Virus record (IMG/VR): IMGVR_UViG_3300020595_000082
Coordinates: 1 to 38,156 of that record
Source of the DNA: a virus
DNA: 38,156 nucleotides
Reading direction: 5' to 3' (one strand)
A program made the position numbers and the translations under genes. This document shows, one piece after another, positions 1 through 38,156 of the stretch. Numbering within the stretch: position 1 is the stretch's first letter; the number at the start of each line of letters is the position of its first letter. The notes beneath the pieces were generated by a model. That model ran no database searches, had not been told where the DNA came from, and was given only the letters and a program-made list of their open reading frames with translations.

Positions 1-2047
1 AAAAACTCCACAAGTCACCTTTTTTGATCGTACCACTTCTACCAGAACCAGCGACAAAGAAGTTTACGATATTCATATCTGGAACTCTTTTTCTCAATAG
101 CTCAAGCAACATATCGGTTGGGCCTTTCCACAAATCTTTTTTATTGGATTCAACTGATTTACCTGTAACAGAGTCAGTAATAACAGTAGTGCCACTAAAA
201 TAAGAAGACATATGTCCAATACCCATAACATCACCATCTTTAGTTTCATGTATATGATGTATATCATTCATACTATCTCCAGCACCATCAGTAAGAAAAA
301 CAGTGTGAAGTTTTTGAACACCTGTAGATTTTTTGTACTTAGGAAGAATATCCATTGCACAAATGATTGCATCATTTAATGGTGTTGACCCCAAACCAAA
401 ACCTTTAGGTTCTGAATATGGATAACCAACTTCATGCCAATCTTTAAAACTACCCCATCTTGAAGCATACATATTTAAATTATGCATCATAGTTTGGATT
501 TCATTCTTATTCATTTTACTTGAGAAAAATTGTAACAAGTTAACTCTTAACTTATACTCACCAGATTTTGGAGTTGTAATTTTACTATAATTATCTACAT
601 GAGCACCTAAAGAATTAAGAGTACCATAAGAATTACTAAATGCAAAAACTTCAAAAGGAATTTTTACTTGATTACAGAACCAAATAATATTGTATAATTG
701 GTTTAAAGTACCTTGAAGATTGTGAGCCATAGAACCAGACCAATCAAGGAATAAAACTAAACCATGATTAGTAGCGCCAGGCAAAGTAGTAATCTTTGCA
801 AACAGGTCATCATTATATTTGTAAGTATGTAGTTTACTCATGTCGAGTGAACCAGTTTTTGAACTAGAAGATCGAGCATATAAATCTGCAGCTTTCTTCA
901 TTTCAAATTCTTTAACCAAATACTGAACAATCTTTTTACTAGACTTTTTAGTTGTTTCTAATTCTGTTGCAGTATAATTAAACCATCTATTATCACGTTC
1001 TTTTTGTTTTGTAATTGATGTGTTCCATATTTCAAGTATTGTTTTATAAGAAACAATTACTTCTTTTGTATTTACTTTTGGAGTAAATGCATATTGTCTA
1101 TCTGATGCATTACCATCTAACATATTTTTAGTATTATTAGAAGACGCTTTATCGGTAGAAGCAGTAATAGGTGTACCAGAACTTTCTCCACCATCAGCTT
1201 GACTTTCTCCAGTACTCTCTTCAGACGAGCTATCGTCTGACTCTTCATCTGATTTTTCCGAAGAAGATGCAGAACCAACATCATTTGATTCTTCACCAGA
1301 CTCTTCTGAACTGGCAGGAGAAGAAGGAGTCGAACCCTCATTTTCAGATTTGGAATCTGTCGTGTTACCATTGTCACTATTCTCCTCTAGCTCCTCACCT
1401 TTATTTGAAGGCATAGGTGTGTTAGAAGGCATCGCACTAATATCCTCTGGTGATAGCATATTTTCTGATTGTAAACTTCTACCATCATCTTGTCCAAAAT
1501 CACTTTCTTTTTGATTTTGAACCATATATTCATAAAGTTCTTTTGCGAGTTCAAGTACATCATCTGGTGTAACAGTATTATTTGCTTTTTCTACCCAAAC
1601 TTGTTCTTCTGAAGAAAAAGGAACACCAACATGATGTTTATAATGAAGATTGATTCTGTCTATTAAATTGATTTCTGAAATATCTCTGTTCAAAGTTTCA
1701 AAGAAATTAGATTGAATAAGTTCTCTATAACCACGCCTAAAGACTTTAACTGAGCCAGGATATTTCTTTTGTGCAAGTTTTTCAATACGAACATCTTCTA
1801 GGACATTGACAAATGAAAACTCAATGTTTTCAGCTACAGCACGTTCTAATTGTTCTAAAGGAGTCCAAAGAGCATGACCTACCTCATGGATAGTCATTAG
1901 GTCTTGAATATCTTTACTCATCTCTTTCCAAATAGGAAGAGATAATGTACGATTTTTAACATCAAACATTGCAGTTGATTGTTTTCTATGAATCACATGG
2001 ATATCTTCTTCAGCAAGAAGTTTTGCGAGTGTCGATAAATCTTTCAT
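1..2047 (-). CDS. HExxH metallopeptidase-like / VWA (CobT-like) protein, C-terminus cut by window edge
   Basis: The reading frame is open from an ATG at 2047 to the left edge (682 codons, no stop), so the C-terminus is missing. Near the N-terminus is a zinc-protease-like HEVGH motif (residues 54-58). A Ser/Glu/Asp-rich low-complexity linker lies around residues 215-290. The C-terminal part is a von Willebrand A-like domain with a MIDAS motif DWSGS at 435-439 and a later LTDG segment. Proteins of this type in marine T4-like phages are annotated as CobT-like or peptidase, usually beside a CobS/MoxR-type AAA ATPase; that partner would lie left of the window. An RBS-like GAGGA lies about 10 nt before the ATG and a sigma70-like promoter lies just upstream. 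The substrate is unknown, and a genuine cobalt-chelatase role seems unlikely. The architecture is clear but the function is not. Confidence 0.8.
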   Translation of the reverse strand, partial: MKDLSTLAKLLAEEDIHVIHRKQSTAMFDVKNRTLSLPIWKEMSKDIQDLMTIHEVGHALWTPLEQLERAVAENIEFSFVNVLEDVRIEKLAQKKYPGSVKVFRRGYRELIQSNFFETLNRDISEINLIDRINLHYKHHVGVPFSSEEQVWVEKANNTVTPDDVLELAKELYEYMVQNQKESDFGQDDGRSLQSENMLSPEDISAMPSNTPMPSNKGEELEENSDNGNTTDSKSENEGSTPSSPASSEESGEESNDVGSASSSEKSDEESDDSSSEESTGESQADGGESSGTPITASTDKASSNNTKNMLDGNASDRQYAFTPKVNTKEVIVSYKTILEIWNTSITKQKERDNRWFNYTATELETTKKSSKKIVQYLVKEFEMKKAADLYARSSSSKTGSLDMSKLHTYKYNDDLFAKITTLPGATNHGLVLFLDWSGSMAHNLQGTLNQLYNIIWFCNQVKIPFEVFAFSNSYGTLNSLGAHVDNYSKITTPKSGEYKLRVNLLQFFSSKMNKNEIQTMMHNLNMYASRWGSFKDWHEVGYPYSEPKGFGLGSTPLNDAIICAMDILPKYKKSTGVQKLHTVFLTDGAGDSMNDIHHIHETKDGDVMGIGHMSSYFSGTTVITDSVTGKSVESNKKDLWKGPTDMLLELLRKRVPDMNIVNFFVAGSGRSGTIKKGDLWSF

Positions 2048-2080
2048 TAGTTTTTGTCCTCATCACTTGACTATACTTAT

Positions 2081-2109
2081 ATGCTACATGATTCGGGGGG
2101 CAATGTCAA
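2081..2109 (-). promoter_or_regulatory. sigma70-like promoter for the VWA gene
   Basis: On the minus strand, TTGACA (2109-2104) is followed by a 17-nt spacer and TAGCAT (2086-2081). The -35 is perfect and the -10 matches 4 of 6 consensus bases. It lies 34 nt upstream of the VWA start codon and just after a possible terminator of the preceding operon. The -35 context CTTGACATT is the same as in the promoter before mazG, which suggests a shared early-promoter class. Confidence 0.55.
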
Positions 2110-2116
2110 GCACTTT

Positions 2117-2136
2117 AAAAAAACTAATAAAATCAG
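2117..2136 (-). terminator. weak rho-independent terminator after the SGNH gene
   Basis: On the minus strand a 5-bp stem (CTGAT/ATTAG with one G-T pair, 3-nt loop) is followed directly by seven T. It lies 19 nt after the stop codon of the SGNH gene and just before the promoter of the next gene. The stem is short and AT-rich, so efficiency is doubtful. Confidence 0.35.
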
Positions 2137-2154
2137 TGGCTTACTATCACGTTT

Positions 2155-2967
2155 TTAGATCCAATTTTCTTTTGTTGCCGGCAATCTGCCAAGTGATTCG
2201 TTATACAACCATTCTGTAATTTTTTCTTGTCCTAATTTACTAGGGTGTACGTTCTCACTATTAATGAAGTATTTTTCTCTATCTGGGTCTAAATCATAAA
2301 GCTTGCTTCCAAAAGAGTATCCATCAAGTTGAGGGAACATTGGCCAACCTATAAATTTATCATTATTGATTTTATCAAGATATGGACTTTTAATTAAACT
2401 TTTACACATTTCTACTTCTAATACTTTTTTACTTGCAGGCATACCCATAACTTGCATATAAGGTATTTTCATATTTTCACAAGTATTTTGTGCAGAAAGA
2501 AATAAACGTAAAGATCGTTTCAACATAGATGATGGTGACAAACAACCATACTTGTTTAATACATTCGTGACCTCAATTTTATTTTCTCTTAGATCAGTAT
2601 TTCTATCAGTAGCATTAATGTTAACTTTGAACCAATCATAACTTCGTGTTACACCTGTTCGTTTTTCTACCTCAAACCCTATTCGCATAAATTCAGACCA
2701 CATGATAACGACAAGGCCTATATTTTTTTGATTTACTATTTCATCCATAAACATACTATGAATACCATCATTACCAAAACCACATTGAGCAAAATTAACT
2801 AGCTCCATATTAAGTTTCTTTGCCAGTAGTTCAGGCCAGAAAAGAAATGGATCTACTAAGTTACCACTATTATCATTCATATGTTGTTTTAGTATGGGAT
2901 CTTTTGTGGTCAGTTCTACATATTTTTTGTCAGAATAACTACAACCAAAAACTAGTAGTTTTTTCAT
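2155..2967 (-). CDS. SGNH/GDSL hydrolase-like protein
   Basis: The 270-residue protein has the layout of an SGNH hydrolase. A block I-like GCSYS motif at residues 8-12 follows a short beta strand, a block III-like GFGND lies at 63-67, and a C-terminal block V-like segment NVHPSKLGQ contains His241. The usual Asp of the DxxH motif is not obvious. The family includes esterases, lipases and carbohydrate deacetylases; substrate cannot be read from the sequence. The ATG at 2967 overlaps the stop of the upstream methyltransferase by one base (TAATG) and has an AAGGA ribosome site, so translation is probably coupled. It is the last gene of a likely modification cassette. There is no signal peptide, so it should act in the cytoplasm. 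Confidence 0.7.
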   Translation of the reverse strand: MKKLLVFGCSYSDKKYVELTTKDPILKQHMNDNSGNLVDPFLFWPELLAKKLNMELVNFAQCGFGNDGIHSMFMDEIVNQKNIGLVVIMWSEFMRIGFEVEKRTGVTRSYDWFKVNINATDRNTDLRENKIEVTNVLNKYGCLSPSSMLKRSLRLFLSAQNTCENMKIPYMQVMGMPASKKVLEVEMCKSLIKSPYLDKINNDKFIGWPMFPQLDGYSFGSKLYDLDPDREKYFINSENVHPSKLGQEKITEWLYNESLGRLPATKENWI

Positions 2968-3746
2968 TATATTTCCTTCTTTGCCATAAACAGAAAAAAT
3001 CCTGGCCAGTATTCATTATTCTTTAATTTTTCTAAAGCCATATTTTCATATTCTTCTTCTTCACCTCTAATAGATGTCCACATCAATTTCATATTGTTTT
3101 TTTCCAAAACCTCAGTTACTTCTTTCATGGTATGTGTAGTTTCATGTGGATGTAACACTTGATCACGAAACCAAGAACGCAAATGAGTTTCGTCTGTAAA
3201 TCTAGAATCCAGTTCACAATACCTAGCAAACTTCTCATCTTCATCTTTTATTTTAGAAAATTCATCTAAAAATGGTTTTCTTCCATACTTATGATATAGT
3301 CCAATAAATACAGTAGAACCCTTGGACATAGAGTCACATATTTTGTCTAGCCCCTCTAAGCAACGTCCTGTGTGGTGCAAAACACCCAAAGAAACGACTA
3401 AATCCGTTTTATTGTTTATTTCATATTCAAACAGGTCTGCAACTTGAAAGTCTACTTTATTACCAATATACTTACCAACTAGTTTTGCTCTTTCGATTGC
3501 AACAGGATTAAAGTCAATTGCAGTAATATCACAACTGTTATGATATGCAATACGATTTGATAACCACCCAGCTCCACAACCGATTTCTAATATTTTTACT
3601 TTTGGTTTTAAAAATGGTGCCAATACATCATAAGTGGTTTTATTCTCTAAAATACTTAATGCATGATCTTCAACGCTGTCACGATAATTAAATGGAAGTT
3701 CTTTATAGAACTCCAATACTGTTTCACTAATGGGGATAGACATCAT
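2967..3746 (-). CDS. class I SAM-dependent methyltransferase
   Basis: A Rossmann-fold methyltransferase of about 259 residues. Motif I is EIGCGAGW near residue 55, followed by an acidic strand end (AIDFNP) and a motif IV-like VVSLGVLHH. Such proteins transfer methyl groups from S-adenosylmethionine to small molecules, sugars or proteins; no nucleic-acid recognition motif is visible. The frame can begin at a GTG (3749) or at ATG codons at 3746 or 3743. I chose 3746, but no strong ribosome site decides it. It lies between a carbamoyltransferase and an SGNH hydrolase-like gene and ends in a TAATG overlap with the latter. A 65-nt gap separates it from the carbamoyltransferase. Confidence 0.8.
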   Translation of the reverse strand: MMSIPISETVLEFYKELPFNYRDSVEDHALSILENKTTYDVLAPFLKPKVKILEIGCGAGWLSNRIAYHNSCDITAIDFNPVAIERAKLVGKYIGNKVDFQVADLFEYEINNKTDLVVSLGVLHHTGRCLEGLDKICDSMSKGSTVFIGLYHKYGRKPFLDEFSKIKDEDEKFARYCELDSRFTDETHLRSWFRDQVLHPHETTHTMKEVTEVLEKNNMKLMWTSIRGEEEEYENMALEKLKNNEYWPGFFLFMAKKEI

Positions 3747-3814
3747 CACCGTATTCTTTCTTATCTTTCTTTTTCCAAGTTGAAAGATATAATTTAAAGT
3801 ATAGTTTTAATCTT

Positions 3815-5155
3815 CTAAAAAACAGCGACATTATATTTCTCCATAAAATTCTTTGCATCATTCCAATCATTTACGATTGGTTGTCCCTTAATATTTAGAG
3901 AAGTATTTAATAACATAGGACAACCTGTCTCATCATACCACTCCTCTAATATTGGTCTAATGATTGATTGACAATCTTTCTCAACAAGTTGAACCCTTGC
4001 AGTACCATCAACGTGTGTGACAGAACTATAATCATGTTTTGCTTTTGCAACAAATTGCATATACCGATTCATTGGGCCGTCAAAGTATTCGTCTGCATAT
4101 TCTTCTAATATTGCTGGTGCAAATGGCCTAAACTTTTGTCTTCGTTTAATGTCGTTTACAGTATCTTTTATGTCGTATCTGGGATCACCAAGAAGTGATC
4201 TGTTTCCTAATGCTCTAGGCCCAAACTCAGCTGAGCCATTAGCAACACCACACACTTTATTTTTTAAAAGTTCTTTTACAACATCTTTTGGATTTATTGC
4301 ATTTAGAATAAAAAATCCAAGATATGGATCAATCCATTTTAATTTCTTCTTATTGACCAGTGCGGCCGCTCCGATTGCATTACCAGCATCGCCTGGCGAA
4401 GGAAGTATCCAAATGTTTTTATCTTTAATTAAACTATTTGCTTTACAGTTTAATGCACAACCACCCATGATGATTAGGTTTTTCTTTGGACACATTGCCA
4501 CAAGTTCAAGAAGTTTCTTTTCATATAAAGCTTGTACAGAAGCAGCAAGGTCTTCATTCTTTGCAGATGGGAATATATTACCAACACCAAAGTGATTGTT
4601 TTGTTGTAAAAGATATTCCATATCATATATTGGTTCACCATATGCAGCCATACCCATAGTAATATATTCATCTTCGTTTGGTTTCAAACCAATACGTTGT
4701 GTGATTGCAGAATAAAGAAGACCAAGTGAATATGGATATTTCCATGATTTAATCTTTTTCATATTGTCCCATATAGAGACTGTATCCCATTCTCCAATCG
4801 AATCAATTACTAGAATATTACAATCATCAAAAGGTGCTGTGTAATAACCAGCAGCTGCATGAGACTGATGGTGATGAAAAGACTTATCATATTCTATAGT
4901 AGTGTTATCATTTTTCCAAGGTTTACCCGAATACAATCTTCTAGTATTTTTTAACCATCTTTTTTCATGAAAGGCTACTGTACGATTGTTTATCATACCT
5001 TTCATATTACAAACAGATAATTGTTCATTATGTAACCACTTATCATTTTTGATTTTAGAATATCTCTCGGAATGAGATGCGTGAATTATATTTCTATTTT
5101 TAATTTTACAAATAGCTGCATCATGGAAACCTTCAGAAAATCCTACAACAGTCAT
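3815..5155 (-). CDS. NodU/CmcH-type carbamoyltransferase
   Basis: At 446 residues this is shorter than the usual 550-600 of the family, but both halves are recognisable. The N-terminal Kae1-like half has FSEGFHDAA at the start, the His-rich HHHQSHAAAG, VIDSIGEWD and GGCALNCKAN. The C-terminal carbamoyl-phosphate-binding half has EFGPRALGNRSLLGDPR and the late MLLNTSLNIKGQPI block. Family members (NodU, TobZ, CmcH) transfer carbamoyl from carbamoyl phosphate, with an adenylate intermediate, to a hydroxyl of a sugar or antibiotic. Start ATG at 5155 overlaps the upstream methylase stop by one base (TAATG) with a GGGAGA ribosome site. The acceptor here is unknown; phage DNA, virion glycan or a host metabolite are all possible. 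Confidence 0.9.
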   Translation of the reverse strand: MTVVGFSEGFHDAAICKIKNRNIIHASHSERYSKIKNDKWLHNEQLSVCNMKGMINNRTVAFHEKRWLKNTRRLYSGKPWKNDNTTIEYDKSFHHHQSHAAAGYYTAPFDDCNILVIDSIGEWDTVSIWDNMKKIKSWKYPYSLGLLYSAITQRIGLKPNEDEYITMGMAAYGEPIYDMEYLLQQNNHFGVGNIFPSAKNEDLAASVQALYEKKLLELVAMCPKKNLIIMGGCALNCKANSLIKDKNIWILPSPGDAGNAIGAAALVNKKKLKWIDPYLGFFILNAINPKDVVKELLKNKVCGVANGSAEFGPRALGNRSLLGDPRYDIKDTVNDIKRRQKFRPFAPAILEEYADEYFDGPMNRYMQFVAKAKHDYSSVTHVDGTARVQLVEKDCQSIIRPILEEWYDETGCPMLLNTSLNIKGQPIVNDWNDAKNFMEKYNVAVF

Positions 5156-5688
5156 TATATTCTCCCATAAAATTTAGTGTTCTTTGATTGTATTCTATCA
5201 AACAGATACCAACAACAATTATCTTTACCAACACTTTTACTATTTTCTATCCACTTTACACGACCAATACTTACAATTTTTTTCAACATTCCCATATAAG
5301 GAATACTTTGTTTAGTATGTATCCAATCTGCATCAAACAATAACCAAGTAGGTCTAAAAGCAGTAAAATATTCTATCATTGGATGCAATAAACTTCTGTC
5401 CCATGGCGGATTTGTAATTATATAATCTGCCTCAAATAAGTCGTCTATGTTTATTTCTCTAAAATGTCTAGTTAAAATATTATTTGTTTGTGGCTCCAAA
5501 TCACTAGCCCAAGAACACCAACCATCTGTCATTGTTTCAATACAATTTACTAAAGCACCATCGCCTGCACAAGGTTCTGCAAAAGCAAATTGTTTTTTAG
5601 GTAAATGTTGAATTAAGGGCTCAACAGCTGTACTTGGCGTTGGATAAAAGTCACGTTCAACTCTCTGAAAGTCACTACGTTTTCCCAT
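5155..5688 (-). CDS. DNA N6-adenine methyltransferase-like protein
   Basis: A 177-residue protein with an FYPTP segment near residue 14, a SAM-binding AEPCAGDG at 37-44 and the amino-methyltransferase motif NPPW at 93-96. This combination is typical of adenine-N6 or glutamine-N5 methylases. The small size leaves almost no room for a target-recognition domain, so sequence specificity is unclear and non-DNA substrates remain possible. The ATG at 5688 overlaps the gp46 stop by one base (TAATG), and the gene overlaps the next gene in the same way. It is thus translationally tied to both recombination and carbamoyltransferase genes. It may protect phage DNA or be a step in a base modification. Confidence 0.75.
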   Translation of the reverse strand: MGKRSDFQRVERDFYPTPSTAVEPLIQHLPKKQFAFAEPCAGDGALVNCIETMTDGWCSWASDLEPQTNNILTRHFREINIDDLFEADYIITNPPWDRSLLHPMIEYFTAFRPTWLLFDADWIHTKQSIPYMGMLKKIVSIGRVKWIENSKSVGKDNCCWYLFDRIQSKNTKFYGRI

Positions 5689-7397
5689 TATACTGCCACA
5701 TGACTAAAATTCCTTATCTTTTCAAATCTAATTGTGTCTCTAAATTTGTCAGCAAGTGCATCTTGTTTATGACTAATTACAAACACATTTTCTCCACTCA
5801 GTGTATTCAGTATCTTTAGAAACTCATCTGTTCCAGTACCATCTAATGAACTATCAAATATCTCATCTAACATAAGTAGATTACAATTTGTAGAGTTCTT
5901 CATCTTTGCAATGGCTCTCCAAGTAAAGAGTAGTGCAAGGTCAATTCGCATTTTCTCTCCCTCACTAAATGATGCATAAGAAAACTCATCACGATATCGT
6001 GACTTGATAGTTTCCTCAAAGTTTTCATCTAATGTAAAGTTTACATAGAACTCCATTGATGTAAGATACTTGTTAATCAGTTTATTCATAATCGGTAGAT
6101 ATTGTTTAATAATCTTTGTTTTGATACCAGTATCTTGTAACATAGTCCTTGCAGCTTCTGCATAAACTTTGTCTTCTCTTAGTTTGTTTTTTTGTTGTTC
6201 ATAAAGTAGAGCTTCAGCTTTAAGTTCGTCTAGTTTATCTGTATCTGAAGCAACAGCACCATCGGTTTGAAATTGTTTTATTTCTGTTTTTAATTGTGTA
6301 TTAAACTTTTCTAGTTCTAGAATTGATGAATCAATTTTTGCAATGTCTACTTGCCCTGTTCTGATATCATCAGTAATTGTTTTGATTTCTTTTTTTCTAT
6401 TACTTACTTTGTCTAGTTCAATCTTTAATTGTTTCATACCATCTTGAAGATCAGACGCATCTTTTTCTTTGTGTAAAATCATAGAAGATTTAAATTCTTC
6501 ATCAATGTGTTGTTCACACGTTGGACAATCTGTATTGTCCTCAAAGAATTTTATCATGTGAGTGTGTGTCTTATGTTTTTCTACAAGAGTCGATTGTATA
6601 TCTTTTAGTTTTGTACTTTTAGTTTCTACTGATACTTTGTCATCAATAGAAGTAAGAGCATTTGTATTACTTAGTTGTAAAACATCTCGTTCTTTTTTTC
6701 TACTAAAAACTTCTTCTTCATTGTTGTCTATAAGTTCTTGTTTTTGTTGAATAATTTTTTCTTTATTTTCTTTTAAGTCCAATATATGATTTTCTTGAAA
6801 GCTTACTTTTTCAGTAGTTAAATCATATTTATATTCAATATCTCTAATGTCATCAATAATAGTTTTAATCTTTTGTTTTAGTATCATATTCATAGTAGAG
6901 AATATTTGAATATCTAAAATCTCTTCTACAACTTCTCTACGGTGTCTAGCCTTTAATTGCATAAAAGGTACAAATGTTGAACTACCAAGAATAACCACTT
7001 GTGTGAAAGAACGATAGTTTAGTTTAAGAATCTGTTGTTCTAATATCTTTTGATAATCACGAGCATTTGCTTCTAAGTTTAACATATTACCATTTTGATA
7101 AATTTCAAACTTATTTGGTTTAATGGAACGTATCACTTTGTAGTATACTGTTCCAATCTCAAATTCAACCTCAACTGTTGCAGCTGAGTTGTTAATAGAG
7201 TTTATCATTTGGTTTTTGCTGATATTACGAAATGGTTTACCAAACAAACCAAAACACAATGCATCAAGAACTGTGGATTTACCAGCACCATTCTCACCAA
7301 TAATAAGTGTAGTAGGACTATTGTCTAATTGTATTTCAGTAAAGTTGTTGCCTGTGGAAAGAAAGTTTTTCCACCTTACATATTTAAAATTAATCAT
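5688..7397 (-). CDS. 46: gp46 recombination endonuclease subunit (Rad50-like)
   Basis: At 569 residues it is close to T4 gp46 (560). Walker A GENGAGKS is at 34-41, a long coiled-coil region carries a zinc hook CPTC at 291-294, the ABC signature FSEGEKMR is at 477-484 and Walker B LLMLDEIFD is at 507-515. With gp47 it forms the Mre11-Rad50-type complex that resects DNA ends to load UvsX for recombination-dependent replication. The start ATG overlaps the gp47 stop by four bases (ATGA), which matches the need for stoichiometric synthesis. It is followed without a gap by the modification cassette. Confidence 0.96.
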   Translation of the reverse strand: MINFKYVRWKNFLSTGNNFTEIQLDNSPTTLIIGENGAGKSTVLDALCFGLFGKPFRNISKNQMINSINNSAATVEVEFEIGTVYYKVIRSIKPNKFEIYQNGNMLNLEANARDYQKILEQQILKLNYRSFTQVVILGSSTFVPFMQLKARHRREVVEEILDIQIFSTMNMILKQKIKTIIDDIRDIEYKYDLTTEKVSFQENHILDLKENKEKIIQQKQELIDNNEEEVFSRKKERDVLQLSNTNALTSIDDKVSVETKSTKLKDIQSTLVEKHKTHTHMIKFFEDNTDCPTCEQHIDEEFKSSMILHKEKDASDLQDGMKQLKIELDKVSNRKKEIKTITDDIRTGQVDIAKIDSSILELEKFNTQLKTEIKQFQTDGAVASDTDKLDELKAEALLYEQQKNKLREDKVYAEAARTMLQDTGIKTKIIKQYLPIMNKLINKYLTSMEFYVNFTLDENFEETIKSRYRDEFSYASFSEGEKMRIDLALLFTWRAIAKMKNSTNCNLLMLDEIFDSSLDGTGTDEFLKILNTLSGENVFVISHKQDALADKFRDTIRFEKIRNFSHVAV

Positions 7398-8455
7398 AGT
7401 TCTAAGTCTTGAGCCTCAGTATATAATTGTCGTTGTAAATTAATAAGTCTTCCCTTATCCAAAGTAGTATCCAGCTCCTCAATATACTTACCAAGTAATG
7501 TCATTGTATCTTGTGTATTTTCTACTATATCATCAGACACAGTATTTGCATCTAAATCAGAAAAATCTTCTATAATTTTAACTTCGTGACAGTCTGCTTT
7601 TAATATTCTATCAATAAACTGGTCAAATTGATACAAATCTTTCTTATTCACAACAATAACTTTAACATAATTATTTTTATGTTGTGTTACATCATATTTT
7701 ATATAATCATTTTGTGTATCATCATAATAAATCTTGCTATGAATAGTAAGTGGATTTTCTATCCTTTCAAGTTCCCTTGTTTCCGTATCAAAAACATGAA
7801 ATCCTTTTCTATCATCACAGTCATTCCAATAAAATTCATACGGAGCTCCCAGATAAAAAATGTGGCCGTCATCGGACTTATGGTGAAAATGACCAGAGAA
7901 AACAGTATCAAACTTTCCAAAAATGCTTTTACTAATTCCATGTTCATTTATTATTCCTTTATTCATAGCAAAACCAGCAACCTCTAAATGGCCCATACAA
8001 ATTTGAGCATTTGTTTCTTCAATCTTTACTAAGGTTTCTGTATGATTTTGATTATTAATCCAAGGTACAAACATTATTGGAGTGTCATCAAATGATACAG
8101 TTTCAGCCTCTGGATAAATGTGTATTTGTTTATATCTGTCACCAAAAAGTTCAATAACAGAATTAACATCATTCGTGTTTTTATAGTATGTATCGTGATT
8201 ACCAATCAAAACATGAAGTTCAATACCCATCTCTATAAATGGTTTAATAAATCGTTCACGAACATCTTTTGCTGTTCGGTATGAAACAAATTTACGTCTG
8301 TCCATAATATCACCCAAATGAATACAATGAGTAATATTATTTTCTTTTAAGTATGGGAAAAATTGTTTTTCATAAAACTGGTAGAAGTACTCATTAAAAT
8401 TTACATTATCGTTTCTTGCACCAAAATGAGTATCATTAATTATTGCTATCTTCAA
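7394..8455 (-). CDS. 47: gp47 recombination endonuclease subunit (Mre11-like), TTG start
   Basis: A 353-residue calcineurin-like phosphoesterase (T4 gp47 has 339). The metal-binding motifs are in order: NDTHFG at 7-12, GDIMDR at 48-53, GNHD at 85-88, MGHLEV at 154-159 and SGHFHH at 187-192. The first motif begins only seven residues in, so the start cannot be moved far downstream. The codon at 8455 is TTG, and its bases overlap the gp55 stop as TTGA. A GGAAG ribosome site lies about 9 nt upstream. The rare start suggests that translation depends on ribosomes ending gp55. It acts with gp46 in end resection. Confidence 0.95.
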   Translation of the reverse strand: MKIAIINDTHFGARNDNVNFNEYFYQFYEKQFFPYLKENNITHCIHLGDIMDRRKFVSYRTAKDVRERFIKPFIEMGIELHVLIGNHDTYYKNTNDVNSVIELFGDRYKQIHIYPEAETVSFDDTPIMFVPWINNQNHTETLVKIEETNAQICMGHLEVAGFAMNKGIINEHGISKSIFGKFDTVFSGHFHHKSDDGHIFYLGAPYEFYWNDCDDRKGFHVFDTETRELERIENPLTIHSKIYYDDTQNDYIKYDVTQHKNNYVKVIVVNKKDLYQFDQFIDRILKADCHEVKIIEDFSDLDANTVSDDIVENTQDTMTLLGKYIEELDTTLDKGRLINLQRQLYTEAQDLEL

Positions 8456-9000
8456 TCGTCAACTTCCATAAAATTTTCTAAACCCTTTGGGGATTTACTT
8501 GTTTCTTTTTTCTTAGGTTTATATACTGCTTCATCAGGCACCATTACATTGATATCAAATCCAGTAACTTGGTATGGAGTATCATCATGTGGATTTGTAA
8601 CCCAAGGAATAAACTCTTGTTTTTCAATTAATCTATGTTTTACATGAGTTTGTTTTTTCTCTTTTTGAATCCTACGAATAAAGGCATAATATATTATCTG
8701 GGTAAAATATGCAAAAGGATTGTTTGATTTCTCTGGATTGAAGTTGTGAATATATTGAAGACAATTTTCAATGCCATCTGAAATCATTTCTTGTTTGTAT
8801 GTATAGTTAATAAAGTTTGGTCTAAAAGAAAGTCCATTTGCAATTTTAAGAAAACATTCACCTATGTAGTTTGAAATTCTAGGCTTTTCTTCACCCATCT
8901 CTTCAGCTTCAAGACATTCTTCTTTCCAATCTTTCATGGCTTCTAAGAACTTTTTATTATCTACATAATGAACACCTTTTTTCTTAGGTTTTCGGGCCAT
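8452..9000 (-). CDS. 55: gp55 late-transcription sigma factor
   Basis: A 182-residue protein of the size of T4 gp55 (185). The core around residues 75-120 ([19 protein letters not shown] and a basic RRIQKEKKQ helix) matches the region 2-like, -10-binding part of gp55 proteins. Gp55 replaces sigma70 on host RNA polymerase to recognise TATAAATA late promoters, several of which occur in this window. I place the start at the ATG at 9000, which has an AAGGA site 8 nt upstream; a longer frame to 9027 would begin inside uvsX. The gene overlaps the uvsX end by 17 nt. A C-terminal peptide that could bind the sliding clamp ([10 protein letters not shown]) fits the known gp55-gp45 contact. Confidence 0.93.
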
Positions 9001-10006
9001 ATCTATATTCCTTATTAGCAGCATCATCTAGTTGTTTCATTACTTCTTCTGTAAAGTAAGTCTCTGGATCATTCATAATTGTTTTACCAAATTGAGTTTT
9101 GCCATCTGGTAGTTCAATACGAGTAGATACTTGTTTAAAGATACCATATTTGACTGCAAGGTCAATAAGTCCATAGTATTTATCAAGACCTTTTTCATAT
9201 GACAGACGCACATCTACCATCTTATTCTCAATAGTTAATCGTGACTTATGGTTTTTACAATGTACAATATTACCTACAACCTCTGTACCGTCCTTATCTT
9301 TTTTCTTAGATAAGAATATAATAGATGAGGCTGCATATTTTAATCCAGAACCACCACCCATTTCTTTTGTTGGGAACATAGAACCCATCGAATCATATGT
9401 GTGATTCGTGACAATCATTGGTACTTTTGCTTTGCCCAGCTTCAAAGTTAGCACTCTAAATGCAGCTTTAAGAACTTGAGCCCGTGTCATATCTCTTGTC
9501 TCTTTACCATCAGCAGTATCTTCTACTTCTTTAGTAGTGGATAACATACCTAACGAATCAAGGCATAACATCATAGGCTTACGATCAGATTCTTTTTGTT
9601 GCATATATGAATCTAAAACCTTGAGTGATTGTGTACGAAACTCTTGTACTGTTGTGACAGGAAGAATAACCATACGATTGGGATCAATACCTCTTTCAAC
9701 TACCATTGATTTTGTAATTGCACTTTCACTTTCAAAGTAAAGTACACCAGCATCTGGATTTGCATCTAAGAAGTTTTTTACCATTCCCATGATAAAGAAA
9801 GTCTTACCTGTTGCACTTTCACCAGCAATTGCAGTAATTTTGTTTGATGGTAGTCCACCATAGATACTACCACTCAGTAGAGCATTAAATATGTAGCTTC
9901 CAGAGTCAATAAAGTTTTCTACATCACCAGCTTCAACTCCGTCACTTACTAGTGCCGCATATTCATTTCCTACATCCTTTAGAACATTCTTTAAAAAATC
10001 ATTCAT
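8984..10006 (-). CDS. uvsX: UvsX recombinase (RecA/Rad51-like)
   Basis: A 340-residue RecA-family strand-exchange protein, shorter than T4 UvsX (391). Walker A GESATGKT is at 62-69 and Walker B LCLDSLG at 147-153. A glycine-rich loop 2 region ([15 protein letters not shown]) follows the NHTYDS segment. It coats single-stranded DNA made by gp46/gp47 with help from UvsY and drives recombination-dependent replication and repair. It starts directly after the mazG stop (TAA ATG) with a GAAGGTGA ribosome site inside the end of mazG, so the two are probably coupled. Confidence 0.96.
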
Positions 10007-10429
10007 TTATATGTCACCTTCTTTTCTACTTGCAGAACGCAATGCATCGAAGCCGCCTGGATAACGATCAGATAACTTTGCGATATTCATATCTATTACT
10101 TCTTCAAAAGAAGTATTAAGTGCCATACAGGCTTGTGCCATGTACCAACAAATATCTCCTAATTCAGATCGTAGATGTCGAATTGTATCCTCATCAACCT
10201 CTTTACCTTGAAACAAAACCTTCTTTACAATATCATTAAACTCACCAACTTCACCAGATAGTCCTATCGAAGCAGTAAGAAGCCTAGATACATTTACACC
10301 TTGTTCTTCCATAATACCAATACATTCAACCATATTGTCGGTATCTTTGGTTGGATCACTACTGACTGTATCTACAAAACGAACATACTGTTCTAAAATT
10401 TTACCTTGTTGATCTGACTTATATGCCAT
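10007..10429 (-). CDS. mazG: MazG-like nucleotide pyrophosphohydrolase
   Basis: The 140-residue all-alpha protein carries the MazG metal-binding pattern: GEVGE at 59-63 and ELGD at 89-92, about 26 residues apart. The family hydrolyses nucleoside triphosphates or (p)ppGpp-related substrates to monophosphates. Marine T4-like phages often carry it and a role in controlling host physiology or the nucleotide pool has been proposed. The ATG has a strong TAGGAG ribosome site. A sigma70-like promoter starts 34 nt upstream of the start codon, so this gene heads a mazG-uvsX-55-47-46 transcription unit. Confidence 0.88.
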   Translation of the reverse strand: MAYKSDQQGKILEQYVRFVDTVSSDPTKDTDNMVECIGIMEEQGVNVSRLLTASIGLSGEVGEFNDIVKKVLFQGKEVDEDTIRHLRSELGDICWYMAQACMALNTSFEEVIDMNIAKLSDRYPGGFDALRSASRKEGDI

Positions 10430-10463
10430 TATATCTCCTACAATTTCTTGATTTATTTCTTCT

Positions 10464-10492
10464 ATACTACACTAAATTTGCAGTAATGTCAA
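10464..10492 (-). promoter_or_regulatory. sigma70-like promoter for mazG-uvsX-55-47-46
   Basis: On the minus strand TTGACA (10492-10487), a 17-nt spacer and TAGTAT (10469-10464) form a near-consensus promoter. It lies 35 nt upstream of the mazG ATG. The surrounding CTTGACATT equals that of the promoter at 2109-2081. It would let host polymerase transcribe the recombination genes early in infection. Confidence 0.65.
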
Positions 10493-10526
10493 GAGTTAAT
10501 TTGATATAATTTATTTATTTTAGGGG

Positions 10527-10555
10527 TTGACAAGGCTCGTTGTTATGTGTATAAT
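10527..10555 (+). promoter_or_regulatory. perfect-consensus sigma70 promoter pointing against all neighbouring genes
   Basis: On the plus strand TTGACA (10527-10532), exactly 17 nt, then TATAAT (10550-10555): both hexamers are perfect. It is back-to-back with the mazG promoter (34 nt between the -35 boxes) and reads into the 3' end of the Sm-like gene and uvsW in antisense. No plus-strand gene or clear terminator follows within several hundred bases. It may make an antisense or small RNA. Confidence 0.6.
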
Positions 10556-10582
10556 AGGTCTTGTACCTTCTTCAGAATAATA

Positions 10583-10999
10583 TTAATGTATTGTATCTGA
10601 TTCAAACATCTCTAGAAATTCTTCCATCTCTTCAAAATGCTCTTCTTCTTCAATCATATCAAGTTCTTCTTTTGTTGGTCTGAAGGCCTCATCTTTATCT
10701 TCTTTTAGTATCATATTGCCTATAGTGTGTACAACGTGCTCATAATATCTACATAATCCTTCAGAAGCTGGTGTAATTATAACAACAGAACTTTTTTGTA
10801 TTTTAAAGAATGGTTCATCAGAATAAGGTTGTATCCATCTTGACAGACCTAAAGATTCTACTGCACCCTTCTCTGTAATCTTATTAAAGATATCCATTTT
10901 TAGAGGAGAATTTACTTTAATCTGTTCTGAATTTTCGCTTTCAGAAATAGTACAAATTATATTTTCACCGTTTGAAAGCTTTATAACTTGTGGGATCAT
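10583..10999 (-). CDS. Sm/Lsm-fold-like small protein
   Basis: A 138-residue protein conserved in type among T4-like marine phages. The N-terminal 50 residues (VIKLSNGENIICTI, then VNSPLKM) resemble the Sm1 beta-strand pattern of Lsm/Hfq-like proteins, where the chain forms an RNA-binding ring. The C-terminus is a strongly acidic helix (EEEEHFEEMEEFLEMF). The ATG overlaps the uvsW stop as ATGA, so it is co-translated with the helicase. Assignment to the Sm fold rests on pattern only; an RNA-binding role is inferred. A perfect plus-strand promoter aims at its 3' end. Confidence 0.6.
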   Translation of the reverse strand: MIPQVIKLSNGENIICTISESENSEQIKVNSPLKMDIFNKITEKGAVESLGLSRWIQPYSDEPFFKIQKSSVVIITPASEGLCRYYEHVVHTIGNMILKEDKDEAFRPTKEELDMIEEEEHFEEMEEFLEMFESDTIH

Positions 11000-12471
11000 A
11001 ATTTTATCCTATCTATTTTGTAATTAAATTGCTCGTCATTGTATATATTTATTCTTTCGTAAAAGTGTCTTAGTGTAAAATTTCTTCTGGACTTATAGGT
11101 AAGATCATCAGATATATCAAAAAGTTTTACATTATCTTTATTTTTACTTTGTCTTAGTCCTCGGCCTATACTTTGCAAAACTCGTATTCTACTTTTAGAT
11201 GGACTTGCAAAAACAATATTATGTATGTTACGAATATTTATGCCTGTAGAAAAAGTACCATATGAAGCTATAATAATTGCATCCTTTTCATTTTCTGTAA
11301 TTGCACGAATCTTTTCTCTTGTTTCTGTATCAGTGCCACCATATACAAAGAATACTTTTCTGTCAAACTTTTTTATTTCATTATACAGTAAAACTCCATG
11401 TTTGTCAACCAATTGAAATAAACATAATGTATTTCCTGTAATATTACTACATAGCTTCTTTATAAACTCGTTTCTTTTTGCATGAGAAACAATGTAGTTT
11501 ATTTCTTCTGCATATGCATATGTTCGTATTCTTTTAGCTTCTTCATCTGAGTGTTTTAAAACAATACAATTAATATCTAGTTTTGCAAGAGTATCATTAT
11601 CCATTAATTCTTTTGTAGTAATAATTTTCTTGACTTTTCCAAATAAACCTTCTAGAACTAAACGATGTGTCTGTGTACCATCAAGTGTTCCTGTCAAACC
11701 AAATCTATACTTTATATCTCTACTTCTAGTCATAATATCAGTTAAAGATTTTGCTTTAAATAGATGAGCTTCATCACCGATAAGACAACCATATTGTGCA
11801 AAGTATTGACTATGAAGTTTATACACTGATTGCCATGTTGAGATTACAATTGGTTTCTTAGAACCTTTATCACGGCCTGCATATACTCTATGAATAAACT
11901 CATCTTTCCAACCATAATCAATAAAGTCAGAATACATTTGTTCAACTAGTGATGTAGTAGGAACTAATATTAATGTTTTCAGTCCCATCATATGATAATA
12001 ACGGACTAATGTATATATTATTAGAGATTTACCCGATGCAGTAGGAGAAACAAGAAGAGCCCTATTTGTTGATATAGCATGATGGATTGCATCAATTTGA
12101 TAATCACGAAATTCAATTGGTTTTCCTTGCGAGGTGGGACGTAAGGAGGTTGCGAAATCTCCAACGCTCTCACGAACAACATTCCTGACATCTTCTACTC
12201 CTTTATCTATTATATAGTCAATAGAGTTTCTTAAACAAAATTCTTTTATATAAGGTAGCAACCCCACATATATTCTACCATTATGTGGAGAGAATAAACG
12301 TATCTTACCGTCCCACATTTTATTACGATATTGTGGCATAAACTTAGCGCCAGGCACTTCAAAGGTAAAATAGTCTGAAAGTTCTCTTTCTAAACTATCG
12401 TCAACTTCTAATTGTAGATATACTTCGTTGACTTTAGATATTTGCATTTTGTAAAGACTTTGGTTCACCAT
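10996..12471 (-). CDS. uvsW: UvsW DNA/RNA helicase
   Basis: A superfamily 2 helicase of 491 residues (T4 UvsW about 500). After an N-terminal DNA-binding domain (a KMWDGKIRLF segment matches T4) come Walker A SPTASGKS at 142-149, GDEAH at 232-236, a GLTGT motif III and QSIGRGLRQ motif VI. The C-terminal DEQFNYKIDRIKL resembles the end of T4 UvsW. It unwinds R-loops and branched DNA and switches origin-dependent to recombination-dependent replication. The frame extends to a TTG at 12486, but I place the start at the ATG at 12471, which has GAGG 7 nt upstream; ATG 12447 is a further candidate. It overlaps the upstream oxygenase by 38 nt. Confidence 0.95.
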   Translation of the reverse strand: MVNQSLYKMQISKVNEVYLQLEVDDSLERELSDYFTFEVPGAKFMPQYRNKMWDGKIRLFSPHNGRIYVGLLPYIKEFCLRNSIDYIIDKGVEDVRNVVRESVGDFATSLRPTSQGKPIEFRDYQIDAIHHAISTNRALLVSPTASGKSLIIYTLVRYYHMMGLKTLILVPTTSLVEQMYSDFIDYGWKDEFIHRVYAGRDKGSKKPIVISTWQSVYKLHSQYFAQYGCLIGDEAHLFKAKSLTDIMTRSRDIKYRFGLTGTLDGTQTHRLVLEGLFGKVKKIITTKELMDNDTLAKLDINCIVLKHSDEEAKRIRTYAYAEEINYIVSHAKRNEFIKKLCSNITGNTLCLFQLVDKHGVLLYNEIKKFDRKVFFVYGGTDTETREKIRAITENEKDAIIIASYGTFSTGINIRNIHNIVFASPSKSRIRVLQSIGRGLRQSKNKDNVKLFDISDDLTYKSRRNFTLRHFYERINIYNDEQFNYKIDRIKL

Positions 12472-13030
12472 AATCGCCTCTAGCAATTATATTCCATGAT
12501 ATACTTATTCTGTCATCTTTATTATTCGGCACCCAATGTTGTAACCAAGAAGGAAACAATAATCCTACACCCTTTACTGAATTAAACTGAATCATATTAG
12601 AGTTGTCCCAATTATATTTTTTTCTTGGAGATAGTATGTGAGCTTGAGCTCTTGGATCAAAAAACTGAATTGGTGCAGTATCTTTGGATGCTTTTAAATA
12701 ATATACTCCTGACATAAGATTGTTTGAATGAGTGTGTGGTGCGTGTGTTTCACCACCATGCATTGCATTTGCCCACATACCTGTAATTTCTAAACTATCG
12801 TATATATATTCTAAGTCTTTTAAGTATTTGTCAGTTGCATTTAGAACAGTATCTTTAAATGATTTAAATTCTGACAACAAATGAATATCATCTTCGGTCT
12901 GGCTAAAAATATCAGACCTCTTAAATTTTACAAGATCCTCACAAACAGAAGGCATTGCATATTTAAATTCTCCAATGACAGTTGGAAAACATTTATATTT
13001 TTTTACATCAACCAACAAACCATACTCCAC
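12434..13030 (-). CDS. 2OG-Fe(II) oxygenase-like protein (type 2OG-FeII_Oxy_5), GTG start
   Basis: A 198-residue double-stranded beta-helix protein. Candidate iron ligands are His99/His101 in the HTHSN motif and His165 in PSWLQHWVPNN, and Arg174 in DDRISISWN would bind 2-oxoglutarate. This layout is that of the putative oxygenases common in cyanophages. No ATG gives this N-terminus; the start is a GTG at 13030 with AAAGGTGA just upstream. It overlaps the previous oxygenase by 28 nt. The substrate is unknown. It forms a pair with the next oxygenase between UvsY and UvsW. Confidence 0.8.
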   Translation of the reverse strand: MEYGLLVDVKKYKCFPTVIGEFKYAMPSVCEDLVKFKRSDIFSQTEDDIHLLSEFKSFKDTVLNATDKYLKDLEYIYDSLEITGMWANAMHGGETHAPHTHSNNLMSGVYYLKASKDTAPIQFFDPRAQAHILSPRKKYNWDNSNMIQFNSVKGVGLLFPSWLQHWVPNNKDDRISISWNIIARGDYGEPKSLQNANI

Positions 13031-13557
13031 CTATCACCTTTAGTAACTTTTAAAACTTCATGGGGATACATAAAGTTTGAGGGAAATATAATTGCAGAAC
13101 CTTTTTCTGGTTCAAATTGTTTATTTGCAATAATAATTTCACCGCCTTCATAGTCATCATTTAAAAATAACAATATTGTAGCTTGAGGAAATCCATATTG
13201 TTGGCCATGACTATGATGAATGTTATCAACATGATTTGACATAAAACCACCGACTCCGTATCTGTTAATACGAAAATCTGTTAATCGACTTACATTAAAC
13301 AATGGAAACTCTTCTTTGTATTTTTCTATAGTCTTTTCAAATGATATTTTAACATCTGCATAAAGTTCATCATTACTTTTTATCCATGCGTCATCCATTA
13401 ACACACGATCTGTTTTAACTACTTTACCACTATCGTGTGTTGCATAGCCTGATGGTTTAAATTCAAACTGTTTATTAGTTAATCTCCAACATAATTTATC
13501 ATCAACAATACCTTTTTGGTATTGTATATAATCTGTTACTTTATGGTCTTTTTTCAT
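13003..13557 (-). CDS. 2OG-Fe(II) oxygenase (prolyl 4-hydroxylase-like)
   Basis: A 184-residue protein with the full facial triad of the superfamily: HVD (His109, Asp111) and His166 in YPHEV, then Arg176 in GDRWS for 2-oxoglutarate. FLNDDYEGGE and IIFPSNFMYPHEV are typical of the P4Hc/PKHD-type group. It would hydroxylate a protein or other substrate with 2-oxoglutarate and oxygen. The ATG shares one base with the uvsY stop (TGATG), so translation is coupled to UvsY. The substrate cannot be inferred. Confidence 0.88.
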   Translation of the reverse strand: MKKDHKVTDYIQYQKGIVDDKLCWRLTNKQFEFKPSGYATHDSGKVVKTDRVLMDDAWIKSNDELYADVKISFEKTIEKYKEEFPLFNVSRLTDFRINRYGVGGFMSNHVDNIHHSHGQQYGFPQATILLFLNDDYEGGEIIIANKQFEPEKGSAIIFPSNFMYPHEVLKVTKGDRWSMVCWLM

Positions 13558-13988
13558 CAGTATGTTACTCCTGCTTCAAATTTCTTCCATTCTATAGAAT
13601 TTTTAATATCCCAACCACGATTATCAACTGACTTAATAACACCTTTAATGTAATCTACAACAGTTTCTAAATAACCAATTTTATTTTCTGCATCTATTAT
13701 TTCATCATCAGATGTAATATATACACTCAAATCTGTTTTTAATACTTTAAGGTCAAATGGTTTACTAATATAGATTTTTGCATCAGCCTTACCACCATAG
13801 TATTCCCATTTTTCACGATACAAGCGTTTATAATCTCCTTTTGCTTTAAACAAAAGAAGCTCATACCTAGTTTTGTAATCTAAGTATTTTGCTTTTATTT
13901 CTTGATTTTTTAGGGATTCTGTATCTAAGTGTTCATTATCAACACTCAAGTCTTGTTGAACTTGAGCTTTTAATTCATCAAGGGTCAT
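13557..13988 (-). CDS. uvsY: UvsY recombination mediator
   Basis: A 143-residue helical protein (T4 UvsY 137). The central block LYREKWEYYGGKADAKIY and the C-terminal VDNRGWDIKNSIEWKKFEAG are characteristic of the family. It loads UvsX on gp32-covered single-stranded DNA. The frame could begin at a GTG at 13994, but the ATG at 13988 has GGAG in good position. It lies just 10 nt after the tube-like gene and overlaps the oxygenase start by one base. Confidence 0.92.
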   Translation of the reverse strand: MTLDELKAQVQQDLSVDNEHLDTESLKNQEIKAKYLDYKTRYELLLFKAKGDYKRLYREKWEYYGGKADAKIYISKPFDLKVLKTDLSVYITSDDEIIDAENKIGYLETVVDYIKGVIKSVDNRGWDIKNSIEWKKFEAGVTY

Positions 13989-13998
13989 TATCACTCCA

Positions 13999-14589
13999 TT
14001 ATAATGTATGCATCTCGTATAATTTATATTTAAAATTTATGTCTGCTGTTATATATTCAACATCAGATGTATTCTGATTGTATTCCAACGCACTTAAAGA
14101 TGTTGGAAACATATCTTGGTATCGAACTTCAACTAATGGATTATTTTTATTTGATAAAATGGTAAGTGTTGCATCAGAATAAAATGCATTATCATCTGTA
14201 GGATTGCCTACAATACCAATATCATTATTACCACCAGCTGCAGAATTTGGGGTATTTGATGTAGAATTTCTGAAAGATGTAAACTGTGTTCTATCTTTTG
14301 GAAAACCAATACCTAACATCCAATTGTGAATTGTAATATAATTTTCTAAGTATTCGTCTACTATAAAAGAAACTGTAAGGTCTTCAAATGTAAGTTTGTC
14401 ACCTATAACTGGTATATTCTTAAATGGTGTTGGTAATTCTAGATTATTAAGTGATATGCCAGGCACAGCCGCAGCTGTAGTAAAGAACTCAACTTTTGGA
14501 AGTTGATGTATAGTAAACTTAAACTGAGTTGGACTTGAATAATCTAACTTAGTTGGTTGTCTATTAAGTGGTGAAGTTGCTGTTGTCAT
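13999..14589 (-). CDS. second tail-tube-fold virion protein (gp19 paralogue, at the gp3 position)
   Basis: A 196-residue protein whose pattern follows gp19 of this same window. Both share a QFKF/QYRV start, an AVPGISL/ASNLPAS turn, PTPFKNIPV/PIPFRGRNI, an aromatic segment before a Trp-Met/Trp-His helix with a following Gly-Ile, and a C-terminal half with MFPTSLSALEY aligned to AYPLTIAAIEL. It is therefore a tube-fold protein, perhaps a tube initiator, cap or completion protein. From memory, cyanophage maps place tail completion protein gp3 next to gp23, but the name gp3 is not proven here. It has its own late promoter directly at the start codon and lies behind the gp23 terminator. Confidence 0.7.
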   Translation of the reverse strand: MTTATSPLNRQPTKLDYSSPTQFKFTIHQLPKVEFFTTAAAVPGISLNNLELPTPFKNIPVIGDKLTFEDLTVSFIVDEYLENYITIHNWMLGIGFPKDRTQFTSFRNSTSNTPNSAAGGNNDIGIVGNPTDDNAFYSDATLTILSNKNNPLVEVRYQDMFPTSLSALEYNQNTSDVEYITADINFKYKLYEMHTL

Positions 14590-14594
14590 AATAC

Positions 14595-14602
14595 TATTTA
14601 TA
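14595..14602 (-). promoter_or_regulatory. late promoter TATAAATA at the start codon of the second tube gene
   Basis: An exact TATAAATA (14602-14595, minus strand) ends 5 nt before the ATG at 14589. In T4 the motif spans -13 to -6, so transcription would begin at the A of the start codon and give a leaderless mRNA. No ribosome site is visible in between. Confidence 0.75.
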
Positions 14603-14611
14603 ATAAAAAAA

Positions 14612-14632
14612 AGAGGGGAATAAATCCCCTCT
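14612..14632 (-). terminator. strong rho-independent terminator after gp23
   Basis: A perfect 8-bp stem, AGAGGGGA/TCCCCTCT with a 5-nt loop, is followed on the minus strand by eight T. It lies about 42 nt after the gp23 stop codon and just before the late promoter of the next gene. It isolates the major capsid transcript. Confidence 0.92.
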
Positions 14633-14673
14633 CTAAGTTTTTATTTATTAGTTGGTTAGACCAACTATTATTA

Positions 14674-15996
14674 TTACATAAGGTTAGAAACTTTAACTTT
14701 TCTGTAATATTTGTTGGTAGCAGAACTGATGGAGATTGCTCCGTCAGCAGCAGCTGCAACTGTTCCAGTGTGGAATGGATTAGCAGCAATACCGTAACGA
14801 GTTTTAAACCCGATTTTTGGTTGGAAAGTATTTTCACCAACCGCACGAACCATTTGTAACGGAACGTATGGGCAGTAGAACATACCAGCATCGTAAGGTG
14901 ATGTACCTTTGTATCCAACAACATAGTACTGAGCAGCAGCTACGTTTGCTGAATATGGGTCAACGTACACACGGTAACGACCATTCATAACACCAGCGAA
15001 TGTAGCAGATGTGTCGTCTACATTCAAGTTGTTGTTAAGAGCAGGAGTGTAATCAAGAACACCAGCCATTTGTAGTGCAGACGCAACGTCAGCAGAACAA
15101 AGGATCATGTTACCTTTACCTCTACGAGTTTGTTGACCGATAGCATTTGCATCTCTTTCGATTGCAAACATTAGGCCTTTAAACTTCTCAACTGACCAAC
15201 GACCATTTGAGTCTGTGTCAAGGTCAAAGATACCAGCAGTTGTAGTATTTGCTTGAGCACCTTTAACAGCTGAAACGTAGATGTTACGAACAACTTCACG
15301 GTTAATTTCTGCAAGAATTTCAGTTGACAGTATGTTTGCCAATTCTGTTTCTGCGTCTAATCCGTGGATTGCTTTAAGGTCTTGAGCAAGTTCCATAGTG
15401 TACTCAGCTTTAAGAGCACGTGTTACTGCTGTAACTGTGTGCTTCTCAATTGAGAACGCCATTTCTGCGAAAGCATTAGTTGTAGTATCACCTAAAGCTT
15501 CACCTTGAACTGTGGTCATACCTGTTGCAGTTGTATATGTACCTACTGGTGAGTCGTTAAGAACTGAAGGATTAGTACCTGAGATGTCTCCACCACCTGT
15601 ATCTGATCCAGCGTCTTGGTTAGACAACATTGATGGTTCGTCAGCAAGAGCTTCTGCACCGTCCATTGATAGTCCACGAGCACGCATAGCAAAGATAAGT
15701 CCTGTTGGGCCTGTCATTGGCTGTACGCCACAGATATCATATGCAATGAGGTTAGGCATAGAACGTCTTACTAGAGAAATAAGGATTGGATCCCATGTGT
15801 CTAGTGCAGCGTTACCACCAACGAATGAAGTTGGAGTTCCCTCTGTCATAAACTGTTTGTCTTCTTTTAGAGCTTTTTCTTGGTTTTCCAAGATGATTGT
15901 GGTGACTGCCCGCTTGTAGCTGTCCTTGATCTCTGGAAGATCAGGGTGCTGAAGGACTGGCGACCACTTTTCTTGTAGATGTTCTGTTTGAAACAT
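14674..15996 (-). CDS. 23: gp23 major capsid protein
   Basis: A 440-residue capsid protein, shorter than T4 gp23 (521) as in marine relatives. Typical blocks are the N-terminal EKWSPVLQHPDLPEI, RRSMPNLIAYDICGVQPMTGPTGLIFAMR and the later TRYGIAANPF. It forms the icosahedral head as HK97-fold hexamers after removal of an N-terminal piece by gp21. The ATG has an AAGGAG site, and an exact late promoter lies 23 nt upstream. A strong terminator follows. Codon choice (for example many GTT, GCT and AAC/TAC) looks more adapted than in the neighbours, as expected for the most abundant phage protein; this is an impression, not a calculation. Confidence 0.97.
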   Translation of the reverse strand: MFQTEHLQEKWSPVLQHPDLPEIKDSYKRAVTTIILENQEKALKEDKQFMTEGTPTSFVGGNAALDTWDPILISLVRRSMPNLIAYDICGVQPMTGPTGLIFAMRARGLSMDGAEALADEPSMLSNQDAGSDTGGGDISGTNPSVLNDSPVGTYTTATGMTTVQGEALGDTTTNAFAEMAFSIEKHTVTAVTRALKAEYTMELAQDLKAIHGLDAETELANILSTEILAEINREVVRNIYVSAVKGAQANTTTAGIFDLDTDSNGRWSVEKFKGLMFAIERDANAIGQQTRRGKGNMILCSADVASALQMAGVLDYTPALNNNLNVDDTSATFAGVMNGRYRVYVDPYSANVAAAQYYVVGYKGTSPYDAGMFYCPYVPLQMVRAVGENTFQPKIGFKTRYGIAANPFHTGTVAAAADGAISISSATNKYYRKVKVSNLM

Positions 15997-16019
15997 TTGT
16001 TTCTCCTTTTATTTTCTAC

Positions 16020-16027
16020 TATTTATA
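16020..16027 (-). promoter_or_regulatory. late promoter TATAAATA of gp23
   Basis: Exact TATAAATA (16027-16020, minus strand), predicted leader of about 18 nt that contains the AAGGAG ribosome site. It gives the capsid gene its own gp55-dependent transcript. Confidence 0.88.
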
Positions 16028-16035
16028 ATATTAAG

Positions 16036-17268
16036 TTATTTTGCACTATTGACAGTTCGACCAATAGCAGACATATAAGCTGCCATTGAACCAGACGTAT
16101 CAACGTCCTGTGCGGTGCCAGATTCTACATCATCTATAGATTCAGTCACAACTGGAGCACTTTTAGGAAAATAACTTTCCTTTAGTGTACCCAATTTTTC
16201 ACGATAAGATGCCTCATCAGAGTAATCTACATCTTCCACTAGTGACTTAAACTTTTCAATTTCTGTTTCTGCAAGATCAGAAGATACTTCTGACATTACT
16301 TGCTCTTTAACTAGTTCGGCATTTTCAGATTTTAAATTCATGGAAGCTTCCATCATTTCATTAATCTTACCTTCTAATTCAGAAATCTTTTCAGATTGTG
16401 CTTCAAGTACATCGTACTTTTCATCTGGAACATCAACATAATGATCTTCAAACAATTGTTTCAGACCTGAGATGAAATCTTCTGCGATTTCGCCTTTAAG
16501 TCCTCTTTCAACTGCAAGCTCATTTTCCTTCATCCATTCTTCAACAACATAGTTTAGATATGTGTCAACTTTTTCAGTCAACTCTTCTTTTGTTGCGGTT
16601 ATATTACCTTCCAGTTCTGTGCTGTATTCTTCTTCCATACGTTCTACTTCTGAACGTACTTTAGATTTTACTGCAGCCTCGAATACAGTAGCTGCTTTCG
16701 TTTTAAACTCTTCAGAAAGGTCGCCCTCTCCAGTTAGTAGAGCTTCAACGTGTTCTGCGACATCAATAGACTTCATACGGGCTTCAACAGCTTCAGATTT
16801 TGCTTTATCCTCATCTGATTCTTCGTCTGGGGCGTCCATTGCCATTTTGATATTACCGTAAGCGGCTTTAAGCTCTCCAGCTTTCATGCCTTTCATCTTT
16901 TCATACATTGCATTAATCATTGCATCTTTAGTTTTGGGCATTTCTTCAACTGGTGCTTCGTCTTCATCAGACTCGTCGCCATTTGCGTCTTCTTTAATCT
17001 TAGCCATTTTATCTGGCTTTCCTTCACCCTTTTGCTGTGCATCACCGCCAACTTCTTTCGCTTTAGAAGCGATTTTCTTTGCTGGTGAGTCTTTTTGCTC
17101 AGGATCTACGACAGCCTTACCTGTATCTTCGTAGTCGGATTTTGAGGTGTCAATCTTGTCTGCTGGCGCAGCTGACTTCTTAGGAGCGTCCTGTCCATTG
17201 GCTTCTTCTAGTTCACCAAGCACTTCCGCTTCTAATTCCTCAATGGTTTTATCTAATTCATTTGCCAT
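16036..17268 (-). CDS. 22: gp22 prohead scaffold protein
   Basis: A 410-residue, very acidic, helix-rich protein between gp21 and gp23, the T4 position of the scaffold. T4 gp22 has 269 residues, so this one is long. An N-terminal Glu/Asp/Lys-rich low-complexity part (residues 1-140) precedes a coiled-coil central region around residues 200-345. The C-terminal SAPVVTESIDDVESGT and SMAAYMSAIGRTVNSAK are typical of marine gp22. It fills the prohead core and is degraded by gp21. The ATG has an AAGGAG site and a late promoter lies 30 nt upstream. Confidence 0.9.
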   Translation of the reverse strand: MANELDKTIEELEAEVLGELEEANGQDAPKKSAAPADKIDTSKSDYEDTGKAVVDPEQKDSPAKKIASKAKEVGGDAQQKGEGKPDKMAKIKEDANGDESDEDEAPVEEMPKTKDAMINAMYEKMKGMKAGELKAAYGNIKMAMDAPDEESDEDKAKSEAVEARMKSIDVAEHVEALLTGEGDLSEEFKTKAATVFEAAVKSKVRSEVERMEEEYSTELEGNITATKEELTEKVDTYLNYVVEEWMKENELAVERGLKGEIAEDFISGLKQLFEDHYVDVPDEKYDVLEAQSEKISELEGKINEMMEASMNLKSENAELVKEQVMSEVSSDLAETEIEKFKSLVEDVDYSDEASYREKLGTLKESYFPKSAPVVTESIDDVESGTAQDVDTSGSMAAYMSAIGRTVNSAK

Positions 17269-17298
17269 GGGGATTACTCCTTTTCGTAGTATTACATT

Positions 17299-17306
17299 TA
17301 TTTATA
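17299..17306 (-). promoter_or_regulatory. late promoter TATAAATA of gp22
   Basis: Exact TATAAATA (17306-17299, minus strand) lies in the 41-nt gap between the gp21 stop and gp22 start. The predicted leader of about 25 nt carries AAAGGAG. Confidence 0.85.
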
Positions 17307-17309
17307 AAA

Positions 17310-17969
17310 TTATAACTTTTGAAGAAACTTTGCAAACTCTAAAGCGTTGGCTTTGGAATTATCTGTCCTTGCATTTTCTTCTATGTTACCTTTCATTTCC
17401 GCTATCTCAGCTTCTTTAATTAAACCGTTGTTCCAGATCCATTCTTTACCTTCCATAATACCTTCTACGAAAGCATTAGGTGCTGAAGGGTCTGCAACAA
17501 TGTCTGCTGCTGTCGCCAAATAAAAGTCGTTTCTCACATAGTTTGCACCGTTTTTAGAGTCCAAACTCCCCATACCTCTAGATGAAACACCCAGCTTAGC
17601 GCCTTCGTCCATCAGATTTTTTACAATTTCTCCCATTGGTGTACCAAGAATTTTTGCTTCACCAATGTAGTTCTTTCCATCAGGATAAAGTGCAGTAATC
17701 ATATGAGATGCTCTCTCAAGATTAACAGTTGGCCCGTCTGGGTGTCCCAGTTCTCCAAATGCACGTTTCTCGTTGATGTATTCTTTATTATACCGTTTTA
17801 CTTCTTTATTCAGAATTTCCATAGGATAGATACGACCATTACGGTTTTTGATATCTGCTTGCATAAAGATACCTTTGATCTTATACTCTTTTTTACCATC
17901 TTTTTCTTCGATTAAGTAATCAGTATCTTGCTCTATATGTTCTGATATTAACTTTAATGTGTATCCCAT
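17310..17969 (-). CDS. 21: gp21 prohead core protease
   Basis: A 219-residue serine protease (T4 gp21 212). GELGHPDGP contains the likely catalytic His76, and GVSSRGMG contains the likely catalytic Ser129 or Ser130. The N-terminal ADIKNRNGRIYP is typical of the family. It cleaves the scaffold and the capsid N-terminus during head maturation. It starts 11 nt after the upstream gene and its ribosome site is weak. Confidence 0.95.
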   Translation of the reverse strand: MGYTLKLISEHIEQDTDYLIEEKDGKKEYKIKGIFMQADIKNRNGRIYPMEILNKEVKRYNKEYINEKRAFGELGHPDGPTVNLERASHMITALYPDGKNYIGEAKILGTPMGEIVKNLMDEGAKLGVSSRGMGSLDSKNGANYVRNDFYLATAADIVADPSAPNAFVEGIMEGKEWIWNNGLIKEAEIAEMKGNIEENARTDNSKANALEFAKFLQKL

Positions 17970-17980
17970 AATCCTATCCT

Positions 17981-18403
17981 CTATGCAGTATAGTTTTCGT
18001 CTTTTTTAAATTCGATCATTACAAATCCAGATGTACCAAAACAAGTCATTTCGTGATCACCAGATGATGCAGTTGCATTTGTTGCAGAAGATGCAATCTT
18101 ACCAGCAGAACCATCATAATGTCCTGTACCAGCAAGTCTAATTGCAACTATGTCAGTAGATGAACCCTTTTCTTGAATGTCTACATGACCAGTATCGTCA
18201 TCAGCACTACCTTGTGTTAATCCCCACCAAATTCTATTGATGTGTAATTTAGCACCATTGGCGTGTCCGTCTAGTGCAGATGCATCTAAAATAGCATTGT
18301 TTGCAGTAGTATCATCTTCTATATTAACTAGAATAGTAACTGTACCACCATTACCAGTAGTTCCAACTATGGTGTCCCTCAATGTTCTTGTTGTAAAAGC
18401 CAT
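17981..18403 (-). CDS. conserved-looking small virion-region protein of unknown function
   Basis: A 140-residue protein between the gp68-like gene and gp21, where T4 has no gene. The sequence is rich in Thr, Gly, Ala and Asp and looks beta-structured (GGTVTILVNIEDDTT, KLHINRIWWGL, GFVMIEFKKDENYTA), without Cys clusters, signal peptide or membrane segment. A strong AAGGAG ribosome site precedes the ATG. Composition and position suggest a head surface or decoration protein, but I do not recognise a family. Confidence 0.75.
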   Translation of the reverse strand: MAFTTRTLRDTIVGTTGNGGTVTILVNIEDDTTANNAILDASALDGHANGAKLHINRIWWGLTQGSADDDTGHVDIQEKGSSTDIVAIRLAGTGHYDGSAGKIASSATNATASSGDHEMTCFGTSGFVMIEFKKDENYTA

Positions 18404-18414
18404 TATTTAACTCC

Positions 18415-18888
18415 TTAAAATGCTAACATTTCTTTTTCAAAATACCCCATAAGTTGCTTCTCTGGCACCTTATATTTTTTAGATATCTCTTTAATTGTTT
18501 TTTCAAAAGTATTTAGGAAATCTGAAGGTTTAGCATCCATTTTTGCAAATATTTCATCAACAGCACTCTTCATCTTAGGAGAAAGTTTCTTATAAGACTT
18601 AGACTGTTTGTGTTCATCTTTTTCTTGAAAAGGTTTATATAACTGTGTTAAAGTTTTTTTATCTTCATTTCTTCTTACTTTATTTTTATTTACGTTTGCT
18701 CTACTTAAACTTTTTTTGAGTTTAGAAGCAGTAGAACGTACTTTATCAACAACAGTTGATGCTGTGCTTCCTATAGTTGAAGGATTAATTTTAGACAACC
18801 CTTTAGCCACTGCCGCAGCACCAGCTGCAGCTGCAGGAGCAAATTGTACATATTCATCTACTTCTCTAAACTCTTTAAAAGTTTTCAT
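18415..18888 (-). CDS. 68: gp68-like prohead core protein
   Basis: A 157-residue protein at the T4 gp68 position, similar in size to T4 gp68 (141). It begins MKTFKEF, has an Ala-rich stretch at residues 18-30, then a very basic middle (KLKKSLSRANVNKNKVRR) and a helical C-terminus. Basic and Ala-rich composition fits an internal core protein. The start overlaps the gp67 stop by one base (TAATG). The name rests mainly on gene order, so it is a moderate call. Confidence 0.6.
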   Translation of the reverse strand: MKTFKEFREVDEYVQFAPAAAAGAAAVAKGLSKINPSTIGSTASTVVDKVRSTASKLKKSLSRANVNKNKVRRNEDKKTLTQLYKPFQEKDEHKQSKSYKKLSPKMKSAVDEIFAKMDAKPSDFLNTFEKTIKEISKKYKVPEKQLMGYFEKEMLAF

Positions 18889-19067
18889 TAACTCTCTTCT
18901 TTTTCCTCTGTATCTGGTATATGTTGTTTGATCATACTACCAGCCACTTCTTTTCTTTTTGTTTCTAATGCGTCACCAATCCTTTGTGACATTGCTGTTT
19001 TAAAAGCGTCTTCTGCTCCTAAATTGTCTTTATTAGTTAATGCATTTACAAATTCTTCTGCACTCAT
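18888..19067 (-). CDS. 67: gp67 prohead core protein (59 codons)
   Basis: A short gene: ATG at 19067, TAA at 18890-18888. The start overlaps the portal stop as ATGA and the stop overlaps the next start as TAATG, so it is coupled at both ends. The protein starts MSAEEFVNAL and contains AEDAFKTAMSQRIGDALE, which matches the pattern of T4 gp67 (AARKLFAEAMAARTIDLI) between the same neighbours. It ends in an acidic tail (DTEEKEES), a short version of the acidic T4 tail. Gp67 is an internal core component needed for correct prohead shape. Confidence 0.85.
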   Translation of the reverse strand: MSAEEFVNALTNKDNLGAEDAFKTAMSQRIGDALETKRKEVAGSMIKQHIPDTEEKEES

Positions 19068-20665
19068 TGTTTATCTCCATTTTTTTCTGGTGGTTCATAG
19101 TCGTCATCATATTTTTCAATATCATCTGCTGGGATTACATTACCATCTTGAGATGGGTATCTTGTTATACCATCAGAACCATCTGGAATATCAACTCCAC
19201 CGTCTTCTGGGTCAATTCCAGCTTCTCTATTCATTTGTTTCTGCATATCTTCGATTTCACCCTCATTGAGATTTAGTACGTTTTTCTGTACCCATTCTTT
19301 ACTAAAGAATGTGCCAATGTATGATTCAATACTTCCTAATGCATTAATTCTATCTTCCATCAACTCAGCTTTCTTGAGTTCTGCAAAATGCCCGTCTTGC
19401 AAGAAATCATACTGAATATGTTGTTTTAGTTTTGTCCAATCTTCTAAAGTAATCACACCTTTAAGAATAAGTTGTGTTTTAAGAATATCTGTAAATAATG
19501 GTACAAACTTCTTACGAAGCCTTTGAACAAACTTTGTAAATTTAAGTTCATCTCTTGTAATTTCTGTTGAACGACCTAAACTAAAACCAGATTCTGCTTC
19601 CATACGAGAAACAGGAACATTCAATGAACGGAATAGTTTGTTTTTAAAATACTGAATATCATCTATTTCACCAAGGTTTGAGCCGCCTGGCAAAGTAGTA
19701 ATTTCTGTACCTCTACCACCTTCTCTTCGTGGCAACCAGAAATCCTCTAACATTGACATATGATTTCTATCATCTCTGATTTCGCCAGTAGATGCATCAT
19801 ATACCAATTTGTTACGATATCTACTCATAACATCTTTGAGGTATTGTTCTGCTTTAATTTTAGGTAAGTTACCTACATCAATATAGAATATACGTCTTTC
19901 TGGTGCTCTTGATATACGATAGATAACAAGTGCATCTTCAATCATTCTAAGTTGATTTACAGGTTTTATTGCTTTATGTAGGTATGAAAGTACATGACCT
20001 TTATTTTGATCAATTAAACCACTTGGAACATAAGTAACACTATCTGGAGAAATCTTAATACCTTCAGTAGTGCCAGACTTTAAACCTTTTGTATTATACA
20101 AATAATATTCTTTTTTAGTATTAACCTGTTCTACATTGGTGCCTGGCTTAATTTTTCTTTCAGTTTCTTTTACTTTACGAATTTTGCCTGGCTCAATATA
20201 CCTGAGCTCTTGAATCCCTTGTCTTGGATTTTTCTGATCAATAACTTTGTGATAGTAGAGTCTTCCATCTACATACCAACGTCTAAAGATGTCGTGACCT
20301 TTAGTTTCAAAATCAAGAAGTTGTAATACAGTATCAAACTCTTCTCTGATTCTGTCTTTAATTTTCTTTGTGTACATGATTCTGTCGAGTACAATATCGA
20401 CAGCTTGATCTCGTTCATTAGAAACGATACCTTCATTTATAATATCTTCAATCGCACTATCGCACTCTGGTTGTTGTGCAATATCACGGTATCTACGAAT
20501 CAAGTCTGCCTCGGTTCGTTCTCTACCGTCTGTGTCTAAAAGTTGTCCGTAAAAACCACCACCAGCGACCTCAAGAGTCCCATCATCTGAACTAGGTTCA
20601 GTAAATTTGTCTTGAGAATCGCTGTTTTTGGTACGTTCAAACTTAAAACCAAAAAGTTCAGCCAT
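19064..20665 (-). CDS. 20: gp20 portal vertex protein
   Basis: A 533-residue portal (T4 gp20 524). RYRDIAQQPECDSAIEDIINE near the N-terminus, the YHKVIDQKNP and ELRYIEPGKIRKV region, a SRAPERRIFYIDVGNLPK block and LFRSLNVPVSRM are hallmarks of T4-type portals. It forms the dodecameric ring for DNA entry and neck attachment. The ATG has an AGGAG site that is partly inside a possible hairpin. It ends in an ATGA overlap with gp67. Confidence 0.97.
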   Translation of the reverse strand: MAELFGFKFERTKNSDSQDKFTEPSSDDGTLEVAGGGFYGQLLDTDGRERTEADLIRRYRDIAQQPECDSAIEDIINEGIVSNERDQAVDIVLDRIMYTKKIKDRIREEFDTVLQLLDFETKGHDIFRRWYVDGRLYYHKVIDQKNPRQGIQELRYIEPGKIRKVKETERKIKPGTNVEQVNTKKEYYLYNTKGLKSGTTEGIKISPDSVTYVPSGLIDQNKGHVLSYLHKAIKPVNQLRMIEDALVIYRISRAPERRIFYIDVGNLPKIKAEQYLKDVMSRYRNKLVYDASTGEIRDDRNHMSMLEDFWLPRREGGRGTEITTLPGGSNLGEIDDIQYFKNKLFRSLNVPVSRMEAESGFSLGRSTEITRDELKFTKFVQRLRKKFVPLFTDILKTQLILKGVITLEDWTKLKQHIQYDFLQDGHFAELKKAELMEDRINALGSIESYIGTFFSKEWVQKNVLNLNEGEIEDMQKQMNREAGIDPEDGGVDIPDGSDGITRYPSQDGNVIPADDIEKYDDDYEPPEKNGDKQ

Positions 20666-20672
20666 AATATCT

Positions 20673-20698
20673 CCTACTAGTATGTCTTATTTAGTAGG
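20673..20698 (-). promoter_or_regulatory. possible hairpin covering the gp20 ribosome-binding site
   Basis: On the minus strand CCTACTA (20698-20692) can pair with TAGTAGG (20679-20673) over a 12-nt loop. The last bases of the stem belong to the AGGAG site of gp20. It fills the short gap between the gp19 stop and the portal start. Confidence 0.4.
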
Positions 20699-21232
20699 TT
20701 AGAAACTTACGCCTGAAGGTTCAAAGTGTTGATATCTCCATGAAACCTCAAATGATTCAATGTCTCCAGCTTCTGCATTTGATAATTCAATTGCAGCAAT
20801 TGTCAATGGATAAGCATTTCTAAAGATATAACTTTTCAGAACAGTATCATCTCTGTCTAACTGTTCTACAGTTAAATCAGTTTGATATGCAGATGGGTTA
20901 ATTACCCCAGTATTCTCTGCAAAATCATTAATACCATTATGCCATCTTTCCATTGCATTTCTAATCATAAAGTCTGTGTCATTGTAGAATGTTGTACTCC
21001 ATGTCTCAGGTGCTGGTCTATCACCAGATACATAAATGTTTCTACCTCTAAATGGAATTGGTATTTCACCTAGAGTTGATGCAGGCAGATTTGAAGCAGT
21101 AACTAGAAATGATGTTCTACGAACATCAAGTCCTATTGCGATACCAACTGGCGGAGTAACAGTTACCCTATATTGGTTAGCTCTTGCACCACCACCGATT
21201 AAGTTTGCTTTGAAGTCGTCTATATTAGCCAT
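20699..21232 (-). CDS. 19: gp19 tail tube protein
   Basis: A 177-residue tube subunit (T4 gp19 163) between sheath and portal genes. The PPVGIAIGLDVRRTSFLVTA start, IPIPFRGRNIYVSGDR block, MERWHNGINDF helix and the final FEVSWRYQHFEP are characteristic. It polymerises into hexameric rings inside the sheath. Start and gp18 stop are separated by one base, and the GGAGG ribosome site lies within the last gp18 codons, so production is coupled to the sheath. Confidence 0.96.
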   Translation of the reverse strand: MANIDDFKANLIGGGARANQYRVTVTPPVGIAIGLDVRRTSFLVTASNLPASTLGEIPIPFRGRNIYVSGDRPAPETWSTTFYNDTDFMIRNAMERWHNGINDFAENTGVINPSAYQTDLTVEQLDRDDTVLKSYIFRNAYPLTIAAIELSNAEAGDIESFEVSWRYQHFEPSGVSF

Positions 21233-21233
21233 G

Positions 21234-23237
21234 TTAACCTCCTATCTCACTAAACGCAACGCCCGTTCTTGCGGCAATGAAGTTTAGAGTAATAAAGTTA
21301 ATAGAGCGATTTGGTTTAATAAAGATGTCTGCAATAAACTCGTTTCTGTCTATGACATCACCAGTATTATTAGAAGCATCAGCCTTTACTGTAAAGTCTG
21401 TTATACCCCTTCGACCTTGAACTTCTCGTAAGAATGGTTCAATTAAGTTCCTAAATTGTGCTCTTGTAAACTCATCGTTAAACTCAAAGAGTTGGAACTT
21501 AGCAGCAGTTGCGATTGCTTTTTCAAGAACCAAGAATAATCGTCTGACGTTAATTCGGTCAAATGCACTTGGTTTTGATAATGCAGTCTTATCACCAAAG
21601 AGTGTTACGCCTTGGCCAGGAAAGTTAACAACTGGGTTAACTCTTGCACGATAAAGAATATCTCTTTCTGCCTTAGTTGGATTAAGAGATAGTTTTATTG
21701 CACCCCGAACTCTACCACGATTGTATCCAGCTGGTGAGAACCATGCATCTGCTACATTATCTGTATTTGCACATAAACCAGCAGTGTCACCATTCAAAGG
21801 AACGTGTCGATAAACATCAGCATATTTGTCATACATATATTTGTATCCACTATCGAATACCATGTAAGATGAACTTGGACATAAATCAAATGCAGTTTTA
21901 ACATTTTCTGTTGCAGTTGAAGAAAGTGCAACACCTACTGTCGCAGAACGATATGGAGAAACAAATCCTACACAATCTTTACGAGTTTCTACAAGAGAAG
22001 TAATCATTGTTACATATGTGTCTTGTCCAGCTGCACTATCAGTTGTTATACTTGAAGAACCACCTAAAACTAGATTTATATCTAATCCTTCTGCATCTGC
22101 AAATTTATCATATGCAAGTTCCATTTCACCAGCTGTTACAGAATAGTCGTCTGTTCCCCCAGTTAGTGCATCAATAGTTATTGGAATAACTGAAGTATAT
22201 GTAGTTGTTGTATCTGTACCCCAGTTAGAACCAGCAGAAATATGATCTGTCCAGTAAATAAATTCAGATGAAGTAAAAATAACATCTGCGTAATAGTTTG
22301 ATCCACCTTGTGCTGTTTTTCCGTTAGGATTTTTTGACATATTTCCAAATATTTCTATAACACCAGCAGTTCTTCCACCAGCTGCAGTTGCAATAAACCC
22401 AGTAATGTCACCAGTTGTGTCATAAACAACAACGTGCATTTCATCACCAGAACCACGACCATTGTCTGTTGCCCATTGTGATGTGCCAGGCGCACCATCA
22501 AATAAGTCATAGAACTTCCAACGTCTTTTGATGAATGAGTTATCTGGAATAATATTTTGAACTCCAGCACCATTTGGATCATCTTTTAAACGAATAGTTA
22601 AATCATTATCACTTGTGTCAATTGCAGTTACTTCGTATTCGTTATAATCATCAACTGGTGTGTCATGTCCTGAGTCTGAGAAGAAAGAGATTAAATCTCC
22701 AACATTAAATGCGTTACCAGATGCATCAACGTCATCAACTTTAATTGATGTTGCACCAACAGCGTCTTCACCAACTGTTTGATAGCTTGAACCTAACTCT
22801 TGTTCGTATGCTGTTGCTGTCGCACAGATTTCAACACCGATTGAGTTACCATGTGTTCCAGCAGTTCTTGCAGCCCATTCTCCATGAGAACCTTGTCCTG
22901 TTGAAAAACTTGCTTCATAATGATCATCATCACGAATAAGTATTCCAGAGTTTGCACCAGCATTTAAAATTGCTGATTCTGCTCTGACAACTTGTAGTGA
23001 ATCTGAGTACTGCAAGAAATTTGCAGCGGTAAAAAAGGTTTCAAACTGATTTCCAGTTCCCTTTGGTTTACCAAATATTTTTACTAATTCTTCTTCTGAG
23101 GAAATATTAGTAACGGAAGATACAGGCCCCTTTTCAAAGGCTCCCCCGATAGCACCTATTGAGGTGGCAACAGCTGGCACTACATTGGTTAAATCAATTT
23201 CTTTAACCTGTACGCCAGGAGATACTAAAAATGCCAT
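21234..23237 (-). CDS. 18: gp18 contractile tail sheath protein
   Basis: A 667-residue sheath subunit (T4 gp18 659). The N-terminus MAFLVSPGVQVKEIDLTNVVP and the C-terminal conserved domain (NPVVNFPGQGVTLFGDKTAL, NVRRLFLVLEKAIATAAKFQLFEFND, GRRGITDFTVKAD) are typical. The middle (about residues 120-400) is the variable, exposed part. It contracts to drive the tube through the cell envelope. An exact late promoter and a small hairpin lie in the leader, and AAAGGAG precedes the ATG. Confidence 0.97.
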   Translation of the reverse strand: MAFLVSPGVQVKEIDLTNVVPAVATSIGAIGGAFEKGPVSSVTNISSEEELVKIFGKPKGTGNQFETFFTAANFLQYSDSLQVVRAESAILNAGANSGILIRDDDHYEASFSTGQGSHGEWAARTAGTHGNSIGVEICATATAYEQELGSSYQTVGEDAVGATSIKVDDVDASGNAFNVGDLISFFSDSGHDTPVDDYNEYEVTAIDTSDNDLTIRLKDDPNGAGVQNIIPDNSFIKRRWKFYDLFDGAPGTSQWATDNGRGSGDEMHVVVYDTTGDITGFIATAAGGRTAGVIEIFGNMSKNPNGKTAQGGSNYYADVIFTSSEFIYWTDHISAGSNWGTDTTTTYTSVIPITIDALTGGTDDYSVTAGEMELAYDKFADAEGLDINLVLGGSSSITTDSAAGQDTYVTMITSLVETRKDCVGFVSPYRSATVGVALSSTATENVKTAFDLCPSSSYMVFDSGYKYMYDKYADVYRHVPLNGDTAGLCANTDNVADAWFSPAGYNRGRVRGAIKLSLNPTKAERDILYRARVNPVVNFPGQGVTLFGDKTALSKPSAFDRINVRRLFLVLEKAIATAAKFQLFEFNDEFTRAQFRNLIEPFLREVQGRRGITDFTVKADASNNTGDVIDRNEFIADIFIKPNRSINFITLNFIAARTGVAFSEIGG

Positions 23238-23263
23238 GATTTTTTGCTCCTTTAACTAGTAGT

Positions 23264-23278
23264 AGACTTAGGAAGTCT
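23264..23278. promoter_or_regulatory. small hairpin in the gp18 leader
   Basis: AGACTT and AAGTCT form a perfect 6-bp stem with a 3-nt loop. On the minus strand it sits in the 5' leader of gp18, about 27 nt before the start codon. On the plus strand it is followed by TTTTT and could act as a weak terminator of antisense transcripts. Confidence 0.4.
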
Positions 23279-23300
23279 TTTTAGTCTTTGTTATCTAAAG

Positions 23301-23308
23301 TATTTATA
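23301..23308 (-). promoter_or_regulatory. late promoter TATAAATA of gp18-gp19-gp20
   Basis: Exact TATAAATA (23308-23301, minus strand), about 63 nt upstream of the gp18 ATG. It is one half of a divergent pair with the plus-strand late promoter at 23352-23359. Confidence 0.85.
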
Positions 23309-23351
23309 AAAATGAAGTTTCTAAAAACTGGTTTTTATATGACTCAAAACT

Positions 23352-23359
23352 TATAAATA
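23352..23359 (+). promoter_or_regulatory. plus-strand late promoter TATAAATA of the HNH-like gene
   Basis: Exact TATAAATA on the plus strand ends 5 nt before the ATG at 23365. With T4 spacing the first transcribed base is the A of ATG, so the mRNA would be leaderless; no ribosome site is present. It is the only exact plus-strand copy I found in the window. Confidence 0.75.
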
Positions 23360-23364
23360 AACGT

Positions 23365-23664
23365 ATGAAAACACACTATGAAAAATATAAAGAGACAATA
23401 AAAAAGGTAGCTCGTAGAAATTATCGCAAAAGGGTTGCATGGTTAAACAATCATCTTGGTGATCAATCTTGCACTCATTGTGGTGAAAGCGAAACCGTTT
23501 GTTTAAAATTATACCCCCATGATGTAGAAATTCGTAAGATTGCAAAACGTGTTGGTACTAATGACGAAAGTAGAAAAGAAGTGCATAAATTAATGAATGA
23601 ATGTAAAGTAGTTTGTTCTAATTGTTGGATCAAGTTGGACAACGATTTAATTGAATTTCTTTAA
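23365..23664 (+). CDS. degenerate HNH-type zinc protein, only plus-strand gene
   Basis: A 99-residue basic protein inserted between gp17/DUF1289 and gp18, against the direction of all other genes. Two Cys pairs, CTHC (36-39) and CSNC (84-87), would bind a structural zinc, as in HNH endonucleases with the CxxCG...CxNCH frame. His52 (YPHDV) and Asn86 are kept, but the His after NC is Trp88 and the terminal His is replaced by Asp (KLDND). Catalysis is therefore doubtful. It may be a decayed homing nuclease or a DNA-binding protein. Its 3' end overlaps the convergent DUF1289-like gene by 35 nt. Confidence 0.75.
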   Translation: MKTHYEKYKETIKKVARRNYRKRVAWLNNHLGDQSCTHCGESETVCLKLYPHDVEIRKIAKRVGTNDESRKEVHKLMNECKVVCSNCWIKLDNDLIEFL

Positions 23665-23824
23665 TTATCTCTGTTCTTCTTTCTGGCGTTAACCAAACCC
23701 ATTCACTTATTTCTTCAGCTGTACGATAGCAACCTATACAATTATTATCTATAATTTTACAGATTTTAACACAAGGTGATTCTATATCGTCCCAAGATAT
23801 TCTTTGTCTCTTTCCTCTTCTCAT
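23630..23824 (-). CDS. DUF1289-like small cysteine protein
   Basis: A 64-residue protein with SPCVKICKI, CIGCYRTAEEISEWVWLTPERRTEII: the pattern of DUF1289, a family of bacterial Cys-containing proteins suspected to bind iron-sulfur or metal. The frame extends to a TTG at 23830, but the ATG at 23824 overlaps the terminase stop as TAATG and is the better start. It is the last gene of the gp16-gp17 unit. Its function in a phage is unknown. Confidence 0.8.
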   Translation of the reverse strand: MRRGKRQRISWDDIESPCVKICKIIDNNCIGCYRTAEEISEWVWLTPERRTEIIKEIQLNRCPT

Positions 23825-25470
23825 TACCAATTAGTATCATATTGTCTTACTATTGGACTCCATCTTGTTCCATACTCATCAACAATTTCACCAATATTTT
23901 CATCCTCTAAACCATTCACTACAAATCCAAATGGAGCCATATCTTGTTCTAATTGATCTTGATTTTCTCTATACATCTGTTCTCGTATATCGTTGTTTGT
24001 AAGTTCTTTGAAATATGTTTGATCTGTACACCAACCAAATATAAACATACACGCAACCAAATCATCATTACAACCATCGTCTGCTTCAAAAGATGATCCT
24101 TTAACAATAAATGTAGATAGTTCATTGATTGCATCATAATCTTCTACGATTAACTTATTGTCTTCAATTAATTGTTTTAGATTGGAACAACCAATCTTTT
24201 TAACTGCTTTTGTTGTTCTCACACCTAACTGAGCTCTACCTCCAGAAAAACCACCACCAAGTATTTGACCAGCACGCCCACGCATAGATGCCATAATCAT
24301 ATTGTCATATTCCATATCATAGTGCATAGAGTTTGCAACCTGTTCACCAATATCATTTACTTCTACAAGAACAAATGCAGTATTATATGCCTTTGCAACC
24401 TGATGTATCTTTTGTGGAAAGATAAGTGGTTTAACTTCGTTGTCTCTATACTTTGCAACAATACGATAAGGAACTTGGGAAACATCGAACACAATGTACG
24501 CTGAGTAGTCGTTAGCGACCCCTCTGGACACGTCAGCAGTTAAAAGGTATGTATTACCCTCCTTTGGTTGTTCATAAACATCGAGTCCAGCATTAGACTG
24601 TAAAGGATTTTTATATGCAAGAGTTCTTAATTTATTGGGTGATATGAGAGTATCAATAGATCCAAGAAACTCACACTCAAATTCTGTATTAAATTGTTGT
24701 TCACTTGTATTCTTAATGGTTTCTTTTTTCCAAGCTTCATCACGGCCAGGCACTTCACTCCAATGTACTTCAATAGGAATATATGTATTTCTTTGGTTCT
24801 CTGCATCTGTCCAGAGTTTATAGAACATATTCATACCATGAGGTGTAGAAACAATCATTACTTTTGTTGTTTTACCAGATGAAATAGTAGGATACACAGA
24901 ACTAAAAAATTGTTCTGCAACATTACTTGGAACGTAAGCAAACTCGTCAAGAAAAATAATGTTGTAAGACCCACCACGAACCGCAGATGCTGATGTGGAT
25001 GATGCAAGAATTTTTGAGCCATTCTCTAATTCCAAAGAACCTTTATTCCATGACATGACTCCTTGTTGTAACCATTTTGGTAAGTGTTCATATGCAAGTT
25101 GTAATCTACTCAACAAGTCTCTAGCAGTTGCAGCTTTGTTTGCAAGAATAGCAATATTAACACTTGGGTTAAATAATGCATAATGTAACAAATATGATAT
25201 CATAACAGTGGATTTACCAGACTGTCTTGGTAGTTTACATATAGTAAAACGATTACTATGAAATGTTCCTACCATTTCTTTTTGAAAGGAATACATTTTG
25301 AAAGGAACTAAACCTTCATCAAGAGAAACAATTTTTACATAATTTTGAATAAAGTGTAATGGATCGTCCATACATCTTTTATACTCAACAAGTTCTTCTT
25401 TAGTCCATTCTTGAGATACGTTTGCTTTTTTAAGATTTGGATTACCTAGATAGGTAGCTTCAACCATCAT
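23824..25470 (-). CDS. 17: gp17 terminase large subunit
   Basis: A 548-residue packaging motor (T4 gp17 610). ATPase domain: Walker A PRQSGKST at 81-88, Walker B IIFLDEF at 171-177 and a coupling-motif-like VSTPHG at 208-213. Nuclease domain: TADVSRG with Asp313, VEVNDIG around 369-375 and a late acidic segment DDGCNDDLVACM. It cuts concatemers and pumps DNA through gp20. Start ATG ATG at 25470; it overlaps the gp16 end by 11 nt. Confidence 0.97.
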   Translation of the reverse strand: MMVEATYLGNPNLKKANVSQEWTKEELVEYKRCMDDPLHFIQNYVKIVSLDEGLVPFKMYSFQKEMVGTFHSNRFTICKLPRQSGKSTVMISYLLHYALFNPSVNIAILANKAATARDLLSRLQLAYEHLPKWLQQGVMSWNKGSLELENGSKILASSTSASAVRGGSYNIIFLDEFAYVPSNVAEQFFSSVYPTISSGKTTKVMIVSTPHGMNMFYKLWTDAENQRNTYIPIEVHWSEVPGRDEAWKKETIKNTSEQQFNTEFECEFLGSIDTLISPNKLRTLAYKNPLQSNAGLDVYEQPKEGNTYLLTADVSRGVANDYSAYIVFDVSQVPYRIVAKYRDNEVKPLIFPQKIHQVAKAYNTAFVLVEVNDIGEQVANSMHYDMEYDNMIMASMRGRAGQILGGGFSGGRAQLGVRTTKAVKKIGCSNLKQLIEDNKLIVEDYDAINELSTFIVKGSSFEADDGCNDDLVACMFIFGWCTDQTYFKELTNNDIREQMYRENQDQLEQDMAPFGFVVNGLEDENIGEIVDEYGTRWSPIVRQYDTNW

Positions 25471-25894
25471 CTTTGCCTTTTAACATTTTTTGTAATTCAG
25501 CAGTAGAACCAACAAACAATGCATTAGTAACACTCTTTGGTGCATTACTGCCAGGTACTTCTTTGAGTTTTTTCATTTTATCTTGTAAATCAGCGAGTTT
25601 CTCTGTAACATCAGCTACTTGCTTAATACCATTAAGTGCAACCTCATATGCTCGTGGATGCTCACCTTCTTTTGCAAGTTCTAAAATACCATCAATAGCA
25701 TCTTGACCACGTTCAATTAGACTATAAAGATTTTCTCTTTGATACTTATAATCATTATCAATATCGTCTTCAGAAGAAGCTGGTGTAATCACCGTAGGCA
25801 CTTTAGAAGGAGTTTCTTCCGATTCTTTAAATGCGGCTTCCACAGGATCTAATATACCCAAAGCTTCATCTACTAAATTAGTTACACTGCTCAT
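25460..25894 (-). CDS. 16: gp16 terminase small subunit
   Basis: A 144-residue helical protein just upstream of gp17 (T4 gp16 164). After an acidic, flexible N-terminus comes DNDYKYQRENLYSLIERGQDAI and a coiled-coil (VADVTEKLADLQDKMKKL), then NALFVGSTAELQKML, which corresponds to T4 NATVFMGSPTELM. It recognises DNA and stimulates the gp17 ATPase. Overlap with gp17 suggests coupled translation. Confidence 0.9.
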   Translation of the reverse strand: MSSVTNLVDEALGILDPVEAAFKESEETPSKVPTVITPASSEDDIDNDYKYQRENLYSLIERGQDAIDGILELAKEGEHPRAYEVALNGIKQVADVTEKLADLQDKMKKLKEVPGSNAPKSVTNALFVGSTAELQKMLKGKDDG

Positions 25895-25899
25895 AAGAA

Positions 25900-26718
25900 C
25901 TAACCACCTTTTCTGACATCCGTATCAGTTTCGGGGTCATAATTTTTTGCATCTGTAAAGAATGATGTTGTTTCATTAAATCCAAAATCATCATCAGCAT
26001 CAGCAGTTGCTGGAGCAGGGGTTACTGTATATCTTTGTTCTCTTGTTGGAGTAACCGCAGGCATATCTGAGTATTGATCGACTGAAACAGTTTTGATAAC
26101 ACTTGAGGAAGTAATTGGGCCATACAAATAAAACTTAGTTGTAAAACTAAAGGTATATATAATCGCTCGTCTTGCATCAAAGTCACCTTGATAATTATCT
26201 TCGTAATCAACACTATTTAAAATAATAGGAACATCTCTTTTGATACCCATGTCTGCCATATCATTAATAGTTAATGTATAGTCTGGCTGAAAATATGGAA
26301 GAATTTGTTCTACAATTTGTAGTGCATCATCAGAGTTCTTTGCCATTGCATATAAAGTAATTTCTAAGTTATATGGAACTGGCATAAACTGTGTATCAAG
26401 TTTATTTGCATTTGAACTAGAAGATTTAACTTTTTTAAATTTTTGAACACGATTTAATTTTCTAGTAGAATCATATGTCAATGCACCAATTTCAAAACCA
26501 AGTCTTGGTAATGTAATTGATGTTGCAGCTGATACAGATGGATCTTGATCTAAACGAGTCAAAAACTTTTGTTGAGGCCCATACGCAAGAGGGACTTTCA
26601 TTGCTTGTATTACTTCTCCAGAATTGTTTTTACGAACAATCTGAACATTATTAAACATAGTACCAAACGCAACAATGACGTTTCTTATTGTTTCATGGTA
26701 AAATTGTTGACCTAACAT
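25900..26718 (-). CDS. 15: gp15 tail terminator / sheath stabiliser
   Basis: A 272-residue protein, the same length as T4 gp15. The FYHETIRNVIVAFGTMFNNVQIVR start, VPLAYGPQQKFLTRL and especially IVEQILPYFQPDYTLTIND match T4 gp15 (IVEQILPYFQPHF). It caps the tail and joins it to the neck. It lies between gp14 and gp16 in T4 order, with an AAGGAG ribosome site. Confidence 0.95.
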   Translation of the reverse strand: MLGQQFYHETIRNVIVAFGTMFNNVQIVRKNNSGEVIQAMKVPLAYGPQQKFLTRLDQDPSVSAATSITLPRLGFEIGALTYDSTRKLNRVQKFKKVKSSSSNANKLDTQFMPVPYNLEITLYAMAKNSDDALQIVEQILPYFQPDYTLTINDMADMGIKRDVPIILNSVDYEDNYQGDFDARRAIIYTFSFTTKFYLYGPITSSSVIKTVSVDQYSDMPAVTPTREQRYTVTPAPATADADDDFGFNETTSFFTDAKNYDPETDTDVRKGG

Positions 26719-26740
26719 TATATATTCTCCTTATTCATTC

Positions 26741-27748
26741 TTATAAACTCCCAGCATCACCGAATGGGTTATTTTCAGAAAAATCTAATACTGTATCATC
26801 AAGAGTATCAAATAATTCATTTTGTGATTTTTTATCAGTTACACCATCACCTACTATATAGGTTTCTTGAATTAAGTATGATGAGTCACCAGAATCTGCT
26901 GCATTTTCAAGAAGTATATTTGTTCCTACAGAAGAAGAATCGTCTTCCATAATTATATTATCTCCATCTGTTTCTTCTAATAATAATCCAAAATTACCAA
27001 TAGAATGTTGGATTGAAACATTTTCATTTACAGCAGAAGATTGTTCAAGAGTAAATTGATGTTCTCTAGTATCTTGACTTAAATCAGTTTCAATTGCATC
27101 TATCGTAGAAATACCAGTATCTATAGCTTCTTGACTGTACTCATACTGTTTACATCTTAATTTGTAAACTGGATTATTATCAAGTTGATAGAAAGGTTCA
27201 TCATGGTCTACAAAATTAATTTCAAACATTTTTGCAAGAACAGGGTGATAAACTAAATCTCCCTCTAATGGACGATCTGCGTCTGTCGTTGCAGTATCTT
27301 GAAGTATATAAAAACTATCTCCCTCAACAGTTGTTAAGATTGATGAATTAGAAGATTGACTTACACTACCAGCTTCTAAAAGAATAGAACCACCAGTAGT
27401 ATCTGTTTCATCTTCTAATGTTATCTGACTATCCATTTCTTGGAAGCGTTCTTTAGAAACAACAAAAGTAATCTCGTTACGATTCTCTAAACCAAATTGT
27501 GTAATTATTTCTTTATCACCACCAAATCCTTCAGCATCTTCTACATACATTTCAATTGGATGTTGTCTAGTAAATTGTGAAATAGAATCTTCACCTAAAA
27601 CATTATCTATGGCAACAGTAGTACGATTAACATAATAAACATCATGTCCATATATCTGTATTGCTTCTTTGAGTAAGTCTTGATATAGACTTCTTTCAGC
27701 TGCTATTGAGTGTAAGTTACTAGTATGAAATGCGGTGTTGACAGCCAT
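26741..27748 (-). CDS. 14: gp14 neck protein with acidic repeat insertions
   Basis: A 335-residue neck protein, about 80 longer than T4 gp14 (256). The first 105 residues (LYQDLLKEAIQIYGHDVYYVNR, FGLENRNEITFVVSKERF) and the middle YHPVLAKMFEINFVDHDEPFYQL are typical. Two similar segments, about 109-150 and 254-295, carry Leu-Glu-rich short repeats (ITLEDETD, SILLEAG; LLLEETDGD, IIMEDD, NILLEN, YLIQET) and account for most of the extra length. Gp14 works with gp13 in closing the head and joining the tail. Confidence 0.93.
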   Translation of the reverse strand: MAVNTAFHTSNLHSIAAERSLYQDLLKEAIQIYGHDVYYVNRTTVAIDNVLGEDSISQFTRQHPIEMYVEDAEGFGGDKEIITQFGLENRNEITFVVSKERFQEMDSQITLEDETDTTGGSILLEAGSVSQSSNSSILTTVEGDSFYILQDTATTDADRPLEGDLVYHPVLAKMFEINFVDHDEPFYQLDNNPVYKLRCKQYEYSQEAIDTGISTIDAIETDLSQDTREHQFTLEQSSAVNENVSIQHSIGNFGLLLEETDGDNIIMEDDSSSVGTNILLENAADSGDSSYLIQETYIVGDGVTDKKSQNELFDTLDDTVLDFSENNPFGDAGSL

Positions 27749-27752
27749 ATCG

Positions 27753-28568
27753 TTATCCTACCATATAATCAATTGGTGTCTCAAATGATAATTGAATTTG
27801 CTCTTCTAGTCTTTCTAACTCTTCTTGTGCTTGTGTATAGATAGTCTCACCATTCATAGTTACTCCACCTAACATTGCAACTCCAGAAAACTTAGAAAGA
27901 TTTGCACCCCATTGTCGTTTAATAAGAGCAGTTGCATATCGTTTCAAGTATATGTCATCAAAAATGTCTGTGTATGATGCTGGATCAATTTTACGATAAC
28001 ACTCAATAATTAAATATTCACCAACAGAAATATCATTTGACCAATCCATATCAATATATAAACGATTTTGATGTTGATTAAAACGAACAGGTTTTTCTCC
28101 AACAAGAATATGTGAGAGATAGTCTAAGTGTTGCATTGTCATTTGATACTGAATTATTGATGTAGAACTAAAGTCATATAAATCATTAAGTCTTAATTGA
28201 TATCTTATGTCAAACATATTGTTTGTCGCTTGATCATCAAATGGAAAAATATTAAGAACAGATACGACAGCAGGCGGCATAGGAATAAATCCATTACCCT
28301 CACCAAAAGATGCAGTTACAGTGCTATCTATTGTATCTGTTGCAGTTGTGGTTGTATTGGTTGCTGCTCGTGTAATATCGGCTGCAGTTACTTGATATTT
28401 TAAATACATTTTTTCAATACCATCATAATGATATTGTGCAAAATATTGTAGTGCTTCGTCTATACGATCATCTGCTTGGTCATCTGATACGTTAATATCA
28501 ATCACACCAAAACCTAATGCACGAAGACAATAACTTTTAAATGTTGCTTTTGTTGTAGGTATAGCCAT
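27753..28568 (-). CDS. 13: gp13 neck protein
   Basis: A 271-residue neck protein (T4 gp13 309). FKSYCLRALGFGVIDINVSDDQADDRIDEALQYFAQYHYDG near the N-terminus and YLIIECYRKIDP, DDIYLKRYATALIKRQWGANLSKF near the end are hallmarks of the family. It binds the portal after packaging. Start 4 nt after gp13-gp14 spacing as usual, and an AAGGA-like site lies upstream. A TAAATA-containing variant of the late motif overlaps the preceding stop codon but is weak evidence. Confidence 0.94.
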   Translation of the reverse strand: MAIPTTKATFKSYCLRALGFGVIDINVSDDQADDRIDEALQYFAQYHYDGIEKMYLKYQVTAADITRAATNTTTTATDTIDSTVTASFGEGNGFIPMPPAVVSVLNIFPFDDQATNNMFDIRYQLRLNDLYDFSSTSIIQYQMTMQHLDYLSHILVGEKPVRFNQHQNRLYIDMDWSNDISVGEYLIIECYRKIDPASYTDIFDDIYLKRYATALIKRQWGANLSKFSGVAMLGGVTMNGETIYTQAQEELERLEEQIQLSFETPIDYMVG

Positions 28569-28590
28569 TATTTTTTCCTTTGTCTACTAT

Positions 28591-30348
28591 TTAGGTATTA
28601 TCAAATTGGAAAGCATTCCAACCTTGACCTACTAATGTAATACCATGAGAAGCTAAAACTGATAATGGGTCTGTTGTTCCATCTTCAAATAATAGTCTAT
28701 CGTTTTCGTCAGCTGATGTATTTAATACAAGAAAGTCTCCATCATTACTTGCAGAACCATCAGTTGCATTTAATTTAAAACCAGATAGTAATGCGATAGT
28801 TCCTGTTTTATCCTGTAGTGATGTTTTTCTATCAGCAGTTGGTTCATCAACTCTGAATGTTGTTTCATGTGCGTCTGCGTTTGCACCTTCAAATACAAAT
28901 GCATCTGTTACATTTACGATTGTTTGATTGACTGTAGTTGTAGTTCCAGATACCGTCAGATTACCAGCAATTGTGACAGCACCGTCCGATAGAGTTATTA
29001 AGTCTGTGTCATCTGTATGACCTATTGTTGCACCATTCATTGAAACATTATCGACTGTAAGTGATGTAAGAGTTCCAACTGAGGTAAGACTTGATGCAGT
29101 GACACCAGAGTTAAGTGTGTTTCCTGTCAAAGTTCCAGCAGATGATGTAACTGTGATATTTGCAGTTCCATCAAAACTTGTTCCGTTGATTGTTCTTCCA
29201 GTTTCTAGTGCAGTTGCTGTGGCTGCATTTCCAGTTGTATCTTGATTGAGAGTTCCAATGGTGAAATCTAGTGTGCCGTCTGCATCTTGATAAGTTACAG
29301 TAATACCACTCTCAGTATTACTACTAACCATATTACCAACGATATCTTGAAGAGTTTCATCACTAACACTATCTGCACCAATAAATTGACCAGCAGAAGA
29401 ACTATACTTTAAAAATTTACCATCAACTTTTGCAGTAGTTCTTTGTACATCATCTAAAAACTCTAATCGTACTTCACCACTACCAGCACCAGACATTTGA
29501 GAAGAGGCGAGTTGTTGGCCAACAAATGATCTAAAATTATCAAACTCTTTTCGTAAAGTTGTAATATCAGTTATTTCTTCTTTGATGTCAACTTTTTTCT
29601 TTTTGTCATCTAAGTGTGTAATTGCATCATTTACAAAATTGACTTCTTCTTTTACTTCTATTGGTTTTGGATTATCGTCTAGTTTGTTTACAAGTTCAAC
29701 TTCTTCTTCAATATCTTTAGCAGTATTATCTACCAATTCTGTTAACACGGACTCAAGTGCTTCTAATTTAATAGTTTCTTCTTTTTTACTTTTTTCTTTA
29801 GTGATCTTTTTCATTTTTTCAATGTAAGATCGGTATACACTAGCTTCAGCAGTTTTACCCATTTCTTTTGCTCGTTGTTCCATTGCAACGGCCGCTTGAA
29901 CTTTATGTGCATGAGTTTTACCAGAGTTATCTATTTTATTTACACTAGCCTTTGCATCTTTAACAGTTGCAAATTTTAGTCCATGAATAGTTCCCTTTGG
30001 ATTTTCGTCTGTGTATAAATCAGAATGTTTGTCAGAACCAGCTGGTTGACCTTTTTTTCTAGGTATCCTTGGTTCTTCATTTTTTGCTTGTTTGGATGCT
30101 TCTTCTAATTCTTTGAGTAGATTTGATATATCAGCTGGAGTTGTTTCAACATAATCTTTACGTTTTTTTTCCACAACTCGAGCCTGTTTAGAAGCTTCTT
30201 CCAAACCACTAAAGAGATTTTTGATATCAGATTGATCTATTTTAGGTTTTGAAATAGGAACTACATTTGGGCTTTCACGTTTAGCCTCTTCCAAATCTTT
30301 GAACAAATTTGCAAGATCAGATTTTAGTTCAATATTTCTAGAACGCAT
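28591..30348 (-). CDS. fibre-like virion structural protein upstream of gp13
   Basis: A 585-residue protein with two parts. The N-terminus has three helical repeats (DLANLFKDLEEA at 11-22, DIKNLFSGLEEA at 41-52, DISNLLKELEEA at 73-84), then a basic module at about 119-180 (GTIHGLKFA...AHKVQAAVAMEQRA) and a coiled-coil stretch. The C-terminal 300 residues look like a fibre shaft and tip (SSLTSVGTLTSLTVDNVSM, DGAVTIAGNLTVSG). The frame reaches a GTG at 30357, but the ATG at 30348 with AAGGGG is the better start. An exact late promoter precedes it. It is probably a neck or whisker-like fibre; this is inference. Confidence 0.75.
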   Translation of the reverse strand: MRSRNIELKSDLANLFKDLEEAKRESPNVVPISKPKIDQSDIKNLFSGLEEASKQARVVEKKRKDYVETTPADISNLLKELEEASKQAKNEEPRIPRKKGQPAGSDKHSDLYTDENPKGTIHGLKFATVKDAKASVNKIDNSGKTHAHKVQAAVAMEQRAKEMGKTAEASVYRSYIEKMKKITKEKSKKEETIKLEALESVLTELVDNTAKDIEEEVELVNKLDDNPKPIEVKEEVNFVNDAITHLDDKKKKVDIKEEITDITTLRKEFDNFRSFVGQQLASSQMSGAGSGEVRLEFLDDVQRTTAKVDGKFLKYSSSAGQFIGADSVSDETLQDIVGNMVSSNTESGITVTYQDADGTLDFTIGTLNQDTTGNAATATALETGRTINGTSFDGTANITVTSSAGTLTGNTLNSGVTASSLTSVGTLTSLTVDNVSMNGATIGHTDDTDLITLSDGAVTIAGNLTVSGTTTTVNQTIVNVTDAFVFEGANADAHETTFRVDEPTADRKTSLQDKTGTIALLSGFKLNATDGSASNDGDFLVLNTSADENDRLLFEDGTTDPLSVLASHGITLVGQGWNAFQFDNT

Positions 30349-30370
30349 TTGAGTCACCCCTTATTAGAAG

Positions 30371-30378
30371 TATTTATA
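30371..30378 (-). promoter_or_regulatory. late promoter TATAAATA of the 585-codon structural gene and gp13-gp16
   Basis: Exact TATAAATA (30378-30371, minus strand). Predicted leader of about 17 nt includes the AAGGGG site before the ATG at 30348. Since gp13 to gp17 show no exact promoter, this one may serve them all. Confidence 0.85.
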
Positions 30379-30414
30379 AGAAGGGGAAGTCCCTAGTCTG
30401 ATGCTTTACTCATT

Positions 30415-30489
30415 TTATGCGTCCTCTAAGGTTTTGATTCTGGCTTCTAACTCTTGTATTGTTTTAACTAATAATGGTACAAGTTTTAC
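30415..30489 (-). pseudogene. orphan C-terminal end of an S74-type tail fibre
   Basis: Just after the stop codon of the 79-codon gene, in the -1 frame, 24 sense codons read VKLVPLLVKTIQELEARI and on to a stop at 30415. This equals the last helix of the two S74 fibres in this window (FPILVKSIQELSTKL and YPLIKAIQELSAKV). A TGA stands directly upstream in that frame and no start codon exists, so it cannot be made alone. It is best read as the remnant of a fibre gene lost by recombination. Confidence 0.7.
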
Positions 30490-30725
30490 TCAGTCTCGGC
30501 ACCTTCTGTGTCTTCTGATGTTTCTTCTACTTTTACACTATTAGTTAGTGTAGCATTAAATGCTGATTTTGCAGCCGCTAATTGATCCATTTGAAATTGA
30601 AGATTTCCTTGTTTTGTATTCAAGTCTCTTAGTTGAGCAATACAATACTGTTGTTCAGCTGTCATATCCTCAACAATATAATTTTTATCATCAATACTAA
30701 TTGTTTCTTTATTTTCTGTAGCCAT
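30486..30725 (-). CDS. small conserved-looking protein next to fibres (79 codons)
   Basis: A 79-residue protein: a short N-terminal segment (ISIDDKNYIVEDMTAEQQYCIAQL), a helix with heptad-like spacing (LNTKQGNLQFQMDQLAAAKSAFNATL) and a polar acidic tail. Similar small proteins are common in T4-like marine phages, without known function. It has its own exact late promoter and an AGGAG site. The tail of a broken fibre frame overlaps its end, so the gene may have been joined to this locus by recombination. Confidence 0.75.
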   Translation of the reverse strand: MATENKETISIDDKNYIVEDMTAEQQYCIAQLRDLNTKQGNLQFQMDQLAAAKSAFNATLTNSVKVEETSEDTEGAETE

Positions 30726-30762
30726 TTCAAGTGTCTCCTATTTTCAAATCACTTATTACTGT

Positions 30763-30770
30763 TATTTATA
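30763..30770 (-). promoter_or_regulatory. late promoter TATAAATA of the 79-codon gene
   Basis: Exact TATAAATA (30770-30763, minus strand), predicted leader of about 32 nt with TAGGAG before the ATG at 30725. Confidence 0.85.
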
Positions 30771-30789
30771 ATACTTACTACTGTTTTTA

Positions 30790-31071
30790 TTAAGCTTCAC
30801 GCCATACTTTATACGCAGCCTTAACTGCATCTGTCCATGCTGCATTAGCTATAGCTTGCACAGTCGCAGTTTCAGCTGAGATGTCTGTAGCAGTGTGTGT
30901 CCAATTCCCATCACTATCTTTAGCAGAAAAATATGGTATTAAAGAGTGTCGATGAAAAGACCTTGTTATTTCTGTATCATCTTCTTTGATAATAGTATCT
31001 GTACGAACTTGAATATTCCACTTACCTACTACTTCAATTTTTGATATATCTGTTTCTTTTTTTAGCGCCAT
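30790..31071 (-). CDS. small fibre-associated protein of unknown function (93 codons)
   Basis: A 93-residue protein that starts MALKKETDISKIEVVGKWNIQVRTDTIIKED and contains ITRSFHRHSL and a helical C-terminus (AAWTDAVKAAYKVWREA). I know this type as a recurrent companion of fibre genes in marine phages but not its function. It could be part of the fibre base or an assembly factor. It follows the S74-less fibre with a 21-nt gap. Confidence 0.75.
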   Translation of the reverse strand: MALKKETDISKIEVVGKWNIQVRTDTIIKEDDTEITRSFHRHSLIPYFSAKDSDGNWTHTATDISAETATVQAIANAAWTDAVKAAYKVWREA

Positions 31072-31092
31072 TTTATTATTTCCTTTTTATTA

Positions 31093-32370
31093 CTATGAAG
31101 CAATATATGTACCTGATGCGTGTATAATAGTATTTGTATCAATAGCGTTTGCGTTCATGTTATTGTCGTGATTAGTGCTTCCAGACAATTGTTCTAGAGC
31201 ACCATTAGTACCATTTGCTGAGAATACTAGATAGATATGTTCTTTTTCGTTTGCAGCTCCATCTATAACAAGAGTTCCTACTTCCCTATAGCTAGTTAAA
31301 CTAGCTACAGTAAAAGGTAAACCATTGAGATTAATTACAGCCCCTGCAAAACTACCTAACCCGCTTACTTGTACTGTTGCGTGTATGTGAACTAGACTAC
31401 CTATTTTTCTGTAGTACCCAACTTGTGTAGTATAACCACTTGGCTGTGCATCAGAAGCTAAAGTTGGTGTCCAAGTGCCTTCTTCATAATCATCAAGCAG
31501 ATTTGATGCTGTATTTGCTGTTCCTACTCCTAATGCAATACCTTGAGGAATTGATACAACACCACCATTATGTATTCTCATTCTTTCCGTTGGTGAATTT
31601 GCACCATCAACAGTTGTACTAAATACCAATCTTCCTGGCATATCATTATTGCCAGGAGTACCATCTACTTCAGCTTTAATAAGAGCTGCATAATTGTTAA
31701 AATCATTTCCATCAGAACCTGCAAAAGCTATTTGACCTAAACTATCTCCACTTTGTACAATAGTATGACTTCCGACAGTTCCATTTCTACTTTTTCCAAA
31801 TTGAATATTAGCACTTCCAGTTCCTGCTACATACCTACTAAGATTAAACCAAGAATCTGCACCTGCACCAAAAATGTTTAAACCACCACTCTCACCCCCA
31901 ACAGTAGTGCTAGAACTTGAACCAATATTAACTCGGTCATTCCCACCATCAACAAATAACATATTAGCATTACCATTAGACTCAACACGGAAGTCTCTGT
32001 CGTCTGATCCCTCATTTAAAACAACACCTTCAGAATTTAATTGTAAATCTGGTGAAGAAGTGCCACCTATCATTCGGTAGAACTCTAATCTTGCATCTTC
32101 AGTTCCGTCAGAAGCGTCAAGAAGAACTGCTTTTATTTGCCCATAAGTTACATCTTGAGAGTTATCATTTCTGCCTATAAAATCTATAGTAGATAAATCA
32201 TCATTATCTGCTGGAGAACTAGAGTTTCTATAAAATACAAGATTTGGCCCTTCACCAGCGTCACCATCTGTTGATACTAATGTTAATTGATTTGTATTGT
32301 CAGCAGTCGTAATAGTCACACCGTCTGAAAGTGTTTCTAAGCCTTGACCTGTAACTTTAGTTAGTGCCAT
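31093..32370 (-). CDS. tail fibre / receptor-binding protein without S74 domain
   Basis: A 425-residue beta-rich protein. It begins MALTKVTGQGLETLSDGVTITTADNTNQL, a start often seen in marine fibres, then Asp/Gly/Asn-rich shaft repeats (DDRDFRVESNGNANMLFVDGGNDRVNIG) and a separate C-terminal domain from about residue 285 (LLDDYEEGTWTPTLAS, GYYRKIGSLVHIHATVQV), which is probably the receptor-binding tip. There is no S74 chaperone, unlike the next two fibres. The start codon directly follows the stop of the next fibre gene with no gap. Confidence 0.8.
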   Translation of the reverse strand: MALTKVTGQGLETLSDGVTITTADNTNQLTLVSTDGDAGEGPNLVFYRNSSSPADNDDLSTIDFIGRNDNSQDVTYGQIKAVLLDASDGTEDARLEFYRMIGGTSSPDLQLNSEGVVLNEGSDDRDFRVESNGNANMLFVDGGNDRVNIGSSSSTTVGGESGGLNIFGAGADSWFNLSRYVAGTGSANIQFGKSRNGTVGSHTIVQSGDSLGQIAFAGSDGNDFNNYAALIKAEVDGTPGNNDMPGRLVFSTTVDGANSPTERMRIHNGGVVSIPQGIALGVGTANTASNLLDDYEEGTWTPTLASDAQPSGYTTQVGYYRKIGSLVHIHATVQVSGLGSFAGAVINLNGLPFTVASLTSYREVGTLVIDGAANEKEHIYLVFSANGTNGALEQLSGSTNHDNNMNANAIDTNTIIHASGTYIAS

Positions 32371-34260
32371 CTATTTTGCCTCCAATGCTGCTACCTTTGC
32401 AGATAGTTCTTGTATTGCTTTAATAAGTGGGTAGATAAACATAGACTGTGCCACACCCTGTATCCCACTACTTTCTTCTTCAGAGTGACCACCAAAGTCT
32501 GTGATATTATGCTTTGCTAAAGCAGCTTTTACTTCTTGAGCAATTAAACCATATAACTTATCTGTATGTTCTGCGGTTGTTTTTTCTGCGTCATAGTCAG
32601 GTAAGGTATTAGGTATTTCAGATTTTGCTTTAAACTTAAATGTTACAGTGCGTAACTCGTTAATAAAATCTAAACCACAATCAGTATTAGTTTGTATATC
32701 TTTTTTATAACGCTCATCAGAAACTCTGGTAAAAGTAGCGTTAGAAGTAAATGTATTATGTACTCTGTCAGAGCCAGCATCTTTACCAAAAGTAAATGTA
32801 CTGTTTGCTTGACCTAATGTACCTTTACCTAAAACAATTTGACTACCACCAGTATCCGCAGAGGGGTGTGCATAGTAACCAATACAAACATTGTTATCAG
32901 CGGCAGCCGCCCCTATTGTTCCACCTTCGTTTGCTCCAGCTCCAGCACCAAGATACACACTTTTGTCGCCTGTAGTTACAGTTGACCCTGCATCATAACC
33001 AACTGCTGTGTTAAAAGAGTTTGTAGCAGTAGTAAAGTTTTGAACGTTTAAAGCTCCTTTACCTATTGCTACTGACCTACTACCTAATGTATCTGCGCTA
33101 AGTGCATCCGTACCCAAAGCTGTGTTATCATCAGCATCAGTTAGTGCATCTCCTGTTAGACCACCTATTAAGACATTTCGTAAACCTGTGGTTACTCCTG
33201 TACCTGCCGCATAGCCCACAGCCGTGTTGTAAGTATTTGTAGCTGTTGTGAAGTTTTGAGCGCTTAAAGTTGACCGTCCTATTGCTACTGACCTTGAGCC
33301 TAAAGTGTCAGAACTTAAAGAAGAATAACCTATCGCTACGTTATAGTCTGCGTCTGTAAGTGCATCACCTGCAACACCACCAATGAGGGTGTTTTGAACG
33401 CCTGTGGTTACTGCTGCACCTGCTAACGCACCAACAGCTACGTTATTAGAAACAGTAGCAGTAGAAGATATATTCTGTGCATTTAAAGCATTTATTCCTA
33501 TGGCCACACTTCTTGAGCCGCCTGTATCAGAAGACAATGCTTGAAAACCTAATGCAACATTTTGATATCCTACAGTAAGAGCATCACCTGCAAGGGCACC
33601 TATAATGGCGTTCTCTACGCCTGTGGATACTGCCACACCTGCGTTGTATCCTACTGCGGTATTATTCCCAGTAGCTCCTGCATTTTGAACTGCTAGTGCT
33701 GACCAACCTACAGCAGTATTTTGTCCATGACTATCTTCTCCGCTAAGAGCTAAATAACCTACTGCAACATTTTTTTCACTGGTATTTAGATTATCTCCTG
33801 CTAACCCTCCAATGAGAGTATTCTGTGTGCCTGTGGTTACTGCTCCACCTGCATTATACCCAACCGCTGTATTATACATATCAGCATTACTGTCAGGATT
33901 CATAGATCCTAAAGCATCTGAACCTACAGCAACATTTCTGTCTCCCGTAACATTAGCATCCATTGCTTTTACACCAATGGCTGTGTTACCATCTCCTGCT
34001 GCATTTAATTTTAATGCTTGATAACCAAAAGCCGTGTTTTCAGAAGAGGTTGATACTGTTTTTCCTGCTTCAAAACCAACAAAAGTATTTGCATCACCAG
34101 TAGTAATCGCAGTACCAGCTTCGTCACCCACGGTCACGTTGTTGTTTCCACCAGATGCTATTGAATCTCCAGCGTTGACCCCTGCTCTATAGTTGGATGT
34201 ACCCAGTGTAGTTGCAAATGGTTGTTTAATTATGTCAGCTACATTTCTAGCTCTACTCAT
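32371..34260 (-). CDS. tail fibre with YadA-head-like repeats and S74 chaperone (shorter copy)
   Basis: A 629-residue fibre. After SNYRAGVNAGDSIASGG come YadA-head-like coils of about 17 residues (NTAVGYNAG, SVAIGxxALxAQ) up to about residue 500, which should form a trimeric beta-roll. The S74 intramolecular chaperone starts near residue 514 with SDERYKKDIQ, includes LYGLIAQEV and ends in a helix (YPLIKAIQELSAKVAALEAK). In endosialidase-type proteins the chaperone is cleaved off before the Ser of this motif after trimer folding. Large parts are nearly identical to the longer fibre gene. Confidence 0.88.
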   Translation of the reverse strand: MSRARNVADIIKQPFATTLGTSNYRAGVNAGDSIASGGNNNVTVGDEAGTAITTGDANTFVGFEAGKTVSTSSENTAFGYQALKLNAAGDGNTAIGVKAMDANVTGDRNVAVGSDALGSMNPDSNADMYNTAVGYNAGGAVTTGTQNTLIGGLAGDNLNTSEKNVAVGYLALSGEDSHGQNTAVGWSALAVQNAGATGNNTAVGYNAGVAVSTGVENAIIGALAGDALTVGYQNVALGFQALSSDTGGSRSVAIGINALNAQNISSTATVSNNVAVGALAGAAVTTGVQNTLIGGVAGDALTDADYNVAIGYSSLSSDTLGSRSVAIGRSTLSAQNFTTATNTYNTAVGYAAGTGVTTGLRNVLIGGLTGDALTDADDNTALGTDALSADTLGSRSVAIGKGALNVQNFTTATNSFNTAVGYDAGSTVTTGDKSVYLGAGAGANEGGTIGAAAADNNVCIGYYAHPSADTGGSQIVLGKGTLGQANSTFTFGKDAGSDRVHNTFTSNATFTRVSDERYKKDIQTNTDCGLDFINELRTVTFKFKAKSEIPNTLPDYDAEKTTAEHTDKLYGLIAQEVKAALAKHNITDFGGHSEEESSGIQGVAQSMFIYPLIKAIQELSAKVAALEAK

Positions 34261-36600
34261 GTTTTACTCCAATTTCCTACCTTATTTAAGATGCAGTATA
34301 CCCTTTACCAGCAGTTATTGCATTAGTTGTAGCAGTCATTGACTCACTACCCCAATCAGATTTTGCTTTCATTAACTCAAGGTGTGCTACATTTCTGTCT
34401 ACACAGTCTTGTCTATCTTCTTTTGCTTCATCAGCCATACTGTTACCAGCTATCACAGCAGTAATAAGGTCTATTGAGTGACCCATTGCTGTGTAGTCTT
34501 GTGCTCGTTCTTCTGTAGTTCTAGTCATTTTCTTTATCCTTCTAGTTCTGCGATACGAGCTACTGCTGTATCTAGTTTGGTTGATAGTTCTTGTATTGAC
34601 TTAACGAGGATAGGAAACATCTTCATTGGGTCAGCTTCTAGCCTGTCAGGGTTTTCCTCACAAACTAATCTCATGTGGTCTGCATAGACAGTAGCATCTG
34701 CGGCTACTTTTAATTCCTGTGCAATAAAACCAAAGTCTTTTTTACCAGCTTGGCTTCCATCTCTTCTATCCCAATCAAATGAAACAGGGCGTACTGTATT
34801 AAGAAAGTTTAAACCTAATGGTATGTCTACAATATTAGTTTTATCTCGTAAGTCTGATAAAGAACTTATAGAAGTGTCATTACAACGTAGGTTATTTATA
34901 TTAGCATTACCCAGAGTACATTCGCCATTGGTTGTAGCGGATGAAGATACAGCATCTTTCCCAATAGTTATATTTTGATATCCTGTAGTATTTGTTATTC
35001 CCGACCCACTGCCAATTGCCACGTTATCAAATCCTGTAGTAATAGCGTCTAAAGCACTTTTACCAACGGCTACATTATTATTACCTGTTTGAAGTAGGCG
35101 CATAGAATTAAAACCAACGGCTGTGTTGTAGTCTCCTGTAGTTGCTGTAGTTATAGACGCACCACCAATTGCTACGTTTTCAGTACCTGTGGTGTTTGCC
35201 CCTAAAGAATTATAGCCAACGGCTGTGTTGTTAGTCGCTGTAGTATTAGCATCTAGTGCTTGCGCTCCAACTGCCGTATTCTGACCCCCTGTAGTAGTTG
35301 CCAACATAGAAGCATAACCAATAGCTGTGTTGTTACCTGACGAAGTAGCACTTGTTAAAGAATTTTGCCCAACAGCTACATTTTGCCCTCCTGTAGTTAG
35401 TGCATCACCAGACACAGCTCCAATAAGAGTGTTAAGTGAGCCTGTAGTTATTAATTTACCTGCGTTAAGCCCTACTGCTGTGTTGTAAACATCTGCGGAT
35501 GTAGCATTACTTTGAGTCATCAAAGCATTATTACCAATAGCAACTGAAAACTGTCCTGCAACTTCTGCTCCTAAAGCATCATTACCTACAGCAGTATTAT
35601 TTGTACCTACAGTATTAGCATCTAAAGCACTTCCGCCTATTGCTACATTGGAAGCACCTGTTGTGTTTGCTAACAATGCCGTCCGACCAACGGCAGTGTT
35701 ATTTGCGCCTGTCGTGTTTGCACCTAATGCCGCTTGTCCAATTGCCGTGTTATTGTCTGCTGTTGTATTTGCATCAAGTGTTCCTCTTCCAAGAGCCACA
35801 TTATTATCGCCTGTGGTGTTTGCGGCAAGTGCCGTATCACCGATGCCTGTGTTTCTTGCTCCTGTAGTGTTTCCTGATAAAGATAGATAACCAACTGCAG
35901 TATTATTATCTGCTGTAGTAGTCGCATCACCAGCTAGACTGCCAATAAAGGTGTTTTGTTTTCCTGTGGTTACTGCAACTCCTGCGGAATAACCAACAGC
36001 AGTGTTATAAGCATTTGTAGCAGTAGTAAAGTTTTGAGTAGCAAGCGTTTGATAGCCTATTGCTGTGCTTCTACCGCCTAACGTGTCAGCAGATAACGCT
36101 TGATAGCCAACAACAGTGTTATAGTCAGAGTCTGTTAAGGCATCACCTGCAAGACCACCTATGAGAGTGTTTTGTATGCCTGTGGTTACTGCTGCTCCTG
36201 CTGCACTTCCTACAGCCGTGTTGTAAGAATTTGTAGCTGTTGTGAAGTTTTGTGCTTCTAATGCTGCAAAACCTATTGCTACAGAGTTGCTACCTAACGT
36301 GTCAGCAGTTAATGCACCTTTACCAACTGCTACGTTTAAATCAGCATCAGTCAGTGCGTCACCAGCTAGACCGCCAATAAGGACATTGTTTACGCCTGTG
36401 GTTATAACCTTTCCAGCGTGAGCGCCAACTGCTGTGTTGTAAGTATTAGAACTATCTGTAACATTAAACGCACCTAAAGCAGACTGCCCAATAGCTACGT
36501 TGTGGAAACCAGTTGTATTTGCGTCTAGTGCGTTTGCGCCAATAGCTATATTTTTTGTGCCAGTAGTTATTGCTGTACCTGTTGCATAACCAAGTAATAC
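32900..36600. repeat. shared coding repeats in the two S74 fibre genes
   Basis: The two fibre genes carry many copies of a 51-nt (17-residue) coil unit and a 216-nt super-unit. Two synonymous variants of the NFTTATN segment occur, and each variant is found in both genes (33020-33044 with 36014-36038; 33217-33258 with 36210-36250). The long gene and the short gene thus share substrate for recombination along most of their shafts. Confidence 0.8.
34286..34528 (-). CDS. small fibre-associated protein of unknown function (80 codons)
   Basis: An 80-residue mostly helical protein (TEERAQDYTAMGHSIDLITAVIAGNSM, DRNVAHLELMKAK) between the two S74 fibres. It is separated from the longer fibre by 5 nt and from the shorter by 25 nt. 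No family name can be given. Position suggests a fibre assembly or connector role. Confidence 0.7.
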   Translation of the reverse strand: MTRTTEERAQDYTAMGHSIDLITAVIAGNSMADEAKEDRQDCVDRNVAHLELMKAKSDWGSESMTATTNAITAGKGYTAS

Positions 36601-37068
36601 ATTGTTATCACCTGTAGTAATAGCAGTACCAGCTTCGTCACCCACAACAGTATTATAATTACCGCCAGATGTTATTGAGTTACCAGCATTTACCCCTGCC
36701 CTAAAGTTAGATGTGCCTGCTGTATTACTAGATAAGTCTCCACCAAAATTTACGTTGCCTACAAATGAACCACCGTCTTTTGATGACACAGTATCAGCTA
36801 CACTAAATGCATCATAAACTACTACCTCAAGTATATCATCTGCTGCAGCACCCGATCCTAATACAATAGTTGTACCTGTAGTTGATGTGTAGTCAGTGAC
36901 AGCCTTAAGCATTACACCATTTAGATATACGTCAGTGTAGTTCGTGTCTGAATATGTTAGCGTTACGTTACTATTGTCGGCACCACTAAAGCTAGTCTGA
37001 CCTGCCGTAGCTGTGTAGTTGTACCGTGTGCGTAATCCAACACTAGGGGATTTTCCTATATATGGCAT
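34534..37068 (-). CDS. long tail fibre with YadA-head-like repeats and S74 chaperone
   Basis: An 844-residue fibre. The N-terminal domain (MPYIGKSPSVGLRTRYNYTA to about residue 95) is a typical attachment module of marine fibres. It is followed by about 630 residues of YadA-like coils: a 72-residue super-repeat (four coils, one with a 5-residue insertion NFTTATN) and a run of simple 17-residue coils (NTTGANNTAVGRTALLA). The S74 domain begins near residue 738 (SDLRDKTNIV), has FGFIAQEL and ends FPILVKSIQEL plus a coiled coil. It probably is the main receptor-binding fibre. Confidence 0.88.
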   Translation of the reverse strand: MPYIGKSPSVGLRTRYNYTATAGQTSFSGADNSNVTLTYSDTNYTDVYLNGVMLKAVTDYTSTTGTTIVLGSGAAADDILEVVVYDAFSVADTVSSKDGGSFVGNVNFGGDLSSNTAGTSNFRAGVNAGNSITSGGNYNTVVGDEAGTAITTGDNNVLLGYATGTAITTGTKNIAIGANALDANTTGFHNVAIGQSALGAFNVTDSSNTYNTAVGAHAGKVITTGVNNVLIGGLAGDALTDADLNVAVGKGALTADTLGSNSVAIGFAALEAQNFTTATNSYNTAVGSAAGAAVTTGIQNTLIGGLAGDALTDSDYNTVVGYQALSADTLGGRSTAIGYQTLATQNFTTATNAYNTAVGYSAGVAVTTGKQNTFIGSLAGDATTTADNNTAVGYLSLSGNTTGARNTGIGDTALAANTTGDNNVALGRGTLDANTTADNNTAIGQAALGANTTGANNTAVGRTALLANTTGASNVAIGGSALDANTVGTNNTAVGNDALGAEVAGQFSVAIGNNALMTQSNATSADVYNTAVGLNAGKLITTGSLNTLIGAVSGDALTTGGQNVAVGQNSLTSATSSGNNTAIGYASMLATTTGGQNTAVGAQALDANTTATNNTAVGYNSLGANTTGTENVAIGGASITTATTGDYNTAVGFNSMRLLQTGNNNVAVGKSALDAITTGFDNVAIGSGSGITNTTGYQNITIGKDAVSSSATTNGECTLGNANINNLRCNDTSISSLSDLRDKTNIVDIPLGLNFLNTVRPVSFDWDRRDGSQAGKKDFGFIAQELKVAADATVYADHMRLVCEENPDRLEADPMKMFPILVKSIQELSTKLDTAVARIAELEG

Positions 37069-37084
37069 TTACTTGTTTCCTTTA

Positions 37085-37369
37085 TCACGCATCATCTCGT
37101 TCTTTACGAGTTTTATAGTCATCTCTTGCAGTTATAAGTGCTACAAAGTCTGCTTGGTTACTCGGAATACTGTCTGTAAAACTCTCATCATTTATCAACT
37201 TAGTTGTCCACTCTTGTTGCATACGTTTCCAGCAGTTGTTAATCTTGCCAGTAACAGCATTGTCGATCCAAAGATCTAAGCCTGAATTATCTGCTGCTGT
37301 GTATAGATCATTAGCAAGTATCTTTTGCTGTAAATCTGTAAGTGTTGTTGTCTTAACGTGGTTTGCCAT
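37085..37369 (-). CDS. small fibre-associated protein of unknown function (94 codons)
   Basis: A 94-residue helical protein (LTDLQQKILANDLYTAADNSGLD, WIDNAVTGKINNCWKRMQQEW) between the C1q-type fibre and the long S74 fibre. Strong AAGGAG ribosome site. Such proteins recur in marine phage fibre loci; function unknown. Confidence 0.7.
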   Translation of the reverse strand: MANHVKTTTLTDLQQKILANDLYTAADNSGLDLWIDNAVTGKINNCWKRMQQEWTTKLINDESFTDSIPSNQADFVALITARDDYKTRKERDDA

Positions 37370-37409
37370 TGTTATGTCTCCTTTATGACAGGGTTATTTC
37401 ACCCAATGG

Positions 37410-38156
37410 TTAGCAGGCTAGGTAGCCTGAGAAATGAGATTGAGTTTCAATATCTGTTTGTTGTGTGCCACCACCTTGAACTATTGCAACATATGCAGTG
37501 TCTCCTGCATCCATGTCTGCAACACAAGACACCGTAAGCGCCCAATACGCAGCGTCTTGCCCAAAGTCAGGGTCAAATATATTTTGATAAGACCTATTAC
37601 TTGTAACAATTTGAATGTGATAATAATCAGCAGCAGAATCTACAGCACTTAAACGTATAGATGTGTTTAATACATACTTACCTGTAACTGGCGCAGTAAA
37701 TGCGTTACTTGCAAAGTCTGCATTTTGATCATAAACTTCTGTGCCAAATACAATAGTGATGGATCCATTGATAGCAAAATTGGCTTGCTGTGATGCAGGT
37801 CTAGCTAGAAACGCTGGTTGTGATGGCATAGTAACTGCACCTATAGAATCTACTAGAATAGCATTAATTGTGCTACCACCATTGTTTATTTTAAATATCA
37901 TATCTTGGTCTGCAACCATGCCTTGCATAATAAACTGCGAGCCACTGCCGTTTTGCATTTGACCAAAAGTCACATCTGCATCAGCAAACACTACATTACC
38001 AGAATCTGCATTTAGTTCGATACTACCTGCAACATCTACTGTTAGGTCGCCAGATGATAAAGCAATAGTAGTACCATCAATGTTGAAGTTGTCTATGTCA
38101 ATGCCAGCGTCTGCGGTAATTTTACCTGCAGAAACAATAGTAGAACTGTTAGTAAT
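37410..38156 (-). CDS. tail fibre with C1q-like C-terminal domain, N-terminus cut by window edge
   Basis: The frame is open to the right edge (248 codons visible), so the N-terminus is missing. The visible N-terminal part has fibre-shaft sequence (ITADAGIDIDNFNIDG, LTVDVAGSIELNADSGNVVF). From about 80 residues further on there is a C1q/TNF-like jelly roll: FLARPASQQANFAI, TIVFGTEVYDQNADF, FTAPVTGKYVLNTSIR and the last strand TQSHFSGYLAC. Such trimeric heads are used as receptor-binding tips. A 7-bp palindrome (37424-37439) lies across the last codons. Confidence 0.85.
   Translation of the reverse strand: MTNSSTIVSAGKITADAGIDIDNFNIDGTTIALSSGDLTVDVAGSIELNADSGNVVFADADVTFGQMQNGSGSQFIMQGMVADQDMIFKINNGGSTINAILVDSIGAVTMPSQPAFLARPASQQANFAINGSITIVFGTEVYDQNADFASNAFTAPVTGKYVLNTSIRLSAVDSAADYYHIQIVTSNRSYQNIFDPDFGQDAAYWALTVSCVADMDAGDTAYVAIVQGGGTQQTDIETQSHFSGYLAC
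37424..37439. repeat. palindrome at the 3' end of the C1q-type fibre gene
   Basis: CAGGCTA and TAGCCTG flank a 2-nt centre. It lies over the last codons of the fibre gene, 14 nt before its stop codon. No T-run follows, so a terminator is unlikely; it could be a cruciform or chance. Confidence 0.35.

Follow-up and report, generated by a model that had tools for sequence, protein, structure and literature searches.

A carbamoyltransferase and an SGNH-fold partner in a removable cassette beside gp46 of a marine T4-like phage

In ocean phages, carbamoyltransferase is a recurrent annotation for auxiliary genes that have no assigned substrate. The DNA examined here, 38,156 nucleotides long (positions 1 to 38,156 of IMG/VR record IMGVR_UViG_3300020595_000082; hereafter the window), carries such a gene (CT) close to gp46, together with genes for an adenine-methylase-like protein (DMT), a class I methyltransferase (MT2) and an SGNH-fold protein (SGNH). 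A preliminary description, made from the sequence alone, regarded the four as one modification cassette joined to gp46, which could equally decorate phage DNA, a virion glycan or a host surface molecule. Do these genes belong together, and on what acceptor would their products act?

Our main finding is that CT and SGNH form the conserved core, that MT2 is an optional member of the cassette, and that DMT is inherited separately and travels with gp46.

Content and limits of the cassette

The variable site and its surroundings comprise the following features.

1..2048, minus strand: VWA-domain protein by motif reading, open frame truncated at the contig end; bounds the variable site on the right
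2109-2081, minus strand: promoter-like site TTGACA-17-TAGCAT, -35/-10-like, preceding the VWA gene
2155..2967, minus strand: SGNH, 270 aa; SGNH-fold protein of the CT-partner SGNH family, MT2-associated subclade
2967..3749, minus strand: MT2, 260 aa, GTG start; class I SAM-dependent methyltransferase, optional cassette member
3815..5155, minus strand: CT, 446 aa; predicted O-carbamoyltransferase (NodU/CmcH/TobZ family, PHROG 1601) and core of the CT-SGNH pair
5155..5688, minus strand: DMT, 177 aa; DNA N6-adenine-methylase-like, goes with gp46 and lies outside the cassette
5688..7397, minus strand: gp46 (SbcC-like), PHROG 77 at 2.1e-169; left boundary of the variable site

The four genes are intact open reading frames and, as first described, TAATG overlaps join gp46 to DMT, DMT to CT and MT2 to SGNH; CT and MT2 are separated by a 65-nt gap. 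These overlaps are not diagnostic, because short overlaps occur throughout this region (gp46/gp47 and gp47/gp55 each overlap by 4 nt). A possible terminator after the last gene was not recovered: no terminator-like site lies 3' of SGNH, where the sequence folds no better than shuffles (z 0.31). The fresh promoter fared in part, in that a -35/-10-like site does precede the VWA gene, but such sites are no commoner here than in shuffled sequence. The same site is found downstream of a deletion scar in one relative (L170). The cassette matches the neighbouring replication genes in both GC and third-position GC, and composition gives no support for a recent foreign origin.

The DMT product appears to be adenine-methylase-like, as proposed: its match is to PHROG 799 (1.5e-27), a family of phage DNA methyltransferases, and it has the motifs EPCAGDG and NPPW, with no Pfam match. 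In 41 of 76 loci its gene comes after gp46, and the order gp46-DMT-VWA is found in 14 DMT loci. CT is present in a single one of 80 DMT loci and absent from the other 79. In four close relatives, a deletion scar leaves DMT intact, and what remains behind it is a fragment of MT2 and the final ~48 bp of SGNH. We therefore take CT-MT2-SGNH as the unit, a removable cassette flanked on one side by gp46-DMT and on the other by the VWA gene, which comes after the cassette or, where the cassette is missing, straight after DMT. A four-gene module was ruled out by the scar and by the DMT loci, most of them devoid of CT; what stands of the original proposal is a cassette of three genes.

Linkage and predicted properties of the CT-SGNH pair

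Co-occurrence of all four families is not kept in phage relatives; that of CT and SGNH is common. Among 40 dereplicated CT loci, SGNH lies directly downstream of CT in 31 and within three genes of it in 38. Random choice of genes within each locus would give a directly adjacent SGNH in 4.7 loci, and 0 of 20000 trials reached 31. Within 5 kb of CT, DMT occurs in 3/40 loci and MT2 in 5/40. A deeper, independent phage sample gave SGNH within three genes of CT in 18 of 22 cases, beside baseplate-type genes. The pair is found in several contexts (gp46..VWA, tail-fibre, DNA-polymerase/uvsX and baseplate-type), and in two phages SGNH stands alone at the gp46 site while a same-clade CT lies elsewhere. 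The papers that we found on cyanophages and pelagiphages hold no description of this pairing, and a literature search joining carbamoyltransferases, marine phages and radical SAM found no paper.

The assignment of CT as a NodU-type carbamoyltransferase is borne out by both of its domains (Pfam Carbam_trans_C, 3.8e-48; Carbam_trans_N, 1.6e-36; both over curated cut-offs), by its match to PHROG 1601 (7e-81), and by residues H95, H96, H99, D118, D256, E310 and R314, which do not vary among 46 phage and 79 bacterial sequences. Its predicted model (pLDDT 86) has the two-domain fold of TobZ, GdmN, NovN and VtdB (Foldseek TMq 0.78-0.84). Conserved residues and predicted fold together argue for catalytic competence. 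In the CT tree, the clade of the window CT contains CTs from uncultured marine phages and from Streptomyces (support 1.0 for the clade with the latter), and those of HTVC008M and Mosig lie outside it. The cultivable pelagiphage Mosig nevertheless has both CT and SGNH, two genes apart.

Its partner has an SGNH fold in the AlphaFold model (pLDDT 91), with TesA as the best structural match (Z 15.6, rmsd 3.0, 172 residues; Foldseek E 1e-5); its sequence gave no meaningful match to solved structures and no family match above a curated cut-off. The Ser of block I (S10) is kept in 73/73 sequences and the His of block V (H241) in 72/73, but the block III Asn (GxND) is missing, with W[ST]x3R in its place and R95 invariant, and the window protein has N239 where 65 of the 73 have the Asp of block V (DxxH, at H-2). 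The label hydrolase-like thus holds for fold, Ser and His, and not for the block III Asn and block V Asp; the protein seems to be an SGNH-fold variant rather than a canonical SGNH hydrolase. It belongs to an MT2-associated subclade (support 1.0), whose association is with MT2, not directly with CT. MT2 itself matches several methyltransferase families over cut-off, including Methyltransf_31 (3.9e-14) and NodS (3.2e-6), and has the SAM motif LEIGCGAG, in agreement with its description as a SAM methyltransferase. Viral scans by the window SGNH alone and by MT2 alone, whose single-sequence patterns are narrow, found one near-identical contig each, and no part of an SGNH alignment was conserved well enough to serve as a scan pattern.

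The pair recurs in Streptomyces. The window SGNH scores 16.6 bits against Pfam DUF6071 (PF19547), under the 27-bit curated cut-off, and 20 of 54 SGNH relatives match this family with E values no higher than 0.01, the lowest being 3.5e-8. We found no paper on DUF6071. A search of 296 Streptomyces genomes gave five that are DUF6071-positive; in four of these, a same-clade CT lies near the DUF6071 gene, in three of them directly before it (pairs at loci L255, L257, L258 and L089). The L255 pair adjoins NRPS, P450 and ABC genes of an NRPS cluster; radical SAM, aminotransferase, EPSP-synthase-like and oxygenase-like genes are near L089/L256; and at L090 a same-clade CT stands beside a class III lanthipeptide synthetase.

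Which acceptor?

The reading that we prefer, with a probability of about 0.55, is that the CT-SGNH core serves O-carbamoylation of a non-DNA acceptor, on which SGNH also works and which MT2 methylates in this lineage. By the chemistry expected from the TobZ/GdmN family, CT would form carbamoyl-AMP from carbamoyl phosphate and ATP, then move the carbamoyl group to a hydroxyl of a glycan, a peptide or a small molecule. We infer that SGNH would next use its Ser-His pair on that acceptor, in the role of esterase, deprotecting enzyme or acyl carrier, and MT2 would add a methyl group. A glycan, of the virion or the host surface, is the most likely acceptor, because the pairs of relatives adjoin sugar-type genes (glycosyltransferase-like, UDP-sugar dehydrogenase, aminotransferase and sulfotransferase-like) and often tail-fibre or baseplate genes. 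For the GT8-like neighbour, the glycosyltransferase assignment comes from one weak PHROG match. That the nearest cellular CT-SGNH pairs sit in natural-product-type clusters, not in glycan loci, counts against a glycan, and the radical SAM/SPASM-type genes present in about half of the loci fit peptide or small-molecule tailoring equally. Also counted against the preferred reading were this weak GT8-like match, the MT2-linked subclade, N239, and, as described below, a valine for TobZ W408 and a Tet/JBP gene in phage C48C1.

DNA is an unlikely acceptor. A phage-type carbamoyltransferase does act on 5hmC (eLife 2021, PMC8670742), and by analogy CT might carbamoylate 5-hydroxymethyl pyrimidines and DMT add methyl groups: DMT adjoins CT in the window, other DNA methylases lie beside CT in other relatives, and one CT-phage record, that of the more distant phage C48C1, has a Tet/JBP dioxygenase. 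Of the DNA-CT markers TobZ W408, G421 and R423, placed by motif alignment, only the first differs from the canonical residue in the window CT (V304); G317 and R319 are canonical, and the non-DNA state is likewise retained at K337, R343 and D383, so that the 5hmC-type set of changes is not found. The thymidylate-synthase/dCMP-hydroxymethylase family (PF00303) is absent from all 12 CT-phage records, which include three complete genomes and a 148-kb contig, the window itself being a fragment of an incomplete genome; and DMT is unlinked to CT elsewhere. Because the marker residues are mostly absent and no 5hmC-making thymidylate-synthase-family enzyme was found in CT-bearing phages, DNA is disfavoured, and the three acceptors first proposed are not equal. 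We give DNA modification a very low probability, and regard the pair as probably a portable set for chemical decoration, not for modifying DNA.

Tailoring of a peptide or small molecule is a possible but clearly less favoured reading. A 2OG dioxygenase would supply the hydroxyl, CT would O-carbamoylate it, SGNH would cleave or process the intermediate and a methyltransferase would finish it, and the outcome might be a side-chain modification of a virion protein or a small effector. The Streptomyces neighbourhoods at L255, L089/L256 and L090 point this way, as do the radical SAM/SPASM-type genes in 19/40 CT loci, a 2OG oxygenase between MT2 and SGNH at one locus (L007), Asp/Asn hydroxylase-type genes in the tail region of phage relatives, and crocagin, whose synthesis uses the same set of chemistries (PMC10070186). 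However, sugar-type genes are also frequent, no precursor-peptide or assembly-line gene was noticed in an unsystematic inspection of the phage loci, and better SGNH-fold matches exist than the crocagin protein CgnD, which is one of many. A bolder proposal is doubtful: that marine T4-like phages and Streptomyces biosynthetic clusters have in common a portable tailoring pair of natural-product style, in which a carbamoyltransferase and a non-canonical SGNH partner work jointly on a hydroxylated peptide or small molecule. If true, the infecting phage would make a peptide modification or one like those of specialised metabolites. Mere insertion of unrelated cargo in the same place is improbable as the source of the adjacency: in cyanophages, a hot spot has been described in the gp46-gp25 region (PMC3037559), and cassettes are lost and swapped at this site, but a single hot spot cannot explain CT and SGNH together in several genomic contexts and in Streptomyces. 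It does account for DMT, and partly for MT2. Least probable of all is that SGNH is a virion-associated esterase that trims a host surface sugar and is chemically unrelated to CT. Weak matches to a tail-fibre PHROG occur in four of 54 members of the SGNH family, some of the pairs lie next to tail genes, and phage tail proteins can reportedly carry SGNH domains (PMC11058221). Yet the protein stands alone at 270 aa and has lost the block III Asn, and its tight link is to CT, not to tail genes, in Streptomyces included.

Significance and comparison with described systems

With a fixed partner gene, found in several genomic contexts and in Streptomyces clusters, the search for the acceptor of phage CTs becomes narrower. 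CT and SGNH can be co-expressed, the bacterial clusters are cultivable systems for this search, and Pfam DUF6071 gains a genomic association, its CT neighbour.

The window CT shares with TobZ, GdmN, NovN and VtdB both domains, the HHxxH and Asp residues, the GPRALGNR motif and a fold matching over nearly the full length. It is shorter than the solved O-carbamoyltransferase structures (446 against 566-700 aa), has V304 at the position of TobZ W408, and is a phage gene set beside an SGNH partner. It belongs to the same annotated family (PHROG 1601) as the 'Nol-like carbamoyltransferase' of cyanophages and pelagiphages (Sullivan et al. 2010, PMC3037559), and both occur in T4-like marine phages, with about 30% identity to most members. 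The 5hmC enzyme (PMC8670742) is of the same superfamily and also phage-borne, but has C and T where the window CT keeps G317 and R319, and it goes together with thymidylate-synthase-family genes, which were not found in the window's relatives.

The statement that no described pathway has exactly this set needs qualifying, as two come near; both are likened here by description, not by sequence. Crocagin biosynthesis joins a dioxygenase (CgnC), an esterase-like hydrolase (CgnD), a carbamoyltransferase (CgnI) and a methyltransferase (CgnL), the same four chemistries on one product; a peptide precursor and the proteins CgnB and CgnE further belong to that pathway (PMC10070186). In the Pantoea PNP-1 cluster, an SGNH protein (pnp1B) and a carbamoyltransferase (pnp1D) are both needed for the product, and the other genes differ (PMC4010436). 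The Streptomyces pairs have CTs of the same clade, with 42-45% identity to the window CT, followed directly by SGNH in 3/4; they lie in bacterial natural-product-type clusters, and although the window SGNH matches DUF6071 weakly, it shares with the Streptomyces proteins the GCS and W[ST]x3R motifs.

Linkage of the carbamoyltransferase and the SGNH protein

The carbamoyltransferase (CT) of the window had 278 viral matches, of which the best 80 (64-93% identity) were analyzed; ORFs of these loci, which are metagenomic fragments, were called mechanically and then clustered. Dereplication at 90% identity left 40 CT loci with enough flank. Within this subset of the best 80, the gene for the SGNH-fold protein (SGNH) came next after CT in 31 loci and lay at most three genes away in 38, whereas an adenine-methylase-like gene (DMT) and a class I SAM methyltransferase gene (MT2) were found within 5 kb of CT in 3 and 5, respectively. 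Drawing a random gene per locus as the next gene gave a mean of 4.7, and 0 of 20,000 trials reached 31, in a test that takes loci as independent and ignores shared ancestry. The four-family co-occurrence expected from the preliminary description therefore held for CT and SGNH but not for DMT and MT2; judged from gene order, CT and SGNH make up the conserved core.

A second scan, seeded with the CT of AG-345-D19 (just 47% identical), yielded, after dereplication, 22 loci with flanks; SGNH lay at most three genes from CT in 18 of them and immediately downstream of it in 12. Near the pair in these loci stand sulfotransferase-like genes and baseplate genes resembling gp25 and gp6; such names in relatives, like that of the amidinotransferase below, were given by reading. 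At least three settings of the pair were seen: between gp46 and a VWA gene, downstream of genes of tail-fibre type, and in the neighbourhood of DNA polymerase and uvsX. Two phages with SGNH but no CT at the gp46 site carry a CT of the same family (64-65% identical) elsewhere in the genome; it lies in the tail region, where its neighbours are glycosyltransferase-like and Asp/Asn-hydroxylase genes.

Other genes accompany CT in relatives. An amidinotransferase-like protein is encoded next to the CT and SGNH genes of two divergent phage lineages (L265, 6122-7366, where it had no Pfam match, and L005, 2585-3904, which also has a sulfotransferase-like gene); the two proteins are 30% identical. In many CT loci, including L069 (7002-7679), a radical SAM core of ~225 aa upstream of CT is followed by a separate ORF of ~110 aa that resembles a SPASM-type half split off from it. 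In a 148-kb marine T4-like phage and in a relative (L270, 999-3552, minus strand; L271, 14904-17446, plus strand), the region downstream of the tail/CT cluster encodes what by reading resembles a tripartite tricarboxylate transporter (a periplasmic protein of TctC type and membrane proteins of TctA/B type); these are possibly auxiliary metabolic genes.

The gp46 site and a deletion scar

In the window, which is an IMG/VR virus record of 38,156 bases, the genes at the site are transcribed in this order:

5688-7397, minus strand: gp46, first
5155-5688, minus strand: DMT, second
3815-5155, minus strand: CT, third
2967-3749, minus strand: MT2, fourth
2155-2967, minus strand: SGNH, fifth
after SGNH, minus strand: VWA gene, truncated by the contig end

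Replication genes are T4-like (gp46, gp47, gp55 and uvsX, by PHROG match), as are structural genes, identified by reading, farther along. Two overlapping 2OG-Fe(II) oxygenase genes (PF13759, PF13640) adjoin uvsW at 12434-13557. The three TAATG overlaps reported previously are present from gp46 to SGNH, with a 65-nt gap between CT and MT2; because comparable short overlaps also occur at gp47/gp46 and gp55/gp47, overlaps alone do not define a cassette. As for the possible terminator and fresh promoter said to follow the last gene, a promoter-like site does lie upstream of the VWA gene, but no terminator-like site was found 3' of SGNH in the window.

DMT used as query on viral contigs retrieved 80 loci; gp46 directly precedes it in 41 of the 76 with a called upstream gene, and in 14 of the 80 DMT runs straight into VWA. 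Four contigs closely similar to the window (L168-L171) have DMT proteins 98% identical, and match the window at 93% over gp46-DMT (L170) and 88-93% over VWA. What remains between gp46-DMT and VWA in these contigs is the stop codon of DMT, TAATG included, followed by ~100 bp of mid-MT2 and ~48 bp from the 3' end of SGNH:

about 6130-6260 of L170: cassette deletion scar, MT2 and SGNH remnants, common to L168-L171

Since these remnants stand beside a whole DMT, the comparison indicates that CT-MT2-SGNH existed in an ancestor and was then deleted, leaving DMT intact. Of the four-gene cassette first proposed, the three genes deleted together thus stand, whereas DMT, with CT in only 1 of its 80 loci, is on this evidence outside it. 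The position just upstream of CT holds differing DNA methylases by phage (DMT, MTA70-like or a larger 'DMT2') or radical SAM genes (loci L009, L013, L014, L023 and L073), and appears to be a place where methylases are exchanged.

Protein features and cellular counterparts

CT has both family domains, every conserved site residue and the TobZ/GdmN fold. The SGNH model (pLDDT 91) resembles TesA-type SGNH proteins (Z up to 15.6); its Foldseek matches include the crocagin hydrolase CgnD (E 5e-5), other matches being better. Hydrolase activity is plausible yet not assured, because S10 and H241 are retained but W[ST]x3R, with an invariant Arg, takes the place of the oxyanion Asn block, and the block V Asp has moved to H-2, where the window has Asn. 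The window SGNH falls in a subclade that follows MT2 (support 1.0), nested within CT-adjacent SGNHs (0.85); as locus L014 carries both forms (CT-SGNHa-MT2-SGNHb), the window may have lost SGNHa. In locus L007, a PF13759 gene (2OG-Fe(II) oxygenase) lies between MT2 and SGNH.

The W[ST]x3R pattern is common to SGNH and Streptomyces DUF6071 proteins, which were present in 5 of 296 Streptomyces genomes searched. Four of these five have a nearby CT, 42-45% identical to that of the window, and in three of the four it directly precedes SGNH. With a single 5hmC enzyme as root, the tree places the window CT in one clade with 44 phage and 7 cellular CTs (support 1.0), separate from the other bacterial CTs; outside this clade, at most 3 of ~70 loci had an SGNH of the partner family no farther than 4 kb from CT, and these scored weakly. 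Streptomyces samsunensis and Plantactinospora are among the nearest cellular CTs. Radical SAM and aminotransferase genes adjoin the S. samsunensis pair, a class III lanthipeptide synthetase the Plantactinospora CT, and NRPS, P450 and ABC-transporter genes one Streptomyces pair. Two of the nearest cellular matches (L087 and L088) are MAG contigs, L088 looking putatively phage-like by gene content.

Predicted chemistry and candidate acceptors

By analogy with the TobZ/GdmN family, CT would form carbamoyl-AMP and then carbamoylate a hydroxyl, and the linkage suggests that CT and SGNH act jointly. DNA is an unlikely acceptor. At the positions that discriminate DNA-type carbamoyltransferases (TobZ W408, G421 and R423; eLife 2021, PMC8670742), with TobZ numbering placed by motif, the residues are V, G and R in the window versus I, C and T in the DNA-modifying enzyme, so that the window is mostly non-DNA-type; 12 CT-phage records (3 complete genomes and one 148-kb contig among them) yielded no gene of the thymidylate-synthase family, the same search being positive in 9 of 14 cellular control genomes; and Tet/JBP occurred in only one of the records searched. 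A Tet/JBP-type dioxygenase (E 3.3e-19) is encoded by L248, the T4-like phage C48C1 with a more distant CT (OQ984149.1, 50309-50755).

With low confidence we favour a glycan, because of sugar-type neighbour genes: in the 40 dereplicated loci from the best 80 of 278 matches, GT8-like genes lie within 5 kb of CT in 13 and UDP-sugar dehydrogenase genes in 5. Radical SAM-type genes are found at that distance in 19 of the same loci, and the radical SAM, dioxygenase and natural-product settings point instead to a peptide or small molecule, which we consider less probable than a glycan. Acceptors of that type have parallels in two known pathways, crocagin (PMC10070186) and Pantoea PNP-1 (PMC4010436).
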